NCBI RefSeq assembly: GCF_000017265.1
Contig: NC_011144.1
Location: 2,272,001 to 2,336,000 of the forward strand
Reading direction: 5' to 3'
DNA from: Phenylobacterium zucineum HLK1
GTDB lineage: Bacteria > Pseudomonadota > Alphaproteobacteria > Caulobacterales > Caulobacteraceae
DNA length: 64,000 nucleotides
Shown: positions 1 to 64,000 of the stretch, in pieces
How positions within the stretch are numbered: position 1 is the stretch's first letter
How the letters are laid out: the number at the start of each line of letters is the position of its first letter
The notes under the pieces: generated by a model
The model's input: the letters and a program-made list of their open reading frames with translations, nothing else
What the model was told of the DNA's origin: nothing
Databases searched by the model: none
Made by a program: the position numbers and the translations under genes

Positions 1-215
1 TTCTTGTACTGCTCGCGAGCCTTCTCGAGGTCGCTCCGCCAGGTCTGGCTGGCCAGGTTGTCGGTTTCGCCGGCGTAGACGATGTGCGGACCCTCGGGGG
101 TCACTTCAGCGATCACATAGTTGGCGCCCGCCGGGGGCAGGAACCGCTCCTCCTCGATCGAGGTGTAGCGGTAAACGGCGCCGGATTTCCCGGCGAGTTC
201 GATCTGGCGGGTCAA
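1..215 (-). CDS. Hypothetical protein, N-terminal 71 residues only
   Basis: This leftward frame begins at a TTG (position 215) preceded by a GGAGAG Shine-Dalgarno-like stretch, and runs off the window, so only the N-terminal 71 residues are visible. The peptide starts MTRQIELAGKSGAVYRYTS, is soluble and mixed in charge, and contains EGPHIVYAGETDNL. I do not recognise the family. The tail could resemble a short single-domain protein of unknown function common in Caulobacteraceae, but that is a guess. It is divergent from the Mla-type operon starting at 468. The 252 bp between them carry no convincing additional gene. Confidence 0.55.
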   Translation of the reverse strand, partial: MTRQIELAGKSGAVYRYTSIEEERFLPPAGANYVIAEVTPEGPHIVYAGETDNLASQTWRSDLEKAREQYK

Positions 216-467
216 ACCTAACTCTCCACTTCGCGCAGCCCGAGTCGCAGTCCGCTGCAGGACCTGCCCTGCTCTCCCGTCCGAATGGGACCAAATGTAG
301 GCCCAGCTTGGCCTTAGACGCGGCGGACCGGCCGCTGGCGTGCGGGAACAGCCTTCGCCATATGGACGTTCGCGCTTGCACCGTCTCTGCTAGGGTGCCC
401 GGCTTTCGAGGAGATAAGACTCGGGTTGCGCGGTCGCCGCCTTCCGCCCGCCTGAGGAACCGCCCGC

Positions 468-1595
468 ATGGAGAGACCCGCCGAGTTCACCCTGCAGCCC
501 GCGACGGATCGTCCGACCGTGGCCCTCACCGGCGACTGGACGGCCCGCGCGCTGGGCGGCGCAGGGACGGCGCTGGCCGAGGCGCTGGACGGCCTGACCA
601 ACATCGCCATCGACCTGAGCGGGGTGCGCCGGCTGGACACCGCCGGCGCCTATGCGGTGGTGCGCGCCGCCGGGCCGGCGTTCGACGCGTCGAAGGTCGA
701 GGCCCGCCCCGAGGTCCGCCGCCTGCTGGAGGTGGTGGACGAGGCCGCGCGCATCCAGCCGGCGGTGCGCCAGGAGCCGAAGGGCTTCCACGACCTGACG
801 ATCCGCGTCGGCAAGGGCGTGGTGGGCTTCGGCCACGACTTCATCGACACCATGGGCTTCCTCGGCCACCTGCTGGTGGTCCTGGCCCGCAGCCTCGTCC
901 TGCTGTTCGTGAATCCGCGGAAGATCCGCTGGCCGGCGCTGGTCTCGATCATGGAGCGAGCCGGCCTGGACGCCATCCCGGTGGTGGCCGTGGCGACGTT
1001 CTTCATCGGCGCGGTGGTCGCCTTCATCGGCGCCGACATGCTCCAGCAGTTCGGGGCCGAGGTGTTCGCCGTGGAGCTGATCGGCATCTCGATGATGCGC
1101 GAGTTCAACATCGTCATCACCGCCGTGCTGCTGGCGGGCCGGTCCGCCTCGAGCTTCGCCGCCGAGATCGGCTCGATGAAGATGAGCCAGGAGATCGACG
1201 CCATGAAGGTGATGGGCATCGATCCGTTCGAGGCCCTCGTCTTCCCGCGCTTCGCCGCCCTGCTGATCACCATCCCGCTGCTGACCTTCGTGGCCACCCT
1301 GGCCGGCCTGCTGGGCGGCATCGTGGTGACCTGGTCGGTGCTGGGCCTGGGCCCCGCGTTCTTCCTGCAGCGGATCGTCGACAACGTCGGCGTGGACCAC
1401 TTCTGGATCGCGCTGTCGAAGGCCCCGGTGATGGCCGGGGTGATCGCCGGCATCGGCTGTCGCCAGGGGTTGGAGACGGGCGGCGACGTGGAGTCCCTGG
1501 GCCGGCGGGTGACGGCGGCCGTGGTGCACGCCATCTTCGCGATCATCGTCATCGATGCGATCTTCGCCATGATCTACATGGAGCTCGGCCTGTGA
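468..1595 (+). CDS. mlaE: MlaE-family phospholipid ABC transporter permease with N-terminal STAS domain
   Basis: This is the inner-membrane permease of a retrograde phospholipid (Mla/MCE) transporter. Residues 1 to about 100 look like a STAS domain (the role of the separate MlaB in E. coli), so MlaB appears fused to the permease. From about residue 125 onward there are several hydrophobic segments, and the MlaE signature GSMKMSQEIDAMKVMGIDP lies between them. At 375 residues it is about 110 longer than E. coli MlaE, as expected for the fusion. Its stop overlaps the GTG start of the ATPase gene (GTGA), so the two are translationally coupled. The ATG at 468 fits the domain start. Confidence 0.93.
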   Translation: MERPAEFTLQPATDRPTVALTGDWTARALGGAGTALAEALDGLTNIAIDLSGVRRLDTAGAYAVVRAAGPAFDASKVEARPEVRRLLEVVDEAARIQPAVRQEPKGFHDLTIRVGKGVVGFGHDFIDTMGFLGHLLVVLARSLVLLFVNPRKIRWPALVSIMERAGLDAIPVVAVATFFIGAVVAFIGADMLQQFGAEVFAVELIGISMMREFNIVITAVLLAGRSASSFAAEIGSMKMSQEIDAMKVMGIDPFEALVFPRFAALLITIPLLTFVATLAGLLGGIVVTWSVLGLGPAFFLQRIVDNVGVDHFWIALSKAPVMAGVIAGIGCRQGLETGGDVESLGRRVTAAVVHAIFAIIVIDAIFAMIYMELGL

Positions 1596-2434
1596 GCGCG
1601 ACCGACGCGGCCGCGCCCGACGAAGCCGTTCTGGGCGAGGACGAGCTGCTGGAGGGCGACGGCCCGGCCATCGAGGTGCGCGGCCTGCGCTCGCAGTTCG
1701 GCGACCACGTCGTCCACAAGGACCTGGACCTCACCGTCCGCCGGGGCGAGATCATGGGCGTCGTCGGCGGCTCGGGCTCGGGCAAGTCGGTGCTGCTGAA
1801 CACCATCATCGGGCTGAAGGCGCCCGAGGACGGCCAGGTGAAGGTGCTGGGCGCCGACATCTCCACGGCCTCGCGCCGCAAGTGGTCGGCGCTGGAGCGC
1901 AGCTGGGGCGTCCTGTTCCAGGCGGGCGCCCTGTTCTCGAACCTGACGGTGAAGGAGAACGTGGCCGCGCCGATGCAGGAGCACACGAACCTCTCCCGTA
2001 AGGAGATCGACGAGCTCGCCACGCTGAAGATCGCCCTCGTGGGCCTGCGCCCCGACGCCGGGGCCCTGAAGCCGTCGGAGCTGTCGGGCGGCATGCGCAA
2101 GCGCGTCGGCCTGGCGCGCGCCCTGGCCCTGGATCCCGAGCTGCTGTTCCTCGACGAGCCCACCGCGGGCCTCGACCCGATCGGGGCGGCCGCGTTCGAC
2201 GCCCTGATCCTGGACCTGTCGCGGAGCCTGGACCTGACGGTGTTCATGATCACCCACGACCTCGACACGCTGTATGAGATCACCGACCGGGTGGCCGTGA
2301 TCGCCGACAAGACGGTGGTCGCGACCGCGCCGGTGAAGGAATTGGAGAAGGCGGACCATCCCTGGATCCGCGAGTATTTCCTCGGTCCCCGCGGCCGGGC
2401 CGCCAAGGCGGCCAAGGCGGGCGACAAGGGATGA
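1592..2434 (+). CDS. mlaF: MlaF-family ABC transporter ATP-binding protein
   Basis: This is the cytoplasmic ATPase that powers the adjacent MlaE permease. The 280-residue protein has Walker A GGSGSGKSVL, Q-loop region LFQAGALFSN, ABC signature LSGGMRKRVGLARAL, Walker B LLFLDEPTAGLDP and an H-loop ITHD. The open frame extends far upstream, but the GTG at 1592 overlapping the mlaE stop by four bases gives the right N-terminus; the longer frame is only an artefact of high GC. The C-terminus is Lys/Ala rich. The substrate is inferred to be glycerophospholipid from its MlaE and MCE partners. Confidence 0.93.
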   Translation: MSATDAAAPDEAVLGEDELLEGDGPAIEVRGLRSQFGDHVVHKDLDLTVRRGEIMGVVGGSGSGKSVLLNTIIGLKAPEDGQVKVLGADISTASRRKWSALERSWGVLFQAGALFSNLTVKENVAAPMQEHTNLSRKEIDELATLKIALVGLRPDAGALKPSELSGGMRKRVGLARALALDPELLFLDEPTAGLDPIGAAAFDALILDLSRSLDLTVFMITHDLDTLYEITDRVAVIADKTVVATAPVKELEKADHPWIREYFLGPRGRAAKAAKAGDKG

Positions 2435-2444
2435 GAGAGGCCTG

Positions 2445-3416
2445 ATGGAGAAGAACGCCAACTACGCGCTCGTGGGCCTGTCCACCCTGATCCTGGTGGC
2501 GGCCCTGGCCATCTTCATCGTCTGGCTGGCGCGGTTCCAGTTCGCCCAGGCGAACGACACCTACGACATCCTCTTCCAGGGCCCGGTGCGCGGCCTCTCC
2601 GAGGGCGGCGAGGTGCAGTTCAACGGCATCAAGGTCGGCGAGGTCACCAAGATCGCCCTCGACCGCACCAACCCCAGCCGGGTGATCGCCCGGGTGCAGG
2701 TGACCTCGGACGTGCCGATCCGGGTGGATTCCTACGCCACCCTCGAGCCGCAGGGGATCACCGGGGTGAACTACATCCAGATCACCGCCGGCACGCCGTC
2801 CAGGCCGCTGCTGAAGGACGAGGCCCAGAAGCGCTGCGAGCGCGAGGGGATCGGCATCGGCCGAGAGTGCATCCCCGTGCTGCGCAGCCAGCGCAGCACC
2901 CTGTCGGACCTGCTGGAGGGCGGCGGCACCGTGCTGACGCGCACCATCGAGGCCCTGGACCGGGTGAACCGGGTCCTGTCCGACGAGAACATCAAGACGT
3001 TCTCGGCCGCGCTGTCCGACACCCAGGCGGTCACCGCCGAGCTGCGCGAGCGCAAGGCGATCATCGCCGACGCCCAGCAGGCGCTGCAGCGGGTCGAGGA
3101 GGCCACCGCCGAGATCACCCTGCTGACCCGCTCCACGCGCGACCTGATCGAGACCGACGGGCGGCGCACGACCCGCAACCTGGCCGACGCCGCCGAGGAG
3201 GCCCGAGCCGCCGCCGCCGACGTGCGGACCATGGTCGGCCGCCTGCAGGGGCCGACGACGGACTTCGCCACCAACGGCCTGCCGCAGATCACCGCCTCGG
3301 TGAGCCAGCTGCAGGAGACGGCCGAGTCGCTGGAGCGTCTGCTCAACGAGCTGCAGTCGCGCGGCATCGCCGGGTCGGTGTCCAAGAGGTCCGAGGAAGT
3401 GAAGGTGCCCCAATGA
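2445..3416 (+). CDS. mlaD: MlaD/MCE domain substrate-binding protein
   Basis: This MCE-family protein is anchored in the inner membrane and binds lipid in the periplasm for the MlaEF transporter. An N-terminal anchor (about residues 7-30, ALVGLSTLILVAALAIFIV) is followed by an MCE domain at about residues 38-120, including GLSEGGEVQFNGIKVGEV and LEPQGITGVNYIQI. Residues 150 to 310 form a long, probably helical or coiled region. At 323 residues it is longer than E. coli MlaD (183), resembling MCE proteins with extended C-terminal helices that may form a bridge or tube. It starts 10 bp after mlaF and overlaps the next gene by 4 bp. Confidence 0.92.
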   Translation: MEKNANYALVGLSTLILVAALAIFIVWLARFQFAQANDTYDILFQGPVRGLSEGGEVQFNGIKVGEVTKIALDRTNPSRVIARVQVTSDVPIRVDSYATLEPQGITGVNYIQITAGTPSRPLLKDEAQKRCEREGIGIGRECIPVLRSQRSTLSDLLEGGGTVLTRTIEALDRVNRVLSDENIKTFSAALSDTQAVTAELRERKAIIADAQQALQRVEEATAEITLLTRSTRDLIETDGRRTTRNLADAAEEARAAAADVRTMVGRLQGPTTDFATNGLPQITASVSQLQETAESLERLLNELQSRGIAGSVSKRSEEVKVPQ

Positions 3417-4048
3417 CGACGATCCGCCTGGGCGCGCTGGCCGCCCTCGCCCTCTCCCTCTCGCTCTCCCTCGGGGGCTGCGCTCTCCTGGGCGGGGGCG
3501 AGAAGGCCACGCTGTACCGCTTCGGCCAGCCGGCGCTGGGCGGGAGCGAGCCGGCCGCCGCCGCGCCGGCCGCGGCGGAGGTCCCGGTGTTCCGGGTCAA
3601 CGGCGCCTTCCAGCGGGAGGCCGCGGGCGACCGCATCCTGACCGTCACGGGCGGCAAGGTGGCCTACATCGCCGAGACCCGCTGGGTGGCGCCCGCCTCC
3701 ACCCTGTTCAACCAGGCGGTGACGGCGGCGTTCGACGCCTCGCCCGGACCCGTGCGGCTGATCCCGCGCGGCGAGCCGGCGCCGGCGCAGTACGTCCTGC
3801 GCCTCGACGTGCGCAACTTCGAGACCCACTACGACCGCGGCGGCAAGGCCGCGCCCATGGTGCTGGTGCGGGTGCGGGCGGCCCTGGCGCGCGGCGGGGA
3901 AGGCTCGACGGACCGCCTGTTCGAGGCCCAGGTCCGCGCGAGCGGCAACCGCGTCTCGTCGATCGTCGAGGCCTACGACGAGGCCGTCGCCGAGGTGCTG
4001 GGCGAGATCACGGCCTGGACCAACGGGCAGGTCTCGCCGGCCGCCTGA
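3413..4048 (+). CDS. ABC-type transport auxiliary lipoprotein (PqiC/DUF330-like)
   Basis: This is a predicted outer-membrane lipoprotein associated with an MCE transporter. The ATG at 3413 overlaps the end of the MCE gene (ATGA). The 211-residue product has a lipoprotein signal peptide with lipobox LGGC at about residue 21, followed by an Ala/Pro-rich linker. A folded domain of the ABC-auxiliary-lipoprotein type then carries the features LYRFG, VAYIAETRWVAPASTLF and YVLRLDVRNFETHYD. In related systems such a protein contacts the MCE component at the outer membrane. Its place as fourth gene of the operon supports that role; direct function is inferred. Confidence 0.85.
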   Translation: MTTIRLGALAALALSLSLSLGGCALLGGGEKATLYRFGQPALGGSEPAAAAPAAAEVPVFRVNGAFQREAAGDRILTVTGGKVAYIAETRWVAPASTLFNQAVTAAFDASPGPVRLIPRGEPAPAQYVLRLDVRNFETHYDRGGKAAPMVLVRVRAALARGGEGSTDRLFEAQVRASGNRVSSIVEAYDEAVAEVLGEITAWTNGQVSPAA

Positions 4049-4063
4049 CGCCCGGACCCGCCG

Positions 4064-5170
4064 ATGCCGCTTTCCCCCGACGCCCCCCGCAGGCCGCTTC
4101 GGCCCCGCCGCCGCGCCCCGCCCCCGCCGCCGGGGGCCGCCGCCGATCCCGCCGGCTTCCCGGGCGTGCGGCTGTCGCTGGTGGACGACCTGGAGGCCGC
4201 GGCCCGCTTCTTCCAGCTCTCGCGCAACGGCGCCGGCCATGCCGCGGACGCGCCGATCCAGGTGCTGGCGCTCTCGGGCGGCGGCGCGGGCGGGGCGTTC
4301 GGCGCCGGAGCGCTGGTGGGCCTGACCCGCTCGGGCGAGCGGCCGACCTTCGACCTCGTGACGGGGGTCAGCACCGGGGCACTGATCGCGCCCTTCGCCT
4401 TCCTCGGCCCCGACTGGGACGCGCGGCTGGCGGACGCCTACACCGGCGGATACGCGGCCGAGATGCTGGGGCTGGCCGCCGTCCGGCCCGGCCCCAGCCT
4501 CTATCCGGCCGAGCGGCTGGCGGGCCTGGTCGCCCGCTACGTGGACGAGGCGCTGCTGGCGGCGGTGGCCGAGGCCCACCGCGGCGGCCGGCGGCTGCTG
4601 GCGGCCACGGCGAACCTGGACGCCCAGACGACCTGCATCTGGGACCTGGGCGCCATCGCCGCCCGCGGCGGGCCCGAGGCGCTGGCCCTGTTCGCCGATG
4701 TGCTGGTGGCCTCGGCCAGCGTGCCCGGCGTCTTCCCGCCCAAGCTGATCCGGGTGGAGAGCGGCGGCGAGACCTATGAGGAGATGCACGTCGACGGCGG
4801 GGCGATCAGCCCCCTCTTCGTGGTCCCCGAGCCGCTGATCCTGAGGAAGGCGCAGAACCGTCCCCTGGCCCGGGCCGAGGTCTATGTGCTGATCAACACC
4901 GCCCTGGATCCCTCCCCCCGGCCCACGCCGCTGGGGGTGGTGCCGGTGCTGGTGCGCAGCTTCGAGCTGATGCTGCGCTCGACCTATCGCGGGGCGCTGC
5001 GCTCGGTGGCCGCGTTCTGCGAGCTGAACGGCTTTCTCCTGCACAGCGCCTGGATCCCGGCCGACTGGGACGGGGCCAACATGCTGCGCTTCGACCGCGA
5101 GGCGATGTCGCGGATGTTCGCCCACGGCGCGGAGATGGCGCAGCAGGGCCGCCTCTGGCGGGAGGACTAG
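4064..5170 (+). CDS. Patatin-like phospholipase
   Basis: This is a serine hydrolase of the patatin family, expected to deacylate phospholipids. The oxyanion-hole loop SGGGAGGAFGAGAL lies near residues 70-83, the nucleophile motif GVSTGAL (GxSxG) near residue 105, and the catalytic Asp in VDGGAIS near residue 245, so both members of the Ser-Asp dyad are present. The first 40 residues are Pro/Arg-rich and probably disordered; no clear signal peptide is seen. It lies 15 bp after the transport lipoprotein gene in the same direction, suggesting that lipids returned by the Mla system are degraded here. It converges on folD with a 6-bp gap. Confidence 0.88.
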   Translation: MPLSPDAPRRPLRPRRRAPPPPPGAAADPAGFPGVRLSLVDDLEAAARFFQLSRNGAGHAADAPIQVLALSGGGAGGAFGAGALVGLTRSGERPTFDLVTGVSTGALIAPFAFLGPDWDARLADAYTGGYAAEMLGLAAVRPGPSLYPAERLAGLVARYVDEALLAAVAEAHRGGRRLLAATANLDAQTTCIWDLGAIAARGGPEALALFADVLVASASVPGVFPPKLIRVESGGETYEEMHVDGGAISPLFVVPEPLILRKAQNRPLARAEVYVLINTALDPSPRPTPLGVVPVLVRSFELMLRSTYRGALRSVAAFCELNGFLLHSAWIPADWDGANMLRFDREAMSRMFAHGAEMAQQGRLWRED

Positions 5171-5176
5171 GGCGGG

Positions 5177-6070
5177 CTAGCCCTCGATGCCGGCCAGGCG
5201 CTTGGCGGCCGTGACGGTGTTCTGCAGCAGGCAGGCGACGGTCATCAGGCCGACGCCGCCGGGGACGGGGGTCACCGCGCCGGCGACCTGCAGCGCCTCC
5301 TTGTAGTGGACGTCGCCGACCAGCTTGGTCTTGCCCTGGGCGGCCTTCTCGGGATCGTCGAACGGCACGCGATTGATGCCCACGTCGATCACCGTCGCCC
5401 CCGGCTTGATCCAGTCGCCGCGGATCATCCGCGGACGGCCCACGGCGGCCACCAGGATGTCGGCCTCGCGGCAGACGGCGGGCAGGTCGACGGTGCGGGA
5501 GTGGGCGATGGTGACGGTGCAGTCGGCCTGCAGCAGGAGCTGGGCCACCGGCTTGCCCACCAGCAGCGAGCGGCCGACGACGACGGCGCGCTTGCCCGTC
5601 AGGTCGCCGAGGGTCTCGCGCAGCATGATGAGGCAGCCCAGCGGGGTGCAGGGCACCAGCGCCGGCAGGCCGCTGGCCAGGCGCCCGGCGTTGACCACAT
5701 GCAGGCCGTCGACGTCCTTGTCGGGGCTGATGGCGGCGATCACCGCCTTCTCGTCCAGGTGCTTCGGCAGCGGAAGCTGGACCAGGATGCCGTGGATCAG
5801 CGGGTCGGCGTTGAGCTCGGCGACCAGGCGCAGCAGCTCGTCCTGCCGGGTGTCGGCCGGCAGCCGGTGGGTGACCGAGTGCATGCCCACGGCCAGGGAG
5901 TGCTCGCCCTTGGACCGCACATAGACCTGGGAGGCGGGATCCTCGCCCACCAGCACCACCGCCAGGCCCGGCTGGAGCCTGTAGTCGGCGCGCAGCCGCG
6001 CCACCTCGTCCGCCACCTGGCCGCGCAGGCGCTCGGCCAGGACCTTGCCGTCGATGATCTTCGCCGTCAT
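5177..6070 (-). CDS. folD: Bifunctional methylenetetrahydrofolate dehydrogenase/cyclohydrolase
   Basis: FolD interconverts 5,10-methylene-, methenyl- and 10-formyl-tetrahydrofolate in the cytosol, using NADP. The 297-residue length is typical. Visible motifs are YVRSKGEHS with the catalytic Lys, [24 protein letters not shown], the nucleotide-binding [14 protein letters not shown], and the C-terminal [15 protein letters not shown]. The ATG at 6070 gives [13 protein letters not shown], the usual FolD N-terminus. It is the last gene of a leftward run including a Nudix hydrolase, a nuclease and a GST, which share no obvious pathway. Confidence 0.97.
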
Positions 6071-6087
6071 GGCGCGCTGCTAGCGGT

Positions 6088-6546
6088 TCAGGCGCGCGCG
6101 CGCAATCTCAGCCATGCGGCGACGGCCCAGGCGTGGGCCTCGTGGCGCAGGGCGGTGAGCGCCTCCTGCGGGTCCAGCCACGCCAGCGCATGGTCGTCCT
6201 CAATCTTCAGGGCCGGGTCCTCGCCCTGCAGCGACAGCCGGAAGAACGTGGCGCGGTTGTTGAACGCCTCGCCGTCGGTGTTGACGAACATCTGGTCGGC
6301 GCGGGCGTAGGCCTCGCCGGCCGCGACCTTCAGCCCGGTCTCCTCGCCGTACTCGCGCACCACGGCCTGCTCGGCGCTCTCGCCGGGATCGAGGGCGCCG
6401 CCGGGCAGGTCGATCCAGGCCGGATGGCCGGGCTTCGCGACGCGCACCACGGCGATCCGGCCGTCGCGCTCGACGATCCCGAAGGCGGCGGGACGGTCCC
6501 TGTAGCTGCGGCCGGGCTCGGGGCGGCCGAACTGCGGGGCCGGCAT
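6088..6546 (-). CDS. Nudix hydrolase
   Basis: The 152-residue protein carries a complete Nudix box: G, five residues, E, seven residues, REYGEETGL, near residues 50-72. It should therefore hydrolyse a nucleoside diphosphate linked to another moiety in a Mg-dependent way; the substrate cannot be read from sequence. The N-terminal GIVERDGRIAVVRV strand and the downstream FFRLSLQGEDP fit the family fold. Its ATG overlaps the stop of the upstream nuclease gene by one base (TGATG), so translation is probably coupled. It lies 17 bp from folD. Confidence 0.92.
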   Translation of the reverse strand: MPAPQFGRPEPGRSYRDRPAAFGIVERDGRIAVVRVAKPGHPAWIDLPGGALDPGESAEQAVVREYGEETGLKVAAGEAYARADQMFVNTDGEAFNNRATFFRLSLQGEDPALKIEDDHALAWLDPQEALTALRHEAHAWAVAAWLRLRARA

Positions 6547-7565
6547 CAGTCGATCCCGTAGAGGGCGGGCCAGGGATCGACCTTGCCCGCCAGCACGTCC
6601 TGCACGGCCACGGGGCGCCAGCCGACCTTGTGGCGGGCGCTGGCGTCCCAGGCCTCGACCACGAGATCGCGCAGCTCCGAGGCGCCGACGGCGAGGCGCT
6701 CGGTGGCGAAGGCCGCGCCGCGCGGGTCGCCGGGCGTCAGGCCCCCCGCCTTCTCCAGCTCGTAGAGCGGCACGGTCCAGCGGTTGCTGGCCAGCAGGTA
6801 GTCCGCCACCCGCTGCTCGATGGGACAGGCGCAGGACCGGAAGGGGGCGACCCTGGCCTCGACGGCGGCCGGCCGGACGCCGGCCTTCACCACATCGCCC
6901 TCGAAGGGGCCGTGGATGCGGGCGGTGGTGAACCCCTGCGGGTTCGGATAGTCGCCCCAGCCGTTGTAGTGGATCGAGGTGTGCAGCGGCTGGCCGCCGT
7001 CGGCGACGAAGTGCGACAGCTCGCCGAGGGTGCGCAGGATCAGACCCTCGCGGCGCTTGCGGTCGGCCTTGAACCAGGCGCGGTTCTTCTTCCAGGCGGG
7101 ATTGGCTTCGGCCGCCTTCAGCACGCGCCAGTAGGCGAAGTCGGTGGTCAGCTGCTGGTAGCGGTCGACGATGGCGAACTGCAGGTAGCCGGCCTTGGGC
7201 GTGTCGAGCTGGTGGGCCCGCAGCGCGGTCTCGTAGTCGTTGCGGGTGGCCTGCAGGGGGGCGAACGGCGGGCCGCCCAGCACCCTGCCCGCCTCGTCGA
7301 TGTCCACGAAGTGGGCCGCGTCGCGGTCGTGGTCGTGGATCTTCCCCGAGCCCTTGGAGCGGTCGGGCTCGCGCGACAGCTCGCCGATCTCGCGCACGCC
7401 GTCCCGGCTGCGCAGGAAGGCCGGGAGCTGCGGCGGCAGGGCGCGCGCCGCGGCCTCGCCGGCCATGCGGTGGCCGGCGCTGCCCCAGGCGAGGGCGGCG
7501 GTCGGGGCGGCGGCCAGGGGCGCGGCGAGCGCGCCGGCGAGGGCCAGCGGGAGGAGACGTTTCAT
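6546..7565 (-). CDS. Secreted S1/P1-type nuclease
   Basis: This is a zinc-dependent single-strand nuclease/phosphomonoesterase family protein exported to the periplasm. The ATG at 7565 gives MKRLLPLALAGALAAP, a clear signal peptide of about 28 residues. Cleavage would leave the Trp that begins the mature enzyme (WGSAGHRMAGEAAARAL), which in P1 nuclease is a zinc ligand through its amino group. Further metal-ligand regions are HDRDAAHFVDID, LSHFVADGGQPLH and the HTSIHYNGWGD segment. The mature length of about 310 residues is normal. The frame stays open upstream of 7565, but that part overlaps the GST gene and looks non-coding. Confidence 0.92.
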   Translation of the reverse strand: MKRLLPLALAGALAAPLAAAPTAALAWGSAGHRMAGEAAARALPPQLPAFLRSRDGVREIGELSREPDRSKGSGKIHDHDRDAAHFVDIDEAGRVLGGPPFAPLQATRNDYETALRAHQLDTPKAGYLQFAIVDRYQQLTTDFAYWRVLKAAEANPAWKKNRAWFKADRKRREGLILRTLGELSHFVADGGQPLHTSIHYNGWGDYPNPQGFTTARIHGPFEGDVVKAGVRPAAVEARVAPFRSCACPIEQRVADYLLASNRWTVPLYELEKAGGLTPGDPRGAAFATERLAVGASELRDLVVEAWDASARHKVGWRPVAVQDVLAGKVDPWPALYGID

Positions 7566-7605
7566 GCGCCCGGTTTGCGGGCTCGCACGGCCGAACGCAA
7601 GCGGC

Positions 7606-8187
7606 TCAGGCGATGCCGAGCGCCGGCTCGACGCGGCCGATCCAGGCCTGGACGCGCGGATAGTCGGCGAGGCGGAAGCCGCCCTCCCCGGCCATGCGGG
7701 TGTAGGCCACCAGCGCGACGTCGGCGAGGCTGAGGCGCTCGCCCACCAGGAACGGCGAGGCGACGAGGCCGTCCTCCAGCCGCTGCAGGGCGGCCTGCCC
7801 GCGCTCCACCAGCTTGGGATCGAGGTCGGCCGGGTCCTTGCCCAGGTAGCGCACCTGGAAGCGGGCGACGGCGACATAGGGCTCGTGGCTGTACTGCTCC
7901 CAGAACATCCACTCCAGCATCCGGGCGCGGTCGTAGGCCGCGTCGGGGATCAGGTCCGAGCCCTCGGCGAGGTGCAGGATGATGGCGTTCGACTGGGCCA
8001 GCGGCTGCCCGCCCGGCAGGACCACCGTGGGGACCTGGCCGGCCGGATTGATCGCCAGGAACTGCGGCGTGCGGGACTCGCCCTTCAGCACGTCCAGCTC
8101 GATCCAGCGGTAGGGCCGGCCCAGGTAGTCGGCCGTCCACTTCACCTTCAGGCAGTTCCCCGACTTGGAGTCCCCATAGATTTCCAT
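7606..8187 (-). CDS. Glutathione S-transferase family protein
   Basis: This is a cytosolic GST-like protein of 193 residues when started at the ATG at 8187, which has a GGGAGG ribosome site 7 bases upstream; an ATG 21 bases further upstream lacks one. The N-terminal thioredoxin-like half shows the usual cis-Pro motif in AGQVPTVVL and the SNAI glutathione-binding motif (QSNAIILHLAEGS). The C-terminal helical half includes PFLVGERLSLADVALVAYTR with the conserved N-capping Asp. The active residue may be Ser or Cys in SKSGNC near residue 8. The physiological substrate is unknown. It is divergent from the acetyltransferase gene at 8293. Confidence 0.93.
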   Translation of the reverse strand: MEIYGDSKSGNCLKVKWTADYLGRPYRWIELDVLKGESRTPQFLAINPAGQVPTVVLPGGQPLAQSNAIILHLAEGSDLIPDAAYDRARMLEWMFWEQYSHEPYVAVARFQVRYLGKDPADLDPKLVERGQAALQRLEDGLVASPFLVGERLSLADVALVAYTRMAGEGGFRLADYPRVQAWIGRVEPALGIA

Positions 8188-8292
8188 GCGCCCGCCTCCC
8201 GGTTCCAAGCGGCGCTGTTATGCCAAATGGGCGCGGGATCAAGCGATTCCGCTCGGCTCGACATCGAGAGCCGACGTCCGCAATGTCCGCCC

Positions 8293-8805
8293 ATGACCGA
8301 CGATGCGCCCGCCCGCTGGCGGCCCATGGAGACCCGCGACCTGGACGGGGTGGTCCGCGTCGCCGCCCTCGCCTTCCCGCACCACTTCGAGGACCGCGGA
8401 TGCTTCGCCGACCGGCTGGCGCTGCATCCGCAGGGCTGTTTCGCGCTGGAGGACGCCGGCGAGGTGGTCGGCTACCTGATCGCCTATCCGTGGCGGCTAG
8501 GTTCGGCGCCGGCGCTCAACACCGGCCTGGACGCCCTGCCCGAGGGCGCCGACGTCCTCTACCTGCACGATCTGGCGCTGGACCCGAGACTGCGCGGGCG
8601 CGGGCTCGCCAGGCCGGCGGTCGAGGCGCTCGTCCGCCGGGCGCGCGAGGACGGCTGGCCGGCCATCTCCCTCGTCGCGGTCAACGATGCGGAAGGCTTC
8701 TGGCGGCGGCTGGGGTTCGAGACGGTGCAGGACCCGCGCCTGGCCGAAAAGCTCGCCAGCTACGGCGAAGACGCCCGCTACATGGTCCGCCGACTCCCCG
8801 CCTGA
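8293..8805 (+). CDS. GNAT-family N-acetyltransferase
   Basis: The 170-residue protein has the GNAT fold signature: an N-terminal MTDDAPARWRPMETRDLDGV region, a central YLHDLALDPRLRGRGLA with the acetyl-CoA-binding R/QxxGxG/A loop, then VNDAEGFWRRLGFE, the classic C-terminal strand-helix motif. It should acetylate a small molecule or protein amine with acetyl-CoA, but the acceptor is unknown. There is no strong ribosome site before the ATG at 8293. The open frame continues far upstream through the opposite-strand GST and nuclease genes, which I treat as a non-coding artefact. Confidence 0.9.
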   Translation: MTDDAPARWRPMETRDLDGVVRVAALAFPHHFEDRGCFADRLALHPQGCFALEDAGEVVGYLIAYPWRLGSAPALNTGLDALPEGADVLYLHDLALDPRLRGRGLARPAVEALVRRAREDGWPAISLVAVNDAEGFWRRLGFETVQDPRLAEKLASYGEDARYMVRRLPA

Positions 8806-8948
8806 GCCGACCGGCGGCTGCAGATTTGCATGCGACCCGGCCGGTCCGACGAGCGTCTGCACGCCAAAATTCCCCGCAAGATCAATTGGCTGACGCCCGC
8901 AGCGCGATGAGAATTTCTGACGAGCATGCGACGGATGGGCCCGCGGGG

Positions 8949-8977
8949 TTGCCGCGCGGGAGCGATACCGCTAGGAC
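8949..8977 (+). promoter_or_regulatory. Candidate house-keeping promoter for the 3D-domain gene
   Basis: TTGCCGC at 8949-8955 and GCTAGGAC at 8970-8977 are separated by 14 bases. This closely fits the Caulobacter house-keeping promoter form TTGACGS-N10-14-GCTANAWC, with one mismatch in each half. It ends 37 bases before the ATG at 9015, which also has an AAGGAGG ribosome site. Inferred from pattern only. Confidence 0.45.
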
Positions 8978-9014
8978 TCGGGCACCAGTTCAACGACGAA
9001 GGAGGACGCCGTCC

Positions 9015-9494
9015 ATGCGACGCCGCCTCGCCGCCCTGGCCGCCTTTTCCCTCATCGCCACGGCCTCAAACGCGCAAGCCGCGCCGAACGATCCCGTCGG
9101 CGACCTGATCACCTCGGTGATGACCGGCAGCCTGCCGGGCGCGCCGGTCTTCAACCTGAAGGCCACGCTCTATCATGCGGGCGCCAAGGGCGTCGGCGCC
9201 CTGGACAGCCTGGGCTGCAAGGTCGTGGCCATGCGCACGGTCGCCATCGACAAGAAGCTGATCCCGCGCCGCAGCGTCCTGTTCATCAAGGAGACCGTCG
9301 GCCTGAAGATGCCCGACGGCAAGACGCACGACGGCTACTGGTACGCCTCGGACGTCGGCGGCGCGATCAAGGGCGAGCGCATCGACCTCTACACCGGAAG
9401 CGGCGCGTCCTCGATGAAGCCGGTCCAGAAGCTGAACCTGGCCAAGCTCACCGCCGTGAAGGTCGGCGAGTTCAAGGGCTGCCCGCCGGCGTAG
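9015..9494 (+). CDS. Secreted 3D-domain protein
   Basis: The 159-residue protein has a signal peptide (MRRRLAALAAFSLIATASNA, cleavage near residue 22) and a small 3D domain, named for three conserved Asp residues. Those Asp are visible in VAIDKKLIPRRS, YWYASDVGGAIKG and ERIDLYTG. 3D domains occur in the MltA lytic transglycosylase and in secreted cell-wall proteins, so a role in the periplasm or cell wall is likely. No catalytic partner domain is present, so whether it is an enzyme is uncertain. The start has a near-perfect AAGGAGG ribosome site and a good upstream promoter candidate; it appears monocistronic. Confidence 0.85.
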   Translation: MRRRLAALAAFSLIATASNAQAAPNDPVGDLITSVMTGSLPGAPVFNLKATLYHAGAKGVGALDSLGCKVVAMRTVAIDKKLIPRRSVLFIKETVGLKMPDGKTHDGYWYASDVGGAIKGERIDLYTGSGASSMKPVQKLNLAKLTAVKVGEFKGCPPA

Positions 9495-9522
9495 CGCCTC
9501 GCTCGCCTAGGCGAGCCACCCC

Positions 9523-9668
9523 ATGTCCGACCGCTTCTTCGCCCTCACCGGAGGTCCCGGCGCGGGCAAGACCACCCTGCTGCGCCATCTCGCCGGGCTC
9601 GGCTGCGCCGTCGCGCCCGAGAGCGCGCGCGCCGTGATCCGCACCGAGGGCGGCCGCCCGCCGCCGCC
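9523..9668 (+). pseudogene. 5' remnant of an AAA_28-type P-loop ATPase gene
   Basis: The frame begins MSDRFFALTGGPGAGKTTLL, a textbook Walker A P-loop, and continues about 47 residues (SARAVIRTEGGRP) like small AAA_28-type ATPases, which normally run to about 180 residues. After roughly position 9668 the frame stays open, but the translation turns into Arg/Gly/Ala-rich nonsense overlapping the DUF2254 gene. Walker B and the rest are missing. I read it as the 5' end of a gene truncated by a deletion or rearrangement just upstream of 9731. The ribosome-binding region (GCCTAGGCGAGCC) is still present. Confidence 0.6.
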
Positions 9669-9730
9669 TAGCGCGACGGCAGGGCGGAGCCGAGCGGCCG
9701 TTGCCGCGTTCGGTCTGCGGGAGGCCGTCC

Positions 9731-10975
9731 TTGCCAAGCTGGCTCTTTCAACTCAGCCGGGCCCTCAACCGCCTGTGGGTCACGGTCGGCCTCTACAGCG
9801 CGCTCGGCATCGCCGCTGCGCTGGCCTCGGCGCAGTTCGGCCATCTGGTGCCAAGCGACTTCTCGCTGAAGCTCGGCTCGGACTCGGTCGACGACATCCT
9901 CTCGATCCTGGCCAGCAGCATGCTCGCCGTGGCGACATTCTCGCTGGCGACGCTGGTCACCGCCTACACCTCGCTGGTGGGAAGCGTGTCGCCGCGGGCC
10001 GCCGAGCTGCTCGTCTCGGACGGGGGCGTGCGCCGTTCGCTGGCCACCTTCGTGGGCGCGTTTGTCTACAGCATCGTCGGCATCATCGCGGTGCACACGG
10101 GCTACTACGGCGCCGAGGGACGGGTGATCCTGTTCTTCGTCACCCTGGCGGTGCTGACGCTGGTCGTGCTGGCGATGCTGCGCTGGATCGGCCAGCTGTC
10201 GCAGCTGGGTCAGATCGGCGACCTGGTCGGCCGGGTCGTGGCCGTCACCGAGAAGGCGCTGCGGGCGCGGCCCATCCTGTGCGCACGCGCCTCGGAGGGC
10301 CGGCCGGCGGGGGAGCCAGACTGCACGCTGACCGCCGACGAGGTGGGCTATGTGCAGAACGTCGACCTCGACGGCCTGGCCGCGTTCGCCGAGCGGCGCA
10401 GCGTCCGGGTGCATCTGGAGGTGCTGCCGGGAGAGCTGGTGCACGCGGGCGCGAGGCTCGTATCCGTCGAAGGCGCCCGGCTCACCGACGAAGAGACCGA
10501 GGAGCTGCGCGGCAAGATCGCGGTCGGCGCCCGGCGCACCTTCGAGCAGGACCCGCGCTACGGCCTGACCGTGCTCGGAGAGATCGCCGCCCGCGCCTTG
10601 TCGCCCGGGGTCAACGAATTCGGCGTCGCGCGCGAGGTGACCGCGCGGACCGTCCGGCTGCTGGCCGAATGGACGCGCGAGGCGGAGGAGCCCGACACGC
10701 CGCCCGACGTGACCGTCCCGCCCCTGGGGATCGACGCGCTGCTGGAGGAGGCCCTGGGCCCGGTGGCGCGATACGGCGCCAGCAATCCCTCGCTCCAGTG
10801 CGAGCTGCAGCGCGCGCTGCTGGCCCTGGCCCGGACCGACGACGCGCGCATGGCGGCGGCGGCGCGGAGGCTCTCGCGGGCGGCGCTGGGCCACGCCCGC
10901 GCGGCGCTGAAGCGCAGGGGAGATTTCCTGGAGGTCCGGCGCGCCTCCGCGCCGGTCCTGCGCGGGGACGCGTAG
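9731..10975 (+). CDS. DUF2254 membrane protein
   Basis: This predicted inner-membrane protein belongs to the DUF2254 family, whose function is not established. Hydrophobic segments lie at about residues 12-32, 55-75 and 100-150 (LVTAYTSLVGSVSPRAAELL follows the second). A long soluble C-terminal part of about 240 residues contains GLTVLGEIAARALSPGVNE, characteristic of the family. I chose the TTG at 9731 because GCGGGAGG lies 6-7 bases upstream; a TTG 30 bases earlier lacks such a site. The gene begins directly behind the truncated ATPase gene. It converges on the ferredoxin-NADP reductase gene with a 7-bp gap. Confidence 0.85.
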   Translation: MPSWLFQLSRALNRLWVTVGLYSALGIAAALASAQFGHLVPSDFSLKLGSDSVDDILSILASSMLAVATFSLATLVTAYTSLVGSVSPRAAELLVSDGGVRRSLATFVGAFVYSIVGIIAVHTGYYGAEGRVILFFVTLAVLTLVVLAMLRWIGQLSQLGQIGDLVGRVVAVTEKALRARPILCARASEGRPAGEPDCTLTADEVGYVQNVDLDGLAAFAERRSVRVHLEVLPGELVHAGARLVSVEGARLTDEETEELRGKIAVGARRTFEQDPRYGLTVLGEIAARALSPGVNEFGVAREVTARTVRLLAEWTREAEEPDTPPDVTVPPLGIDALLEEALGPVARYGASNPSLQCELQRALLALARTDDARMAAAARRLSRAALGHARAALKRRGDFLEVRRASAPVLRGDA

Positions 10976-10982
10976 CGGCGCC

Positions 10983-11798
10983 TCAGGTCTCGACGAAGGC
11001 CTTCTCGAGCACGAAGTCGCCGGGCTGGGCGATCGAGCCCTCGACGAAGCCGCGGTCGAGGAGCTGCTGCTTCAGGTCCACCAGCACCGAGGGGCCGCCG
11101 CACAGCATTACGCGGTCGACGGCCGGGTCGAACGGCGGCGTCCCGAGGTCGCGGAACATCTGGCCGCTCTCGATCAGGTCGGTGATCCGGCCGCGGGTCT
11201 TGAACTCCTCGCGGGTGACGGTGGGGTAGTACTTCAGCTTGGGGGCGATCATCTCGCCCAGGTACTCGTCTTTCGGCAGGTCGCGCTCGAACAGCTCGCG
11301 GTAGTTCAGGTCGGCCACCTGGCGGACGGTGTGGGTGACGATCACCTCGTCGAAGCGCTCGTAGACCTCGGGATCGCGGGCCAGGGACAGCCAGGGGGCC
11401 AGGCCCGTGCCGGTGCCCAGCATGTAGAGGCGCTTGCCCGGCTTGAGGCCGTCGAGCACGAGGGTGCCGGTGGGCTTGCGGCCGATCAGGACCTCGTCGC
11501 CGACCTTCAGGTGCTGCAGGCGCGAGGTCAGCGGACCGTCCGGCACCTTGATCGAGTAGAACTCCAGCTCCTCGTGCCAGGCGGGGCTGGCGATGGAATA
11601 GGCGCGGACCAGCGGCTTGCCGTCCTCCTTGGTCAGGCCGACCATGACGAACTGACCGCTCTGGAACCGGAAGCCCGGGTCGCGGGTGGTGCGGAACGAG
11701 AACAGGCTGTCGGTCCAGTGCTGGACCCAGGTCACGGTCTCGACGAAGAAGGCGCTCGAGGCTTTGGCGGCCGGTTGCGCGGCGGTCACGGCGTTCAT
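10983..11798 (-). CDS. fpr: Ferredoxin--NADP reductase
   Basis: This FAD enzyme transfers electrons between NADPH and ferredoxin or flavodoxin. The 271-residue protein has the FAD-binding RAYSIASPAW motif, the NADP-binding LGTGTGLAPWLSLARDP and MLCGGPSVLVDLK motifs, and the C-terminal FVLEKAFVET typical of bacterial Fpr. It is the last gene of the leftward sulfate-assimilation run, 19 bp after cysH. That position suggests it supplies electrons to the sulfite reductase (CysI) upstream, since no cysJ-like flavoprotein subunit is present here. The start is the ATG at 11798. Confidence 0.93.
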   Translation of the reverse strand: MNAVTAAQPAAKASSAFFVETVTWVQHWTDSLFSFRTTRDPGFRFQSGQFVMVGLTKEDGKPLVRAYSIASPAWHEELEFYSIKVPDGPLTSRLQHLKVGDEVLIGRKPTGTLVLDGLKPGKRLYMLGTGTGLAPWLSLARDPEVYERFDEVIVTHTVRQVADLNYRELFERDLPKDEYLGEMIAPKLKYYPTVTREEFKTRGRITDLIESGQMFRDLGTPPFDPAVDRVMLCGGPSVLVDLKQQLLDRGFVEGSIAQPGDFVLEKAFVET

Positions 11799-11817
11799 CA
11801 GCTTTCTATCCCGGCGA

Positions 11818-12561
11818 TCAGATGTCGCCGCCCACGTTGTTCGCGGCCCCCGGCGCGCGCACCAGATGTATGCCGCACTCGGTCTTGTCCAACCCTTTCC
11901 AGCGCCCGGCGCGGACGTCCTCGCCCTCCTCCACCGGCTGGGTGCAGGGCCAGCAGCCGATCGAGGCGAAGCCCTGGGCGACCAGCGGATGCGCCGGCAG
12001 GTCGTTCTCGGCGGCATAGGCCTCGAGATCTTCCCTTGTCCAGTTGGCGAGCGGGTTGAACTTCACCTTCCCGTCGGAGGGCTCGACCACGGGCAGGTTC
12101 AGGCGGTCGCCGCCGTGGAAGCGCTTGCGGCCGGTGACCCAGGCCTCGAAACCCTCCAGCGCCCGGTCGAGCGGCAGGACCTTGCGGATGTGGCAGCAGG
12201 CGTCGGTGTCAGTGCGCCACAGCTTGTTCTGCGGATCGGTGGTCGCCAGGTCCTGGTAGGCGGGGCGCAGGTCGCGCACGTCGGTCAGGCCCAGGCGGGC
12301 GGCGAGCTGCTTGCGGTAGTCCAGCGTCTGGCCGAACAGCATGCCGGTGTCGAGGAACAGCACCGGGATGGCGGGGTCCACCCTGGAGGCGATGTGCAGC
12401 AGCACCGCGGATTCGGCCCCGAACGAGGAGACCAGGGCCAGCTTGTCGCCGAAGGTCTCCAGCGCCGCCTCGATCACCGTGCGCGGATGCGCCCGGCGCA
12501 GCTCGGCGTCGAGGCGGGCGGCCAGGGTGTCGCTGCGTGCGGCGTCGTAGGCCAGGCTCAT
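11818..12561 (-). CDS. cysH: Phosphoadenylyl/adenylyl-sulfate reductase
   Basis: CysH reduces activated sulfate to sulfite. The 247-residue protein has SSFGAESAVLLH, DTGMLFGQTLDYR and the C-terminal catalytic KTECGIH. It also contains both paired-cysteine motifs, DACCHIRKV and GCWPC, which are ligands of a 4Fe-4S cluster in enzymes that use APS. I therefore expect APS rather than PAPS as substrate, on family knowledge. The ATG overlaps the stop of the upstream DUF934 gene (ATGA). The operon context with cysI, cobA and fpr makes an assimilatory role clear. Confidence 0.95.
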   Translation of the reverse strand: MSLAYDAARSDTLAARLDAELRRAHPRTVIEAALETFGDKLALVSSFGAESAVLLHIASRVDPAIPVLFLDTGMLFGQTLDYRKQLAARLGLTDVRDLRPAYQDLATTDPQNKLWRTDTDACCHIRKVLPLDRALEGFEAWVTGRKRFHGGDRLNLPVVEPSDGKVKFNPLANWTREDLEAYAAENDLPAHPLVAQGFASIGCWPCTQPVEEGEDVRAGRWKGLDKTECGIHLVRAPGAANNVGGDI

Positions 12562-13058
12562 GAGTCCCGCTCCACGAAGGCGGGTTCGCGATCGTCGGCC
12601 GCGCGCTGGTAGACGTGCCGGAAGCGGCGGGTGGCGGCCTCCCACTGTTGGGCGCCCGAGCCGTCGGCCGGCTCGAAGGCGTCGAAGCCGCAGCGGAGCA
12701 TGAAGCCCGCCTGCTCGCGCAGGACGTCGCCCACGGCGCGGATCTCGCCCTTGTAGCCCAGGCGCTCGCGCAGGATGCGGGCGTTGGAATAGTGGCGCCC
12801 GTCGCGGAACTTGGGGAAGGCCAGCGCGACCACCGCGATCCGCGGCAGGTCGTAGGCCAGCGCCTCCACCTCCTCGCCCGCCTCGAGCCGGACGCCGACG
12901 GCGCGGCCCTCGGACAGCAGGCGGTCGCCCTCGGCCTGGAAGCGGGTCAGCGACAGGATCACGTCGCCGGGGACGAGTTCCTGGTCGTCGGCGACGTAGG
13001 TGAAGGGGTCCTCGACAGGCGCCATGCGCCCGTCGCGCAGCCTAATGTGCGTCGGCAT
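12558..13058 (-). CDS. DUF934 protein, sulfite-reductase associated
   Basis: The 166-residue cytosolic protein matches the DUF934 family, found almost always beside cysI/cysH in alpha- and beta-proteobacteria. The central segment AVVALAFPKFRDGRHYSNA and the following ARILRERLGYKGEIRAVGD are the recognisable core. Its molecular role is not established; an accessory function in sulfite reduction or siroheme handling is an inference from context. Its start overlaps the cysI stop by 17 bp and its stop overlaps cysH by 4 bp, so the three are translated together. Confidence 0.85.
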   Translation of the reverse strand: MPTHIRLRDGRMAPVEDPFTYVADDQELVPGDVILSLTRFQAEGDRLLSEGRAVGVRLEAGEEVEALAYDLPRIAVVALAFPKFRDGRHYSNARILRERLGYKGEIRAVGDVLREQAGFMLRCGFDAFEPADGSGAQQWEAATRRFRHVYQRAADDREPAFVERDS

Positions 13059-14697
13059 AGACGGCCTCCTTGAACGGCGCCACGCCCGTGCGGCGGAAGG
13101 TGTCGAGGAAGCGCTCGCCGTCGCGGCGCTCGCGCAGGTAGACCTCGACCATCTGCTCGACGGCCTCGGTGACCTTGTCGGCGGGCAGCGCCGGACCGAG
13201 GATCTGGCCCAGGGCCGCGTCGTCCTCGCCCGAGCCGCCCAGGGTGACCTGGTAGAACTCCTCGCCCTTCTTATCGACGCCCAGGATGCCGATGTGGCCG
13301 ACGTGGTGGTGGCCGCAGGCGTTGATGCAGCCGCTGATCTTGATCTTCAGCTCGCCGATCGTCTCGGCCCGCTCGGGATCGGCGAAGCGCTCTGCGATGT
13401 GCTGGGCCACCGGGATCGCCCGGGCGTTGGCCAGGGCGCAGTAGTCGAGGCCCGGGCAGGCGATGATGTCGCTGATCAGGTCGATGTTCGGCGTGGCGAG
13501 CCCGGCGGCCTCCAGCGCCGCCCAGACGGTCGGCAGGTCGTCCAGCTTCACGTGCGGCAGCAGCAGGTTCTGCTGGTAGTTCACCCGCACCTCGTCCAGC
13601 GAGTAGCGCTCGGCGAGGTCGGCGACGACCTCCATCTGGCCCGAGGTGATGTCGCCCGGCGTCTGGCCCGGCGTCTTCAGCGAGACGTCGACGATGGCGT
13701 AGCCCGGCTGCTTGTGCGGGTGGACGTTGTGCCGGAGGAAGCGGGCGAAGGCGGGGTTGGAGGCCTTGGCGGTCTCCAGCGCCTCCGAGCGCGCGGGCAG
13801 CGTCTCGAACGCCGGCCGGAAGTCGGTGCGGATGCGGGCGAGCTCGATGTCGGGCAGGTCGGCGTGGCCGGGGTCGGACTTGGCCCATTCGGCCTCGACC
13901 TGGCGGGCGAACTCCTCGGCGCCCAGCGAGGCGACCAGCACCTTGATGCGCGCCTTCCAGATGTTGTCGCGGCGTCCGTAGCGGTTGTAGACCCGCAGGA
14001 TCGCCTCCAGGTACGACAGAAGGTGGCGGGTCGGCAGGAACTCGCGGATCGTCGCGCCCAGGTACGGGGTGCGGCCCAGGCCCCCGCCCACCATCACCTC
14101 GAAGCCCAGCTCGCCGTCGCGGCCCCGGCGCATGGCCAGGCCGATGTCGTAGATCTTGGCCGCGGTGCGGTCCTTGGCGGCCGCGGTCACGGCGATCTTG
14201 AACTTGCGCGGCAGGAAGCTGAACTCGGGGTGCAGAGTCGACCACTGGCGGATCGCCTCGGCCCAGACGCGCGGGTCGTCCAGCTCGTCGGCCGTCGCGC
14301 CGGCATAGGGGTCGGCGGTCACGTTGCGGACCACGTTGCCCGAGGTCTGCATGGCGTGCATCTCGACGTCGGCCAGATGCCCCAGGATCTCGGGGGCGTC
14401 CTTCAGCTTGATCCAGTGGAGCTGGAGGTTGGTCCGGGTCGTGAAGTGGCCGTAGCCCTTGTCGTAGGTCGAAGCGATCCAGGCCAGCTTGCGCAGCTTC
14501 TTCGAGGTCAGCGTGCCGTAGGGGATCGCGATCCGCAGCATGTAGGCGTGGAGCTGCAGGTAGAGGCCGTTCATCAGCCGGATCGGCTTGAACTGCTCCT
14601 CGGTGATCTCGCCGGCCAGGCGGCGGGCGACCTGTTCGCGGAACTCCGCCGTCCGGTCGGCGACGAAGTCCTTGTCGATGGCGTCGTAGCGGTACAT
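13042..14697 (-). CDS. cysI: Sulfite reductase hemoprotein (nitrite/sulfite reductase family)
   Basis: This siroheme and 4Fe-4S enzyme reduces sulfite to sulfide. The cluster/siroheme cysteine motifs are clear near the C-terminus: ACPGLDYCALANAR (CX5C) followed by SGCINACGHHH (CX3C). Earlier conserved parts are YGHFTTRTNLQLHWIKL and TSGNVVRNVTADP. The length of 551 residues fits the family. I use the ATG at 14697, preceded by GAGGG; a GTG at 14709 overlapping the previous gene is possible. With fpr in the same operon, the electron donor may be ferredoxin rather than a CysJ flavoprotein. Confidence 0.95.
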   Translation of the reverse strand: MYRYDAIDKDFVADRTAEFREQVARRLAGEITEEQFKPIRLMNGLYLQLHAYMLRIAIPYGTLTSKKLRKLAWIASTYDKGYGHFTTRTNLQLHWIKLKDAPEILGHLADVEMHAMQTSGNVVRNVTADPYAGATADELDDPRVWAEAIRQWSTLHPEFSFLPRKFKIAVTAAAKDRTAAKIYDIGLAMRRGRDGELGFEVMVGGGLGRTPYLGATIREFLPTRHLLSYLEAILRVYNRYGRRDNIWKARIKVLVASLGAEEFARQVEAEWAKSDPGHADLPDIELARIRTDFRPAFETLPARSEALETAKASNPAFARFLRHNVHPHKQPGYAIVDVSLKTPGQTPGDITSGQMEVVADLAERYSLDEVRVNYQQNLLLPHVKLDDLPTVWAALEAAGLATPNIDLISDIIACPGLDYCALANARAIPVAQHIAERFADPERAETIGELKIKISGCINACGHHHVGHIGILGVDKKGEEFYQVTLGGSGEDDAALGQILGPALPADKVTEAVEQMVEVYLRERRDGERFLDTFRRTGVAPFKEAVYADAH

Positions 14698-14705
14698 GGC
14701 CGCCC

Positions 14706-15065
14706 TCACTTGCGCTTGATCAGGGCGACGCGGCCGGTGGAACGGGCCGCGCCATGGGCGCGCCGCAGGGCCGCGATGTCCTCGCCGCCCGCGGCCTGCT
14801 TGCCGTGCTGGGTGTGGTTGCTGGGCCCGAGGGCGCGGATACGCTCGCGGAAGCTGAGCGGCGCCCAGAGCCCTTCGGATTCGACGACGTCGATCAGGTA
14901 GGCGTCGACGACGACCGTGTGGGCGGACTTCGCCTGCCCCTCGGCCTCCTCGGCGCGTTCGGGCTCGTCGAACAGCTCGGCCTCGGCGAAGCGCTCGACC
15001 CAGTGGCCGGCCTTCCAGAAGACGACCTCCCCGTCGGAGAGGCGGTTGGCGGTCAGCACCTTCAT
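14706..15065 (-). CDS. DUF2849 protein, sulfite-reductase associated
   Basis: This is a 119-residue soluble protein of the DUF2849 family, which recurs next to sulfite reductase genes in alphaproteobacteria. It starts MKVLTANRLSDGEVVFWKAG and contains AHTVVVDAYLIDVVESEG. The C-terminus (STGRVALIKRK) is basic. No catalytic motif is evident and the function is unknown; a small cofactor or assembly role for CysI is only inferred. Its ATG overlaps the cobA stop by four bases and its end nearly abuts cysI, so it is embedded in the operon. Confidence 0.82.
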   Translation of the reverse strand: MKVLTANRLSDGEVVFWKAGHWVERFAEAELFDEPERAEEAEGQAKSAHTVVVDAYLIDVVESEGLWAPLSFRERIRALGPSNHTQHGKQAAGGEDIAALRRAHGAARSTGRVALIKRK

Positions 15066-15913
15066 GCGCGGGCCTCCCGGATCAGGGTTTCGGTCTGCGT
15101 CGCCCCCTCCCCGGCCGCCCCCTGCTCCTGGGCCAGGGCCATGGCCTCGCCGACGATCAGCAGGGCCGGGCCGCGCAGGGCGGCGGCGGCCTCGGCCAGG
15201 CCGGACAGGGTGGTGGTGAGGCGGCGCTCGTCGGCGCGCGAGGCGTTCTCGACGATCAGGGCCGGCGTCGCCCCATCGCGGCCGGCGGCCATCAGGCGCC
15301 CGGCGATCGCGGCGGCCTGCGACAGGCCCATGTAGATCACGACGGTCTGGTTGGCCCGCGCCAGGCTGGCCCAGTCGAGGTCGGGCTCGGCGCCCTGCGC
15401 GGCGTGGCCGGTGACGAAGGTGACCGCCTGAGCCGAGCCGCGGTGGGTCAGGGGCGCGCCGGCGCTGGCCCCGGCCGCCAGGGCCGCGGTGACGCCGGGG
15501 ACGACGTGGCATTCGACGCCCGCCGCGCGGCAGGCCTCCAGCTCCTCGCCGCCGCGCCCGAAGATGAAGGGATCGCCGCCCTTCAGGCGCACGACGCGCA
15601 GGCCGTCCTGGGCGAAGGCGACCAGCATGCGGTTGATCTCGTCCTGGGCGTAGGAATGGCGCGACTTGCGCTTGGCGACCGAGATGCGCCGCGCCGAGGC
15701 GGGCGCGAGGTCCAGGATCTCGTCCGAGACGAGGCCGTCGTGGACGACGACGTCGGCGGCCTGCAGGGCCTTCAGCGCCTTGAGGGTGAGCAGCTCGGGA
15801 TCGCCCGGGCCGGCGCCCACGAGCCAGACCGCACCCGGCTGCGCGGCGCGGGTTCCGCCGCCCAGCACCACGAGCCGGTCGGCGCGCCTTCGCTTCAGGT
15901 CTCGCTGTGCCAT
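15062..15913 (-). CDS. cobA: Uroporphyrinogen-III C-methyltransferase
   Basis: This SAM-dependent enzyme converts uroporphyrinogen III to precorrin-2, the first step toward siroheme, the cofactor of the CysI enzyme encoded two genes downstream. The 283-residue protein has the family motifs VGAGPGDPELLTLKALKAL, VVRLKGGDPFIFGRGGEEL and VVPGVTAALAAGASAGAPLT. It lacks the CysG-type oxidase/ferrochelatase domain, so those steps need another gene. It is the first gene of the leftward operon. There is no Shine-Dalgarno before the ATG at 15913; an inverted repeat (15915-15931) ends two bases upstream of it, so the message may be leaderless or repressed at that point. Confidence 0.93.
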   Translation of the reverse strand: MAQRDLKRRRADRLVVLGGGTRAAQPGAVWLVGAGPGDPELLTLKALKALQAADVVVHDGLVSDEILDLAPASARRISVAKRKSRHSYAQDEINRMLVAFAQDGLRVVRLKGGDPFIFGRGGEELEACRAAGVECHVVPGVTAALAAGASAGAPLTHRGSAQAVTFVTGHAAQGAEPDLDWASLARANQTVVIYMGLSQAAAIAGRLMAAGRDGATPALIVENASRADERRLTTTLSGLAEAAAALRGPALLIVGEAMALAQEQGAAGEGATQTETLIREARA

Positions 15914-15914
15914 A

Positions 15915-15931
15915 TTTTAGGTTCTCTAAAA
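15915..15931. promoter_or_regulatory. Inverted repeat TTTTAG-N5-CTAAAA before cobA
   Basis: TTTTAG (15915-15920) and CTAAAA (15926-15931) form a perfect 6-bp inverted repeat around five bases. It lies immediately before the cobA start in an AT-rich patch of otherwise very GC-rich DNA. It probably overlaps the -10 region or start of transcription of the sulfate-assimilation operon. A symmetric operator is the simplest reading; which protein binds is unknown. Confidence 0.45.
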
Positions 15932-15979
15932 GCGCTGTACTCTGGAATCAGAGCGGGACGGACTTGCGCCCGCCCCGCC

Positions 15980-15997
15980 TTTCGCCCGCCGGCGAAA
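15980..15997. promoter_or_regulatory. Second inverted repeat in the cobA-lysR intergenic region
   Basis: TTTCGCC (15980-15986) and GGCGAAA (15991-15997) are 7-bp arms around a 4-base centre, between the divergent cobA and LysR genes. LysR regulators bind dyads in exactly such positions, so it may be an operator or simply a hairpin. Evidence is symmetry and place only. Confidence 0.3.
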
Positions 15998-16087
15998 AGG
16001 GCCGATACACCAGCGGACGCTTGCAATAAGTGGCCGGGGCGCCCAATTCGCAACCCAAGGACTTCTGCCGGGGCTGTCAGAGATTCT

Positions 16088-17044
16088 ATGGAACGGAACA
16101 ACCAGCGTCGCCGGCTGCCGCCGCTCAATGCGCTACGCGCCTTCGAGGCCGCCGCGCGCCACCTCAACTTCAGCCGGGCGGCCGACGAGCTGGCGGTGAC
16201 GCCGGGGGCGGTCTCGCAGCAGATCCAGAATCTGGAGGACTACGTCGGCGCGGCGCTCTTCAAGCGCACCCCCAAGGGCCTGCTGCTGACCGACGCGGCC
16301 CAGACCGCCCTGCCCGCCCTGCGCGAGGCGTTCGACCGCCTGGCCGAGGCCGCCAGCCTGCTCACCGCCGCGGTGGACGGCCGGCGCCTGACCCTGACCG
16401 CCGCCCCCTCCTTCGCCGCCAAGTGGCTGGCGCCGCGCCTGGGCGCCTTCGAGCGGGCCCACCCGCAGGTGGACGTGTGGCTGAACGCGGGCATGGAGCT
16501 GGTGGACCTGACCGCGGGCGAGGTGGACATCGCCATCCGCTACGGCGCCGGCCGCTATCCGGGGCTGGAGGTCACGCGGCTGATGAGCGAGACGGTGATC
16601 CCGGTGATCAGCCCCGACCTGCTGGCCCAGCAGCCGCTCGACACGCCGGAGGACCTGGCCAACCACGTGCTGCTGCACGACGGCTCGCCCGACCTCGACG
16701 ATTCCTGCCCCGACTGGTCGATGTGGCTGGCCGCCCGGGGCCTGCGGGGCGTCGACGGCCAGCGTGGGCCGCGCTTCAACCAGTCGAGCCTGGTGATCGA
16801 GGCCGCCGCCAACGGCCGGGGCGTGGCCCTGGCCAAGCGGGCGCTGGCCCAGGCCGACCTGGAGGCCGGCCGCCTGGTCGCGCCATTGCAGATCGCCACC
16901 GCCGTCGACTTCGCCTATTACCTCGTCCATCCCAAAGCCAAGGGTCGGCTGCCGCAGGTGAAGGCCTTCATCGGCTGGATCGAAGCGGAGGCCCGCGCGC
17001 ACGAAGCGGCGCTCGCGGCCATCGACAACGGCGCCGGCATCTGA
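16088..17044 (+). CDS. LysR-family transcriptional regulator (GcvA type)
   Basis: The 318-residue protein has a N-terminal winged helix-turn-helix (NALRAFEAAARHLNFSRAA, then VTPGAVSQQIQNLEDYVGA) and a periplasmic-binding-protein-like effector domain from about residue 95. The LPPLNALRAFEAAAR opening and FKRTPKGLLLTD resemble the GcvA subgroup. It is divergent from the sulfate-assimilation operon across 174 bp, the classical arrangement for a LysR controlling its neighbour, but GcvA-like proteins also regulate distant genes. The effector is unknown. The ATG at 16088 has only a weak ribosome site. Confidence 0.92.
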   Translation: MERNNQRRRLPPLNALRAFEAAARHLNFSRAADELAVTPGAVSQQIQNLEDYVGAALFKRTPKGLLLTDAAQTALPALREAFDRLAEAASLLTAAVDGRRLTLTAAPSFAAKWLAPRLGAFERAHPQVDVWLNAGMELVDLTAGEVDIAIRYGAGRYPGLEVTRLMSETVIPVISPDLLAQQPLDTPEDLANHVLLHDGSPDLDDSCPDWSMWLAARGLRGVDGQRGPRFNQSSLVIEAAANGRGVALAKRALAQADLEAGRLVAPLQIATAVDFAYYLVHPKAKGRLPQVKAFIGWIEAEARAHEAALAAIDNGAGI

Positions 17045-17063
17045 CGACCAGACGACGAGAGTC

Positions 17064-17384
17064 ATGACGCTGATCACCGAAGACCGCCCCGCGCCCGCGG
17101 ACTGCACCACCATGGCCGAAGTCCGGAAGGGGGTGGACGCCCTCGACCGCCAGCTCGTGGCGCTGCTGGCCGAGCGCCAGCGCTACATGGACGCCGCCGC
17201 GCGCATCAAGCAGGACCGCGAGACGGTCCGCGACAACGCCCGGGTCGAGGACGTGGTGGCCAAGGTGAAGGCCGAGGCGCGGCGCATGGGCCTGTCGGAG
17301 GAGATCGCCGAACCCGTCTGGCGCACGCTGATCGAGCAGTGCATCCGCTACGAGTTCGGCGTCTGGGACCGGATCCGCAGCTAG
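17064..17384 (+). CDS. Chorismate mutase (AroQ type)
   Basis: The enzyme converts chorismate to prephenate for phenylalanine and tyrosine synthesis. The 106-residue, all-helical protein contains VDALDRQLVALLAERQRYM, then AARIKQDRE and WRTLIEQCIRYE, matching the AroQ core with the conserved Arg and Lys of the active site (the RQ..AARIK region). It is free-standing, not fused to prephenate dehydratase. It follows the LysR gene after 19 bp in the same direction and may share its transcript. It overlaps the convergent DUF1993 gene by 4 bp. Confidence 0.92.
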   Translation: MTLITEDRPAPADCTTMAEVRKGVDALDRQLVALLAERQRYMDAAARIKQDRETVRDNARVEDVVAKVKAEARRMGLSEEIAEPVWRTLIEQCIRYEFGVWDRIRS

Positions 17385-17914
17385 GCGGGTTCGGCCTGCG
17401 CCAGCGGAACGGCGCCGGCCAGGTAGTCCAGCTTGCCCAGCGGCACGCCTTCCTTGCGCAGCAGCGCGTAGGCGGTCGTCACGTGGAAGAAGAAGTTCGG
17501 CAGCGAGAACTTCAGCAGGAAGTCGCGGCCGGTGAAGGTGAGCGTGCGGTTCGGCAGCGGCAGCTCGATCGTGGCCTCCTCGCGCCCGTTCACCTGCTCG
17601 GGCTTCACGCTCTCGACGAAGGCGATGGTCTTCCCGATCCGCTCGCGCAGCTCCGGGAAGGTGGTCTCGACGTCGGGGAAGCTGGGCGGGGCCAGCCCGG
17701 CGAGCCGGGCCGCGCCGCCCTTGGCCGCGTCGCTGGCCATGTGGATCTGCCGGTTCAGCGGATGCATGTCCTCGATCAGGCGCGCCCCGGCATAGGCGTC
17801 GGGGTCGCGCCCCTCCGCCTTCGCGTGGGCCTCGGCCTTGTCGAGGAGGGCCGCGAGGTTGCGCAGCATCTGCAGGTAGACGGGGATCGAGGCTTCGTAG
17901 AGCGAAAGCGACAT
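17381..17914 (-). CDS. DUF1993 family protein
   Basis: A 177-residue soluble, helical protein of the DUF1993 family, related in fold to DinB-like four-helix bundles. It begins MSLSLYEASIPVYLQMLRNL and shows the family's EDMHPLNRQIHMASDAAKGG and FSLPNFFFHVTTAYALLRKEGVPLG (cut here into two parts: FSLPNFFFHVTTAY and ALLRKEGVPLG). I chose the ATG at 17914 because GGAGG lies about 6 bases upstream; an upstream start seven codons earlier has no site. The function is not established. Confidence 0.88.
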   Translation of the reverse strand: MSLSLYEASIPVYLQMLRNLAALLDKAEAHAKAEGRDPDAYAGARLIEDMHPLNRQIHMASDAAKGGAARLAGLAPPSFPDVETTFPELRERIGKTIAFVESVKPEQVNGREEATIELPLPNRTLTFTGRDFLLKFSLPNFFFHVTTAYALLRKEGVPLGKLDYLAGAVPLAQAEPA

Positions 17915-17974
17915 GCGGCGGACCTCCAAGGCCAAGGTTGAGGGGTGGGAGATAGGCGCCGCGGCCGAACGCCG

Positions 17975-18325
17975 CTAGCCGCCGCCGATGCGGGTGAGAT
18001 AGCCCTCGACCTCGGCCACCGCCGCGTCCAGCTCGGCCCGCACGGCGGCAAGGTCGGAGGGGGCGCCGTGCTCGGCCCGGTCGGCCGCCTCGCCCAGCGC
18101 CAGGGCGCCGATGCCCCGCGCCGCGCCCTTGATGGTGTGGGCCAGGTCGCGCCAACCCTCGCTTGGCCCGCCCTCGCCGGGATCGGCCAGCCGCTCGGCC
18201 CAGGCCTGCGCCTGCTCGCGGAAGACGACCAGGACGTCGGTGACCACCTGCATGTCGCCGGCGCAGTACGTCTCCAGGTGGTCGAAATCCACCGCTCCGC
18301 CGCCGCTTCCGGGCCCTGTCGACAT
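17975..18325 (-). CDS. Orphan Hpt (histidine phosphotransfer) domain protein
   Basis: The 116-residue protein is a single Hpt four-helix domain. The phosphorylatable His sits in DLAHTIKGAARGIGALALG near residue 63, with the Lys and Gly residues typical after it. It therefore probably relays phosphate between hybrid kinases and response regulators. No kinase or regulator gene adjoins it, so its partners are elsewhere; the hybrid kinases at 52935-60879 of this window are possible but unproven. The ATG at 18325 follows a Gly-rich linker start (MSTGPGSGGG). The leftward gene is divergent from tRNA-Lys. Confidence 0.82.
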   Translation of the reverse strand: MSTGPGSGGGAVDFDHLETYCAGDMQVVTDVLVVFREQAQAWAERLADPGEGGPSEGWRDLAHTIKGAARGIGALALGEAADRAEHGAPSDLAAVRAELDAAVAEVEGYLTRIGGG

Positions 18326-18342
18326 TCCGCGCCTCAACCGCC

Positions 18343-18370
18343 TTGCCAACGCCGCTTTTTTGCGTATGTT
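18343..18370 (+). promoter_or_regulatory. Candidate promoter for tRNA-Lys
   Basis: TTGCCA at 18343-18348 and TATGTT at 18365-18370 are separated by 16 bases, ending 45 bases before the tRNA. The T-rich spacer stands out from GC-rich surroundings. Pattern evidence only. Confidence 0.35.
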
Positions 18371-18415
18371 CCGCGCCCTCGCCGCCGGCCCCCGCAAGGG
18401 CGCCGGAGCCGGGAC

Positions 18416-18491
<76 letters not shown>

Positions 18492-18628
18492 CTTTCCCCC
18501 TCTGAATCCAGGCCGTTAGGGCGGGCGTCGCGGGGCGACGCGTCCGGAGCCCCCATGTTATCTGGCGACGGGCCATCTGCGGCGGGGGCGGCGCGGGCGA
18601 GATCGATGACCACGGACCGGAGCCAGGC

Positions 18629-19993
18629 ATGACCGCGCAGGCCGAAGCCGGCGTCGGCGCCATCCTGAAGCGGGTGGTGGCGAATGCGGGCGTGCTGCTG
18701 GGCGGGCGTTCGGTGAACGCGGTGCTGGGGCTCGCGTACCTGGCGGTCGCCGGCCGCAGCCTGGGCGCGGCGCAGATGGGCGTGCTGGTGCTGATCACCG
18801 CCTTCGCCCAGTTCCTCGGCGACGTGGTCAAGTTCCAGTCCTGGCAGACGGTGATCCACTACGGCGCGCGGCCGCTGGCCGAGCACGACCGGACGGCCTT
18901 CCAGCGGATGCTGCGGTTCACCATCGTGCTGGACGTGGCCAGCACCGTGCTGGGCGTCGCCATCGGCGTGGCCGGCGCCTTCGTCTTCGCCGACGAGCTG
19001 GGCTGGGACGGGGCCATGGCGCCGGTCGCCGCGCTCTACATGCTGAGCATCGTGTTCCTGGTGTCGGCGACCCCGATGGGGCTGCACCGGCTGTTCGACC
19101 GCTTCGACGTGCTGGCCCAGCAGACGGCGCTGGTCGGCTTCGTGCGGCTGCTGGGCAGCGGGGTCGCCTGGGCGGCGGGCGGCGGGGTGCCGGCCTTCCT
19201 GCTGGCCTGGGCGGCGGGCAGCCTGGCCGGCTGGATCTACCTGATCGCCATGGCGCTGATCGAGCTGCGGCGGCGCGACCTGCTGGCGGGCTTCTCGTGG
19301 CGCGGGCGACTGGCCGAAGGCCTGCCGGGCGTCTGGCGCTTCGCCTGGAACACCAACCTGGCGGCGACGCTGGACGTGGCCTTCACCCATGTGGCGACCC
19401 TGCTGGTCGGCGCCCTGGTCGGACCGGCGCAGGCGGCGTTCTGGCGGGTGGGCCGGCAGGTGGCCGACGCCATCGCCAAGCCGGCCAAGCTGCTCACCCC
19501 GGCCCTCTATCCGGAACTGGCGCGGCTGCGGGCCGGCGACCGGCACGACGCGATGTGGCGGCTGGTGCGGCACGTGGCCGTGCTGGCCGGCGGCGTGGGG
19601 ATCGTGCTGCTGGGCGTCGCGGCCGTCGCGGGCGGCCCGCTGCTGAGCCTGGTGATGGGCAAGGCCTTCGCCCCGGCGGCGGGGGTGATGACCTGGCAGG
19701 TGGCCGCCGCGGTGATCGGCATCTTCGCCCTGCCGCTGGAGCCGATGCTGGTCTCGCTGGGCAAGCCGGGGCTCGCGGTGCGGGTGCGGCTGGCGGTCAG
19801 CGCGGCCTTCCTTGTCGCACTCCCCTTCCTCGTGAGCGCGTTCGGCCTTACAGGAGCCGGCGCAGGCCTGGTCGCGGCGGCCGCCGCCATGGCCCTGGGC
19901 CTGCTCGGGTTCATCCTGAGGGAGAACGGGACCCGGCGCCGGGAGACGCCGCCCCCCTCCGGTTCCGACGACAGTCTGAAAGGCGAAGCTTGA
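18629..19993 (+). CDS. Wzx-like lipid/polysaccharide flippase (MOP superfamily)
   Basis: The 454-residue integral membrane protein has about twelve hydrophobic segments across its whole length, from NAGVLLGGRSVNAVLGLAYL to the Gly/Ala-rich end, resembling oligosaccharide flippases of the Wzx/PST group. Such proteins move lipid-linked substrates across the inner membrane. Its stop overlaps the TTG start of the acyl-AMP ligase (TTGA), so it is in the same operon as the ceramide genes. That makes a sphingolipid precursor or glycosylated lipid a plausible cargo, but this is an inference; family members are diverse. The C-terminal 30 residues are charged and soluble. Confidence 0.85.
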   Translation: MTAQAEAGVGAILKRVVANAGVLLGGRSVNAVLGLAYLAVAGRSLGAAQMGVLVLITAFAQFLGDVVKFQSWQTVIHYGARPLAEHDRTAFQRMLRFTIVLDVASTVLGVAIGVAGAFVFADELGWDGAMAPVAALYMLSIVFLVSATPMGLHRLFDRFDVLAQQTALVGFVRLLGSGVAWAAGGGVPAFLLAWAAGSLAGWIYLIAMALIELRRRDLLAGFSWRGRLAEGLPGVWRFAWNTNLAATLDVAFTHVATLLVGALVGPAQAAFWRVGRQVADAIAKPAKLLTPALYPELARLRAGDRHDAMWRLVRHVAVLAGGVGIVLLGVAAVAGGPLLSLVMGKAFAPAAGVMTWQVAAAVIGIFALPLEPMLVSLGKPGLAVRVRLAVSAAFLVALPFLVSAFGLTGAGAGLVAAAAAMALGLLGFILRENGTRRRETPPPSGSDDSLKGEA

Positions 19994-21681
19994 CCCCTAC
20001 CCCCACCGCTCCCGACCGGCCCTTCCGACTGGGCGGGTTCGCCACCCTGACCGAGGCGCTGGACTTCGCCGCCCAGGGGCCCACGGGCGTGAACCTCTAC
20101 GGCCTGCGCGGCGAGCTGGTGCTCGCCCTGTCCTACGCCGAGCTGCGCGAGCGGGCCCGCGCCCTGGCCGCGCGCATCCTGGCGGCCGGGATCCGGCCGT
20201 TCGACCGCGTGGGCCTCGTCGCCGAGACCGACGCCGACTTCGTGGTCGCCTTCTTCGCCTGCCAGCACGCCCGGGTGACGCCCGCGCCGCTGGGCGGCCG
20301 CGAGGCCTATGTGGAGCAGATCGGCCGGATGCTGGGCTCGGCGCAGGCCTCGGCCGTGTTCGGCCCCGAGGCCCTGATCCCGTGGCTGCAGGAGGCGGCG
20401 CAGGCCGCCGGCGTGAGGCTCGCGGCCCGCGTCCAGGACCTGCCCGAGGCGCCCGCCGCCGACCTGCCCGCGCCGACGCCGGACGATCCCTGCTACGTGC
20501 AGTTCTCCTCGGGCAGCACGCGGCACCCGACGGGCGTCCTCTGCACCCACAGCGCCTTGATGGCCAACACCACCGCGATCACCCGCGACGGGCTGAAGGT
20601 GGTCCCGGCCGACCGGGCGTTCTCGTGGCTGCCGCTCTATCACGACATGGGCCTGGTGGGCTTCCTGATGGCCCCGCTGGCCAGCCAGATGACCGTGGAC
20701 CTGATGCCCACGGGCGCCTTCGTGCGCCGGCCGCTGCTGTGGCTGGACCTGATGTCGAAGAACCGGGCGACGATCTCGTACAGCCCGACCTTCGGCTACG
20801 AGCTGTGCGCCCGCCGCGGCGACGGCACGCGCGAGGGGCTGGACCTGTCGGCCTGGCGGATCGCCGGCTGCGGCGGCGACATGGTGCGGCCGGGCCCGCT
20901 GATGGCCTTCGCCGAGACGTTCGCGCCCGCCGGCTTCTCCCCCACGGCCTTCGTCGCCAGCTACGGCATGGCCGAGGCGACGCTGGCGCTGACCATGGCG
21001 CCGCTGGGCCAGGGACTGCGGTTCGAGACCGTCGACGTCGACCGGATGGAGCGCGACGGCGTGGTCGTCGGCGGCCGGGAAGGCCGCAGCCGGGCCTTCG
21101 TCCGCTGCGGGCCGGTGCTGCCCGGCCACGAGCTGGAGGTCCGCGACGAGGCGGGCGCCGCCCTGCCCGAGCTGAAGGTCGGCCGGGTGTTCGTGCGGGG
21201 CCCCAGCCTGATGCGCGGCTATTTCGGCGAGCCCGAGGCCTCGGCCAAGGTGCTGGGGCCGGACGGCTGGCTCGACACCGGCGACCTGGGCTTCCTGGTC
21301 GAGGGCGAGATCGTGCCGACGGGCCGCGCCAAGGACCTGATCCTGCTGAACGGCCGGAACGTCTGGCCGCAGGACCTGGAATGGTCCGCCGAGAGCGAGA
21401 TCGGCAAGCTGCGCAGCGGCGACGTGGCCGCGTTCTCGGTCGACCGCGACGAGGGCGAGCAGCTGGTCGTGCTGGTGCAGGCGCGCACCAGCGATCCCGA
21501 GGCGCGCCGGGCGCTGGCCGACGACGTCGCCGCCCTGCTCCGGGCCCGGCACGGCGTGGAGGCCCACGTGGAGCTGGTGGGGGCGCACGCCCTGCCGCAG
21601 ACCTCGTCGGGCAAGCTCAGCCGGTCCAAGGCCAAGGCGCTGTACCTGGCGGGCGCCTTCCGGGCGGAGGAGCCGGCCTGA
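19990..21681 (+). CDS. aasR: Fatty-acyl-AMP ligase / acyl-ACP synthetase of ceramide synthesis
   Basis: The 563-residue adenylate-forming enzyme probably activates a fatty acid and loads it on the adjacent ACP for ceramide synthesis. The phosphate loop reads SSGSTRHPTGVL, the SGSTR-P-GV form typical of fatty-acyl-AMP ligases rather than SGTTGxPKG of CoA ligases. Also present are LPLYHDMGLVGF, YGMAEATL, DTGDLGF and GRAKDLILLNGRN, and a C-terminal lysine region SSGKLSRSK. The TTG at 19990 overlaps the flippase stop and is the only start at the right place. It is syntenic with aasR in the Caulobacter sphingolipid cluster, upstream of cerR, acpR and spt. Confidence 0.88.
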   Translation: MTPTPTAPDRPFRLGGFATLTEALDFAAQGPTGVNLYGLRGELVLALSYAELRERARALAARILAAGIRPFDRVGLVAETDADFVVAFFACQHARVTPAPLGGREAYVEQIGRMLGSAQASAVFGPEALIPWLQEAAQAAGVRLAARVQDLPEAPAADLPAPTPDDPCYVQFSSGSTRHPTGVLCTHSALMANTTAITRDGLKVVPADRAFSWLPLYHDMGLVGFLMAPLASQMTVDLMPTGAFVRRPLLWLDLMSKNRATISYSPTFGYELCARRGDGTREGLDLSAWRIAGCGGDMVRPGPLMAFAETFAPAGFSPTAFVASYGMAEATLALTMAPLGQGLRFETVDVDRMERDGVVVGGREGRSRAFVRCGPVLPGHELEVRDEAGAALPELKVGRVFVRGPSLMRGYFGEPEASAKVLGPDGWLDTGDLGFLVEGEIVPTGRAKDLILLNGRNVWPQDLEWSAESEIGKLRSGDVAAFSVDRDEGEQLVVLVQARTSDPEARRALADDVAALLRARHGVEAHVELVGAHALPQTSSGKLSRSKAKALYLAGAFRAEEPA

Positions 21682-22607
21682 CGCGGCTCGCCGCCGTCAC
21701 CGGCGCCACCGGCTTCCTCGGCCGCCGGATCGTCCGCGCGCTGGCCGAGGACGGCTGGCGCGTGCGCATCCTGGCGCGGCGCGATCCCTTCGATCCCCTG
21801 TGGCGCGACCTGGAGCCCGAGCTGGTGCTGGGCGACCTGGCCGATTCGCGGGCCCTGGAGGCCCTGTGCCGCGGCGCCGACGCCGTGATCCACGGCGCGG
21901 CCCTGGTGAAGGCCCGCAGCGCCGGCCATTTCGCGGCGGTGAACCGGGAGGGCGCGCGCCGGCTGGCGGCGGCCGCCGGCGAGGTCCCCCACGTGCTGCT
22001 GGTCTCGAGCCTGGCGGCGCGGGAGCCGGCCCTGTCGCCCTACGCCGCCAGCAAGCGCGCCGCCGAGGACGCGATGGCCGAGGCGCTGGGGCCGCGACTC
22101 ACCATCGCCCGCCCGCCGGCGATCTACGGCCCCGGCGACCGCGAGCTGCTGCCGGTCTTCCAGGCGGCCTGCCGGCTGCCGGTGCTGCCCGTGCTCAACC
22201 GGACCGCGCGGGTGGGCATGATCCACGTGGAGGACGCGGCGCGCCAGATCGCCGCGCTCGCCGACCGGGCGCCCGGCCGCACCGTGGCGCTGAGCGACGA
22301 TCGCCCCGAGGGCTACGGCTGGCCCGAGCTGATGGCCGAGGCCGCCCGCGCCGTGGGGCGCGCCCCGCGCCTCGCCCGGATTCCGAAGGCGCTGGTCCAT
22401 CTCGTCGGAATCACAAATGATTTCAGCGCCGCGCTGGGGGCGGCGCCGATGCTGACCTCGGGCAAGGCGCGCGAGCTGCTGCATCCCGACTGGAGCATCC
22501 CGCCCGCCGAGCGGGCCGAGGACCTGCCGCCCCCGCGGCACACGCTTTCGGGGGGATTTCGGGACACGGTGGCGTGGTATAGGGCCGCCGGCTGGTTGAA
22601 ACATTAG
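21678..22607 (+). CDS. cerR: Ceramide reductase, extended SDR/NAD-dependent epimerase family
   Basis: The 309-residue Rossmann protein has the NAD(P) motif VTGATGFLGRRIV, the LLVSSLAAREPALSPYAAS segment holding the catalytic Ser and Tyr, and YAASK giving the YxxxK pair. In Caulobacter the gene at this position reduces the ketone of 3-keto-ceramide. No ATG, GTG or TTG exists in the right place. The best start is CTG at 21678, which overlaps the upstream stop as CTGA and has GGAGGAG about 7 bases before it. A signal peptide is not evident, although published work places CerR in the periplasm, so the true N-terminus deserves attention. Confidence 0.85.
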   Translation: MTRLAAVTGATGFLGRRIVRALAEDGWRVRILARRDPFDPLWRDLEPELVLGDLADSRALEALCRGADAVIHGAALVKARSAGHFAAVNREGARRLAAAAGEVPHVLLVSSLAAREPALSPYAASKRAAEDAMAEALGPRLTIARPPAIYGPGDRELLPVFQAACRLPVLPVLNRTARVGMIHVEDAARQIAALADRAPGRTVALSDDRPEGYGWPELMAEAARAVGRAPRLARIPKALVHLVGITNDFSAALGAAPMLTSGKARELLHPDWSIPPAERAEDLPPPRHTLSGGFRDTVAWYRAAGWLKH

Positions 22608-22713
22608 CTGCGGTTTTGTGACGTGCGGCGCAGCGGAAGGTGGAAATCCTAGGCCAACGTGCTTAGGTACCCCCGCTGCGCAAGCGATGTGTGCCGACGT
22701 GGGGGCGTACAAG

Positions 22714-22968
22714 ATGGTGGAACTCGCGACGGATCTGACCGTACGCGAAGTCGCGAAAGCGGCCGAGACCGTTCTCGGCCGCCCCGTCAACGTGACCCAC
22801 GAGACGGACATCGCGCGCGATCTCGCCGTCGATTCGCTGGCCCTGATGAACATCGTCATGGAGCTGGAGGATCGATTCGACCTGTCGATCCCGCTCGACC
22901 GGCTGGCCACGGTGCAGACCGTCGGCGACCTTTCCGAACTGATCAACACGCTGCGGATGAAGGCTTAA
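22714..22968 (+). CDS. acpR: Acyl carrier protein for sphingolipid synthesis
   Basis: The 84-residue acidic protein has the phosphopantetheine attachment motif DLAVDSLALMN with the Ser near residue 45, and helices typical of ACPs (IVMELEDRFDLSIPLD). It presumably carries the acyl chain delivered by the acyl-AMP ligase for use by the serine palmitoyltransferase encoded next. I chose the ATG at 22714, which follows a GTGGGGG stretch; an open frame extending 32 codons upstream looks non-coding. It lies 2 bp before spt. The 106 bp gap before it is relatively AT-containing and may hold a separate promoter. Confidence 0.93.
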   Translation: MVELATDLTVREVAKAAETVLGRPVNVTHETDIARDLAVDSLALMNIVMELEDRFDLSIPLDRLATVQTVGDLSELINTLRMKA

Positions 22969-22970
22969 GG

Positions 22971-24188
22971 ATGGGGCTTCTCGACAAGCACCTGGGCTAT
23001 CGCGCCCCCCTGGAAGGCATCCGCGCTGCGGGCGCCGACCCGTCCAACGTCCGGTTCGACGCCGTGCTCTCGCCCACTGAGGGCGTGCTGGCCGGCCAAC
23101 CGGTGATCCTGCTGGGCACCAACAACTATCTCGGGCTGACCTTCGACCCGGCCTGCATCGAGGCCTCGGCCGAGGCGGTGCGCGAATGGGGCACGGGCAC
23201 GACCGGCTCGCGGTTCGCCAACGGCACCTTCGCCGGCCACACGGCGCTGGAGCAGGCCCTGGCCGGCTTCTACGGCCGCAAGCACGCGATGGTCTTCACG
23301 ACCGGCTACCAGGCCAACCTGGGCACGATCTCGGGCCTCGTCGGCCGCGGCGACCATCTGATCCTGGACGCCGACAGCCACGCCTCGATCTATGACGCGG
23401 CCAAGCTGTCGGGCGCCGAAGTCATCCGCTTCCGCCACAACGACCCGGACGACCTGCACAAGCGCCTGCGGCGCCTGGGCGACGCGCCCGGCGGACGGCT
23501 GATCGTCGTCGAGGGCATCTACTCGATGATCGGCGACGTGGCCCCGCTGAAGGAGTTCGTCGACGTCAAGCGCGAGATGGGCGGCCACCTGCTGGTGGAC
23601 GAGGCCCACTCCATGGGCGTGCTGGGCGAGAAGGGCCGCGGCCTGGCCGAAGCGGCCGGCGTCGAGGACGGCGTCGACTTCATCGTCGGCACCTTCTCCA
23701 AGAGCCTGGGCTCGGTCGGCGGCTTCCTCGTCTCGGACGAGGAGAACTTCGACCTGCTGCGCATCGTCAGCCGGCCCTACATGTTCACCGCCTCGCTGCC
23801 GCCGGCGGTGATCGCCTCGACCCTCACCGCCCTGAAGCGGCTGGAAGACGAGCCCGGTCTGCGCGCGCGGCTGTCGGCCAACGCCGACCGGCTCTACGAG
23901 GGCCTGCGCGACATGGGCTATGCGGTCGGCCCGCACGCCAGCCCGATCACCGCCGTCGAGATGCCCGACCAGGCCACCGCCGTCGGCATGTGGAACGCGC
24001 TGCTGCAGAACGGCGTCTACCTGAACCTCGCCATCCCGCCGGCCACGCCCGAGAACAAGTCGCTGCTGCGCTCCAGCGTCAGCGCGGCCCACACGACCGA
24101 GCAGATCGACACCGTCCTCGGCGTCTTCGAGCAACTGGGCCAGGAATTCGGCCTGCTGGCCGGCCGCCGCCGCGCCGCCACCGCCTAG
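22971..24188 (+). CDS. spt: Serine palmitoyltransferase
   Basis: This PLP enzyme condenses serine with an acyl-ACP or acyl-CoA to form 3-keto-sphinganine, the committed step of sphingolipid synthesis. The 405-residue protein belongs to the alpha-oxoamine synthase family: LGTNNYLGLT near the N-terminus, TGTTGSRFANGT, the Asp/His of LLVDEAHSMGVLG and the PLP-lysine motif GTFSKSLGSVGG. Position directly behind an ACP gene, and the presence of ceramide reductase and ceramide synthase genes, distinguish it from KBL or ALAS relatives. The ATG follows the ACP stop by two bases. It converges on the Tam41-like gene with 6 bp between them. Confidence 0.93.
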   Translation: MGLLDKHLGYRAPLEGIRAAGADPSNVRFDAVLSPTEGVLAGQPVILLGTNNYLGLTFDPACIEASAEAVREWGTGTTGSRFANGTFAGHTALEQALAGFYGRKHAMVFTTGYQANLGTISGLVGRGDHLILDADSHASIYDAAKLSGAEVIRFRHNDPDDLHKRLRRLGDAPGGRLIVVEGIYSMIGDVAPLKEFVDVKREMGGHLLVDEAHSMGVLGEKGRGLAEAAGVEDGVDFIVGTFSKSLGSVGGFLVSDEENFDLLRIVSRPYMFTASLPPAVIASTLTALKRLEDEPGLRARLSANADRLYEGLRDMGYAVGPHASPITAVEMPDQATAVGMWNALLQNGVYLNLAIPPATPENKSLLRSSVSAAHTTEQIDTVLGVFEQLGQEFGLLAGRRRAATA

Positions 24189-24194
24189 CCCACG

Positions 24195-25091
24195 CTAGCC
24201 TCGGGGCCGGCGCGCCCGCCGCAGTCGCCACAGCACGCCGGGCGCCGCCAGGATCGGGTGGCGCTCGCGGAACGGCGTGACCTCCAGGGCGATCCCGGTG
24301 TGCTTCTCGATCTTGTAGGCGGCGTAGCGGGCCGCGCCCTCGAAGGTGAACGCCGCCTTGGCGAGCCGGGCGAGGTTGAGCGGCTTTCCCAGGGCCGCGC
24401 GCAGGCCCCAGCGCGGCAGCCCCCGCTTCCGCGGCCAGTAGACCCCGTCCATCTCGGCGAACTCGACCCCCGCAGCCTTCCAGGCGAGCGGCAGGACGGC
24501 GGCGAAGCGGCCGGCGTTCGGCCCCAGCACCTGGTCGGCGCGGTCGGGGCTCTCCACCCGGAACTCGGCGGCGTAGGTCCGGCGGAACAGGGCCGCCCAG
24601 TAGGCCTCGGCGGGCCCCTGCTCGGGCCCCAGGGCGGCGGCGTAGCGGGAGGCGGTCTTCACCGCCTCGGCCACCGCCGCCGGCACGGCCGCAGCCTCGC
24701 CGCCCGCCCAGGCGACGGCGGCCGGCTGGACGAAGCGGGTCCAGATGGTGGTGTCCAGCGTCCGCCCCTCGGCCGCCCGGCGGAAGACGTCCAGCGGCAG
24801 GGTCGCCACCTTGGCCTGCAGGCGCCGGCCCTCCCAGTCGAACTCGTGGTAGCTGACCTCGGGCCAGAGCACCCGCTCGGCGAGGCCGTGGAAGCCGCTG
24901 CGGTGCGGCCGGCGGGTCAGACGGTAGAAGTCCAGGAGGCCCGACAGGTCGCCCGTCCTCAGCGTCGAGCCGTAGTAGAGGATCGCCACGTCGCGGGAAG
25001 GGTCGGCCAGCCCGGCGGCGAAGGCCGTGACCGCGGCGGGCAGCGGACGGGCCAGCTCCTCGCCGATCAGGGTCTCCAGCGGCCCGCTCAC
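24195..25091 (-). CDS. cpgC: Tam41-like nucleotidyltransferase (candidate CDP-ceramide synthase)
   Basis: The 298-residue soluble protein looks like the Mmp37/Tam41 family, the mitochondrial CTP:phosphatidate cytidylyltransferase. Near residue 40, ILYYGSTLRTGDLSGLLDF matches the YGSG...IDLI nucleotidyltransferase site. GRRLQAKVATLPLDVFRRA, TTIWTRFVQPA, RVESPDRADQVLGPN and a basic C-terminal helix follow in the same order as in Tam41. It is encoded after the lipid kinase (GTGA overlap) and the CDP-alcohol transferase, so it could turn ceramide-1-phosphate into CDP-ceramide. That activity is inferred. Position matches the third cpg gene of Caulobacter ceramide-phosphoglycerate synthesis; the symbol rests on synteny. 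Confidence 0.72.
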   Translation of the reverse strand: MSGPLETLIGEELARPLPAAVTAFAAGLADPSRDVAILYYGSTLRTGDLSGLLDFYRLTRRPHRSGFHGLAERVLWPEVSYHEFDWEGRRLQAKVATLPLDVFRRAAEGRTLDTTIWTRFVQPAAVAWAGGEAAAVPAAVAEAVKTASRYAAALGPEQGPAEAYWAALFRRTYAAEFRVESPDRADQVLGPNAGRFAAVLPLAWKAAGVEFAEMDGVYWPRKRGLPRWGLRAALGKPLNLARLAKAAFTFEGAARYAAYKIEKHTGIALEVTPFRERHPILAAPGVLWRLRRARRPRG

Positions 25092-26002
25092 ACGAACACG
25101 AACTCCAGGTCCGGCCCCTGGCGCACGGTGAGGTCGCCGCCCGGATAGATCTCGCCGTCCAGGGTGAAGCCGCCCTCCATCGACACCGACAGGCTGGAGA
25201 CGTCCCGCCGGCGGTAGCCTGCCCGCTCGAGCCACGGCGGCTGCGCGCCGCGCAGGATGGTGGGGACGGCCATCGGCAGGCGCCGCGGCGGCGCCTCCAC
25301 AGCCAGGGCCTTGAGGCCCTCATGCGGCGGACCGAACGGCTGCAGGCCGAGGGGGAAGCGCTTGAGCGTCGCGGCCAGGACCAGGAACCAGTCGCGGGTC
25401 TCGGGGGCGGCCTCGCCCAGGGCCAGCGTCGCCGGCTCGCCCCGGCGCCAGGGATCCTGCGGGCCGCCCGCCAGCGTGCGCGCCGCGGCGCCGGCGATGG
25501 TCATGACGATGGCGGCGTTGTCGAAGAAGCCGAGGCCGTGGGTGCGCTGGGCCAGCTCGGTGCCGCGCACGAAGGCGCCCATGCCGAACAGGAAGCCGCG
25601 CAGCTCGGGCTCGTCCGCGCCGGCGCGGACCACCTCAAGGCAGGCCCGGACCTTGCGCTTGGCCGGGTCGCGGGCCGCCGCCAGCATGGCCCGCACGGGC
25701 GTTCCCAGCGGCACCCCCAGGTCGAGCGCAAGCGCATTGGTCTTGCCGTTGGGGATCACGCCGAAGGTCGGCAGCCGGTCGCCGTAGGCCTCGGTCGCCC
25801 GGGTCAGCACGTCGCGCACCGTGCCGTCGCCGCCGTCGATGACGACGAAGTCCACGCCCGACTTGGCGAACCAGGCCAGGGCCTCGGTGAGGTCGTCCGG
25901 CCGTTCGGGCACGGCCTCCAGCACGCCAGGCGGCGCAAGGGCGGGCGCCCCCGCCAGGTTGCGGTGGCTCTTGAGGTTGCGGATGACGCCGGCGCGGATC
26001 AA
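25088..26002 (-). CDS. cpgB: Diacylglycerol-kinase family lipid kinase (ceramide kinase)
   Basis: This 304-residue protein has a DAGK catalytic domain. The ATP-binding/catalytic glycine motif is VVIDGGDGTVRDVLTRA near residue 55, followed by IPNGKTNALALDLGVPLG, corresponding to the P-GTxNxxA motif of the family. The second, beta-rich domain continues to the C-terminus (FTLDGEIYPGGDLTV). In Caulobacter the gene in this place (as I recall CCNA_01218, CpgB) phosphorylates ceramide. The start is taken as the TTG at 26002 overlapping the upstream stop as TTGA; no better candidate exists. Confidence 0.85.
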   Translation of the reverse strand: MIRAGVIRNLKSHRNLAGAPALAPPGVLEAVPERPDDLTEALAWFAKSGVDFVVIDGGDGTVRDVLTRATEAYGDRLPTFGVIPNGKTNALALDLGVPLGTPVRAMLAAARDPAKRKVRACLEVVRAGADEPELRGFLFGMGAFVRGTELAQRTHGLGFFDNAAIVMTIAGAAARTLAGGPQDPWRRGEPATLALGEAAPETRDWFLVLAATLKRFPLGLQPFGPPHEGLKALAVEAPPRRLPMAVPTILRGAQPPWLERAGYRRRDVSSLSVSMEGGFTLDGEIYPGGDLTVRQGPDLEFVFV

Positions 26003-27144
26003 CGCGAGAGCCAGGAGACGACCCGGCCTTTCGGCATGGCCATCGCCTGCACCACCTGGGCCAGGTGGACGACGAGGCAGATCGCCGTCCAGACCGCCAC
26101 CAGGAACAGGCCGATCTCGGGCCTGCCCGCGAGCCATGCCAGGGTCAGCACGATCAGGTTCGGGTTCCGCCGGGCGGTGATCAGCCGGAAGAAGCTGTCG
26201 AACGGACGCCAGGCGTGCACGTGGAAGCCGAAGAGGCGCATGAACACCCCCTCCTCCACCCGCTGCAGCACGTAGCCGGCCAGGATCACGCCCAGGGTCA
26301 GCTCGGGGAACGGCGGCGGCAGGCCGACCTGGAAGCAGCCGACGTACCAGGCCCACCACCAGAAGGGCGGATGGACGAGGTCGATGCCGTGGTCGAAGAC
26401 GTTGCCCCACTTCGACGAGGTCATGGTGGTGCGGGCCAGCTTGCCGTCCACCGTGTCGAGGAAGGTCATGATCCAGCCGGCCAGCAGGCCCCAGCCGAAC
26501 TCGCCGATCCAGAACAGCCAGAAGGCGGCCAGGACCAGCAGGAAGCCCGCGAAGGTCACCATGTTGGGCGTCAGCTTCGCCTCAGCGCACCAGCGGGTGA
26601 CGATCCGCGCCGGAACCGGCCAGACGTACTTGGTGACGACGTCGGTGACGCCCTTGTACGAGCCGGCGAAGGTGCGGGCCTCGATGGCGCGGACGTTATC
26701 GGCGGTCAGCCGCTCCAGCACCGGCGCCTCGCGCTTGCGCAGCGCCTCGTTGTAGGCAAGCTCGGCCGGCGACAGCGCCTGCAGCCCCGGAGGCGCGCGG
26801 CCGGCCTGCAGGTCCGCCGACGCCGCCGCGGCGTCCGCCGCCGGCACGTGGGCCGCCACCGCCCGGCCGTCGTCGGTCACCAGCACCGTTCCGGGGCGCC
26901 GGGACAGCGTCGCCACCAGCCCCTCGTCATAGACCCAGTCGCCCAGGGTCAGCACCACCGTGCGTCCCGAGGCGACGTCCGCCGCCTCGGCCGGCTCCAC
27001 GCCCGCGCGCACATAGGTCCGGCGCAGCCGCTCGCGCGCCGTCATCCCCCACAGCCGCACCTCGCCCGAGCCCAGGATGAGCCCCAGCGGCGCGGTCTTG
27101 CCCTCGCCCGTGTTCGTCAAAAGTCTCGCGCGCCTCTCACGCAA
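25999..27144 (-). CDS. cpgA: Nucleotidyltransferase-like/CDP-alcohol phosphatidyltransferase fusion
   Basis: This 381-residue membrane protein probably attaches the head group in sphingolipid synthesis. Residues 1 to about 165 are soluble and nucleotidyltransferase-like (LILGSGEVRLWG, VLTLGDWVYDEG). From about residue 180 there are membrane segments and a complete CDP-alcohol phosphotransferase motif, DTVDGKLAR, followed at the expected spacing by Gly and two Asp (WGNVFDHGID). It forms an operon with the kinase and Tam41-like genes. The start is uncertain: TTG at 27144 or TTG at 27120, neither with a strong ribosome site. The cpgA symbol rests on synteny with Caulobacter. Confidence 0.8.
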   Translation of the reverse strand: MRERRARLLTNTGEGKTAPLGLILGSGEVRLWGMTARERLRRTYVRAGVEPAEAADVASGRTVVLTLGDWVYDEGLVATLSRRPGTVLVTDDGRAVAAHVPAADAAAASADLQAGRAPPGLQALSPAELAYNEALRKREAPVLERLTADNVRAIEARTFAGSYKGVTDVVTKYVWPVPARIVTRWCAEAKLTPNMVTFAGFLLVLAAFWLFWIGEFGWGLLAGWIMTFLDTVDGKLARTTMTSSKWGNVFDHGIDLVHPPFWWWAWYVGCFQVGLPPPFPELTLGVILAGYVLQRVEEGVFMRLFGFHVHAWRPFDSFFRLITARRNPNLIVLTLAWLAGRPEIGLFLVAVWTAICLVVHLAQVVQAMAMPKGRVVSWLSR

Positions 27145-27200
27145 ATCACCGGAACCTGATACCCAGCCGGCGCGCCCCTTGGATAGAACGCGGCCCCGAA

Positions 27201-28112
27201 TTGTCCACCTTCCGCCTCGCGCACCTGTCTGACCCGCACCTGCCGCCGCCGGCCCGGGCGCTGCGGCTGGCCGACATGGCCTCGAAACGGGCGCTTAGCC
27301 GCTTGGCCTGGCGACGCAAGCGCCATCGCCACAGCCCCGCCGTCCTCGACGCCCTGATCGCCGACCTGCGGCGATGCGCCCCGGACCACATCGCCATAAC
27401 CGGCGACCTCACCAATTTCGCGACACACGAGGAATTCGCCGCCGCCGCCGAGTGGCTGAGGACCCTGGGCGATCCCGCCTCCGTCACCGTCAGCCCGGGC
27501 AACCACGACGCCCTCGTCGCCCACCGCACGCCCGACCGGTTCGCCCCCTGGGCCCCCTGGCTGGGCGATACGCCGCAGGCCGACTTCCCGCACGTGCGGG
27601 TCCGCGGGTGCGTGGCGATCGTCAACGCCTGCACGGCGGTCCCCACCGCGTGGCGCCTCGCCCAGGGCGCGCTGGGGCAGGACCAGATCGCGCGGCTCGA
27701 GGCCGCCCTGCGCCGGGCGAAGGCCGAGGGGCTCTACCGAATCGTCCTGCTGCACCATCCGCCCGCCGAGGGCGCCGTGTCGGCCCGCAAGGCGCTGACC
27801 GACGCCGGCCGGTTCCGGGCGGTGCTGGAGGCGGTCGGCGCCGAGCTCGTGCTGCACGGCCACGCCCACGACGCCCTGCTGCACCGCATCCCCGGCCCGC
27901 AGGGGGCCATACCGGTGCTGGGGGTCCCCTCGGCTTCGGCCCCGCCGGGCGGCCACGACCCCGCGGCCCAGTGGCGGCTGATCGAGGTGACGCGCCGGAG
28001 CGGCGGCTTCTCCACGCGCATCGAGGCGCGGGGGATCGCCCCCGGAAACACCGTCGAGCGCCTGGGCGCCTACGCCCTGGCCGCCGACCGGGCCGCGGGC
28101 CTGGCGGCCTAG
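27201..28112 (+). CDS. Calcineurin-like metallophosphoesterase
   Basis: The 303-residue protein has all the di-metal ligand motifs of the family: LSDPHL (DxH), ITGDLTNF (GD), SPGNHDAL (GNHD), VLLHHPP and LHGHAHDAL (GHxH). It should hydrolyse a phosphate ester; related proteins act on cyclic nucleotides, sugar phosphates or lipid phosphates. It is divergent from the cpg-like genes and begins the rightward half of the sphingolipid region, so a phosphorylated lipid or head-group intermediate is possible but unproven. The start is the TTG at 27201, with no clear ribosome site; it gives a good N-terminus (MSTFRLAHLSDPHL). Confidence 0.9.
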   Translation: MSTFRLAHLSDPHLPPPARALRLADMASKRALSRLAWRRKRHRHSPAVLDALIADLRRCAPDHIAITGDLTNFATHEEFAAAAEWLRTLGDPASVTVSPGNHDALVAHRTPDRFAPWAPWLGDTPQADFPHVRVRGCVAIVNACTAVPTAWRLAQGALGQDQIARLEAALRRAKAEGLYRIVLLHHPPAEGAVSARKALTDAGRFRAVLEAVGAELVLHGHAHDALLHRIPGPQGAIPVLGVPSASAPPGGHDPAAQWRLIEVTRRSGGFSTRIEARGIAPGNTVERLGAYALAADRAAGLAA

Positions 28113-28180
28113 CGCGCCGGGGCCCGGCTCCCTATGATCTGCCGGCGGCTGCGCCGCGCTTCACCGGACATGGACACGCC

Positions 28181-28615
28181 GTGACGAACCCCACCGCCCG
28201 CAAGTTCGGCTATCCGCGGACGAAGGTCGCCGAGACGGCGCACTGGCTGGTGCTGGTCCGACCGCAGCAGCCGACGTTCGGCTCGCTGGTGCTGGTCTGC
28301 AAGGAGGACGCGCAGGCGTTCTCGGACGTCAGCCCCGCCGCCTTCGCCGACCTGAAGGTCGCGGTGAGCGGCATCGAGGACCTGCTGCGGCGCGCGGTCG
28401 GCTACGAGAAGATCAACTACCTGATGCTGATGATGGTCGATACGGACGTCCACTTCCACGTCCTGCCGAGGTACGAGGGATCCCGCGAGCACGGCGGGCG
28501 GGCGTTCCCGGACGCCGGCTGGCCGGGCCAGCCGCAGCTTGCATCCCACGTCGCCCTGGACGATGACGAGGCCGCGGCCCTGGCCGCCGACTTCGCCGCG
28601 CGCTGGCAGGCCTGA
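28181..28615 (+). CDS. HIT-family protein with altered triad
   Basis: The 144-residue protein resembles HIT (histidine triad) nucleotide hydrolases or transferases. The motif region reads VDTDVHFHVLPRYEG: the second and third triad histidines and the PR are present, but the first His position is Asp. The middle and last His, the usual catalytic ones, remain, so activity on nucleoside phosphates is possible. The GTG at 28181 begins VTNPTARKFGYPRTKV. It lies 68 bp after the phosphoesterase gene and 23 bp before the LptF-like gene in the same direction. Confidence 0.8.
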   Translation: MTNPTARKFGYPRTKVAETAHWLVLVRPQQPTFGSLVLVCKEDAQAFSDVSPAAFADLKVAVSGIEDLLRRAVGYEKINYLMLMMVDTDVHFHVLPRYEGSREHGGRAFPDAGWPGQPQLASHVALDDDEAAALAADFAARWQA

Positions 28616-28638
28616 AGCGCCCGCGACCCGGGGGGAAT

Positions 28639-29829
28639 GTGAGCCTCATCGACCGTTACCTTCTCCGGATGGCGTTCTGGCCCATGGTCGGGGCCACGGC
28701 GGTGACGCTGGTCGCCCTGCTGCTGGAACGGATCCTGCGCCTGCTGGACCTGCTGTCGGAAAGCAGCGAGCGGTTCACCTTCGTCGCCCAGCTGGCCGTC
28801 AACCTCGTGCCGCACTACGTGGGCCTGACCCTGCCCGCGGCGTTCTTCATCGCCCTGATCATCGTCGTGAACCGGATGAATCAGGCCTCTGAGATCGACG
28901 CCCTGCTGGCGGCCGGCGTCTCGCTGACGCGGCTGGCGGCGCCCTATCTGGTGCTGGCGGGGGTTCTCAGCTTCCTGACGCTGATCGTGTTCGGCGCGCT
29001 GCAGCCCTACAGCCGCTACGCCTACCGCGCGGTGCTGCACGCGGCCCAGAACGCCGGCTGGAGCGGCCAGGTGCCCGAGGGGACGATCATCGCCCCCAAC
29101 GACGACCTGATCATGACCACCGACCAGGCCGACGCCGCGGGCCAGCGGCTGACCCGGGTGTTCATCCGCCGCCTGACGCCCGAGGGACGCGAAGAGGTCA
29201 CCACGGCGGGCGTCGCCGAGCTTCGCCGGACCGCCGACGGTAAGAACGTCACCCTCATGCTGAAGGACGGCCAGCAGCTGCGCTTCAACCGGCGCGGCGA
29301 GCCCGAGCTGCTCTCGTTCGAGGACTTCACCATGCAGCTGCCGCTGAGCGGGCCCGCCCGGCTGCTGCGCGCCCGCGGCGGCGACGAGCGCGAGCTCAAC
29401 CTCTTCGAGCTGGCCAAGAAGGCGAACGATCCCCAGTCGGTGATCCCGCGCGAGACCCTGCTGGCCGAGCTCTACGGGCGCCTGGCGCGGGCGCTGGCCC
29501 TGCCGCTGCTGCCGCTGCTGGCCGTGCCGCTGGGCCTGTCGGCCAAGCGCAGCGGCCGCGCGCCGGGGGTGATCGTGGGCGGGATCTTGCTGCTCGCCTT
29601 CCACCACCTCATCCAGCTGGGCCAGAGCTTCGCCGAGACGGGCCGCGCGCCGGCCGAGGCGGGCGTCGGGATCCCCTTCGTCGCCTTCGCGGCGATCTGC
29701 TTCACCGTCTTCCTCACCAGCCGCAAGCGGCCGGGCGAGACCCCCGTCGGACGGGTGATGGAGCACCTGGCGAACGTCATCGTGCGCGTGCGCAAGCGGG
29801 TGAAGCTGCGCCGGAAGGCCCTGCCGTGA
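28639..29829 (+). CDS. LptF/LptG (YjgP/YjgQ) family permease, first of pair
   Basis: This inner-membrane protein of the LptF/LptG family normally extracts LPS from the membrane together with the LptB ATPase. The 396-residue product has three N-terminal membrane segments (up to about residue 125), a periplasmic beta-rich domain (about 130-275; VFIRRLTPEGREEVTTAG) and three C-terminal segments with LALPLLPLLAVPLGLSAKRS, the family's hallmark region. The GTG start lies at 28639 behind a GGGGGAA. The stop overlaps the second permease gene (GTGA). The pair sits between sphingolipid genes, not with lptD, so it may export a sphingolipid rather than LPS (inference). Confidence 0.88.
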   Translation: MSLIDRYLLRMAFWPMVGATAVTLVALLLERILRLLDLLSESSERFTFVAQLAVNLVPHYVGLTLPAAFFIALIIVVNRMNQASEIDALLAAGVSLTRLAAPYLVLAGVLSFLTLIVFGALQPYSRYAYRAVLHAAQNAGWSGQVPEGTIIAPNDDLIMTTDQADAAGQRLTRVFIRRLTPEGREEVTTAGVAELRRTADGKNVTLMLKDGQQLRFNRRGEPELLSFEDFTMQLPLSGPARLLRARGGDERELNLFELAKKANDPQSVIPRETLLAELYGRLARALALPLLPLLAVPLGLSAKRSGRAPGVIVGGILLLAFHHLIQLGQSFAETGRAPAEAGVGIPFVAFAAICFTVFLTSRKRPGETPVGRVMEHLANVIVRVRKRVKLRRKALP

Positions 29830-30881
29830 GCCTCGGCCTCTACCTCTTCAGGCTCGCCTTCGGCCGCATCCTGGCGGCGCTGGCGGTGCTGGTCGGCATC
29901 CTGCAGATCCTCGACCTGCTGGACGTCACGACCGAGATCCTCGACCGCGAGCTGGGGGCGCAGGGCGTGGCCTACTATGCGCTGCTGCGCCTGCCGCGGC
30001 TGGTCGAGCAGGCCGCGCCGCTGGCGGTGCTGGCGGGCTCGCTGTTCGCCTTCGCCAAGCTGGCCGGCGAGAGCGCGGTGACGGCGATGCGCTCCACCGG
30101 CATCTCGGCCTACCGGATCACGCTGCTGGCGCTGCCGGCCGCGGCCCTGGTCGCCGCCGCCCAGCTCGTCATCGGCATGGCCGTCGCGCCCCGCACCGAC
30201 GCGGCCCTGACCCGCTGGTGGCAGGCCACCACCCCGCGGGAAGAGGTCAAGCCGCAGGACGTGATCACCTTCCGGGTCGGCGACGACATCGTCTCGGCGC
30301 GCCCGTCGGCCGACGCCCAGCGGATGTCGGAGGTCGTCATCTACCGGCGCGACGGCGCCGGCCGGCTGGTGCAGCGCACCGCCGCCGACGCGGCCGTCTA
30401 CGATCAGGGCGCGTGGCGGCTGATCGCCCCGCGGTTCGAGGCCATCAGCGAGGGCGAGGTGCAGACCGGCGCCGCCGAATCCATGACCTGGACCCGGTCG
30501 CTGCGGCCCGCCGACGTCCGCGCCCTGCAGTCCGGCGGCTCGACCATCTCGGCCGCGGAGGCCCGGCGCGCGCTGCACGGCGGCGTCTCGGTGCGGCCCA
30601 AGACCTACTACGACACCCAGCTCCACCGCGCCTGGGCCGCGCCCGCGGCGTGCCTCGTCATGCTGCTGCTGGCCGCCCCGGCCGCCCTCGCCAACTTCCG
30701 CGGCGGAGGGACCACGCTGATGGTCCAGTGCCTGGCCGCGGGGCTGCTGTTCCTGGTCTTCGACGGCGCCTTCACGGCCCTCGGCGAGAGCGGCGCGGCG
30801 CCGGCCATGCTCGCGGCCTGGGGGGCCCCCGTCATCTTCGGGGCCCTCGGCGTCACGGCCCTGCTCTACCTGGAGGGCTGA
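29826..30881 (+). CDS. LptG/LptF (YjgP/YjgQ) family permease, second of pair
   Basis: This 351-residue protein is the partner of the preceding permease. Membrane segments lie at about residues 10-30, 55-75 (LVEQAAPLAVLAGSLFAFAKL) and 95-120, then a periplasmic domain carries EVVIYRRDGAGRLVQR and LQSGGSTISAAEARRAL. Three further segments follow from about residue 265 (AWAAPAACLVMLLLAAPAAL). No ATPase gene accompanies the pair, so it would have to borrow LptB from elsewhere. It ends one base into the ceramide synthase start (TGATG), so permease and ceramide synthase are probably translated together. Confidence 0.87.
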   Translation: MSLGLYLFRLAFGRILAALAVLVGILQILDLLDVTTEILDRELGAQGVAYYALLRLPRLVEQAAPLAVLAGSLFAFAKLAGESAVTAMRSTGISAYRITLLALPAAALVAAAQLVIGMAVAPRTDAALTRWWQATTPREEVKPQDVITFRVGDDIVSARPSADAQRMSEVVIYRRDGAGRLVQRTAADAAVYDQGAWRLIAPRFEAISEGEVQTGAAESMTWTRSLRPADVRALQSGGSTISAAEARRALHGGVSVRPKTYYDTQLHRAWAAPAACLVMLLLAAPAALANFRGGGTTLMVQCLAAGLLFLVFDGAFTALGESGAAPAMLAAWGAPVIFGALGVTALLYLEG

Positions 30882-32047
30882 TGGCCTACGACCGCCCCGC
30901 TTCCGCCGTGCAGGTCGTCCCCGTGGCCTCGGCCGCCGAGCTGGAGCGGTTCATCCGCGTGCCGATGCGGCTGGGCGCCGGCGACCCCAACTACATCGCC
31001 CCCCTGCTGGCCGAGCGGCGCGAGGCGCTGAGCGCCAAGGGCAACCCGTTCTTCGCCCACGCCGACGTGCAGTTCTGGCTGGCGGTGAAGGACGGCCGCG
31101 ACGTGGGCCGGATCAGCGCCCAGATCGACCACCTGAACCCGCAGACCCGCGAGGGCTACGGCAACTTCGGCCTGATCGCCGCCGAGGACGACGCCGAGGT
31201 GTTCGCCGCCCTGTTCGCCGCCGCCGAGGCGTGGCTGCGCGAGCGCGGCTGCCGCGCCGCCCTTGGCCCCATCAACCTGTCCACCAACGAGGAGGTGGGC
31301 CTGCTGGTCGAGGGCCACGACACACCGCCGATGTTCATGATGGGCCACGACGCCCCCTGGACCGGGAGCCGCATCGAAGGCCAGGGCTACGCCAAGGCCA
31401 GGGACCTCTACGCCTACGCCTGCGACGTCTCGCACGACCTGCCGCCGTCGATCCTGCGCCGGGTGCGCAAGGCGCCGCCCGAGGGCGTGGTGCTGCGCAA
31501 GCTGGACATGAAGCGGTTCGGCGAGGAGGTCCGCACCCTCACCGAAATCCTCAACGACGCCTGGTCGGGCAACTGGGGCTTCACGCCCACCACCGAGGCC
31601 GAGACCAAGCAGCTCGCCAACGCCCTGAAGTTGGTGCTGGACCCGGACCTGACCTGGTTCGCCGAGATCGACGGCGAGGCCGCGGGGTTCATGGTGCTGC
31701 TGCCGAACGTCAACGAGGCGATCGCCGACCTTCGGGGCCGGCTGGCGCCGTTCGGCTGGGCCAAGCTGCTGTGGCGGCTGAAGGTGCGGCGGGTGAAGAC
31801 GGGCCGCGTGCCGCTGATGGGCGTGAAGCGCCGGTTCGCCGGCGCCCACCGCGGCCAGCTCCTGCCCTTCCAGCTGATCGACGCCGTGGTGCAGGAGGCC
31901 CGGCGCAAGGGCTACCAGCGCTACGAGCTGTCGTGGGTGCTGGAGGACAACCTGCCGATGCGGCGGATCTGCGAGGCGGGCGGCGCGCGGATCTACAAGA
32001 CCTACCGGCTCTACGAGAAGGCCCTCGACGACAAGGGTCTGGCGTGA
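30881..32047 (+). CDS. bcerS: Bacterial ceramide synthase (GNAT-fold acyltransferase)
   Basis: This enzyme adds the second acyl chain to the sphingoid base amine. The 388-residue protein begins MAYDRPASAVQVVPVASAAE and has two acyltransferase-like halves. Recognisable parts are RLGAGDPNYIAPLLAERREA, FWLAVKDGRDVGRISAQID, ALGPINLSTNEEVGLLVEG and a C-terminal RYELSWVLEDNLPMRRICEA with the GNAT-like AGG end. Unlike eukaryotic ceramide synthases it is soluble. Its identity follows from resemblance and from synteny with the Caulobacter bCerS gene (as I recall CCNA_01212) near spt. The ATG at 30881 overlaps the LptG-like stop; the stop overlaps the next gene's GTG. Confidence 0.87.
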   Translation: MAYDRPASAVQVVPVASAAELERFIRVPMRLGAGDPNYIAPLLAERREALSAKGNPFFAHADVQFWLAVKDGRDVGRISAQIDHLNPQTREGYGNFGLIAAEDDAEVFAALFAAAEAWLRERGCRAALGPINLSTNEEVGLLVEGHDTPPMFMMGHDAPWTGSRIEGQGYAKARDLYAYACDVSHDLPPSILRRVRKAPPEGVVLRKLDMKRFGEEVRTLTEILNDAWSGNWGFTPTTEAETKQLANALKLVLDPDLTWFAEIDGEAAGFMVLLPNVNEAIADLRGRLAPFGWAKLLWRLKVRRVKTGRVPLMGVKRRFAGAHRGQLLPFQLIDAVVQEARRKGYQRYELSWVLEDNLPMRRICEAGGARIYKTYRLYEKALDDKGLA

Positions 32048-32796
32048 ACGACCTTTCGGCCCTGATCCTCGCGGGCTCGCGCGGCGGCGCGGACCCGGTC
32101 GCCGACTACGCGGGCGTGGCGCACAAGGCGTTGATCGAGCTGGAGGGACGCACCCTGCTCGCGCGGGTCGCGGAGGCCCTGAAGGACGCCGGCGCAGGAC
32201 GGATCGCCGTTTCCTGCAGCGACCCGGCCGTGGCGACGGCCGCCGAGGCGCTCGGCCTGGAGGTGCTGCCGGCCGCCGAGGGCCCGAGCCTCAGCGTGCG
32301 CGCCGCCGCCGAGCGGCTGGGCTTTCCCCTGCTGGTCACCACCGCCGATCACGCCCTGCTCCGCCCGGAATGGATCGCCCGCTTCCGCGCCGACTTGCCG
32401 GCGGACGTGGACGTCGCGGCGATGATGGCCCGCCGCGCCGAGGTGGAGGCGGCCGCGCCGGGCACGCAGCGCACCTACCTCAAGCTCTCGGACGGCGAGT
32501 GGTCGGGCTGCAACCTGTTCTGGCTGCAGAGCGAGCGGGCGCTGGGCGCGGTGGCGTTCTGGCGACGGCTCGAGGCCGAGCGGAAGAACCCGGTGGCCAT
32601 GGCCGGTCTGCTGGGACCGGGCATCCTGCTGCGCTACCTCGCGGGACGCCTCGGGATGACCGACGCGGTCCGGCGGCTGGGCGAGCTGGCGCACGTGCGG
32701 GCCGCGGTCGTGCCGACGCCCTACGGCCTGGCGGCCGTGGACGTGGACAAGCCCGCCGACCTCGACCTGGTGCGCAGGCTGGTCGGCGAGGCCTAG
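32044..32796 (+). CDS. MobA-like nucleotidyltransferase of the sphingolipid operon
   Basis: The 250-residue protein is a single-domain nucleotidyltransferase fold. It has ALILAGSRGGADPVADYAG, where other members have LAGGxSxRMG, a Lys in HKALIELEGRTLLARV, and VTTADHALLRPEWI with the metal-binding Asp. Later come GCNLFWLQSERALG and a C-terminal AVDVDKPADLDLV similar to MobA/IspD-type enzymes. It probably makes an activated (CDP or other) compound, perhaps for the sphingolipid head group; the substrate is unknown. Its GTG overlaps the ceramide synthase stop (GTGA). Its TAG shares bases with the stop of the convergent gene. Confidence 0.82.
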   Translation: MNDLSALILAGSRGGADPVADYAGVAHKALIELEGRTLLARVAEALKDAGAGRIAVSCSDPAVATAAEALGLEVLPAAEGPSLSVRAAAERLGFPLLVTTADHALLRPEWIARFRADLPADVDVAAMMARRAEVEAAAPGTQRTYLKLSDGEWSGCNLFWLQSERALGAVAFWRRLEAERKNPVAMAGLLGPGILLRYLAGRLGMTDAVRRLGELAHVRAAVVPTPYGLAAVDVDKPADLDLVRRLVGEA

Positions 32797-33548
32797 GCCT
32801 TCACCATCTCCTTCGCGGCCCAGCCGGCCGAGAGCCTGGTCAGGTTGTCGACGTCGGCGGGGAAATCCATCTCGCCCCACTGCAGCCCCTCGATCGACTG
32901 GACGCGGACGTCCACGCCGGCCTTGGCCAGCTCGTCGATGACGCTGAGGTACCAGCGCTTGAGGCCCTCGGGCCGGCGCAGGGCCTGCTCCACGCCGGCC
33001 TGGAACTTGGCGGCGCCGGCGGGCGAGAAGCGCAGGAAGCCGATGGACTCGGCGTCGTAGGCCTCGATGGTCTTGCCGATGGCCAGGAGGCGGCCGTTGT
33101 CGGTCAGCACCTTCATGTCGTCGGCGTCGTAGCCGCCCTTGCGGTCGACGGTGACGGTGATCTCGGCGGGCGGCGCCTCGATCAGGCGCTCGACGATGCC
33201 CGGGCCCGGCAGGGTGTCGCCGTTCAGCAGCAGGACGTCGCGGTCGAACTCCTGGCGGACGATCCAGCACGAGGCGAGGTTGTCGGCCACCGAGTAGAAG
33301 GGGTTGAACGCGGTCCGCACCGGCATGCGCAGGCCCAGGCGCGCGACCTCGGCCTCCACCGCCTCGGCGCGGAAGCCGGTGACGATCACCGCCTCGTCGA
33401 TCCCGGCGGCCTCCAGGCGCATCAGCTGCCAGGCCAGGAGCGTGCGCCCCGACAGCTCCACGAGGCACTTCGGGCGGGTTTCGGTGAGCGGGAGCAGGCG
33501 CTTGCCCTGCCCGGCGCTCAGGATGATGGCTCTGTTGGGCGACTTCAC
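32793..33548 (-). CDS. Sugar/phospho-alcohol nucleotidyltransferase
   Basis: This 251-residue NTP-transferase has the canonical N-terminal signature AIILSAGQGKRLLPLTETR-PK (motif LSAGxGxRL...PK), then LLAWQLMRLEAAGID and VLLLNGDTLPGPGIVER with the metal-binding Asp. The pattern resembles phosphocholine cytidylyltransferase/LicC-like and sugar-phosphate nucleotidylyltransferases. A SVADNLASCWIVRQEF segment is typical of the LicC-like subgroup. It is convergent with the preceding nucleotidyltransferase; the two stop codons interlock in CCTAG. A role in head-group activation for the neighbouring lipid genes is plausible, not shown. Confidence 0.87.
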   Translation of the reverse strand: MKSPNRAIILSAGQGKRLLPLTETRPKCLVELSGRTLLAWQLMRLEAAGIDEAVIVTGFRAEAVEAEVARLGLRMPVRTAFNPFYSVADNLASCWIVRQEFDRDVLLLNGDTLPGPGIVERLIEAPPAEITVTVDRKGGYDADDMKVLTDNGRLLAIGKTIEAYDAESIGFLRFSPAGAAKFQAGVEQALRRPEGLKRWYLSVIDELAKAGVDVRVQSIEGLQWGEMDFPADVDNLTRLSAGWAAKEMVKA

Positions 33549-33663
33549 GAACGCATCCCTGGCAGACGTTCCGGCGAAGGTGAACCCTGAAGGGACGCGG
33601 GCGGCCCGCCCGTGATCCTTTGCCGCGGCTGCGGCGCCACCCCCGTTTTCGTCCCTTATCTAG

Positions 33664-33678
33664 TTTCCGTTCCGGAAA
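33664..33678. repeat. Perfect inverted repeat TTTCCG-N3-CGGAAA
   Basis: TTTCCG (33664-33669) and CGGAAA (33673-33678) flank three bases in a low-GC patch. It lies just upstream of the terminator hairpin at 33687-33724, downstream of which the leftward SWIB gene ends. It could be an operator, or the 5' hairpin of a small transcript. No gene is recognised here. Confidence 0.35.
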
Positions 33679-33686
33679 TGTGAAGA

Positions 33687-33724
33687 AACCCCGCAGGGCG
33701 AGCGGCCCGCGGGGTTCCTTTTTT
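33687..33724 (+). terminator. Intrinsic terminator hairpin with T-run on the plus strand
   Basis: AACCCCGC (33687-33694) pairs with GCGGGGTT (33709-33716) around a 14-base loop, followed by CC and six T. It is a strong plus-strand terminator, but no rightward gene precedes it: the nearest upstream gene runs leftward. On the minus strand the same hairpin follows the SWIB gene with a weaker TTTCTTC tail, so it may act in both directions. Confidence 0.7.
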
Positions 33725-33772
33725 GTCGATCGACTGGCTGTCCGCGGCGCACGAGCGCCGCGGCGAACGCGC

Positions 33773-34033
33773 CTACTTCAGGTGCTTCGCCAGGTGCTTG
33801 TTCATCTCGAACATCGACACCTTGTCCTTGCCGTCGAAGATCGGCTTCAGCTTGGCGTCCGCGATGATCTCGCGCTTGTTCTGCGGGTTCTGAAGGTTGT
33901 TCTTCTTGATGTAGTCCCAGATCTTCGAGACGGTCTCGCCGCGGGACAGTTGCCCCGACCCGACCACAGCCGCCAGTTCCGACGAGGGCGTCAGAGGCTT
34001 CTGCAGGGCGTTCGTGTTCTTTCCAGTGGCCAT
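33773..34033 (-). CDS. SWIB/MDM2 domain protein
   Basis: The 86-residue basic protein is a single SWIB domain: LTPSSELAAVVGSGQLSRGE, then VSKIWDYIKKNNLQNPQNKR and the C-terminal VSMFEMNKHLAKHL. In eukaryotes SWIB occurs in chromatin-remodelling subunits. In bacteria short SWIB proteins occur in Chlamydia and many alphaproteobacteria, where a DNA-associated role is suspected but not well defined. It is shorter and less GC-rich in sequence feel than its neighbours (Lys/Asn-rich). The ATG at 34033 starts MATGKNTNALQKPL. Its end is followed after 46 bp by a hairpin terminator. Confidence 0.92.
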   Translation of the reverse strand: MATGKNTNALQKPLTPSSELAAVVGSGQLSRGETVSKIWDYIKKNNLQNPQNKREIIADAKLKPIFDGKDKVSMFEMNKHLAKHLK

Positions 34034-34150
34034 GGGCTCCCCCAGCTAAGAGTTCCGCGACGGGCCGGCAGGGGCGCCGGGACTGAGTCGCTTGCTCGTA
34101 TCCTAACGCGGCGTACGCTTCGCGCTACAGGGAAGCGCAGCCGTCCTTGC

Positions 34151-34627
34151 CTAGTGGTAGGCGCCGCCTGTGGACGGATCGACGGCCCGGGCCGCGTCGC
34201 GGTCCAGCGGACGGCGCGCCTCGGGCGAGCGGCGGATGTCGTCGTCGCCCCCGGCGGCCTCGGCCATGTCGTACTCGGCATGGGTGGCCGCCTCGGTCAG
34301 CGGGTCGAGGCGCTTGTTGCGAGTGGCGTACCGATAGGCCCCGTAGGCGAGCGCTCCACCCAGGATGAGCAGGCCGCCCACGAAGGTCATCAGCAACCAG
34401 CCCATGCCGCCGGCGTCCACCTCGCCCGGCCCCGGCCCGTTGGCGGCGGGATCGCCCAGGGCGCCCATGATGCCGAAGGCCGTGGTCAGCGTGAACGCCC
34501 AGAAGGCGGCGGCCAGCGCCCAGGCCAGCCAGATGAAGATCTTGCCGCCGACCCCGGCGCCGGTCGTCCCGGTTTCGGAGCTGACGGCGTAGCTGTCGTC
34601 GAATTCGCTGTAGGGCCGTACGGCCAT
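34151..34627 (-). CDS. Small two-helix membrane protein, unknown function
   Basis: The 158-residue protein starts at the ATG at 34627 (MAVRPYSEFDDSYAVSS), with GGAGA 8 bases upstream; an ATG ten codons further upstream is less likely. There are two membrane segments, at about residues 28-52 (FIWLAWALAAAFWAFTLTTA) and 76-98 (WLLMTFVGGLLILGGALAY). The C-terminus is charged, with DPLTEAATHAEYDMAEA. I do not recognise a family. It stands alone between the SWIB gene and the acyl-CoA synthetase, which is divergent from it. Confidence 0.7.
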   Translation of the reverse strand: MAVRPYSEFDDSYAVSSETGTTGAGVGGKIFIWLAWALAAAFWAFTLTTAFGIMGALGDPAANGPGPGEVDAGGMGWLLMTFVGGLLILGGALAYGAYRYATRNKRLDPLTEAATHAEYDMAEAAGGDDDIRRSPEARRPLDRDAARAVDPSTGGAYH

Positions 34628-34816
34628 GTCGCGTCTCCAGGTGTGGCTCGGCCGCAAGCGGCGGCCGTTCGCAGTTCCAACACCGACGGGCCGCAGGCGT
34701 TCCCGCTTCGGACCGGGGACGCGCCCGCGGGGGGGACCCGGCGGCGTTTGACTTCCCGGGCGTCCGCCCCCTCAACTGGCCGGCAAAAGACCAGAAGAGA
34801 CGTTGGGAGGAATGCG

Positions 34817-36451
34817 ATGGCGGGATGGACCCTGGTCGCGGTGTGGGAGGCGATCGCCGCGGCCCAGCCGGAGCGGCCGGCCCTGATCCAGGGCGAGCGG
34901 ACCGTGAGCTGGGGCGCCTTCGACGCCCGGGCCGACGCCCTGGCGGCGCACCTGATCGGCAAGGGGCTGGGCCGGCAGGCCAAGGTGGCCGCCTACCTGT
35001 TCAACGGACCCGAGTACCTCGAGACCTATTTCGCCGCGTTCAAGGGCGGCTTCGCCCCGGTGAACACCAACTACCGGTACGGGCCCGAGGAGCTGCTGTA
35101 CCTGTTCGACAACGCCGACGCCGAGGCGATCGTGTTCCACGCGGGCTTCGCCGGGACCCTGGAGGCGATCCGCGACCGCCTGCCGAGGGTGAAGGCCTGG
35201 GTCGCCGTGGCCGAGCCGGGCCACGCCGTCCCGGCCTGGGCCGAGGACTACGAGGCCATCGCGGGGCGCACGCCGGCGGAACGGCCCGCGCAGGCGCCCT
35301 GGGGACGCTCGGGCGACGACCTCCTGCTGCTCTACACCGGCGGCACCACCGGCATGCCCAAGGGCGTGATGTGGCGCCAGGACGACCTGTTCAACGTGAT
35401 CGGGGCCGGCGGCCACGCGGCCATGGGCGTGGAGCCTGTGACCTCGCTGGAGGAAGTGGCGGCCCGCCTGGAGAGCCCCGGACACGTCCGCCCCACCGCC
35501 CTGATCGCCTGCCCGCTGATGCACGGCACCGGCCAGTTCTCGGCCTTCATCACCCTGAACCTGGGCGGGACGGTCGCCACCCTGCCCTCGCGCAAGTTCG
35601 ACGCCGCCGAGCTGTGGAACGAGGCCGAGCGCCTGAAGGCCGACAGCATCGCCATCGTCGGCCTGGCGTTCTCCACCCCCATGCTGGAGGCCCTGGAGGC
35701 CCACCCCGGCCGCTGGGATCTGTCGTCGGTGAAGCTGATGAGCTCGTCCGGCTCGATGTGGAGCCAGGAGAACAAGCGCGGGCTGCTGCGCCACGCCACC
35801 AATGCGGTGATCTACGACAGCCTGGGCTCTTCCGAAGCCGTGGGCCTGGGCGCCTCGGCCTCGGCGCCTGGCCAGGAGGCGGCCACGGCGGCCTTCATGC
35901 TGGGCCCCAACTGCGCGGTGTTCACCGAGGACGGGCGGCGGGTCGAGCCGGGCTCGGGCGAGCGCGGCATGGTGGCGGTCTCGGGCTTCCTGCCGACGGG
36001 CTACTACAAGGACCCGGAGAAGAGCGCCAAGACGTTCCGGACCTTCGAGGGCCAGCGCTGGTCGGTGCCCGGCGACTGGGCCGAGGTGAACCCCGACGGC
36101 ACGCTGAAGCTGCTGGGCCGCGGCTCGGTCTGCATCAACACCGGCGGCGAAAAGGTCTTCCCCGAGGAGGTGGAGGAGGCCCTGAAGACCCATCCGGCGG
36201 TGCGCGACGCCGTGGTGGTGGGCGTGCCCGATCCGCGCTTCGGCGAGCGGATCTGCGCCGTCGTCGAGCCCGAGGCGAACACCGAGCCCACGCTCGCGGA
36301 CCTGTCGCAGCACGTGCACGGCCGCCTGGCCGGCTACAAGGCCCCGCGCGAACTGGTGCTGGTCGAGAGCATCGGCCGGGCCCCCAACGGCAAGGTGGAC
36401 TACAAGGCCGTGAAGGAGCGCGCCCTGGCCGAGCTGGGGACGCCGGCCTAG
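34817..36451 (+). CDS. Acyl-CoA synthetase (AMP-forming)
   Basis: The 544-residue adenylate-forming ligase should activate a fatty or other carboxylic acid to its CoA thioester. It has the ATP-binding loop LLYTGGTTGMPKGVMWRQ, the YDSLGSSEAVGL region in place of YGxTE, VPGDWAEVNPDGT and the C-terminal catalytic lysine in PNGKVDYKAVK. The form resembles FadD3/FadD13-like long or branched-chain enzymes. The ATG at 34817 has GGGAGG six bases upstream. It seems to be monocistronic, ending in a 13-bp tandem repeat that also contains the stop of the convergent peptidase gene. Confidence 0.93.
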   Translation: MAGWTLVAVWEAIAAAQPERPALIQGERTVSWGAFDARADALAAHLIGKGLGRQAKVAAYLFNGPEYLETYFAAFKGGFAPVNTNYRYGPEELLYLFDNADAEAIVFHAGFAGTLEAIRDRLPRVKAWVAVAEPGHAVPAWAEDYEAIAGRTPAERPAQAPWGRSGDDLLLLYTGGTTGMPKGVMWRQDDLFNVIGAGGHAAMGVEPVTSLEEVAARLESPGHVRPTALIACPLMHGTGQFSAFITLNLGGTVATLPSRKFDAAELWNEAERLKADSIAIVGLAFSTPMLEALEAHPGRWDLSSVKLMSSSGSMWSQENKRGLLRHATNAVIYDSLGSSEAVGLGASASAPGQEAATAAFMLGPNCAVFTEDGRRVEPGSGERGMVAVSGFLPTGYYKDPEKSAKTFRTFEGQRWSVPGDWAEVNPDGTLKLLGRGSVCINTGGEKVFPEEVEEALKTHPAVRDAVVVGVPDPRFGERICAVVEPEANTEPTLADLSQHVHGRLAGYKAPRELVLVESIGRAPNGKVDYKAVKERALAELGTPA

Positions 36452-36490
36452 CCGAGGGGCCTAGCCGAGGGGCCTAGCCGAGGGGCCTAG
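36445..36490. repeat. 13-bp tandem repeat spanning two convergent stop codons
   Basis: GGCCTAG occurs four times (36445, 36458, 36471, 36484), each separated by CCGAGG, giving an exact 13-bp period over 46 bases. The first copy holds the TAG of the acyl-CoA synthetase gene. The last holds the complementary CTA that ends the leftward peptidase gene. Replication slippage is the likely origin. Confidence 0.9.
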
Positions 36491-37806
36491 CGGCTGCCGC
36501 GCGGTTCGCGCGACAGGCGGGTCATCAGCAGCGCGGCCCGCTTGGCCTGGACCTCGAGGCTCGTGAGGTCGATCGTCTCGCCCGGGGCGTGGCTGTTCTC
36601 GCCGGCCGGACCCAGGCCGACCAGCCCGTCGATGAACGAGACGAAGGCGATGTCCCCCGCCCCGCGTCTGGCGGGGTCGCCCTGCGGCATCTCGGCAAGG
36701 CCGAGGGTGCGGTTCACCTCATTCAGCCTGGCCAGCAGGGCCTTGTTCCCCTCGGTCGGGGCCATCGGCGGATAGCCGGTCTCCTCGAAGGTCAGGACGG
36801 CCTCGGTCTTCGGCAGGTGGCGGGCCACGATCGCCTGCATCTTCGCCCGCACCCGGGCCTCCTGCTCGTTGGACAGCGTGCGGATGTCGCCCACGGCGAC
36901 CGCCTCGGCCGCGATGATGTTGGACTTGCCGCTGGCCTGGCCGCCGGTCCGGCCTTCGTTGACCGAGGCGTTCGCGCCGCCGACGAGGATGCCCACGTTG
37001 TAGGTCAGGTTCGGCTCGGCCAGTTCGCGCCGGAACGCATCGAGGATCCGGGTCAGCTCGTAGACCGCGCCGCAGCCGGGCCCCTCCATGCAGACCCCCG
37101 AAGAGTGGCCCGAGCGCGCCGTGGCCCGCAGCGTCCAGGACGTCGCCGAGCGGCGGGCGATCGCCCCGATGTCCCGGCCGCCCTCGCGCGAGAGGCCCTC
37201 GAAGTCCAGCGCCACGTCGCTGGCGCGGCCGGCGGCGATCAGGTCGGCCCGGCCGATCGACAGCGGCGCGCCCGGCTTCTCCTCGTCGCCCGTCAGCACG
37301 ACGGTGATGTCGGCGTCCTTCAGCGTCCCGGCCGCCTGCATCGCCCGCAGCGCCGCGATCATCACGACCATGCCGCCCTTGTCGTCGCCCACCCCCGGCC
37401 CCTCGGCCACGTCGCCGCGGCGGGTCCAGGCCTGGAACGGGCTGTCGGGTTCGAAGACGGTGTCGAGGTGGCCGATCAGCAGCAGCCGCTTGCCGCGCCC
37501 GTTCCCCTTGTGGACGGCCACGATGTGGCCGGCCCGGTCGGTCGCCTTCATGGGGACCCAGCGCACGTCGAAGCCCAGCGGCTCCAGCTCGGCGCGCATC
37601 ATCCGCCCAACCTGCTCGACGCCGGGCAGGTTCATGGTGCCGGAGTTCACCTTCACCAGGTCTTCCAGCAGCTTCACGCTGCGCTCGCGCTCGGCCTCGA
37701 CGGCGGCGATCATCGCGCGCTCGGCCGGCGTGGGCGGCGCGGCCTGCGCCGGCGCGGCGGACGCGAGGGCGAACGCCCCCAGGAGGGCGGCGCAGGCGGT
37801 CTTCAT
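36487..37806 (-). CDS. Secreted M20-family metallopeptidase (glutamate carboxypeptidase-like)
   Basis: The 439-residue zinc peptidase has a signal peptide (MKTACAALLGAFALASAAPA, cleavage near residue 22). M20 metal and catalytic motifs follow: LLLIGHLDTVFE (His and catalytic Asp), GPGVGDDKGGMVVM (bridging Asp), VVLTGDEEKPG (Glu pair), and a C-terminal GENSHAPGETID with the last His. It resembles carboxypeptidase G2-type enzymes that remove C-terminal glutamate or related residues. Its substrate is unknown; the location should be periplasmic. It follows the XRE regulator gene by 17 bp in the same direction. Confidence 0.92.
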   Translation of the reverse strand: MKTACAALLGAFALASAAPAQAAPPTPAERAMIAAVEAERERSVKLLEDLVKVNSGTMNLPGVEQVGRMMRAELEPLGFDVRWVPMKATDRAGHIVAVHKGNGRGKRLLLIGHLDTVFEPDSPFQAWTRRGDVAEGPGVGDDKGGMVVMIAALRAMQAAGTLKDADITVVLTGDEEKPGAPLSIGRADLIAAGRASDVALDFEGLSREGGRDIGAIARRSATSWTLRATARSGHSSGVCMEGPGCGAVYELTRILDAFRRELAEPNLTYNVGILVGGANASVNEGRTGGQASGKSNIIAAEAVAVGDIRTLSNEQEARVRAKMQAIVARHLPKTEAVLTFEETGYPPMAPTEGNKALLARLNEVNRTLGLAEMPQGDPARRGAGDIAFVSFIDGLVGLGPAGENSHAPGETIDLTSLEVQAKRAALLMTRLSREPRGSR

Positions 37807-37823
37807 GGGAATGGCTCCGGGTT

Positions 37824-38210
37824 TCAGCCCGGCTGACTACGCAGGCTGCGGACGAATTCGACAAGGGCCGAGCGCGAGGCGCCGCGCGGCAGGTCGGCGT
37901 AGGCCTTGAGCAGTTCGAGCGCGCCGGGCTCGGCCAGCAGCGCGGCCACCTCGTCCACGGCGCTGGAGGTCGGAGAGGCCTCGCCGAACATCTCGGCGAC
38001 GGGCACGCCCAGGGTCCGGGCGATGCGGGCCAGCATGGAGGCGCTGACGCGGTTGGCGCCCCGCTCGTACTTCTGGATCTGCTGGAAGGTGACGCCGGCC
38101 GCCTCGGCCAGCGCCTGCTGCGACAGGCCCTTCAGCTTCCGGAGCAGCCGGATGCGCGCGCCCACCGCGACATCGACGGGATCGGCGATCGCCTCGGGTT
38201 TGCTGGCCAT
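37824..38210 (-). CDS. XRE-family transcriptional regulator
   Basis: The 128-residue protein has a Cro/C1-type helix-turn-helix at about residues 17-70 ([19 protein letters not shown], then [19 protein letters not shown]). The [17 protein letters not shown] form is very common in alphaproteobacterial single-HTH regulators. A short C-terminal helical region ([20 protein letters not shown]) may mediate dimerisation. The target is unknown. It is flanked by co-directional genes (a 75-residue protein upstream, the peptidase downstream) and may regulate them or itself. Confidence 0.92.
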
Positions 38211-38239
38211 GCGCGCTCCGGAACCTCTGCAGTAGTGCC

Positions 38240-38467
38240 CTATCGCGTCCGGCTCGCCTCGTCATCGGCGGGCGGGGCCACGCCTTGCGGGGCGCCCCGG
38301 TCCGAGATGGCGTAGCAGGCCTCGGCGATCACGATCCCGACGGCTCTCCGAAGGGCCCCGACCGCCGGATCGACCCGCTCCAGCGCGATCAGTTCTTCCT
38401 CGTAGGGCGCGAGCAGTTCCACAAGGTTCTGCGCCAGTCGCCTGGCGTGCTCGGGATTGTGACTCAT
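38240..38467 (-). CDS. Small hypothetical protein
   Basis: This 75-residue, acidic and mostly helical protein ([20 protein letters not shown], then [20 protein letters not shown]) has no recognised domain. It lies 29 bp upstream of the XRE regulator in the same direction, and its ATG at 38467 is the only suitable start. The coding look (Ala/Leu/Glu heptad-like spacing and a plausible end) supports a real gene. Function unknown. Confidence 0.65.
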
Positions 38468-38514
38468 CTCGGCCCCCTTGGGGCGAGCCTGAGCGAGGGG
38501 GCCTGCGAATGCAA

Positions 38515-38543
38515 GCAGCCCCCGGTTGGTGACCGGGGGCTGC
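38515..38543 (-). terminator. Twelve-bp perfect hairpin downstream of the GT-Glf gene
   Basis: GCAGCCCCCGGT (38515-38526) pairs perfectly with ACCGGGGGCTGC (38532-38543) around a five-base loop. It lies 34 bp past the stop of the leftward fusion gene. The minus-strand continuation TTGCATTC is only weakly T-rich, so it may be a non-canonical or mRNA-protecting terminator. Confidence 0.55.
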
Positions 38544-38577
38544 GGCTCGCCGGGCTACACGCGGCGGTTGCCGGAAC

Positions 38578-40989
38578 TCAATTGGCGGCGATGGCCTGGG
38601 CGGCGGTCTGGGCCTGGATGACGGCGCGCCCTTCCCGCTCGGCGATGCGGCGGAAGGTGGCGAGCGCCTGCCCGGTGACCTGGTCCATGTTGTAGTAGCG
38701 GTAGGTCGCCAGCCGCCCGACGAACAGCACCTCGGGCGTGTCCAGGGCCAGGGCCTCGTACTTCTTGTAGAGCGCCTGGTTCTCGGGCCGCGGCACCGGA
38801 TAGTAGGGGTCGCCCTCGGCGCTGGGATACTCGTAGGTGACCGTCGTCCGGCGAGAGGCCTGGCCGGTCATGTGCTTGTATTCGCTGACCCGGGTGTAGG
38901 GGACGGCCTCGTCGGGATAGTTCACCACCGCCACCGGCTGGAACCACTCCTGGTCCAGGGTCTCGTGCCGGAACCGGAGGCTGCGGTAGGGCAGCTTGCC
39001 GAAGCGGTGGTCGAAGTACTCGTCGACGGGGCCGGTGAAGATCAGCCGGTCGAAGTCGGCCTCGTCCCGGACGTCCTCGTACTCGACCCCGAGTTCGATG
39101 GTCAGGCCCTTCTGGTCCAGCATGTTCTCGAACATGCGGGTGTAGCCGTCGAGCGGCATCGACTGGAACTTGTCGGTGAAGTAGCGGTCGTCGGTGTTGG
39201 TCCGCGTCGGCACGCGGGCGGTGACCGCCTTGTCCAGCTCGGACGGATCCATGCCCCACTGCTTGCGCGTGTAGCCGCGGAAGAAGGTCTCGTAGAGCTC
39301 GCGGCCGACCTGGCTGACCACCACGTCCTCGGACGAGCGGATCTTCTCCACCGGCTCGGCCCGAGAGGCCAGGAACGCCTCGGCCTCGGCGTCGGTCGAC
39401 AGGTTCACGCCGTAGAGCATGTTCAGGGTGGTGCGGTTGATCGGCATCGGCACGTGCAGGCCGCTCTTCACGCAGGCCAGCACGCGGTGCTCGTAGGGGC
39501 GCCACTTGGTGAACTGCGACAGGTAGCGGAACACCTCTTCCGAGTTGGTGTGGAAGATGTGCGGCCCGTACTTGTGCATCAGCACGCCGCCGGCGTCCTT
39601 CTCGTCGTAGGCGTTGCCGCCCACGTGCGGACGCCGGTCCACCAGCAGGACCCGCTTGCCCAGCTGGCTGGTCAGCCGCTCGGCCAGCACCGAGCCGGCG
39701 AAGCCTGCGCCGACGATCAGGTAGTCATAGGGCTTGGTCCGGGAGGCGGCGCGGATCGCCGGCGCGGCGACCCCGGCCTCGGCCATCAGCTCGGCCCTGC
39801 CCAGCTCGCGCGCGGCGAGCACGCGGCCGATCTCGAGGTTCATGCGCGTGAACGTCTCGTCCCACGACAGCGCCGAAAGCGCCACGTCCACCGCCTTCAG
39901 CCAGTCGCCGCGGAGCCGCGAGAGGGCCAGGGCCTGGTCGCAGGCGGCGATGAAGTCGTCGTGCGAGGCGGCGACCTTCACCGCCTCCAGGTCGCCGTAG
40001 TGGCGCACCACGTCCACGATCGGGGTCGAGACCACCGGCCGGCCGCCCGACAGGTACTCGGGCGTCTTGGTCGGGCTGATGAAGCGGGTGGACTCGTTGA
40101 TGGCGAACGGCATCAGGGCGACGTTCCAACCGCCGAGATAGGTGGGCAGCTCCTCGTAGGACTTGCCGCCCAGGTAGTGCAGGTTCGGCCGGCGCGGCAG
40201 GCTGTCGGGATCGATCTTCACCACCGGCCCGACGATCACGATGCTCCAGTGGGGACGCGCGTCGGCCAGCGCGGCCAGCAGGCCGAGGTCCATCCGCTCG
40301 TCGACGACGCCGTAGAAGCCGAACCGGGGCCAGGGCAGCTGCGCCTGGTCAGGCGCCTCCTCGCGCATCACCCGCGCCCTGGCGAAATGGGCCCGATCGA
40401 CGCTGGAGGGGAACGGGTGGATGTTGGGGTGGCGGTCGCGCTTGGCCTCCCAGAGGCTGTAGCCGCCGGTGAAGACCACGTCGGCGGCGGCCATCAGCTC
40501 GCGCTCCAGGCTGGTCAGCTCGGGCGGGGCGAACTTGAAGTTCGCCAGCTCGTCCATGCAGTCATAGACCGTGCACGCCGCCTCCAGATGGCGCGAGAAC
40601 GGCAGCATCATCGGGGTGTAGTACCAGCGCAGCAGATCGCCCGGGACGCTGGCGACCACCTCGTCCAGCAGGGTCTTGAGCAGCTCGTCGCGCCGCTCGG
40701 CCGTCAGCCCCTCGGGCAGCGAGGGCGTGGCGACGATCACCCCGCTCTCCGGGCACACCTTGCTGTCCAGGCGCGGCGGCGAGCCTTCGGGGGTCCAGAC
40801 CGGCTCCTCCCAGAAGATCACCTTCCGGGTCTGGGCGAAGCGGGTCATCAGATGCTGGGGACGCTGGAAGACGAAATCCCACCGGAGGTGGGAGAAGCAG
40901 ATCAAGGTCTCTCGACCTCGGGAATGCGATCCTGCTTGCGGAGGACACGGCTCAGCGCCGACGGCGCTCGGAACCCAAGGCGTGTTCAA
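38578..40989 (-). CDS. glf: Glycosyltransferase-UDP-galactopyranose mutase fusion
   Basis: The 803-residue protein joins two enzymes. Residues about 28-405 form a glycosyltransferase of the GT4-like group (TLICFSHLRWDFVFQRPQHL, later SPTKTPEYLSGGRPVVSTP). Residues about 420-800 form UDP-galactopyranose mutase: FAD motif YLIVGAGFAGSVLAERL, HKYGPHIFHTNSEEVF, ETFFRGYTRKQWGMDP and the closing GRLATYRYYNMDQV. The mutase makes UDP-galactofuranose and the fused transferase may use it. The TTG at 40989 has AAAGGA eight bases upstream; a TTG at 40905 would also begin just before the first domain. Fusion is continuous, without a frameshift. Confidence 0.9.
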   Translation of the reverse strand: MNTPWVPSAVGAEPCPPQAGSHSRGRETLICFSHLRWDFVFQRPQHLMTRFAQTRKVIFWEEPVWTPEGSPPRLDSKVCPESGVIVATPSLPEGLTAERRDELLKTLLDEVVASVPGDLLRWYYTPMMLPFSRHLEAACTVYDCMDELANFKFAPPELTSLERELMAAADVVFTGGYSLWEAKRDRHPNIHPFPSSVDRAHFARARVMREEAPDQAQLPWPRFGFYGVVDERMDLGLLAALADARPHWSIVIVGPVVKIDPDSLPRRPNLHYLGGKSYEELPTYLGGWNVALMPFAINESTRFISPTKTPEYLSGGRPVVSTPIVDVVRHYGDLEAVKVAASHDDFIAACDQALALSRLRGDWLKAVDVALSALSWDETFTRMNLEIGRVLAARELGRAELMAEAGVAAPAIRAASRTKPYDYLIVGAGFAGSVLAERLTSQLGKRVLLVDRRPHVGGNAYDEKDAGGVLMHKYGPHIFHTNSEEVFRYLSQFTKWRPYEHRVLACVKSGLHVPMPINRTTLNMLYGVNLSTDAEAEAFLASRAEPVEKIRSSEDVVVSQVGRELYETFFRGYTRKQWGMDPSELDKAVTARVPTRTNTDDRYFTDKFQSMPLDGYTRMFENMLDQKGLTIELGVEYEDVRDEADFDRLIFTGPVDEYFDHRFGKLPYRSLRFRHETLDQEWFQPVAVVNYPDEAVPYTRVSEYKHMTGQASRRTTVTYEYPSAEGDPYYPVPRPENQALYKKYEALALDTPEVLFVGRLATYRYYNMDQVTGQALATFRRIAEREGRAVIQAQTAAQAIAAN

Positions 40990-41126
40990 GGGCGCATTCC
41001 TTTTGGATTGTAAGACACACGAAGCCCGCGGACTTAACCCCTGACAGCAGAATTGGTTCCCGCCCTCTTCTTGAGACTGGCCAAAAGTATTCAGTAATCA
41101 AAAGATAGCCGCAGAAAGCTAGACCG

Positions 41127-41152
41127 CGACTTTAGCTTAAGTCGGAAAGTCG
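41127..41152. repeat. Nested inverted repeats in AT-rich gap after galE
   Basis: CGACTTT (41127-41133) can pair with AAAGTCG (41146-41152). Alternatively, GACTT (41128-41132) can pair with AAGTC (41139-41143). The two are mutually exclusive hairpins. They lie 6 bp beyond the galE stop, in the AT-rich stretch (about 41000-41157) that should hold the promoter of the GT-Glf gene. Meaning unknown; terminator or operator possible. Confidence 0.35.
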
Positions 41153-41157
41153 ACTGT

Positions 41158-42204
41158 TCAGCTCGCGGTTTCAGCTTTGCGGCCGCCGGCGCGGCGGCCC
41201 GATCCGTAAGCCGGCTGGGCCTCCCACCGCAGGGCGTCGGCGACGATGCGGTCGAGGGTCGAGCAGACCGGCTCCCAGCCGAGCAGATCCCGCGCCCGCG
41301 AGGCGTCGGCCACCAGGCTCGGCGGATCGCCGGCCCGGCGGGCGCCGATGCTGTGCGGCACGGGCCGGCCGAGGGCGCGGCCGACGGCCTCGACCACCTC
41401 GCGCACAGAGTGGCCCTGCCCCGTGCCGACGTTCACCGCCTCGTAGGCGCCGGCGGGCAGGTCGACCTCCAGGGCGGCGACGTGGGCGGCGGCCAGGTCG
41501 TTCACGTGGATGTAGTCGCGCAGGCAGGTGCCGTCCGGGGTGTCGAAGTCCTCGCCGAACACGGTCAGCGGCTTGCCCTCCCCCAGCCCCGCGGCGATGG
41601 CGAGCGGCAGGAGGTGCGTCTCAGGCTCGTGGGCCTCGCCGATCCGGCCGGAGGGGTCGGCCCCCGCGGCGTTGAAGTAGCGCAGCGCCACGGCCGTCAG
41701 GCCATAGGCGCGGCACTGGGCCTCGATCATCCACTCGCAGGCCAGCTTCGTGTCGCCATAGGGGCTGGCGGGCGCCTTGCCGGCGCTCTCGGGGATGGTC
41801 TCGAGCGGCCCTCGCCCGCCCTGGCCGTAGACCGCCGCGCTGGACGAGAACACCAGCCGCTCGACCCCGCGCTCGCGCATGGCGGTCAGCAGGCTGACGG
41901 TGCCGCCGACGTTGATCTCCCAGAAGATGTCGGGCTGGGCGACCGAGCGGCCCACCTCGATCAGGCCGGCGAAGTGGATCACCGATTTGACGCCGTGGTC
42001 CGAGATCGCCTCGGCCAGCGCGCGGGTGTCGCGGATGTCTCCGTGGACGAAGGCGCCCCACTGGACGGCCTCGCGGAAGCCTGAACTGAGGCTGTCGAAC
42101 ACCACGGGGAAGAATCCCCGCTCGCTCAGAGCCTTCGCGGTGTGTGCGCCGATGTAGCCGGCTCCGCCCGTCACCAGGACGGCGGGCTTCGATCCCCGAT
42201 CCAT
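41158..42204 (-). CDS. galE: UDP-glucose 4-epimerase
   Basis: GalE interconverts UDP-glucose and UDP-galactose with tightly bound NAD. The 348-residue protein has the N-terminal VTGGAGYIGAHTAKALSERG, the catalytic Ser region VFSSSAAVYG, and SPYGDTKLACE with the YxxxK pair. VALRYFNAAGADPSGRIGE and RDYIHVNDLAAAHVAAL are characteristic of GalE. Its product UDP-galactose is the substrate of the mutase encoded next in the same direction, 168 bp downstream. The ATG at 42204 begins MDRGSKPAVLVTGGAGY. It is divergent from the GH1-RmlD gene. Confidence 0.95.
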   Translation of the reverse strand: MDRGSKPAVLVTGGAGYIGAHTAKALSERGFFPVVFDSLSSGFREAVQWGAFVHGDIRDTRALAEAISDHGVKSVIHFAGLIEVGRSVAQPDIFWEINVGGTVSLLTAMRERGVERLVFSSSAAVYGQGGRGPLETIPESAGKAPASPYGDTKLACEWMIEAQCRAYGLTAVALRYFNAAGADPSGRIGEAHEPETHLLPLAIAAGLGEGKPLTVFGEDFDTPDGTCLRDYIHVNDLAAAHVAALEVDLPAGAYEAVNVGTGQGHSVREVVEAVGRALGRPVPHSIGARRAGDPPSLVADASRARDLLGWEPVCSTLDRIVADALRWEAQPAYGSGRRAGGRKAETAS

Positions 42205-42319
42205 GCGGCCGATAATTCCCGCCCCCGGGCGCCGGTTCCAGCCCCATTCGGCAGGATGGGGAACGATTGCTTCCGCGGCGGCTTTGAACCGTCGGGTTGT
42301 GACGGGAAAGCCAGGGTCG

Positions 42320-44572
42320 ATGCCGACACTCGAGCTGTGGGGCGGTCACGAATGCACCGTGAACCGTGTGGGGACCGCGTTCCACGACCAGACGGTCAGG
42401 TCCGGGCACCACGACCGCATCGAGGACCTCGACCGCTTCGCCGAGCTGGGCCTGAAGGCGCTGCGCTATCCGGTGTTGTGGGAGCGGACGGCCCCCGATC
42501 GGCCCGGCGAGCACGACTGGCGTTGGACCGACGCGCGGCTGGCGCGCATCCGCGAGCTCGGCATGCGGCCGATCCTCGGCCTGCTCCACCACGGCAGCGG
42601 GCCACGCTACACAAGCCTGGTGGACGAGGGCTTCGCGCGCCTGTTCGCCGGCTACGCCCGCGCCGCCGCCGAGCGGTATCCCTGGGCGCGGGACTGGACC
42701 CCGATCAACGAGCCGCTGACCACCGCGCGCTTCTCGGCGCTCTATGGCCACTGGTATCCCCACCTGGCGGACGAGCCCTTCTTCTGGGCGGCCCTGCTCA
42801 ACCAGATCGACGGCACGCGCCTGGCCATGCGGGAGATCCGCAAGGTCAATCCCGACGCCCGGCTGATCCAGACCGAGGACCTCGGCCGCACCTACGCGAC
42901 CCGCCTCCTCGCCGGCCAGGCCGAGTTCGAGAACTGCCGGCGGTGGATGACCTGGGACCTGCTGGCGGGCCGCGTGACCCGCGGGCACCCGATGTTCGAG
43001 CGGCTGGCGGCCTGCGGCTTCGCCGACCGGCTGGCGGCCATCGCCGACGATCCCTGCCCGCCCGACATCCTGGGCGTGAACCACTACCTGACCAGCGAGC
43101 GGTTCCTGGACCACCGGCTAGACGCCTATCCCCCCGAGCGACACGGCGGCAACGACCAGACGGCCTATGCCGACGTGGAGGCCGTGCGGGTCGTCCTGCC
43201 CGCTCCCGGGGGCCTGGAGGGCGTGCTGGAGGAAGCCTGGGCGCGCTACGGCCTGCCGCTGGCCGTCACCGAGGCCCACAACGGCTGCACCCGCGAGGAG
43301 CAGGTCCGCTGGCTGCGCGAGGCCTGGGAGACCGCCGAGCGCCTGCAGGGCCGCGGCGTGGACATCCGCGCGGTCACCGCCTGGGCCCTGCTGGGCACGT
43401 TCGACTGGAACAGCCTGCTCACCCGCGCCCTCGGCCACTACGAGGTCGGCGCCTTCGACGTCCGCGCCGAGCCGCCGCGTCCTACCGCCATCGCCGCCGA
43501 GCTGAAGCGGCTCGCCCAGGGCGGGCCGCCGCATCCCGGGACGGAGGGCCCCGGCTGGTGGCGGCGCGACATCCGCCTGGAGTTCCGGCCGGTGTTCCGG
43601 CACGTGGAGACCCCCGAGCCGCGCTCGGCCTGGCAGGCGGGCCGCGGGGCGCGCCAGCCGCTGCTGATCGTCGGGGCCACCGGCACCCTGGGCAAGGCGC
43701 TGGCCCGCGCCTGCGAATGGCGCGGCATCGACTATCGCCTGACCAGCCGGGCCGAGCTTTCCCTGGACGACGCCGACTCCATCGCCGCCGCCCTCGACGG
43801 CTGCGGACCGTGGGCGGTGATCAACGCCGCCGGCTGGGTGCGGGTGGACGAGGCCGAGGCCTGCGCCGCGGACTGCCTGGCGGCCAACGCCGACGGCGCG
43901 GTGCGGCTCGCGCGGATCTGCGCCGAACGGGGCCTGCCCCTGGTGGGCTATTCCAGCGACCTGGTGTTCGACGGCTCGGCCGGGCGGCCGTACGTGGAGA
44001 GCGACCCGCCGGCGCCGCTGAACGTCTACGGCGAGAGCAAGGCCCGCGCCGAGCGCGAGGTGCTGGCCCTGGGCGGGCAGGCGCTGATGATCCGCACCGC
44101 GGCGTTCTTCTCGCCGTTCGATCCCTACAACTTCGCGGCCCATGTCGTGGGGACGCTGTCGGCGGGACGCGAGTTCGTGGCCGCCGAGGACCTGGTCGTC
44201 TCGCCGACCTACGTGCCGGACCTGGTGGACGCCAGCCTCGACCTGCTGCTGGACGGCGACGCCGGCCTGCGCCACCTGGCCAACGCCGGAGAGGTGAGCT
44301 GGGCCGGCTTCGCCCGGATGATCGCCGCCGAGCTGGGCCTCGACGCCGGCCGGGTGCTCGGCGTCCGGGCCGACAGCTTCGGCTGGGCCGCGGCGCGGCC
44401 GCAGCACGTCCCGCTCTCGACCGAGCGGGGCCGGGTCATGCCGAGCCTCGAGAATGCGGTCGCCCGCTACGCCGCCATCGTGCGGGAAGCCGAGTTCGCG
44501 CCCGAGGCCGAGGCCATGGCCGACCTCGCCCATCCGGAGACGCTGGTGCGCCGGGGCGCGCCGCCGACCTGA
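42320..44572 (+). CDS. GH1-like glycosidase fused to RmlD-like sugar nucleotide reductase
   Basis: The 750-residue protein has two parts. Residues 1 to about 430 are a glycoside hydrolase family 1-like barrel: MPTLELWGGHECTVNRVG at the start, acid/base Glu in TPINEPLTTARF and nucleophile candidate Glu in LAVTEAHNGC. Residues about 455-745 are an RmlD-type short-chain reductase: LLIVGATGTLGKALARAC, YSSDLVFDGSAGRPY and VYGESKARAE with YxxxK. RmlD makes dTDP-rhamnose, but such fused domains are uncharacterised, so the substrate is open. The ATG at 42320 is the start that matches the barrel; an in-frame ATG at 42203 would add 39 unrelated residues. Confidence 0.85.
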   Translation: MPTLELWGGHECTVNRVGTAFHDQTVRSGHHDRIEDLDRFAELGLKALRYPVLWERTAPDRPGEHDWRWTDARLARIRELGMRPILGLLHHGSGPRYTSLVDEGFARLFAGYARAAAERYPWARDWTPINEPLTTARFSALYGHWYPHLADEPFFWAALLNQIDGTRLAMREIRKVNPDARLIQTEDLGRTYATRLLAGQAEFENCRRWMTWDLLAGRVTRGHPMFERLAACGFADRLAAIADDPCPPDILGVNHYLTSERFLDHRLDAYPPERHGGNDQTAYADVEAVRVVLPAPGGLEGVLEEAWARYGLPLAVTEAHNGCTREEQVRWLREAWETAERLQGRGVDIRAVTAWALLGTFDWNSLLTRALGHYEVGAFDVRAEPPRPTAIAAELKRLAQGGPPHPGTEGPGWWRRDIRLEFRPVFRHVETPEPRSAWQAGRGARQPLLIVGATGTLGKALARACEWRGIDYRLTSRAELSLDDADSIAAALDGCGPWAVINAAGWVRVDEAEACAADCLAANADGAVRLARICAERGLPLVGYSSDLVFDGSAGRPYVESDPPAPLNVYGESKARAEREVLALGGQALMIRTAAFFSPFDPYNFAAHVVGTLSAGREFVAAEDLVVSPTYVPDLVDASLDLLLDGDAGLRHLANAGEVSWAGFARMIAAELGLDAGRVLGVRADSFGWAAARPQHVPLSTERGRVMPSLENAVARYAAIVREAEFAPEAEAMADLAHPETLVRRGAPPT

Positions 44573-44590
44573 CGGCGCGCGGCCGCCGCG

Positions 44591-44788
44591 TCAGTGGCTG
44601 GCCTGGTCGTCCTCGACCTCGAAGACGTCCTCCTCCACTTCCGAGAGCAGCTCGTCCAGGGCGTCGATGATCGCGTCCAGCTGTTCGGGCGAGGTGGCGA
44701 ATTCGATGGTCTCGCCGCCGTCGGCCTCGAGGTGCAGGACGAAGTCCTCCTCGCGGACCGAAATGGCGAACTTCGTGAGCTGTCTCAT
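44591..44788 (-). CDS. Small acidic hypothetical protein
   Basis: The 65-residue, strongly acidic protein (MRQLTKFAISVREEDFVLHL, later LDALDELLSEVEEDVFEVED) has no recognised domain. A GGAGGG ribosome site lies about 6 bases before the ATG at 44788. It converges on the GH1-RmlD gene and lies 49 bp downstream of the aldolase gene, perhaps at the end of the galactose operon. Function unknown. Confidence 0.7.
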   Translation of the reverse strand: MRQLTKFAISVREEDFVLHLEADGGETIEFATSPEQLDAIIDALDELLSEVEEDVFEVEDDQASH

Positions 44789-44837
44789 GGGGGGCCCTCC
44801 AGATGGCCCCCCGATAACCGTTCGCGACCGCGAAGGT

Positions 44838-45461
44838 TCAGCGCAGGGCGCGCGCGGCCTCGACGACGCGCGCCGCCTTGGCCGCGGTGTCGGCGACCGG
44901 CTGGCCCGCCCGGTAGAGCTCGCCGCCGAGGCCGAAGGCGCGCGCGCCCGCCGCCCACCAGTCGGCCATGCTGTCCGGCCCCACCCCGCCGACCGCCCAG
45001 ACCACCGCCTCGTCGGGCAGGACCGCCTTGAGCTGCTTCAGGTGCGCCGGGCCGTAGGTGACCGCCGGGAAGAGCTTCAGGTGCCGGGCGCCGGCGTCCA
45101 GGGCCGCGAAGGCCTCGGTGGCGGTGGCGAAGCCCGGCGCGGGATCGAGGCCGAGCGCCACGGCCCGGACGATCACCTCGGGCGAGGTGTTCGGCGCCAC
45201 GATGATGCGCCCCCCGACGGCGGCGACGGCGTCCACCGCCGCGGCGTCCAGGACGGTGCCGGCGCCGATCGCCATGCGACCGACGAAGGCCTCGGCGATC
45301 CGGCGGATGCTCTCCAGCGGCTCGGGGGAGTTGAGCGGGACCTCCACGCCGCGGACGCCGGTCTCGTAGAGCGCCTGGACGTGGTCCACGGCCTCGTCGG
45401 GGCGGATCCCCCGCACGATGGCCACCACCGGACATTCCAAGAGGGCCGCTTCCAGCTTCAT
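44838..45461 (-). CDS. dgoA: 2-dehydro-3-deoxy-6-phosphogalactonate aldolase
   Basis: This class I aldolase splits 2-keto-3-deoxy-6-phosphogalactonate into pyruvate and glyceraldehyde 3-phosphate, the last step of the De Ley-Doudoroff pathway. The 207-residue protein has the KDPG/KDPGal-aldolase landmarks PVVAIVRGIRPDEAV, AIGAGTVLDAAAVDAV and the Schiff-base lysine in HLKLFPAVTYGPAHLK. The substrate choice (galacto- rather than gluco-) follows from the adjacent KDGal kinase gene, whose end it overlaps (ATGA). It is the fifth gene of the operon. Confidence 0.92.
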   Translation of the reverse strand: MKLEAALLECPVVAIVRGIRPDEAVDHVQALYETGVRGVEVPLNSPEPLESIRRIAEAFVGRMAIGAGTVLDAAAVDAVAAVGGRIIVAPNTSPEVIVRAVALGLDPAPGFATATEAFAALDAGARHLKLFPAVTYGPAHLKQLKAVLPDEAVVWAVGGVGPDSMADWWAAGARAFGLGGELYRAGQPVADTAAKAARVVEAARALR

Positions 45462-46369
45462 GACCGCGCCTTCCGATAGAGGTCGAAGAGGCCCGCGACC
45501 GCCGCGGCCTCGCCGTCATGCAGGTCGGAACTCACGCCGCGCGTCTCAAGGGCCCGGGCGTAGAGCGCGCACAGCGCCGGGTCGCCCAGCAGGTCGACGT
45601 GCGCCAGCCCCTCGCAGCCCAGCAGCCGCGGCAGGGCCGCGACCTCGGCGCCGATCAGCAGGCCCGAAAGGTAGGCCGGCGTGCTCTCGGCCGGCCGCCC
45701 CTGCCCCACCACCCGCGCCCGGGCGGTGAACAGGCGCGCGGCCAGGGCGTCGCCGTCGCCGGCGGCCGCGCAGCCCTCGTCGAAGGCGTCCATGTCGTCG
45801 GCCGGGGCATCGCTCTTCAGCACGCTGTGGGCCTTCAGCACCGCGAACAGCTCGCCCGTCATGGCGGTGACGAACCGCACCAGCCGACCCTCCTCGAGGA
45901 CCATCCACTTGGCGTGGGTGCCGGGATGGCAGATCACCCGGCGGCCCTGGCGGCGGGCGGGATCGGCGGCCAGCCAGCCGAACGCCTGGGTCTCCTCGCC
46001 GCGCATGACGTCGCCGCGGCCGTTGAAGCCCTCGAAGCGGACGCCGGGCACGATCCGCACCCAGTCCGCCCCCTCCACCGCCATCAGCCGGCGCGCGAGG
46101 TCGTCCGGTCCGGCCGGGGCGTCGACGTAGGGCGCCTCGCGCCAGCCGAGGTTCGAGCCCACCATGCCGCAGAGAATGGCCGGCAGGCCTTCCGCGCCGA
46201 GGGCCGGCCGCACCTCCTCCCGGAAGCGCCGCTCGGCCTCGCCGGCGCCGATCTGCGAGACCCCCAGGCCGGGGAAATCGCGGTCGCCGACGATCCCGCC
46301 GCCCGCGTCCAGCGTCCAGGCGCGAAGGTTGGTCGTGCCCCAGTCGCAGGCCAGCAGCGCGGCGCCCAT
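45458..46369 (-). CDS. dgoK: 2-dehydro-3-deoxygalactonokinase
   Basis: DgoK phosphorylates 2-keto-3-deoxygalactonate with ATP. The 303-residue protein has the characteristic N-terminus LLACDWGTTNLRAWTLD (phosphate-1 motif of the ASKHA-like fold), CGMVGSNLGW and ICHPGTHAKWMVLEEGR. It lies between the dehydrogenase and aldolase genes; the ATG at 46369 overlaps the dehydrogenase stop (TGATG) and its own stop overlaps dgoA. The pairing with dgoA in the same order as elsewhere makes the identification secure. Confidence 0.93.
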   Translation of the reverse strand: MGAALLACDWGTTNLRAWTLDAGGGIVGDRDFPGLGVSQIGAGEAERRFREEVRPALGAEGLPAILCGMVGSNLGWREAPYVDAPAGPDDLARRLMAVEGADWVRIVPGVRFEGFNGRGDVMRGEETQAFGWLAADPARRQGRRVICHPGTHAKWMVLEEGRLVRFVTAMTGELFAVLKAHSVLKSDAPADDMDAFDEGCAAAGDGDALAARLFTARARVVGQGRPAESTPAYLSGLLIGAEVAALPRLLGCEGLAHVDLLGDPALCALYARALETRGVSSDLHDGEAAAVAGLFDLYRKARS

Positions 46370-47121
46370 CAGAGCCGCCCCGCATCGACGATCAGGTTCT
46401 GGCCGGTCATCATCCGGCTCTCGTCGCTGGCCAGGAACAGCGCCGCCCGGGCGATGTCCTCGGGAAGGATGCGGTCCTTCAGGGCCACCTGCTCGCGCCA
46501 GGCGGCCTCGGCCTGCGGCGTCAGCCACAGCTCCAGCTGGCGCTCGGTCACCACCCAGCCCGGCGACAGGGCGTTCACCCGGATGCGGTCGGGGCCCCAT
46601 TCGCGGGCCAGCCCCTTGCTGAGGGAGTTGATCGCGCCCTTGGCCGCCACATAGGTCGCCATGTGAGCCGGCCCCCACAAGGCGTTGATCGAGCTGACGT
46701 TCACGATCGAGCCACCGCCCGCCGCCTTCATCATCGGATAGACCGCCACCGAGGCCGCGAACGCCGGATCGAGGTTCACCGCCAGGCCCTTGCGCCAGGC
46801 GTCCATCGAGGTCTCGGCGGCCTCATGCCGCGTGTCGTTGGCGACGTTGTTGATCAGGACCGTGACGGGCCCAAGCGCCTGGGCCGCGTCGCGGATCGCC
46901 GCCTGCAGCGCCGGCACGTCGGTCACGTCGCAGCGGCGGAACCAGGCGCCCTGCCCCAGCCGCCCGGCCAGGGCCTCGCCCGCATCGGCCTGCAGGTCGA
47001 CGAAGGCGACCTTGGAGCCCTGGGCGTGGAACTGCTCGACGAAGGCGGCCCCGATGCCCGAGGCGCCGCCGGTGACGAAGACCACGCGGTCCTTCATGCC
47101 GGGATAGATCGCCCCCGCCAT
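46369..47121 (-). CDS. SDR-family sugar dehydrogenase (probable galactose 1-dehydrogenase)
   Basis: The 250-residue classical short-chain dehydrogenase has the NAD motif VTGGASGIGAAFVEQF, FVDLQ with Asp after the second strand favouring NAD, NNVANDTRHE, and a SSINALWGPAHMATYVAAK segment holding the Ser-Tyr-Lys triad. The context of lactonase, aldonate dehydratase, KDGal kinase and aldolase says it oxidises galactose (or a related sugar such as fucose or arabinose) to the lactone; the sugar is inferred. It is translationally coupled to the dehydratase gene before it and dgoK after it by TGATG overlaps. Confidence 0.9.
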   Translation of the reverse strand: MAGAIYPGMKDRVVFVTGGASGIGAAFVEQFHAQGSKVAFVDLQADAGEALAGRLGQGAWFRRCDVTDVPALQAAIRDAAQALGPVTVLINNVANDTRHEAAETSMDAWRKGLAVNLDPAFAASVAVYPMMKAAGGGSIVNVSSINALWGPAHMATYVAAKGAINSLSKGLAREWGPDRIRVNALSPGWVVTERQLELWLTPQAEAAWREQVALKDRILPEDIARAALFLASDESRMMTGQNLIVDAGRL

Positions 47122-48845
47122 CAGTGGGACTCGCGGGTGACGTCGGGGCTGGACTTGCCGACCAGGAAGTCGAGGTCGGCGCCGCGGTCCGCCTGCAGCA
47201 CGGTGTCGATGTAGAGCTTGTACCAGCCGCGGTCGAACTGCGAGGGCGTGCGGGCGGCCTCCCACTCGGCGCGGCGGCGGGCCAGCTCGGCCTCGTCCAC
47301 CAGCAGGTCGAGGGTGCGGCTGGGGCCGTCGAAGGCGATCTCGTCACCGTTCCGCACCAGCGCCAGCGGCCCGCCCGCCTCGGCCTCGGGCGAGACGTGC
47401 AGGATCACCGTGCCGTAGGCCGTGCCGCTCATCCGCGCGTCCGAGATTCGGACCATGTCGCGCACGCCTCTGTGCAGCAGCTTGGGCGGCAGGGCCATGT
47501 TCCCCACCTCGGGCATGCCGGGGTAGCCCTTGGGGCCGCAGCCCTTGAGCACCAGGATCGAGGTCTCGTCCACGGGCAGGTCCGGATCGTCAATGCGGGC
47601 GTGGTAGTCCTCGATGTCCTCGAAGACGACCGCGCGGCCGCGGTGGGTCAGCAGGGCCGGCGTCGCGGCGCTGGGCTTCAGGATCGCCCCGCCGGGACAG
47701 AGGTTGCCGCGCAGCACCCACACGCCCGAGGACGGCCCGACCGGCGCCTCCCGCGTGCCGATCACCTCGCGGTTCCAGACCTCGGCGGCCTCGGCGATCT
47801 GGCCCTGGGTATGGCCCGAGACGGTGATCGCCTCGCGCCGCAGCAGCGGCCCCAGCTCTTTCATCACCGCCGGGCAGCCGCCGGCGTAGCAGAACTCCTC
47901 CATCAGGTATTTGCCCGACGGCATCAGGTTCACCAGCAGCGGGACCTCGCGGCCGATGCGGTCGAAATCCTCCAGCGACAGCTCGATCCCGACCCGCCCG
48001 GCCAGGGCCAGCAGGTGGACCACCGCGTTGGTCGAGCCGCCGATCGCGGCGTGCATCAGGATGGCGTTCTCGAACGCCTCGCGGGTGAGAATCTGCGAGA
48101 GCCTGACGTCGTCCTTGACGAGCTGGACGATGCGGTTGCCCGTGAGGTGAGCGAGCGTCTTGCGGCGGGAGTCCACGCCGGGCAGCGCGGCGTTGTTCGG
48201 CAGGCAGACGCCCAGAGCCTCCATCAGGCTGGCCATGGTCGAGGCCGTGCCCATGGTGTTGCAGGTCCCGTGGCTGCGGCTCATCGAGCTCTCGGCCGAG
48301 AGGAAGTCCGTCAGGCTCATCTCGCCCGCCCGCACCGCCTCGGAGAAGCGCCACACATCGGTGCCCGAGCCGATGTCGCGGCCGTGCCACTTGCCGTTCA
48401 GCATCGGGCCGGACGAGACCACCATGGTCGGCAGGTCGACGCTGGCCGCGCCCATGAGCTGGCCGGGCGTGGTCTTGTCGCAGCCGCCCAGCAGGACCAC
48501 CCCGTCGATGGGGTTGGCGCGGATGCTCTCCTCCACCTCCATGGCCAGGAGGTTGCGGAACAGCATGGCCGTAGGCCGCATCTGGGTCTCGGGCAGGCTC
48601 ATGGCCGGGAACTCGATCGGCACCCCGCCCGCCTCCCAGACGCCGCGCTTCACGTACTCGGCCAGGTCGCGCAGGTGGAACTGGCAGGTGACCAGCTCGG
48701 ACCAGGTGTTGCAGACGCCGATGATCGGCCGGCCGTCGAAGACGTGGTCCGGCAGGCCCGTGCCCTTGATCCAGCTCCGGTGGATGAAGCCGTCGCGGTC
48801 GTGCTTGCCGTAGCTCCGTTGGCTGCGCAGCGGCTTCCTGGCCAT
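47121..48845 (-). CDS. IlvD/Edd-family sugar acid dehydratase (galactonate/arabinonate type)
   Basis: This 574-residue Fe-S dehydratase removes water from an aldonic acid to give a 2-keto-3-deoxy acid. Three cluster cysteines are visible: GVCNTWSELV, LLGGCDKTTPGQ and SHGTCNTMGTASTM. The N-terminus RSQRSYGKHDRDGFIHRSW resembles L-arabinonate/D-galactonate dehydratases rather than dihydroxy-acid dehydratase of valine synthesis. With DgoK and DgoA genes downstream, D-galactonate is the likely substrate. It lies 60 bp after the lactonase gene and overlaps the dehydrogenase gene. Confidence 0.92.
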   Translation of the reverse strand: MARKPLRSQRSYGKHDRDGFIHRSWIKGTGLPDHVFDGRPIIGVCNTWSELVTCQFHLRDLAEYVKRGVWEAGGVPIEFPAMSLPETQMRPTAMLFRNLLAMEVEESIRANPIDGVVLLGGCDKTTPGQLMGAASVDLPTMVVSSGPMLNGKWHGRDIGSGTDVWRFSEAVRAGEMSLTDFLSAESSMSRSHGTCNTMGTASTMASLMEALGVCLPNNAALPGVDSRRKTLAHLTGNRIVQLVKDDVRLSQILTREAFENAILMHAAIGGSTNAVVHLLALAGRVGIELSLEDFDRIGREVPLLVNLMPSGKYLMEEFCYAGGCPAVMKELGPLLRREAITVSGHTQGQIAEAAEVWNREVIGTREAPVGPSSGVWVLRGNLCPGGAILKPSAATPALLTHRGRAVVFEDIEDYHARIDDPDLPVDETSILVLKGCGPKGYPGMPEVGNMALPPKLLHRGVRDMVRISDARMSGTAYGTVILHVSPEAEAGGPLALVRNGDEIAFDGPSRTLDLLVDEAELARRRAEWEAARTPSQFDRGWYKLYIDTVLQADRGADLDFLVGKSSPDVTRESH

Positions 48846-48905
48846 TCCCGACCCCTCGGCGTTCCCGTGATGCCCGAGAGATAAACCCCCGAGCGGGGCC
48901 GGGGT

Positions 48906-49763
48906 TCAGCCCTCGAACACCGGCAGCGGCAGGCCCTTCACCCCCACGTCGATGGCGAACAGGCCGCCGGCCAGCGGCTGCTTCGCGCGGGCCTCGTCCG
49001 ACAGCTCGTCCCAGGCGCTGGTGACGTAGAGCGTGGAAAGGTCCGGGCCGCCGAAGGCGCAGCTCGTGGGCTGCTCCACCGGCATGCGGACGATGCGGTC
49101 CACCTTGCCGTCCGGGCTGTAGCGGACGATCCGCCAGCCGCCCCACTGGGCGTTCCAGAGGTAGCCCTCGGCGTCGACCGCCGAGCCGTCGGGGGAGGCC
49201 TCGGTTCCGCGGGTGTGGGCGAACTCGCGCACCTTCGACAGGTCGGCCGTCTCGTGCGCGAACAGCGTCTGCAGCTTGGAGTCGGCCATGTAGAGCGTGG
49301 CCCCGTCCGGGCTGAACGAGACGGTGTTCGGGATGTGGATGCCGGTCAGCACCCGCGTCGTGGTCCCGCCCGGGTCGGTGCGGAAGACGCTGCCCGGCCG
49401 CTTGCCGCCGTCGTCGTCCATGACGCTCCACCAGAAGCGCCCCGCCATGTCGATCTTGCCGTCGTTGGTGCGGAACCCCTCGCCCAGGTCGTAGGGCCGC
49501 ACGACCTTGACCACGCCCTTGCCGGGGTCGGCCAGCGCCAGGCCCTTCTCGGTCGCCATCAGCAGCCCGCCCTTGGCGCGGGGCACGGCGGCGCTAGCGC
49601 GCATCGGCAGGTCGAAGGCCCCGCGCTCGCCCCCGACGGGCTCGTACCAGGACAGCCGCCGGCCCTTGATGTCGAACCAGTACAGCCGCTGCTCGGCCGG
49701 CGACCACACCGGCCCCTCCCCGAGACGGTCCGCCGCATTCACTACGCAATGGATATCGACCAC
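48906..49763 (-). CDS. SMP-30/gluconolactonase-family sugar lactonase
   Basis: The 285-residue six-bladed propeller should hydrolyse an aldonolactone, here probably galactono-lactone. Metal ligands of the family are visible: the Glu of RLGEGPVWSP, the Asn of FRTNDGKIDMAGRFWW and of IHIPNTVSFSPDG, and the Asp of PDGSAVDAEGYLW. It is the first gene of the leftward galactose operon, just before the dehydratase gene. The start is the GTG at 49763 (MVDIHCVVNAAD); a nearby ATG is out of frame. It is divergent from the gene at 49898. Confidence 0.92.
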   Translation of the reverse strand: MVDIHCVVNAADRLGEGPVWSPAEQRLYWFDIKGRRLSWYEPVGGERGAFDLPMRASAAVPRAKGGLLMATEKGLALADPGKGVVKVVRPYDLGEGFRTNDGKIDMAGRFWWSVMDDDGGKRPGSVFRTDPGGTTTRVLTGIHIPNTVSFSPDGATLYMADSKLQTLFAHETADLSKVREFAHTRGTEASPDGSAVDAEGYLWNAQWGGWRIVRYSPDGKVDRIVRMPVEQPTSCAFGGPDLSTLYVTSAWDELSDEARAKQPLAGGLFAIDVGVKGLPLPVFEG

Positions 49764-49840
49764 ATGGCCTCCGAGGTCGGACTTGAGAATCGTGCGACTT
49801 TCCGTGGATCGCCTGCGACACCCTGCCGTCGCCGTTTGGG

Positions 49841-49870
49841 TTACGTTCAGACGCCGCGGACTACTATCTT
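49841..49870 (+). promoter_or_regulatory. Candidate promoter before the 80-residue gene
   Basis: TTACGT (49841-49846) and TATCTT (49865-49870) are 18 bases apart in a locally AT-rich part of the gap between the divergent galactose operon and the rightward genes, 28 bases before the GTG at 49898. Pattern evidence only. Confidence 0.3.
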
Positions 49871-49897
49871 AGACAGAGAATCGGGAGGGGATCCCAA

Positions 49898-50140
49898 GTG
49901 TCGCTGTCCAGCTATTCCGACGTCTTCGCGATCAATCACGATCGCGGGTACGACGAGCACATCTCCGTCGGCGACCTCGTGCGCACGGGGCCCAACCTCT
50001 TCCCGCATTTCGAGGTCCTCGCCATCCACGGCGACAAGGCCTGGGTCCGCAACGTGCAGAACGGCTCGGACCACCTAGCCATGCTGTCCCGGTGCCGGAA
50101 GATCAACGGCCAGCCGCCGCTCGACCAGGCGGCCGAATAG
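49898..50140 (+). CDS. Small hypothetical protein
   Basis: The 80-residue soluble protein (MSLSSYSDVFAINHDRGYDE) starts at a GTG with a GGGAGGGG ribosome site seven to ten bases upstream. It contains PHFEVLAIHGDKAWVRNVQN, which suggests a small beta-barrel or SH3-like strand pattern. No family is recognised. It lies between the divergent galactose operon and the GH1 gene and may share a transcript with the latter. The strong ribosome site supports a real gene. Confidence 0.7.
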   Translation: MSLSSYSDVFAINHDRGYDEHISVGDLVRTGPNLFPHFEVLAIHGDKAWVRNVQNGSDHLAMLSRCRKINGQPPLDQAAE

Positions 50141-50255
50141 GCGCCGCGCGCCGCCGATCACCGCAAACTGAACCCCCGTCCCGCCCCGGAGTTGTAGCTT
50201 CGGGGAGCGATGTCGCTCGCGCGAGGAAAGGGGAGGACGGACCATCTCCGCCTTC

Positions 50256-51545
50256 ATGTTCGCCACCGGGATCGAGAACTCGATCCCGAAGATCCAGAAC
50301 GGCAGCATCCGCATCGACCAGATGGAGGCGTGCGGCCACTACCGCCATTGGCGAAAGGACTTCGACCTCGTCGAGGAGCTGGGGCTGCGATACCTCCGCT
50401 ACGGCCCGCCGCTGCACACCAGCTTCCTCGGCCCCGACAGGTTCGACTGGGAGTTCGCCGACGTCACCTTCGCCGAGCTGCGGCGCCGCGACATCAACCC
50501 CATCGTGGACCTGTGCCACTTCGGCGTGCCCGACTGGATCGGCGACTTCCAGAACCCGGACTTCCCCGAGCTGTTCGCCAGCTATGCGGCGGCCTTCGCC
50601 CGGCGCTTCCCGTGGGTCCAGCTCTACACGCCTGTGAACGAGATGTTCATCTGCGCCCAGTTCTCGGCCAAGTTCGGCTGGTGGAACGAGCAGGGCACCA
50701 CCGACCTGACGTTCGTGACGGCGCTCAAGCACATCGTCCGGGCCAACGTGCGGGCCATGCAGGAAATCCTGAAGGTCCGGGCCGACGCGATCTTCATCCA
50801 GAGCGAGTCCTCAGAGTACTTCCACGCCGAGAACCCGCTGGCCATCAAGCCAGCCGAGATCGAGAACTCGCGTCGCTTCCTCTCGCTCGACCTGAACTAC
50901 GGACACCGGGTCGATTCCGAGATGTACGAGTACCTGATGGACAACGGGATGACGCGGGAGGAGTACCACTTCTTCCTCGGCAACTCGCTGCGCCACCACT
51001 GCATCCTGGGCAACGACTACTACTGGACGAACGAGCATCGGGTGTCGGCCAACGGCATGCACCGGGCCTCGGGCGAGATCTTCGGCTACTCCGAGATCAC
51101 CCGGCAGTACTACAACCGCTACCGCCTGCCGGTGATGCACACCGAGACCAACATCGCCGAGGGGCCGAACGGCGACGAGGCGGTGAACTGGCTCTGGAAA
51201 GAGTGGGCCAACGTCCTGCGCGTGCGCAACGACGGGGTGCCGACCGTCGGGTTCACCTGGTACTCGCTGACCGACCAGATCGACTGGGACGTGGGCTTGC
51301 GCGAACAAAACAACCGCGTCCACCCTGTCGGCCTGTACGACCTCAACCGCGAGATCCGCCCCGTGGGCCTCTCCTACAAGCAGCTGATCCAGGACTGGCA
51401 CGAGGTGCTGCCCACCCAGAGTGTCTGCCTCACCGTGCCCATCGTCCCACCGGCCGAGTACGGAGATCCGATCTCCGAGCGCCACCGCGTCGAGGCGCGG
51501 CGCCTGCGAGCCTACGAACTGGCCACCGGCGGCGAGGGCGGCTGA
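50256..51545 (+). CDS. Glycoside hydrolase family 1-like protein
   Basis: The 429-residue protein resembles GH1 beta-glycosidases. The acid/base Glu is in YTPVNEMFICAQ near residue 130 and the nucleophile Glu in VMHTETNIAEG near residue 297. Trp-rich parts (TVGFTWYSLTDQIDWDVGLR) fit the substrate site. No signal peptide is seen, so it acts in the cytosol. Next to aldose 1-epimerase and opposite the galactose operon, a beta-galactoside is the most likely substrate, but this is inference. It is shorter at the C-terminus than many GH1 enzymes and related to the GH1 half of the fusion at 42320. Confidence 0.87.
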   Translation: MFATGIENSIPKIQNGSIRIDQMEACGHYRHWRKDFDLVEELGLRYLRYGPPLHTSFLGPDRFDWEFADVTFAELRRRDINPIVDLCHFGVPDWIGDFQNPDFPELFASYAAAFARRFPWVQLYTPVNEMFICAQFSAKFGWWNEQGTTDLTFVTALKHIVRANVRAMQEILKVRADAIFIQSESSEYFHAENPLAIKPAEIENSRRFLSLDLNYGHRVDSEMYEYLMDNGMTREEYHFFLGNSLRHHCILGNDYYWTNEHRVSANGMHRASGEIFGYSEITRQYYNRYRLPVMHTETNIAEGPNGDEAVNWLWKEWANVLRVRNDGVPTVGFTWYSLTDQIDWDVGLREQNNRVHPVGLYDLNREIRPVGLSYKQLIQDWHEVLPTQSVCLTVPIVPPAEYGDPISERHRVEARRLRAYELATGGEGG

Positions 51546-51549
51546 GCCG

Positions 51550-52626
51550 ATGCGGATCGGAGGCGCGCCGGTCGTCCGGCTGACCGCCGAGGCTCCCGCG
51601 GGCGCGCCGGCGGGGACTCCGGGCTTCGTGGAGGCCGAGATCCTGCCCGGCCGGGGCATGATGACCCTGCAGGCCAGACTGCGCCTGCCGTCGGGCGAGA
51701 TCGTGGACGCGCTGTTCGCCCCGCCCGCCGCCGAGGCCGCCCGCGAGCTGGACGGCGGGGCCGAGGACTTCGCCGGCAACAAGGCCTTCGCGTTCGGCGG
51801 CGCGGTGCTGGCCCCCTTCGCCAACCGCATCCGCGGCCGCGCCCTGCCCGGCGCCCGCGAGATCGAGGCCGACCTCGACGGCCGCACGGCGCGCCTCCCG
51901 CGCAACTGGGGCGGCAAGGCGCCGGGCGCCGAGCAGTACGCCATGCACGGCCTGATCCTCGATGCGCCCGTCCCGTTCGAGCAGCCCTCCCCCGCCCGGG
52001 TGACCGGCGTTCTGGAGGCCGGCGACTTCGGCGGCCGCTGGCCGTCGCGGGCGGTGCTCGGCTTCGAGTATCGGCTGGAGGACGGCGCCCTGGCCCTCTC
52101 CATCACCGCCCGGAACGTCGGGGACGAGACGCTGCCCATCGGGCTGGGCTGGCATCCCTACTTCGCCCTGCCGAGCGGCCAGCGCCGGCAGGCGCGCCTG
52201 CGGCTGCCCGCCGACCTGCGGGCCGAGGTGAACGACTACGACGAGGTGCTGCCCACGGGCCGCCTCTCGCCCACGTCCGGCGGCCCCTATGACTTCGGCG
52301 GCCCGGACGGGGCGGCGCTCGGCGACCTCTATCTGGACGACTGCTTCACCGGGCTGCGCCGCGAGGACGGCCAGGCGGTGGTCGACGTGCGCGACCCGGC
52401 GGCCGGCGTCGGCCTGCGCCTCGCCTCGCGCTCGCCGCATGTGAAGGCGATCCAGGTCTTCGCGCCGCCCGACAAGCCGTTCGTCGTGGTCGAGCCCCAG
52501 TTCAACCTGGCCGATCCCTTCGGCGCCGTCTGGCCGCGCGAGGTGGACACCGGCATGGCCCGGCTGCAGCCCGGCGAGCAGCTCTCCTACGACGTGCGGC
52601 TGAGCGCCTTCGCCGTCGGAACCTGA
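51550..52626 (+). CDS. galM: Aldose 1-epimerase (mutarotase)
   Basis: This 358-residue protein of the galactose mutarotase fold interconverts alpha and beta anomers of galactose or glucose. Conserved parts are APFANRIRGRALPG with the substrate-binding Asn-Arg, YAMHGLILDAPV with the first His, IGLGWHPYFALPS with the second His (general acid), and FVVVEPQFNLADPF with the catalytic Glu. It follows the GH1 gene by four bases and should feed the galactose dehydrogenase of the divergent operon with the right anomer. No signal peptide. Confidence 0.9.
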   Translation: MRIGGAPVVRLTAEAPAGAPAGTPGFVEAEILPGRGMMTLQARLRLPSGEIVDALFAPPAAEAARELDGGAEDFAGNKAFAFGGAVLAPFANRIRGRALPGAREIEADLDGRTARLPRNWGGKAPGAEQYAMHGLILDAPVPFEQPSPARVTGVLEAGDFGGRWPSRAVLGFEYRLEDGALALSITARNVGDETLPIGLGWHPYFALPSGQRRQARLRLPADLRAEVNDYDEVLPTGRLSPTSGGPYDFGGPDGAALGDLYLDDCFTGLRREDGQAVVDVRDPAAGVGLRLASRSPHVKAIQVFAPPDKPFVVVEPQFNLADPFGAVWPREVDTGMARLQPGEQLSYDVRLSAFAVGT

Positions 52627-52651
52627 ACCCGCTTGGCGGCTTCTCCCGCCC

Positions 52652-52933
52652 ATGAACCGCGCACGAAAGAGTGAAACGAGCGAATCCTCCTGTGAAGTCA
52701 TCGACTTCGATGAGGCGCTGCTCGACTCGTGCCCGGCCGACGAGAAGGCCGAGCTGATGACCGAGGCCCGCATCCTCGCCCAGGCCTTCGCCGGGCAGGG
52801 CGCGACCGAGACCCTGGAGGAGATGGCCGAGACCCTCTCCGCTGGCTACCGCGACGCCGAGATGGACCGGCCGCACGCGCGCAAGCTGTCGGCGGCGCTG
52901 AAGCGGCTCGCCCGGGATCCGTGGACCGACTGA
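52652..52933 (+). CDS. Small hypothetical protein
   Basis: This 93-residue, acidic, helical protein (MNRARKSETSESSCEVIDFD, then ATETLEEMAETLSAGYRDAE) has no recognised domain. It starts 25 bp after galM without a clear ribosome site and ends one base before the stop of the convergent kinase gene. The Ala/Glu/Leu spacing looks like a genuine helical protein. Function unknown. Confidence 0.6.
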   Translation: MNRARKSETSESSCEVIDFDEALLDSCPADEKAELMTEARILAQAFAGQGATETLEEMAETLSAGYRDAEMDRPHARKLSAALKRLARDPWTD

Positions 52934-52934
52934 G

Positions 52935-55019
52935 CTATTCGGCGGCGGCCGAGGCCCGGCCGCGCTTGCGCTTCCTCTCGGACCGGTCGAGCAGCTTGCG
53001 CAGCATGGAGGCCATGGCCGAGGTCTCGTAGGGCTTGTCGAGCAGCGGGAACTCGGCGCCCTCCATCACCTGGCGCTCGCCTACGAAGCCGGAGGTCAGC
53101 AGCACCTTCAGCCCCGGCCGCAGCTCGCGGGCGGTGCGCGCCAGGCTGACGCCGCTGACCCCGCCCGGCATCACCACGTCGGTGAACAGGAGGTCGATCT
53201 CGGCGCCCGAATGGATGATCTGCAGCGCCTCGGAGGCGTTGGTCGCCGTCTGCACCTGATAGCCCAGGCCGGTGAGCACATCGAGCGTCAGGGCGAGCAC
53301 GGTGGGATCGTCCTCGACCAGCAGGATCCGCTCGGCGCCGCCGACAATGGCGCGGGGCGTCTCCTCCGGCCGCACCTCGGCCTTGGCCCGGGTGGCGGGC
53401 AGCAGCAGGCGGAAGACGGTGCCCCGGCCCGGCTCGCTGTCGACCTCCACCTCCCCGTCGGACTGGCGCACGAAGCCGTAGACCTGGCTGAGGCCGAGGC
53501 CCGAGCCCTTGCCGACCTCCTTCGTGGTGAAGAACGGCTCGAACACCCGCTCGCGCACCTCGGGGCTCATGCCGCAGCCGGTGTCGCCGACCTCGACGAC
53601 CACGAAGCCCAACCCCTCCGCCGCGGACCGCCGCTCGGTGCGCACGCACAGCCGCCCGCCCTCGGGCATCGCGTCGCGGGCGTTCACGGCCAGGTTCAGC
53701 AGCGCGGTTTCGAGCTGCGTCGGATCGACATGGGTGTTCAGGGGCTCGCCGTCGCCGCCCAGCTCGAGGTCGAGGGTCACTGCCTCGCCGACCGCCTGGC
53801 GCATCAGCGGCGCGAAGTCCTGGATCAGCGCGTTCACGTCCAGGGTCACCGGCGACAGGTGCTGGCGGCGCGAGAACGCCAGGAGCTGTCGGGTCAGGTC
53901 GCGGCCGCGCTCGGCCGCCTGGCGGATTGCGTCGATGCGCCGGGCCCGACGGGCCTCGTCCTCCTGCTTGCGGGCGAGCATGTCGATGTTGCCCAGCACC
54001 ACGGTCAGCAGGTTGTTGAAGTCGTGCGCGACCCCGCCGGTGAGCTGGCCCACCGCCTCCATCTTGCGGGCCTGGGCGAGCTGCTCCTCGAGGCTGCGGC
54101 GGTCGGTGGCGTCGAGCAGGACGCCGAAGATCTCGCGCGCCTCGCCGTCGTCGCTGGGCGCGATCACGCCCTGGTCGTGCAGCACCCGGTACTGGCCGTC
54201 GGCGCAGAGCCAGCGGAACTCGCAGGCGTAGTGGCCGATCTTCACCGCCTGGGTGATGGCCTTGGTCACCCGCTCGATATCGTCGGGATGGATGCGGCCG
54301 GCGCCGAAGTCGGCCTCCTCCAGGAAGCGGTCCGCGGGGAAGCCGGTGATCTCCTTCACCGACTCCGAGACGAACAGCGGCGTAAAGGGCGGCTCGACGC
54401 TGCGCGAGGTGAAGACGATCGGCATGGCCTTCAGGATCGCCGCCTGCTGCGCCTCGGCCCGCCGCAGCGCCTTCTCGGCGCGGGCCTTCTCGGTCTTCAC
54501 CCGGCTGTGCTCGTCCAGCAGCCACTGCTTGTAGGCGGACTGGCGGTTCGCCTCCTGGGTCTTGAGGTAGAGGTCCACGAAGACCTTGGTCTTGGCCTTC
54601 AGGATGAAGGGGTCCACGGGCTTGAAGACCACGTCCACCGCCCCGGCCGAATAGGCCTGGAAGATGTGCGCCTCGTCCCGGAAGATCGCCGTCAGGAAGA
54701 CGATCGGCGTGTCGGCCGTGCGCTTGCGCGAACGGATCAGCGCCGCGGTCTCGTAGCCGTCCATCCCCGGCATGTGCAGGTCGAGCAGGATGAGGGCGAA
54801 CTCCTCCGAGAGCAGGCGCTTGAGCGCCTCCTCGCCCGACCGGGCCACCACGAGCTCGTGGCCGAGATCCTCCAGCGCCTGCACGGCGGCGAAGGCGTTC
54901 CGCTCGTCGTCGTCGACGATGAGAATCCGGGCCTTCAGCGGCGCGTCCAGGTCGGGCGGGGCCTGAGCCTCCGCCCCGCCGGGGCCTGCCGGATATCTGG
55001 CGGGGACGGCGTTCGTCAC
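52935..55019 (-). CDS. Hybrid histidine kinase: receiver-PAS-kinase-receiver
   Basis: The 694-residue cytosolic protein begins with a receiver domain ([17 protein letters not shown], phospho-Asp in [15 protein letters not shown], residues about 30-145). A coiled linker and a PAS domain follow (about 195-320). The kinase core has [19 protein letters not shown] as H-box, [14 protein letters not shown] as N-box, [11 protein letters not shown] and [14 protein letters not shown] second receiver ends the protein ([32 protein letters not shown]). No membrane segment is present. The GTG at 55019 follows the poly-HAMP kinase stop at once (TGATGTG), so both kinases are probably made together. Confidence 0.93.
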
Positions 55020-55020
55020 A

Positions 55021-60879
<5,859 letters not shown>

Positions 60880-61168
60880 GGTTCCCCCGAGGGCGAGCGT
60901 TGCTGCGGTGGGGGGATACTGCCCCGCGCTTCGGCCTGACCTCGAAAGGCACAGGTCGGCGCCAAGACACACCCCGCCCGTTCCGGTGAACGTGGGGTCG
61001 CGCGCGGGGGTTCCACGGCCTGTCAAAATTTGCTGGGAGGCGGGAGAGCGGGCCCGAGGCTAGCCCATCGCCGGGAGGCCGCCAAGAATCCCGCACGGAA
61101 CTTGACCCTGTGGGCGCCGTTTCCGGCCCAGGGGCGTCCGGTCCCCGGAAGGAGCGAAACCCCACTGC

Positions 61169-61948
61169 ATGTCGCAGCCCTTTGACGACGCCGTCTTCGA
61201 GCCGCCGCCGGACGCCGAGGCGTTCTACGCCGAGAGCCTGAGGCTGCTCAACGAGTCCGGCATCCCGTTCCTGCTCTCGGGCACCTATGCGGTGAGCGCC
61301 TTCACGGGGATCGTGCGGCCGACCAAGGACCTGGACGTGTTCTGCAAGGCCGGCGACTACCCTAAGATCCTGGCCTACTTCCAGGAGCGCGGCTACCGCA
61401 CCGACGTCGAGGACGAGCGCTGGATCGCCAAGGTCTGGGAGGACAACCGGTTCTTCGACGTGATCTTCGCCATGTCGAACGGCACGGCGCCGGTGACGGA
61501 CGCCTGGTTCTCGAGCTGCGACACGATCCACGTCTATGGCGCCGAGGCCAAGATCACCCCGCCCACCGAGCTGATCGTCTCCAAGATGTTCATCCAGGAT
61601 CGCTACCGCTACGACGGGGCGGACGTGGCGCACGTCATCCTGCGGGCCCACGACCGGATCGATTGGCAGCGGCTCATGACCTACATGGAGCCGTACTGGG
61701 AGGTGCTGCTGTGCCACCTCCTGAACTTCCGTTTCATCTACCCGACCGAGCGCGACCTGATCCCCCGCTGGGTGATGGACGAGCTGTCCGCGCGCCTGAA
61801 GGCCCAGGTCGGCTTGCCCCCCGCGCGGGTGAAGGTGTGCCGCGGCCGCCTGTTCAGCCCGCGGGACTACGTCATGGACATTTCGGAATGGGGCTTCGCC
61901 GACGTGGTCGGCAAGGGCCTGGAGGAGCGGCATGAACCCATCGCCTGA
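61169..61948 (+). CDS. Nucleotidyltransferase-fold protein
   Basis: The 259-residue protein carries a nucleotidyltransferase-like site: FLLSGTYAVSAFTGIVRPTK followed by DLDVFCK, giving the G-(S/T)-xn-DxD pattern, with a further acidic residue in FFDVIFAMSN. The remainder is helical (WQRLMTYMEPYWEVLLCHLL). The target may be a small molecule, protein or RNA; aminoglycoside-type and AbiEii-type relatives share this fold. Its last 17 bases overlap the phosphoesterase gene, so the two form a pair. The ATG at 61169 is preceded by GGAAGGAG about 15 bases upstream, slightly far. Confidence 0.8.
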   Translation: MSQPFDDAVFEPPPDAEAFYAESLRLLNESGIPFLLSGTYAVSAFTGIVRPTKDLDVFCKAGDYPKILAYFQERGYRTDVEDERWIAKVWEDNRFFDVIFAMSNGTAPVTDAWFSSCDTIHVYGAEAKITPPTELIVSKMFIQDRYRYDGADVAHVILRAHDRIDWQRLMTYMEPYWEVLLCHLLNFRFIYPTERDLIPRWVMDELSARLKAQVGLPPARVKVCRGRLFSPRDYVMDISEWGFADVVGKGLEERHEPIA

Positions 61949-62690
61949 CGCCACGCCGCCTGACCCCATCCACAACGGATCGGTCCGGGTCGCGGCGATC
62001 GGGGACCTGCACGTCGGCGAAGGCGCCCGCCAGCCGTACCGCGAGCTGTTCGCGCGGATCAGCCAGGAGGCCGACGTGCTGGCGCTGTGCGGCGACCTGA
62101 CCAACTTCGGCAAGACGCCCGAGGCCGAGATCCTGGCCGAGGACCTGCAGGCCTGCACGATCCCGGTCGTCGGCGTGCTGGGCAACCACGACCACGAGTG
62201 CGGCCAGCCCCAGGAGGTCTCGCGCATCCTGCACCAGGCGGGCCTGAAGCTGCTCGACGGCGAGGCCTACGAGATCGACGGCGTCGGCTTCGCCGGCTGC
62301 AAGGGCTTCATCGGCGGCTACGGCCGGCACATGCTCTCGGCCTTCGGCGAGCCCGAGATCAAGGCCTTCGTCCAGGCCGCCGTGGACGAGAACCTGAAGC
62401 TCGAGAGCAGCCTGCGCATGCTGCGCAACGACCGCATCGTGGTCGTCACCCACTACGCCCCCGTTTTGGAGACCGTGGCCGGCGAGCCGCCCGAGATCTT
62501 CGCCTTCCTGGGTTCGGCCCGCATGGGCGAGACGATCGACCGCTTCGACGGGGTCAAGGTCGCCGTGCACGGCCACGCCCACCGCGGCGCCTATGAAGGC
62601 CGGACGGCGCGCGGGGTGCCGGTCTACAATGTCGCCAAGCCGGTGCTGAACCGGGACGTCGGCGTCGAGTTCGCCGTCTTCGACGTCTAG
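61932..62690 (+). CDS. Calcineurin-like metallophosphoesterase
   Basis: The 252-residue protein has all di-metal motifs: AIGDLHVGEG (DxH), LCGDLTNFG (GD), VLGNHDHE (GNHD), VVVTHYAP and AVHGHAHRG (GHxH). It should hydrolyse a phosphate ester or phosphodiester in the cytosol. Overlap with the nucleotidyltransferase gene suggests the two act on the same compound, one adding and the other removing a nucleotide or phosphate (inference). It is not closely similar to the phosphoesterase at 27201. It converges on the DUF1003 gene with a 4-bp overlap. Confidence 0.9.
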   Translation: MNPSPDATPPDPIHNGSVRVAAIGDLHVGEGARQPYRELFARISQEADVLALCGDLTNFGKTPEAEILAEDLQACTIPVVGVLGNHDHECGQPQEVSRILHQAGLKLLDGEAYEIDGVGFAGCKGFIGGYGRHMLSAFGEPEIKAFVQAAVDENLKLESSLRMLRNDRIVVVTHYAPVLETVAGEPPEIFAFLGSARMGETIDRFDGVKVAVHGHAHRGAYEGRTARGVPVYNVAKPVLNRDVGVEFAVFDV

Positions 62691-63238
62691 GGCGGCTCGC
62701 GCTCGTCCTGGGCCAGCTCCTCGAGCACGGCCTCGGGCGCGACCTCGCGGCTGATCTCGTCGATCTTGGGACGCTCGACCTCGACCCCGGCCTTCTCCGC
62801 CAGGGCCGTCGTCATCTTCACGAGCTGGGTGATCTCGTACTCGGCGAGCAGGTTGATCTGCAGGTCCAGGGCCGCGCGCTTCTCGCCGATCGCGGCGTTG
62901 CGGTTCTGGCTGATGAGCACGAAGGTCGAAAGGAAGATCGCCTCCACCGAGGCCACGGTGGCCAGGATCACAAAGGTCGGATCGAAGCGCTCGACCCCCG
63001 GCACGAACCCGAGGTTCACGGCCACCCACGCCGAGACCAGGGCCACGTGCAGGCAGACGAAGGTGAGCGAGCCGGTGAAGGCGGTGATCCGTTCGGCGAT
63101 GCGCTCGCCGATCCCCGCCTGCGCCTCCTCGCGCGCCCGCTGGGCCCGCATCGCCTCGATGTTCCGCCGCAGGACGAGGCCCATGTCCTCCGCGGCGGGC
63201 GGCGGGTAGGTCAGCTTCTCGTTCGCGGGCCGGGACAT
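62687..63238 (-). CDS. DUF1003 membrane protein
   Basis: The 183-residue protein belongs to the DUF1003 family. Two membrane segments lie at about residues 55-78 (FVCLHVALVSAWVAVNLGFV) and 90-112 (FVILATVASVEAIFLSTFVL). The family motif SQNRNAAIGEKRAALDLQIN follows, then a long helical cytoplasmic tail. Function is not established. The ATG at 63238 begins MSRPANEKLTYPPPAAEDMG. It lies 37 bp downstream of the epimerase gene in the same direction. Confidence 0.88.
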   Translation of the reverse strand: MSRPANEKLTYPPPAAEDMGLVLRRNIEAMRAQRAREEAQAGIGERIAERITAFTGSLTFVCLHVALVSAWVAVNLGFVPGVERFDPTFVILATVASVEAIFLSTFVLISQNRNAAIGEKRAALDLQINLLAEYEITQLVKMTTALAEKAGVEVERPKIDEISREVAPEAVLEELAQDEREPP

Positions 63239-63275
63239 GGCCGAGGAATTCCCGTGAGCGGGCGCCGTTCCGCCC

Positions 63276-64000
63276 TCAGGCCGAGAGCCGCACGACGTCC
63301 GCCCGCTTGCCTTTCCGGTCGCGGCCCTCGCGGGCCTCGAACCAGGCGATGGTGGCGCGAAGCCCCTGCTCCAGCGGCGTCTTCGGAGTCCAGCCCAGCA
63401 GCCGCTCGGCCTTGGAGATGTCGGGCCGCCGGCGCCTGGGATCGTCCACCGGCAGCGGCCGGTGGACCACCTCGGACGTCGAGCCGGTCATGGCGAGCAC
63501 CAGGTCCACCAGCTCCAGGATCGTCCGCTCGGCGGGATTGCCGATGTTCACCGGCCCCGGCTGGGCGCCGTCGTATTCCATCAGCCGGACGAGGCCGTCG
63601 ATCTGGTCGTCCACGTAGCAGAAGGAGCGGGTCTGCGAGCCGTCGCCGAAGACGGTGATGTCCTCGCCCGCCAGGGCCTGGCTGACCACGTTCGACACCA
63701 CCCGCCCGTCGCTGGCGTCGAGACGGGGGCCGTAGGTGTTGAAGATCCGCACGACCCGTACCTCGGCCTTGCCCAGCCGGTCGTAGTCGAAGCAGAGCGT
63801 CTCGGCGGCCCGCTTGCCCTCGTCGTAGCAGGCCCGGGGGCCGGTGCAGTTGACGTTGCCCCAATAGCTCTCGGGCTGGGGATGGCTCGCCGGATCGCCG
63901 TAGATCTCGCTGGTGGAGGCCTGCAGGAACCGCGCGCCGGAGGCCTCGGCCAGCTTCAGCAGCTGCCGGGTCCCGATGACGCTGGTCATCAGGGTGTGTT
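63276..64000 (-). CDS. UDP-glucuronate decarboxylase-like NAD-dependent epimerase, N-terminus missing
   Basis: This is the C-terminal 241 residues of an extended SDR protein; the start lies beyond the window edge. ASTSEIYGDPASHPQPESYW, then YDEGKRAAETL with YxxxK, VRIFNTYGPRLDASDGRVVS and FGDGSQTRSFCYVDDQIDGL match UDP-glucuronate decarboxylase (UXS), which makes UDP-xylose. DPRRRRPDISKAERLLGW is also typical of UXS. Confirmation needs the missing N-terminal GxxGxxG motif. The product would be an envelope sugar donor. Confidence 0.88.
   Translation of the reverse strand, partial: HTLMTSVIGTRQLLKLAEASGARFLQASTSEIYGDPASHPQPESYWGNVNCTGPRACYDEGKRAAETLCFDYDRLGKAEVRVVRIFNTYGPRLDASDGRVVSNVVSQALAGEDITVFGDGSQTRSFCYVDDQIDGLVRLMEYDGAQPGPVNIGNPAERTILELVDLVLAMTGSTSEVVHRPLPVDDPRRRRPDISKAERLLGWTPKTPLEQGLRATIAWFEAREGRDRKGKRADVVRLSA

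Follow-up and report, generated by a model that had tools for sequence, protein, structure and literature searches.

A Tam41-fold protein of a bacterial ceramide phosphoglycerate locus, predicted to form CDP-ceramide

Introduction

The locus described here, in a 64 kb window (the whole stretch of DNA that was analysed), raises the question of how phosphorylated ceramide is activated for head-group attachment. To our knowledge no enzyme has been proven to charge phosphorylated ceramide with a nucleotide in bacterial sphingolipid synthesis, and we know of no transferase that uses CDP-ceramide. The final lipid of the pathway helps Caulobacter survive without LPS, as published, and papers of 2025 and 2026 call the mechanism of CpgC, by which ceramide-1-phosphate becomes ceramide phosphoglycerate (CPG), 'unidentified'. 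The idea of CDP-ceramide is not wholly new, since PMC11324152 (2024) reported a CDP-DAG-synthase InterPro domain in the C. crescentus CpgC, CC_1161, and suggested an NDP-activated ceramide. Our Tam41-based assignment of CpgC, with named residues, makes the step directly testable; if it is true, sphingolipids have a CDP-lipid chemistry of their own that depends on an enzyme related to a mitochondrial one, and a further transferase is required to complete the pathway.

The cpg locus

A preliminary description of this DNA proposed that three overlapping genes encode a complete head-group pathway, syntenic with the cpg genes of Caulobacter. The genes are indeed tandem minus-strand ORFs (Table 1) with four-base overlaps at both junctions of CpgA/CpgB/CpgC (TTGA and GTGA), CpgB starting with TTG and CpgC with GTG, and they are the counterparts of cpgA, cpgB and cpgC in a complete ceramide-phosphoglycerate locus. 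Gene set and surroundings are those of C. crescentus cpgABC and cpgD (CC_1159-1161, CC_1152), although the window comes from a different genus, its nearest named relatives among the matches listed being Phenylobacterium. The C. crescentus gene order was taken from PMC11324152, and our own comparison was with other Caulobacteraceae loci: all 15 window locus genes used as queries were found again, in the same order, in locus L024, and most of them also in further loci of this family. A scan of genome contigs confirmed at least 555 relatives of CpgC, of which the best 80 were kept; this number, together with the 15 ordered genes of L024, indicates that the three-gene arrangement is not due to chance. 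Scans of the DNA found no promoters (0.1 expected) and two terminator-like sites (0.9 ± 1.0 expected). A clustering of raw-ORF neighbours from 35 loci was left out, being dominated by the antisense ORFs of GC-rich DNA.

Table 1. Positions of genes and motifs in the window
Feature	Position	Strand	Basis
CpgC (CC_1161/CCNA_01219 counterpart), Tam41-fold nucleotidyltransferase, predicted CTP:ceramide-1-phosphate cytidylyltransferase	24195..25091	-	AF2 model, Foldseek, homologue L154 over PF09139 cut-off
CpgC YGSTLR motif, residues 40-45	24957..24974	-	YGS, L44, R45 invariant in alignment A2
CpgC D54, acid after YGS	24930..24932	-	D54 61/61; residue 56 is Tyr, Y56 61/61
CpgC K94, aligned with Tam41 K of 'IKYGV/KYGI'	24810..24812	-	61/61; register from alignments
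CpgC RFVQP, residues 119-123, aligned with Tam41 RFQKP	24723..24737	-	alignments
CpgC YAAEFRVE, residues 173-180, aligned with Tam41 SYxGDxRM region	24552..24575	-	alignments
CpgB, ceramide kinase counterpart (DAGK_cat)	25088..26002	-	Pfam PF00781; pairing with CpgC
CpgB GGDGT motif	25820..25834	-	alignment A7
CpgA, CDP-alcohol phosphotransferase, predicted CDP-glycerate user	25999..27144	-	PF01066, fold search, CpgD co-occurrence 31/31
CpgA DxxDGxxAR(8)GxxxDxxxD motif	26380..26457	-	pattern search
CpgD counterpart	32793..33548	-	NTP transferase Pfam matches; A9 profile 396 bits
CofC-like nucleotidyltransferase (CC_1153 counterpart)	32044..32796	+	
Calcineurin-like phosphoesterase (CC_1158 counterpart)	27201..28112	+	PF00149
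Spt, serine palmitoyltransferase	22971..24188	+	A6 profile, 793 bits
CerS, bacterial ceramide synthase (CC_1154 counterpart)	30881..32047	+	GNAT match
AasR, CerR, AcpR ceramide genes	20000..22968 (outer bounds approximate)	+	synteny; names and order from PMC11324152
LptF2/LptG2 permeases, probable sphingolipid transport	28639..30881	+	function as suggested in PMC11324152

A ceramide kinase paired with CpgC

The GGDGT motif claimed for the lipid kinase is present in CpgB, which matches Pfam DAGK_cat at 49.3 bits; domain, motif and cpg synteny together place it among the bacterial ceramide kinases of the CpgB type. From the known enzyme it shows no notable difference, both having DAGK_cat and GGDGT and adjoining CpgC. 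In the available text of PMC10331486 ceramide kinase activity in vitro is documented for CpgB of C. crescentus, which supports the ceramide kinase step that had been proposed. Kinase and CpgC go together closely: of the best 80 loci from the at least 555 relatives, 79 have a CpgB-type kinase alongside CpgC, as do 47/50 of a second locus set, the other 3/50 being without an adjacent CpgB.

CpgC has the fold and motif order of Tam41

The third gene had been described as Tam41-like, the lack of a structural match to Tam41 being named as evidence against this. That outcome did not occur: a Foldseek search of the PDB with the AlphaFold (AF2) model of CpgC (mean pLDDT 94.3) gave five matches at E ≤ 0.001, all of them Tam41 and the top one CTP-bound, with moderate TMq of 0.47-0.54 and 12-15% identity over 276-288 alignment columns. 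Sequence searches with the window protein gave no Pfam family at E ≤ 1, the PF09139 cut-off not being reached, and no NCBIfam match; PF09139 was found in 0/19 members of alignment A1, searching the PDB by hmmsearch with either A1 or A3 produced one chance photosystem match each and no Tam41, and a local profile-profile comparison by hhalign with a Tam41 fragment of two sequences fell short of significance (probability 0.2%). PF09139 does recover four CpgC homologues (L103, L154, L155 and L156), each with CpgB adjacent. L154, which scores 305 bits with the CpgC profile, passes the PF09139 cut-off (28.3 bits against 24, E 1.5e-6), and the other three score below it. With phmmer against the PDB, L154 found Tam41 chains only (E 0.14-0.66) and L103 found Tam41 6ig2 at E 1.6, below an unrelated antibody-like chain at E 0.27; a profile of the four homologues placed 6ig2 at E 0.052. 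What ties CpgC to Tam41 is structure together with the four homologues, which share a single family code (f45), sequence-only searches having failed.

The motifs described from the sequence are likewise in place. The YGST...DF site appears as YGS at 40-42 and D54-F55, with Y40, G41, S42 and D54 in 61/61 aligned sequences, window protein included, and the ordered later motifs as K94, R119-F120, P123, Y173, E176 and R178, which in the alignments to PDB entries follow the Tam41 order K, RF.KP, Y..D.R. CpgC and Tam41/Mmp37 (6ig2/6ig4, 7ecd) are alike in fold, in the order K/RF.P/Y..[DE].R and in a basic C-terminal tail, whose net charge in CpgC is at least +3 in 53/61 sequences. They are unlike in their low identity, in the missing Pfam match of the window protein and in a nearly invariant E83. 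The available text of PMC11646218 has Tam41 retaining one of three NTase acids; the window CpgC has no acid on strand 89-99, and E83 (60/61), on the preceding strand, could be a second one, which weakens the one-acid argument for CpgC.

In genomic context, too, CpgC differs from Tam41, as it accompanies ceramide synthesis and CdsA is present as well. Among 80 genomes, 52 with CpgC and 28 without, Spt was found in 51/52 against 3/28 and CerS in 51/52 against 4/28, so that CpgC tracks the ceramide synthesis genes. In the stretches read at the Spt loci of the three CpgC-less genomes with Spt, CpgB, CofC, CpgA and CpgD were all missing. CofC-like genes travel with CpgC in the 80 genomes, and C. 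crescentus mutants in the CofC-like CC_1153 still produce CPG. The CdsA family (PF01148) is present in 80/80 genomes, and CpgC is thus not the sole candidate for a CDP-DAG synthase.

CpgA and CpgD on the head-group side

When all six frames of the window were searched for DxxDGxxAR(8)GxxxDxxxD, the perfect CDP-alcohol motif attributed to CpgA, a single match emerged, DTVDGKLARTTMTSSKWGNVFDHGID in CpgA itself, which also has a PF01066 domain (36.3 bits, cut-off 22). The proposed role of CpgA did not fare as well. A C. crescentus double mutant in CC_1159 and CC_1160 regains CPG when CC_1160 alone is restored; CpgA is hence dispensable for this lipid, which requires CC_1161 and CC_1160 (PMC11324152). 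CpgA was found only alongside CpgC in the 80 genomes and is absent from 21/52 genomes with CpgC, and its set is exactly that of CpgD (31/31 CpgD genomes against 0/49 others), a set with at least seven changes on supported branches. The last link of the preliminary description, a CDP-alcohol transferase acting on CDP-ceramide, is therefore probably wrong. The C. crescentus CpgD is a CTP:phosphoglycerate cytidylyltransferase that makes CDP-glycerate in vitro; the published genetics and the co-occurrence with CpgD point to CDP-glycerate as the donor of CpgA.

PIP synthases use a CDP-lipid, and as they provide both the best Foldseek E-value (5d91) and the best NCBIfam score of CpgA (PIPSynth, 46.5 bits, under the cut-off of 170), its donor could be a CDP-lipid. 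The highest TM-scores are to AF2299, and AF2299 and IPCT-DIPPS (4o6n, 4mnd) match over 367-440 columns with TMq of 0.59-0.68, about as well as do entries for the CDP-DAG-using PIP synthases. Structural matches cover both donor types and so do not decide between CDP-ceramide and CDP-glycerate. The soluble cytidylyltransferases 2xme match one CpgA domain weakly (E 0.06-0.2). Unlike AF2299 and IPCT-DIPPS, CpgA has its cytidylyltransferase partner, CpgD, encoded by a separate gene, and its predicted acceptor is a sphingolipid.

Proposed pathway and alternatives

We think it probable that the locus encodes two modules, one activating the lipid and one the head group, so that the first diester would be formed by way of CpgB-CpgC and CDP-ceramide and the second by CpgD-CpgA and CDP-glycerate. 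In the first, CpgB would phosphorylate ceramide, as judged from the C. crescentus protein, and CpgC, a putative peripheral cytidylyltransferase of Tam41 fold with D54 as catalytic acid, K94 as lysine and the basic C-terminal tail, would convert CTP and ceramide-1-phosphate to CDP-ceramide and pyrophosphate. CDP-ceramide synthesis is our best guess for its activity, and CTP as its nucleotide is inferred by analogy with Tam41. A further transferase, beyond CpgA, would then exchange CMP for glycerate or phosphoglycerate to give CPG. In the second module CpgD would supply CDP-glycerate, from which CpgA would add phosphoglycerate onto CPG; CpgA is predicted to be a CDP-alcohol phosphotransferase of the membrane whose N-terminal domain resembles a cytidylyltransferase. 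On a broader view, the chances are slightly better than even that CpgC founds a sphingolipid branch of the Tam41 family as a dedicated CTP:ceramide-1-phosphate cytidylyltransferase, with CDP-ceramide as a liponucleotide branch point common to bacteria of at least 24 sampled family codes, the head groups being completed by CpgD-CpgA in some lineages and by other enzymes in others.

An in-line pathway of CpgB, CpgC and CpgA, the last taking CDP-ceramide and a phospho-alcohol, would suit the overlap of the three genes, the restriction of CpgA to genomes with CpgC and its PIP synthase scores, but is improbable in view of the CPG made by strains without CpgA (PMC11324152), the many CpgC genomes that do without it and its exact tracking of CpgD. 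Quite unlikely as well is direct coupling of glycerate to ceramide-1-phosphate by CpgC with no released liponucleotide, as in the published CPG scheme: the fold is that of a nucleotidyltransferase and PMC11324152 itself calls such a reaction 'energetically not very favourable', even though published genetics turned up no additional gene for the step and the CpgA-less neighbourhoods described below hold no CDP-alcohol motif. The distance of CpgC from Tam41, and the CofC-like genes that travel with it and could mean a different division of substrates, leave a small chance that CpgC is a nucleotidyltransferase with another substrate or nucleotide, such as a non-CTP NTP with ceramide-1-phosphate, or phosphoglycerate. 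Against this stand its best structural match, the CTP-bound Tam41, its tight pairing with a lipid kinase and the published CDP-glycerate maker CpgD, already present. That CpgC is a second CDP-DAG synthase, merely for phospholipid supply, is very improbable, as CdsA is universal in our set, CpgC follows the ceramide genes and the CC_1161 mutant lacks CPG (PMC11324152); this reading draws on Tam41 itself, whose published product is CDP-DAG.

Search for the proposed further transferase

For the CDP-ceramide-using transferase that our preferred two-module pathway calls for, stretches were read from 19 of the 21 CpgA-less genomes with CpgC and from G160 as positive control. None of the 19 neighbourhoods gave a CpgA-profile match, and neither the strict nor a loosened CDP-alcohol motif occurred in any of them, the motif being present in G160. 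A PF01066 search, which misses distant members, found a single protein in each of G001, G009, G046 and G050. CpgA paralogues are present in some clusters, all in CpgA-bearing genomes.

Predicted fold and active site of CpgC

An AlphaFold2 model of CpgC was built from an alignment of 61 sequences (mean pLDDT 94.3, pTM 0.91) and compared with the PDB by Foldseek. All five matches at E ≤ 0.001 are Tam41, headed by Firmicutes Tam41 with CTP-Mg (7ecd, E 1.5e-7, TMq 0.54), with chains of 6ig4 and 6ig2 at E 3.0e-7 to 4.7e-6 (TMq 0.47-0.50). They are followed by an aminoglycoside nucleotidyltransferase (E 1.3e-3, TMq 0.27). The structure comparison thus bears out the Tam41 likeness proposed in the preliminary description, and the model gives CpgC the fold of Tam41. 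At the sequence level, window CpgC has no match among Pfam or NCBIfam models. When 200 genomes from the phylum were searched with PF09139, a single match came up, under the cut-off; 300 genomes from the order of that match yielded four at E ≤ 0.01, the first included, with one above the cut-off. All four are CpgC homologues: profile A3, built on CpgC sequences that include one of them (L103), scores them at 305-382 bits, and each adjoins a CpgB-type kinase. The strongest, L154 (28.3 bits, cut-off 24), gave only three phmmer matches in the PDB, all Tam41 chains at E 0.14-0.66.

Invariant in all 61 sequences are Y40-G41-S42, D54, Y56, K94, R119-F120, Y173, E176 and R178 (window CpgC numbering), and P123 is kept in 60. 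In the PDB alignments the K, RF.P and Y..[DE].R elements of CpgC homologues pair with K, RF.KP and Y..D.R of Tam41, and a forced global hhalign of window CpgC against Tam41 gave the same motif register at a non-significant score. Of the fold's three acids, Tam41 keeps a single one according to the accessible text of PMC11646218. CpgC shows D54, a tyrosine at 56 and no acid on strand 89-99, but E83 (window 24843-24845), on the strand preceding K94, is present in 60 of the 61 sequences (12 of 14 in A3), which weakens the case for a one-acid state. E83 is possibly a second metal ligand, of which we found no report for Tam41 in the accessible portions of the literature searched. At the C-terminus, 53 of 61 sequences have a tail with a net charge of at least +3; such a basic tail is compatible with a peripheral membrane protein.

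The cpg locus and the CpgB-CpgC pair

The three overlapping genes described earlier are confirmed; they lie on the minus strand of the window, with a 4-base overlap at both the CpgA/CpgB and CpgB/CpgC junctions. The surrounding sphingolipid locus is complete, with the flippase, AasR, CerR, AcpR and Spt on one flank and the phosphoesterase, a HIT protein, LptF2, LptG2, CerS, the CofC-like gene and CpgD on the other; this order is that given for C. crescentus CC_1168-CC_1152 in the accessible text of PMC11324152, in line with the claimed Caulobacter synteny. Among the matches listed, the nearest named relatives are Phenylobacterium (CpgC 80-82% identical).

A CpgB match lies beside CpgC in 79 of 80 contig loci (the best 80 of at least 555 relatives; L061 is the exception), and in 47 of 50 whole-genome loci, the window's own included, the 1.5 kb flank of CpgC holds a CpgB in the same orientation. 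CpgC lacks an adjoining CpgB at L119, L121 and L128 (genomes G351, G397 and G432), and Erythrobacter- or Qipengyuania-type loci (e.g. L051, L058, L063, L064, L087) have the CpgB-CpgC pair with no further pathway genes in the flank. Of 289 genomes of the class, 38, with G000 among them, have a CpgC by profile A3.

Coordinates of cpg genes and of recurring neighbours at homologous loci (L numbers); (-), minus strand
Feature	Position	Remark
CpgA	window 25999-27144 (-)	first of three tandem genes
CpgB	window 25088-26002 (-)	between CpgA and CpgC
CpgC	window 24195-25091 (-)	last of three tandem genes
CofC-like nucleotidyltransferase	window 32044-32796	CC_1153 counterpart
Second CDP-alcohol phosphotransferase	L157 5911-8202 (-); L160 13082-14329; L161 7031-8431 (-); L162 6136-7527	
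DUF2141 neighbour	L051 10900-11397 (-); L159 6888-7385 (-); L158 6369-6890	also by annotation
Desaturase/hydroxylase-like gene	L134 2731-3534; L138 16581-17345; L139 16278-17042; L140 1592-2377; L144 15218-16051	

A DUF2141 protein is a recurring neighbour (PF09912 matched in L051), a similar-looking ORF cluster occurring in 8 of 20 loci. Five of 20 loci have, next to CerS or CofC, a gene judged by look to be sterol desaturase/fatty acid hydroxylase-like, and L158 has an annotated sterol desaturase family gene; this could possibly be a ceramide hydroxylase.

Core and add-on genes

We compared 80 genomes, 52 with CpgC (all 38 class genomes, 8 of 13 same-genus, 5 of 5 same-order and G160) and 28 without, the latter hand-picked, non-randomly, from listed non-matching rows; cut-offs were placed by us at gaps in the score lists, and the Fisher values ignore relatedness. 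Spt (at least 470 bits) is present in 51 of 52 CpgC-positive versus 3 of 28 CpgC-negative genomes, G517 having an Spt-like gene of 220-234 bits adjoining CpgC, and CerS in 51 of 52 versus 4 of 28, one of the four partial (G041); the CdsA family PF01148 is in all 80. CpgA (E < 1e-100) is found in 31 of 52 versus none of 28, weak matches in five CpgC-negative genomes (E 1.5e-10 to 3e-4) being scored absent. CpgD (at least 269 bits) is also in 31 of 52 versus none of 28, its remaining matches scoring at most 136 bits and some match at E ≤ 0.001 occurring in 79 of 80 genomes. The CpgA-positive and CpgD-positive sets are identical. The 52 genomes represent 24 family codes, three with both CpgA-positive and CpgA-negative members, and a CpgC tree of 48 of them requires at least 12 CpgA changes, 7 forced by starred branches; since the sets coincide, CpgD follows CpgA at each change, the pair test having been run on this single shared set. 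At the Spt loci of the three Spt-positive, CpgC-negative genomes, CpgB, CofC, CpgA and CpgD are absent from the stretches read (one of only 10.6 kb).

In C. crescentus, ceramide phosphoglycerate (CPG) requires CC_1161 (CpgC) and CC_1160 (CpgB), CPG2 requires CC_1159 (CpgA), CC_1153 and CC_1152 (CpgD) and partly CC_1158, and a CC_1159/CC_1160 double mutant regains CPG with CC_1160 alone (PMC11324152, 2024). The operon is therefore probably not the single line from kinase through CpgC to CpgA that had been proposed: CpgA tracks CpgD exactly, is missing from 21 of 52 CpgC-positive genomes, and CC_1160 alone restores CPG. CpgB-CpgC is a core that accompanies ceramide synthesis, and CpgD-CpgA is an add-on acquired or lost as a unit.

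Predicted substrates of CpgC and CpgA

C. crescentus CpgB has ceramide kinase activity in vitro (PMC10331486, 2023). The Conclusions of PMC11324152 point out that InterPro assigns CC_1161 a CDP-DAG synthase domain, and they put forward an NDP-activated ceramide that an additional, unknown enzyme would condense; the CpgC mechanism is termed unidentified in the accessible text of PMC12275187 (2025) and PMC13228409 (2026 preprint). By analogy, CDP-ceramide would be the simplest CpgC product, because a phosphodiester from ceramide-1-phosphate needs activation and Tam41 performs just such an activation on phosphatidic acid. The literature searched yielded no paper on CDP-ceramide and no assay of CpgC. 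A non-exhaustive PF01066 search gave a single protein, taken for PgsA, in each of G001, G009, G046 and G050, which makes a housekeeping transferase one candidate CDP-ceramide user. Some clusters have, between LptG2 and CerS, a second CDP-alcohol phosphotransferase (motif DSVDGK.AR), a candidate user in its lineages.

The CpgA model (18 sequences, pLDDT 83.4) matches PIP synthase entry 5d91 first by E-value (3.0e-11, TMq 0.59), AF2299 (4o6n, 4o6m, 4q7c) being second with the highest TMq (0.64-0.68), followed by the IPCT-DIPPS fusion 4mnd and more PIP synthases, and the matches to soluble cytidylyltransferases 2xme are weaker (E 0.06-0.2). An AF2299 soluble domain is presumably present in the top PIP synthase crystals and would explain the whole-length matches to them. 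PIP synthases use CDP-DAG, and as they lead both the E-value and NCBIfam lists (PIPSynth, 46.5 bits, cut-off 170) the CpgA donor cannot be read from fold or family. CpgD and CpgA resemble an IPCT-DIPPS pair, here as two separate genes, and this likeness, with the co-occurrence and genetics, favours a soluble CDP-alcohol as the putative donor. CDP-glycerate was demonstrated as the CpgD product in PMC12275187, where inositol-1-phosphate cytidylyltransferase 4JD0 is the top structural match of CpgD, and both PMC12275187 and PMC13228409 propose CpgA as the CDP-glycerate user.

The CofC-like gene and plasmid clusters

The CofC-like gene (at least 115 bits) is in 50 of 52 CpgC-positive versus none of 28 CpgC-negative genomes; six of its matches (G283, G384, G046, G185, G460, G189), of only 116-155 bits and remote from CpgC, may on sequence be another family, and in G414 a contig end cuts the gene. 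It is present in 19 of the 21 CpgC-positive genomes without CpgA and CpgD, 13 with strong scores, whereas in C. crescentus CPG2 depends on CC_1153 and CPG does not (PMC11324152). Either the gene serves a different purpose in species without CpgA, or the order in print is incomplete.

L157 is Diaphorobacter sp. JS3051 plasmid pDCB2, typed conjugative IncP, and its CpgC head-group cluster includes a kinase, two CDP-alcohol transferases, CpgD, CofC-like and LptFG genes; transfer of the pathway from one bacterium to another is thus possible. The CpgC match is annotated 'hypothetical protein' in plasmid records H1-H15 (the 15 listed of 17), and likewise in three plasmid records inspected individually.
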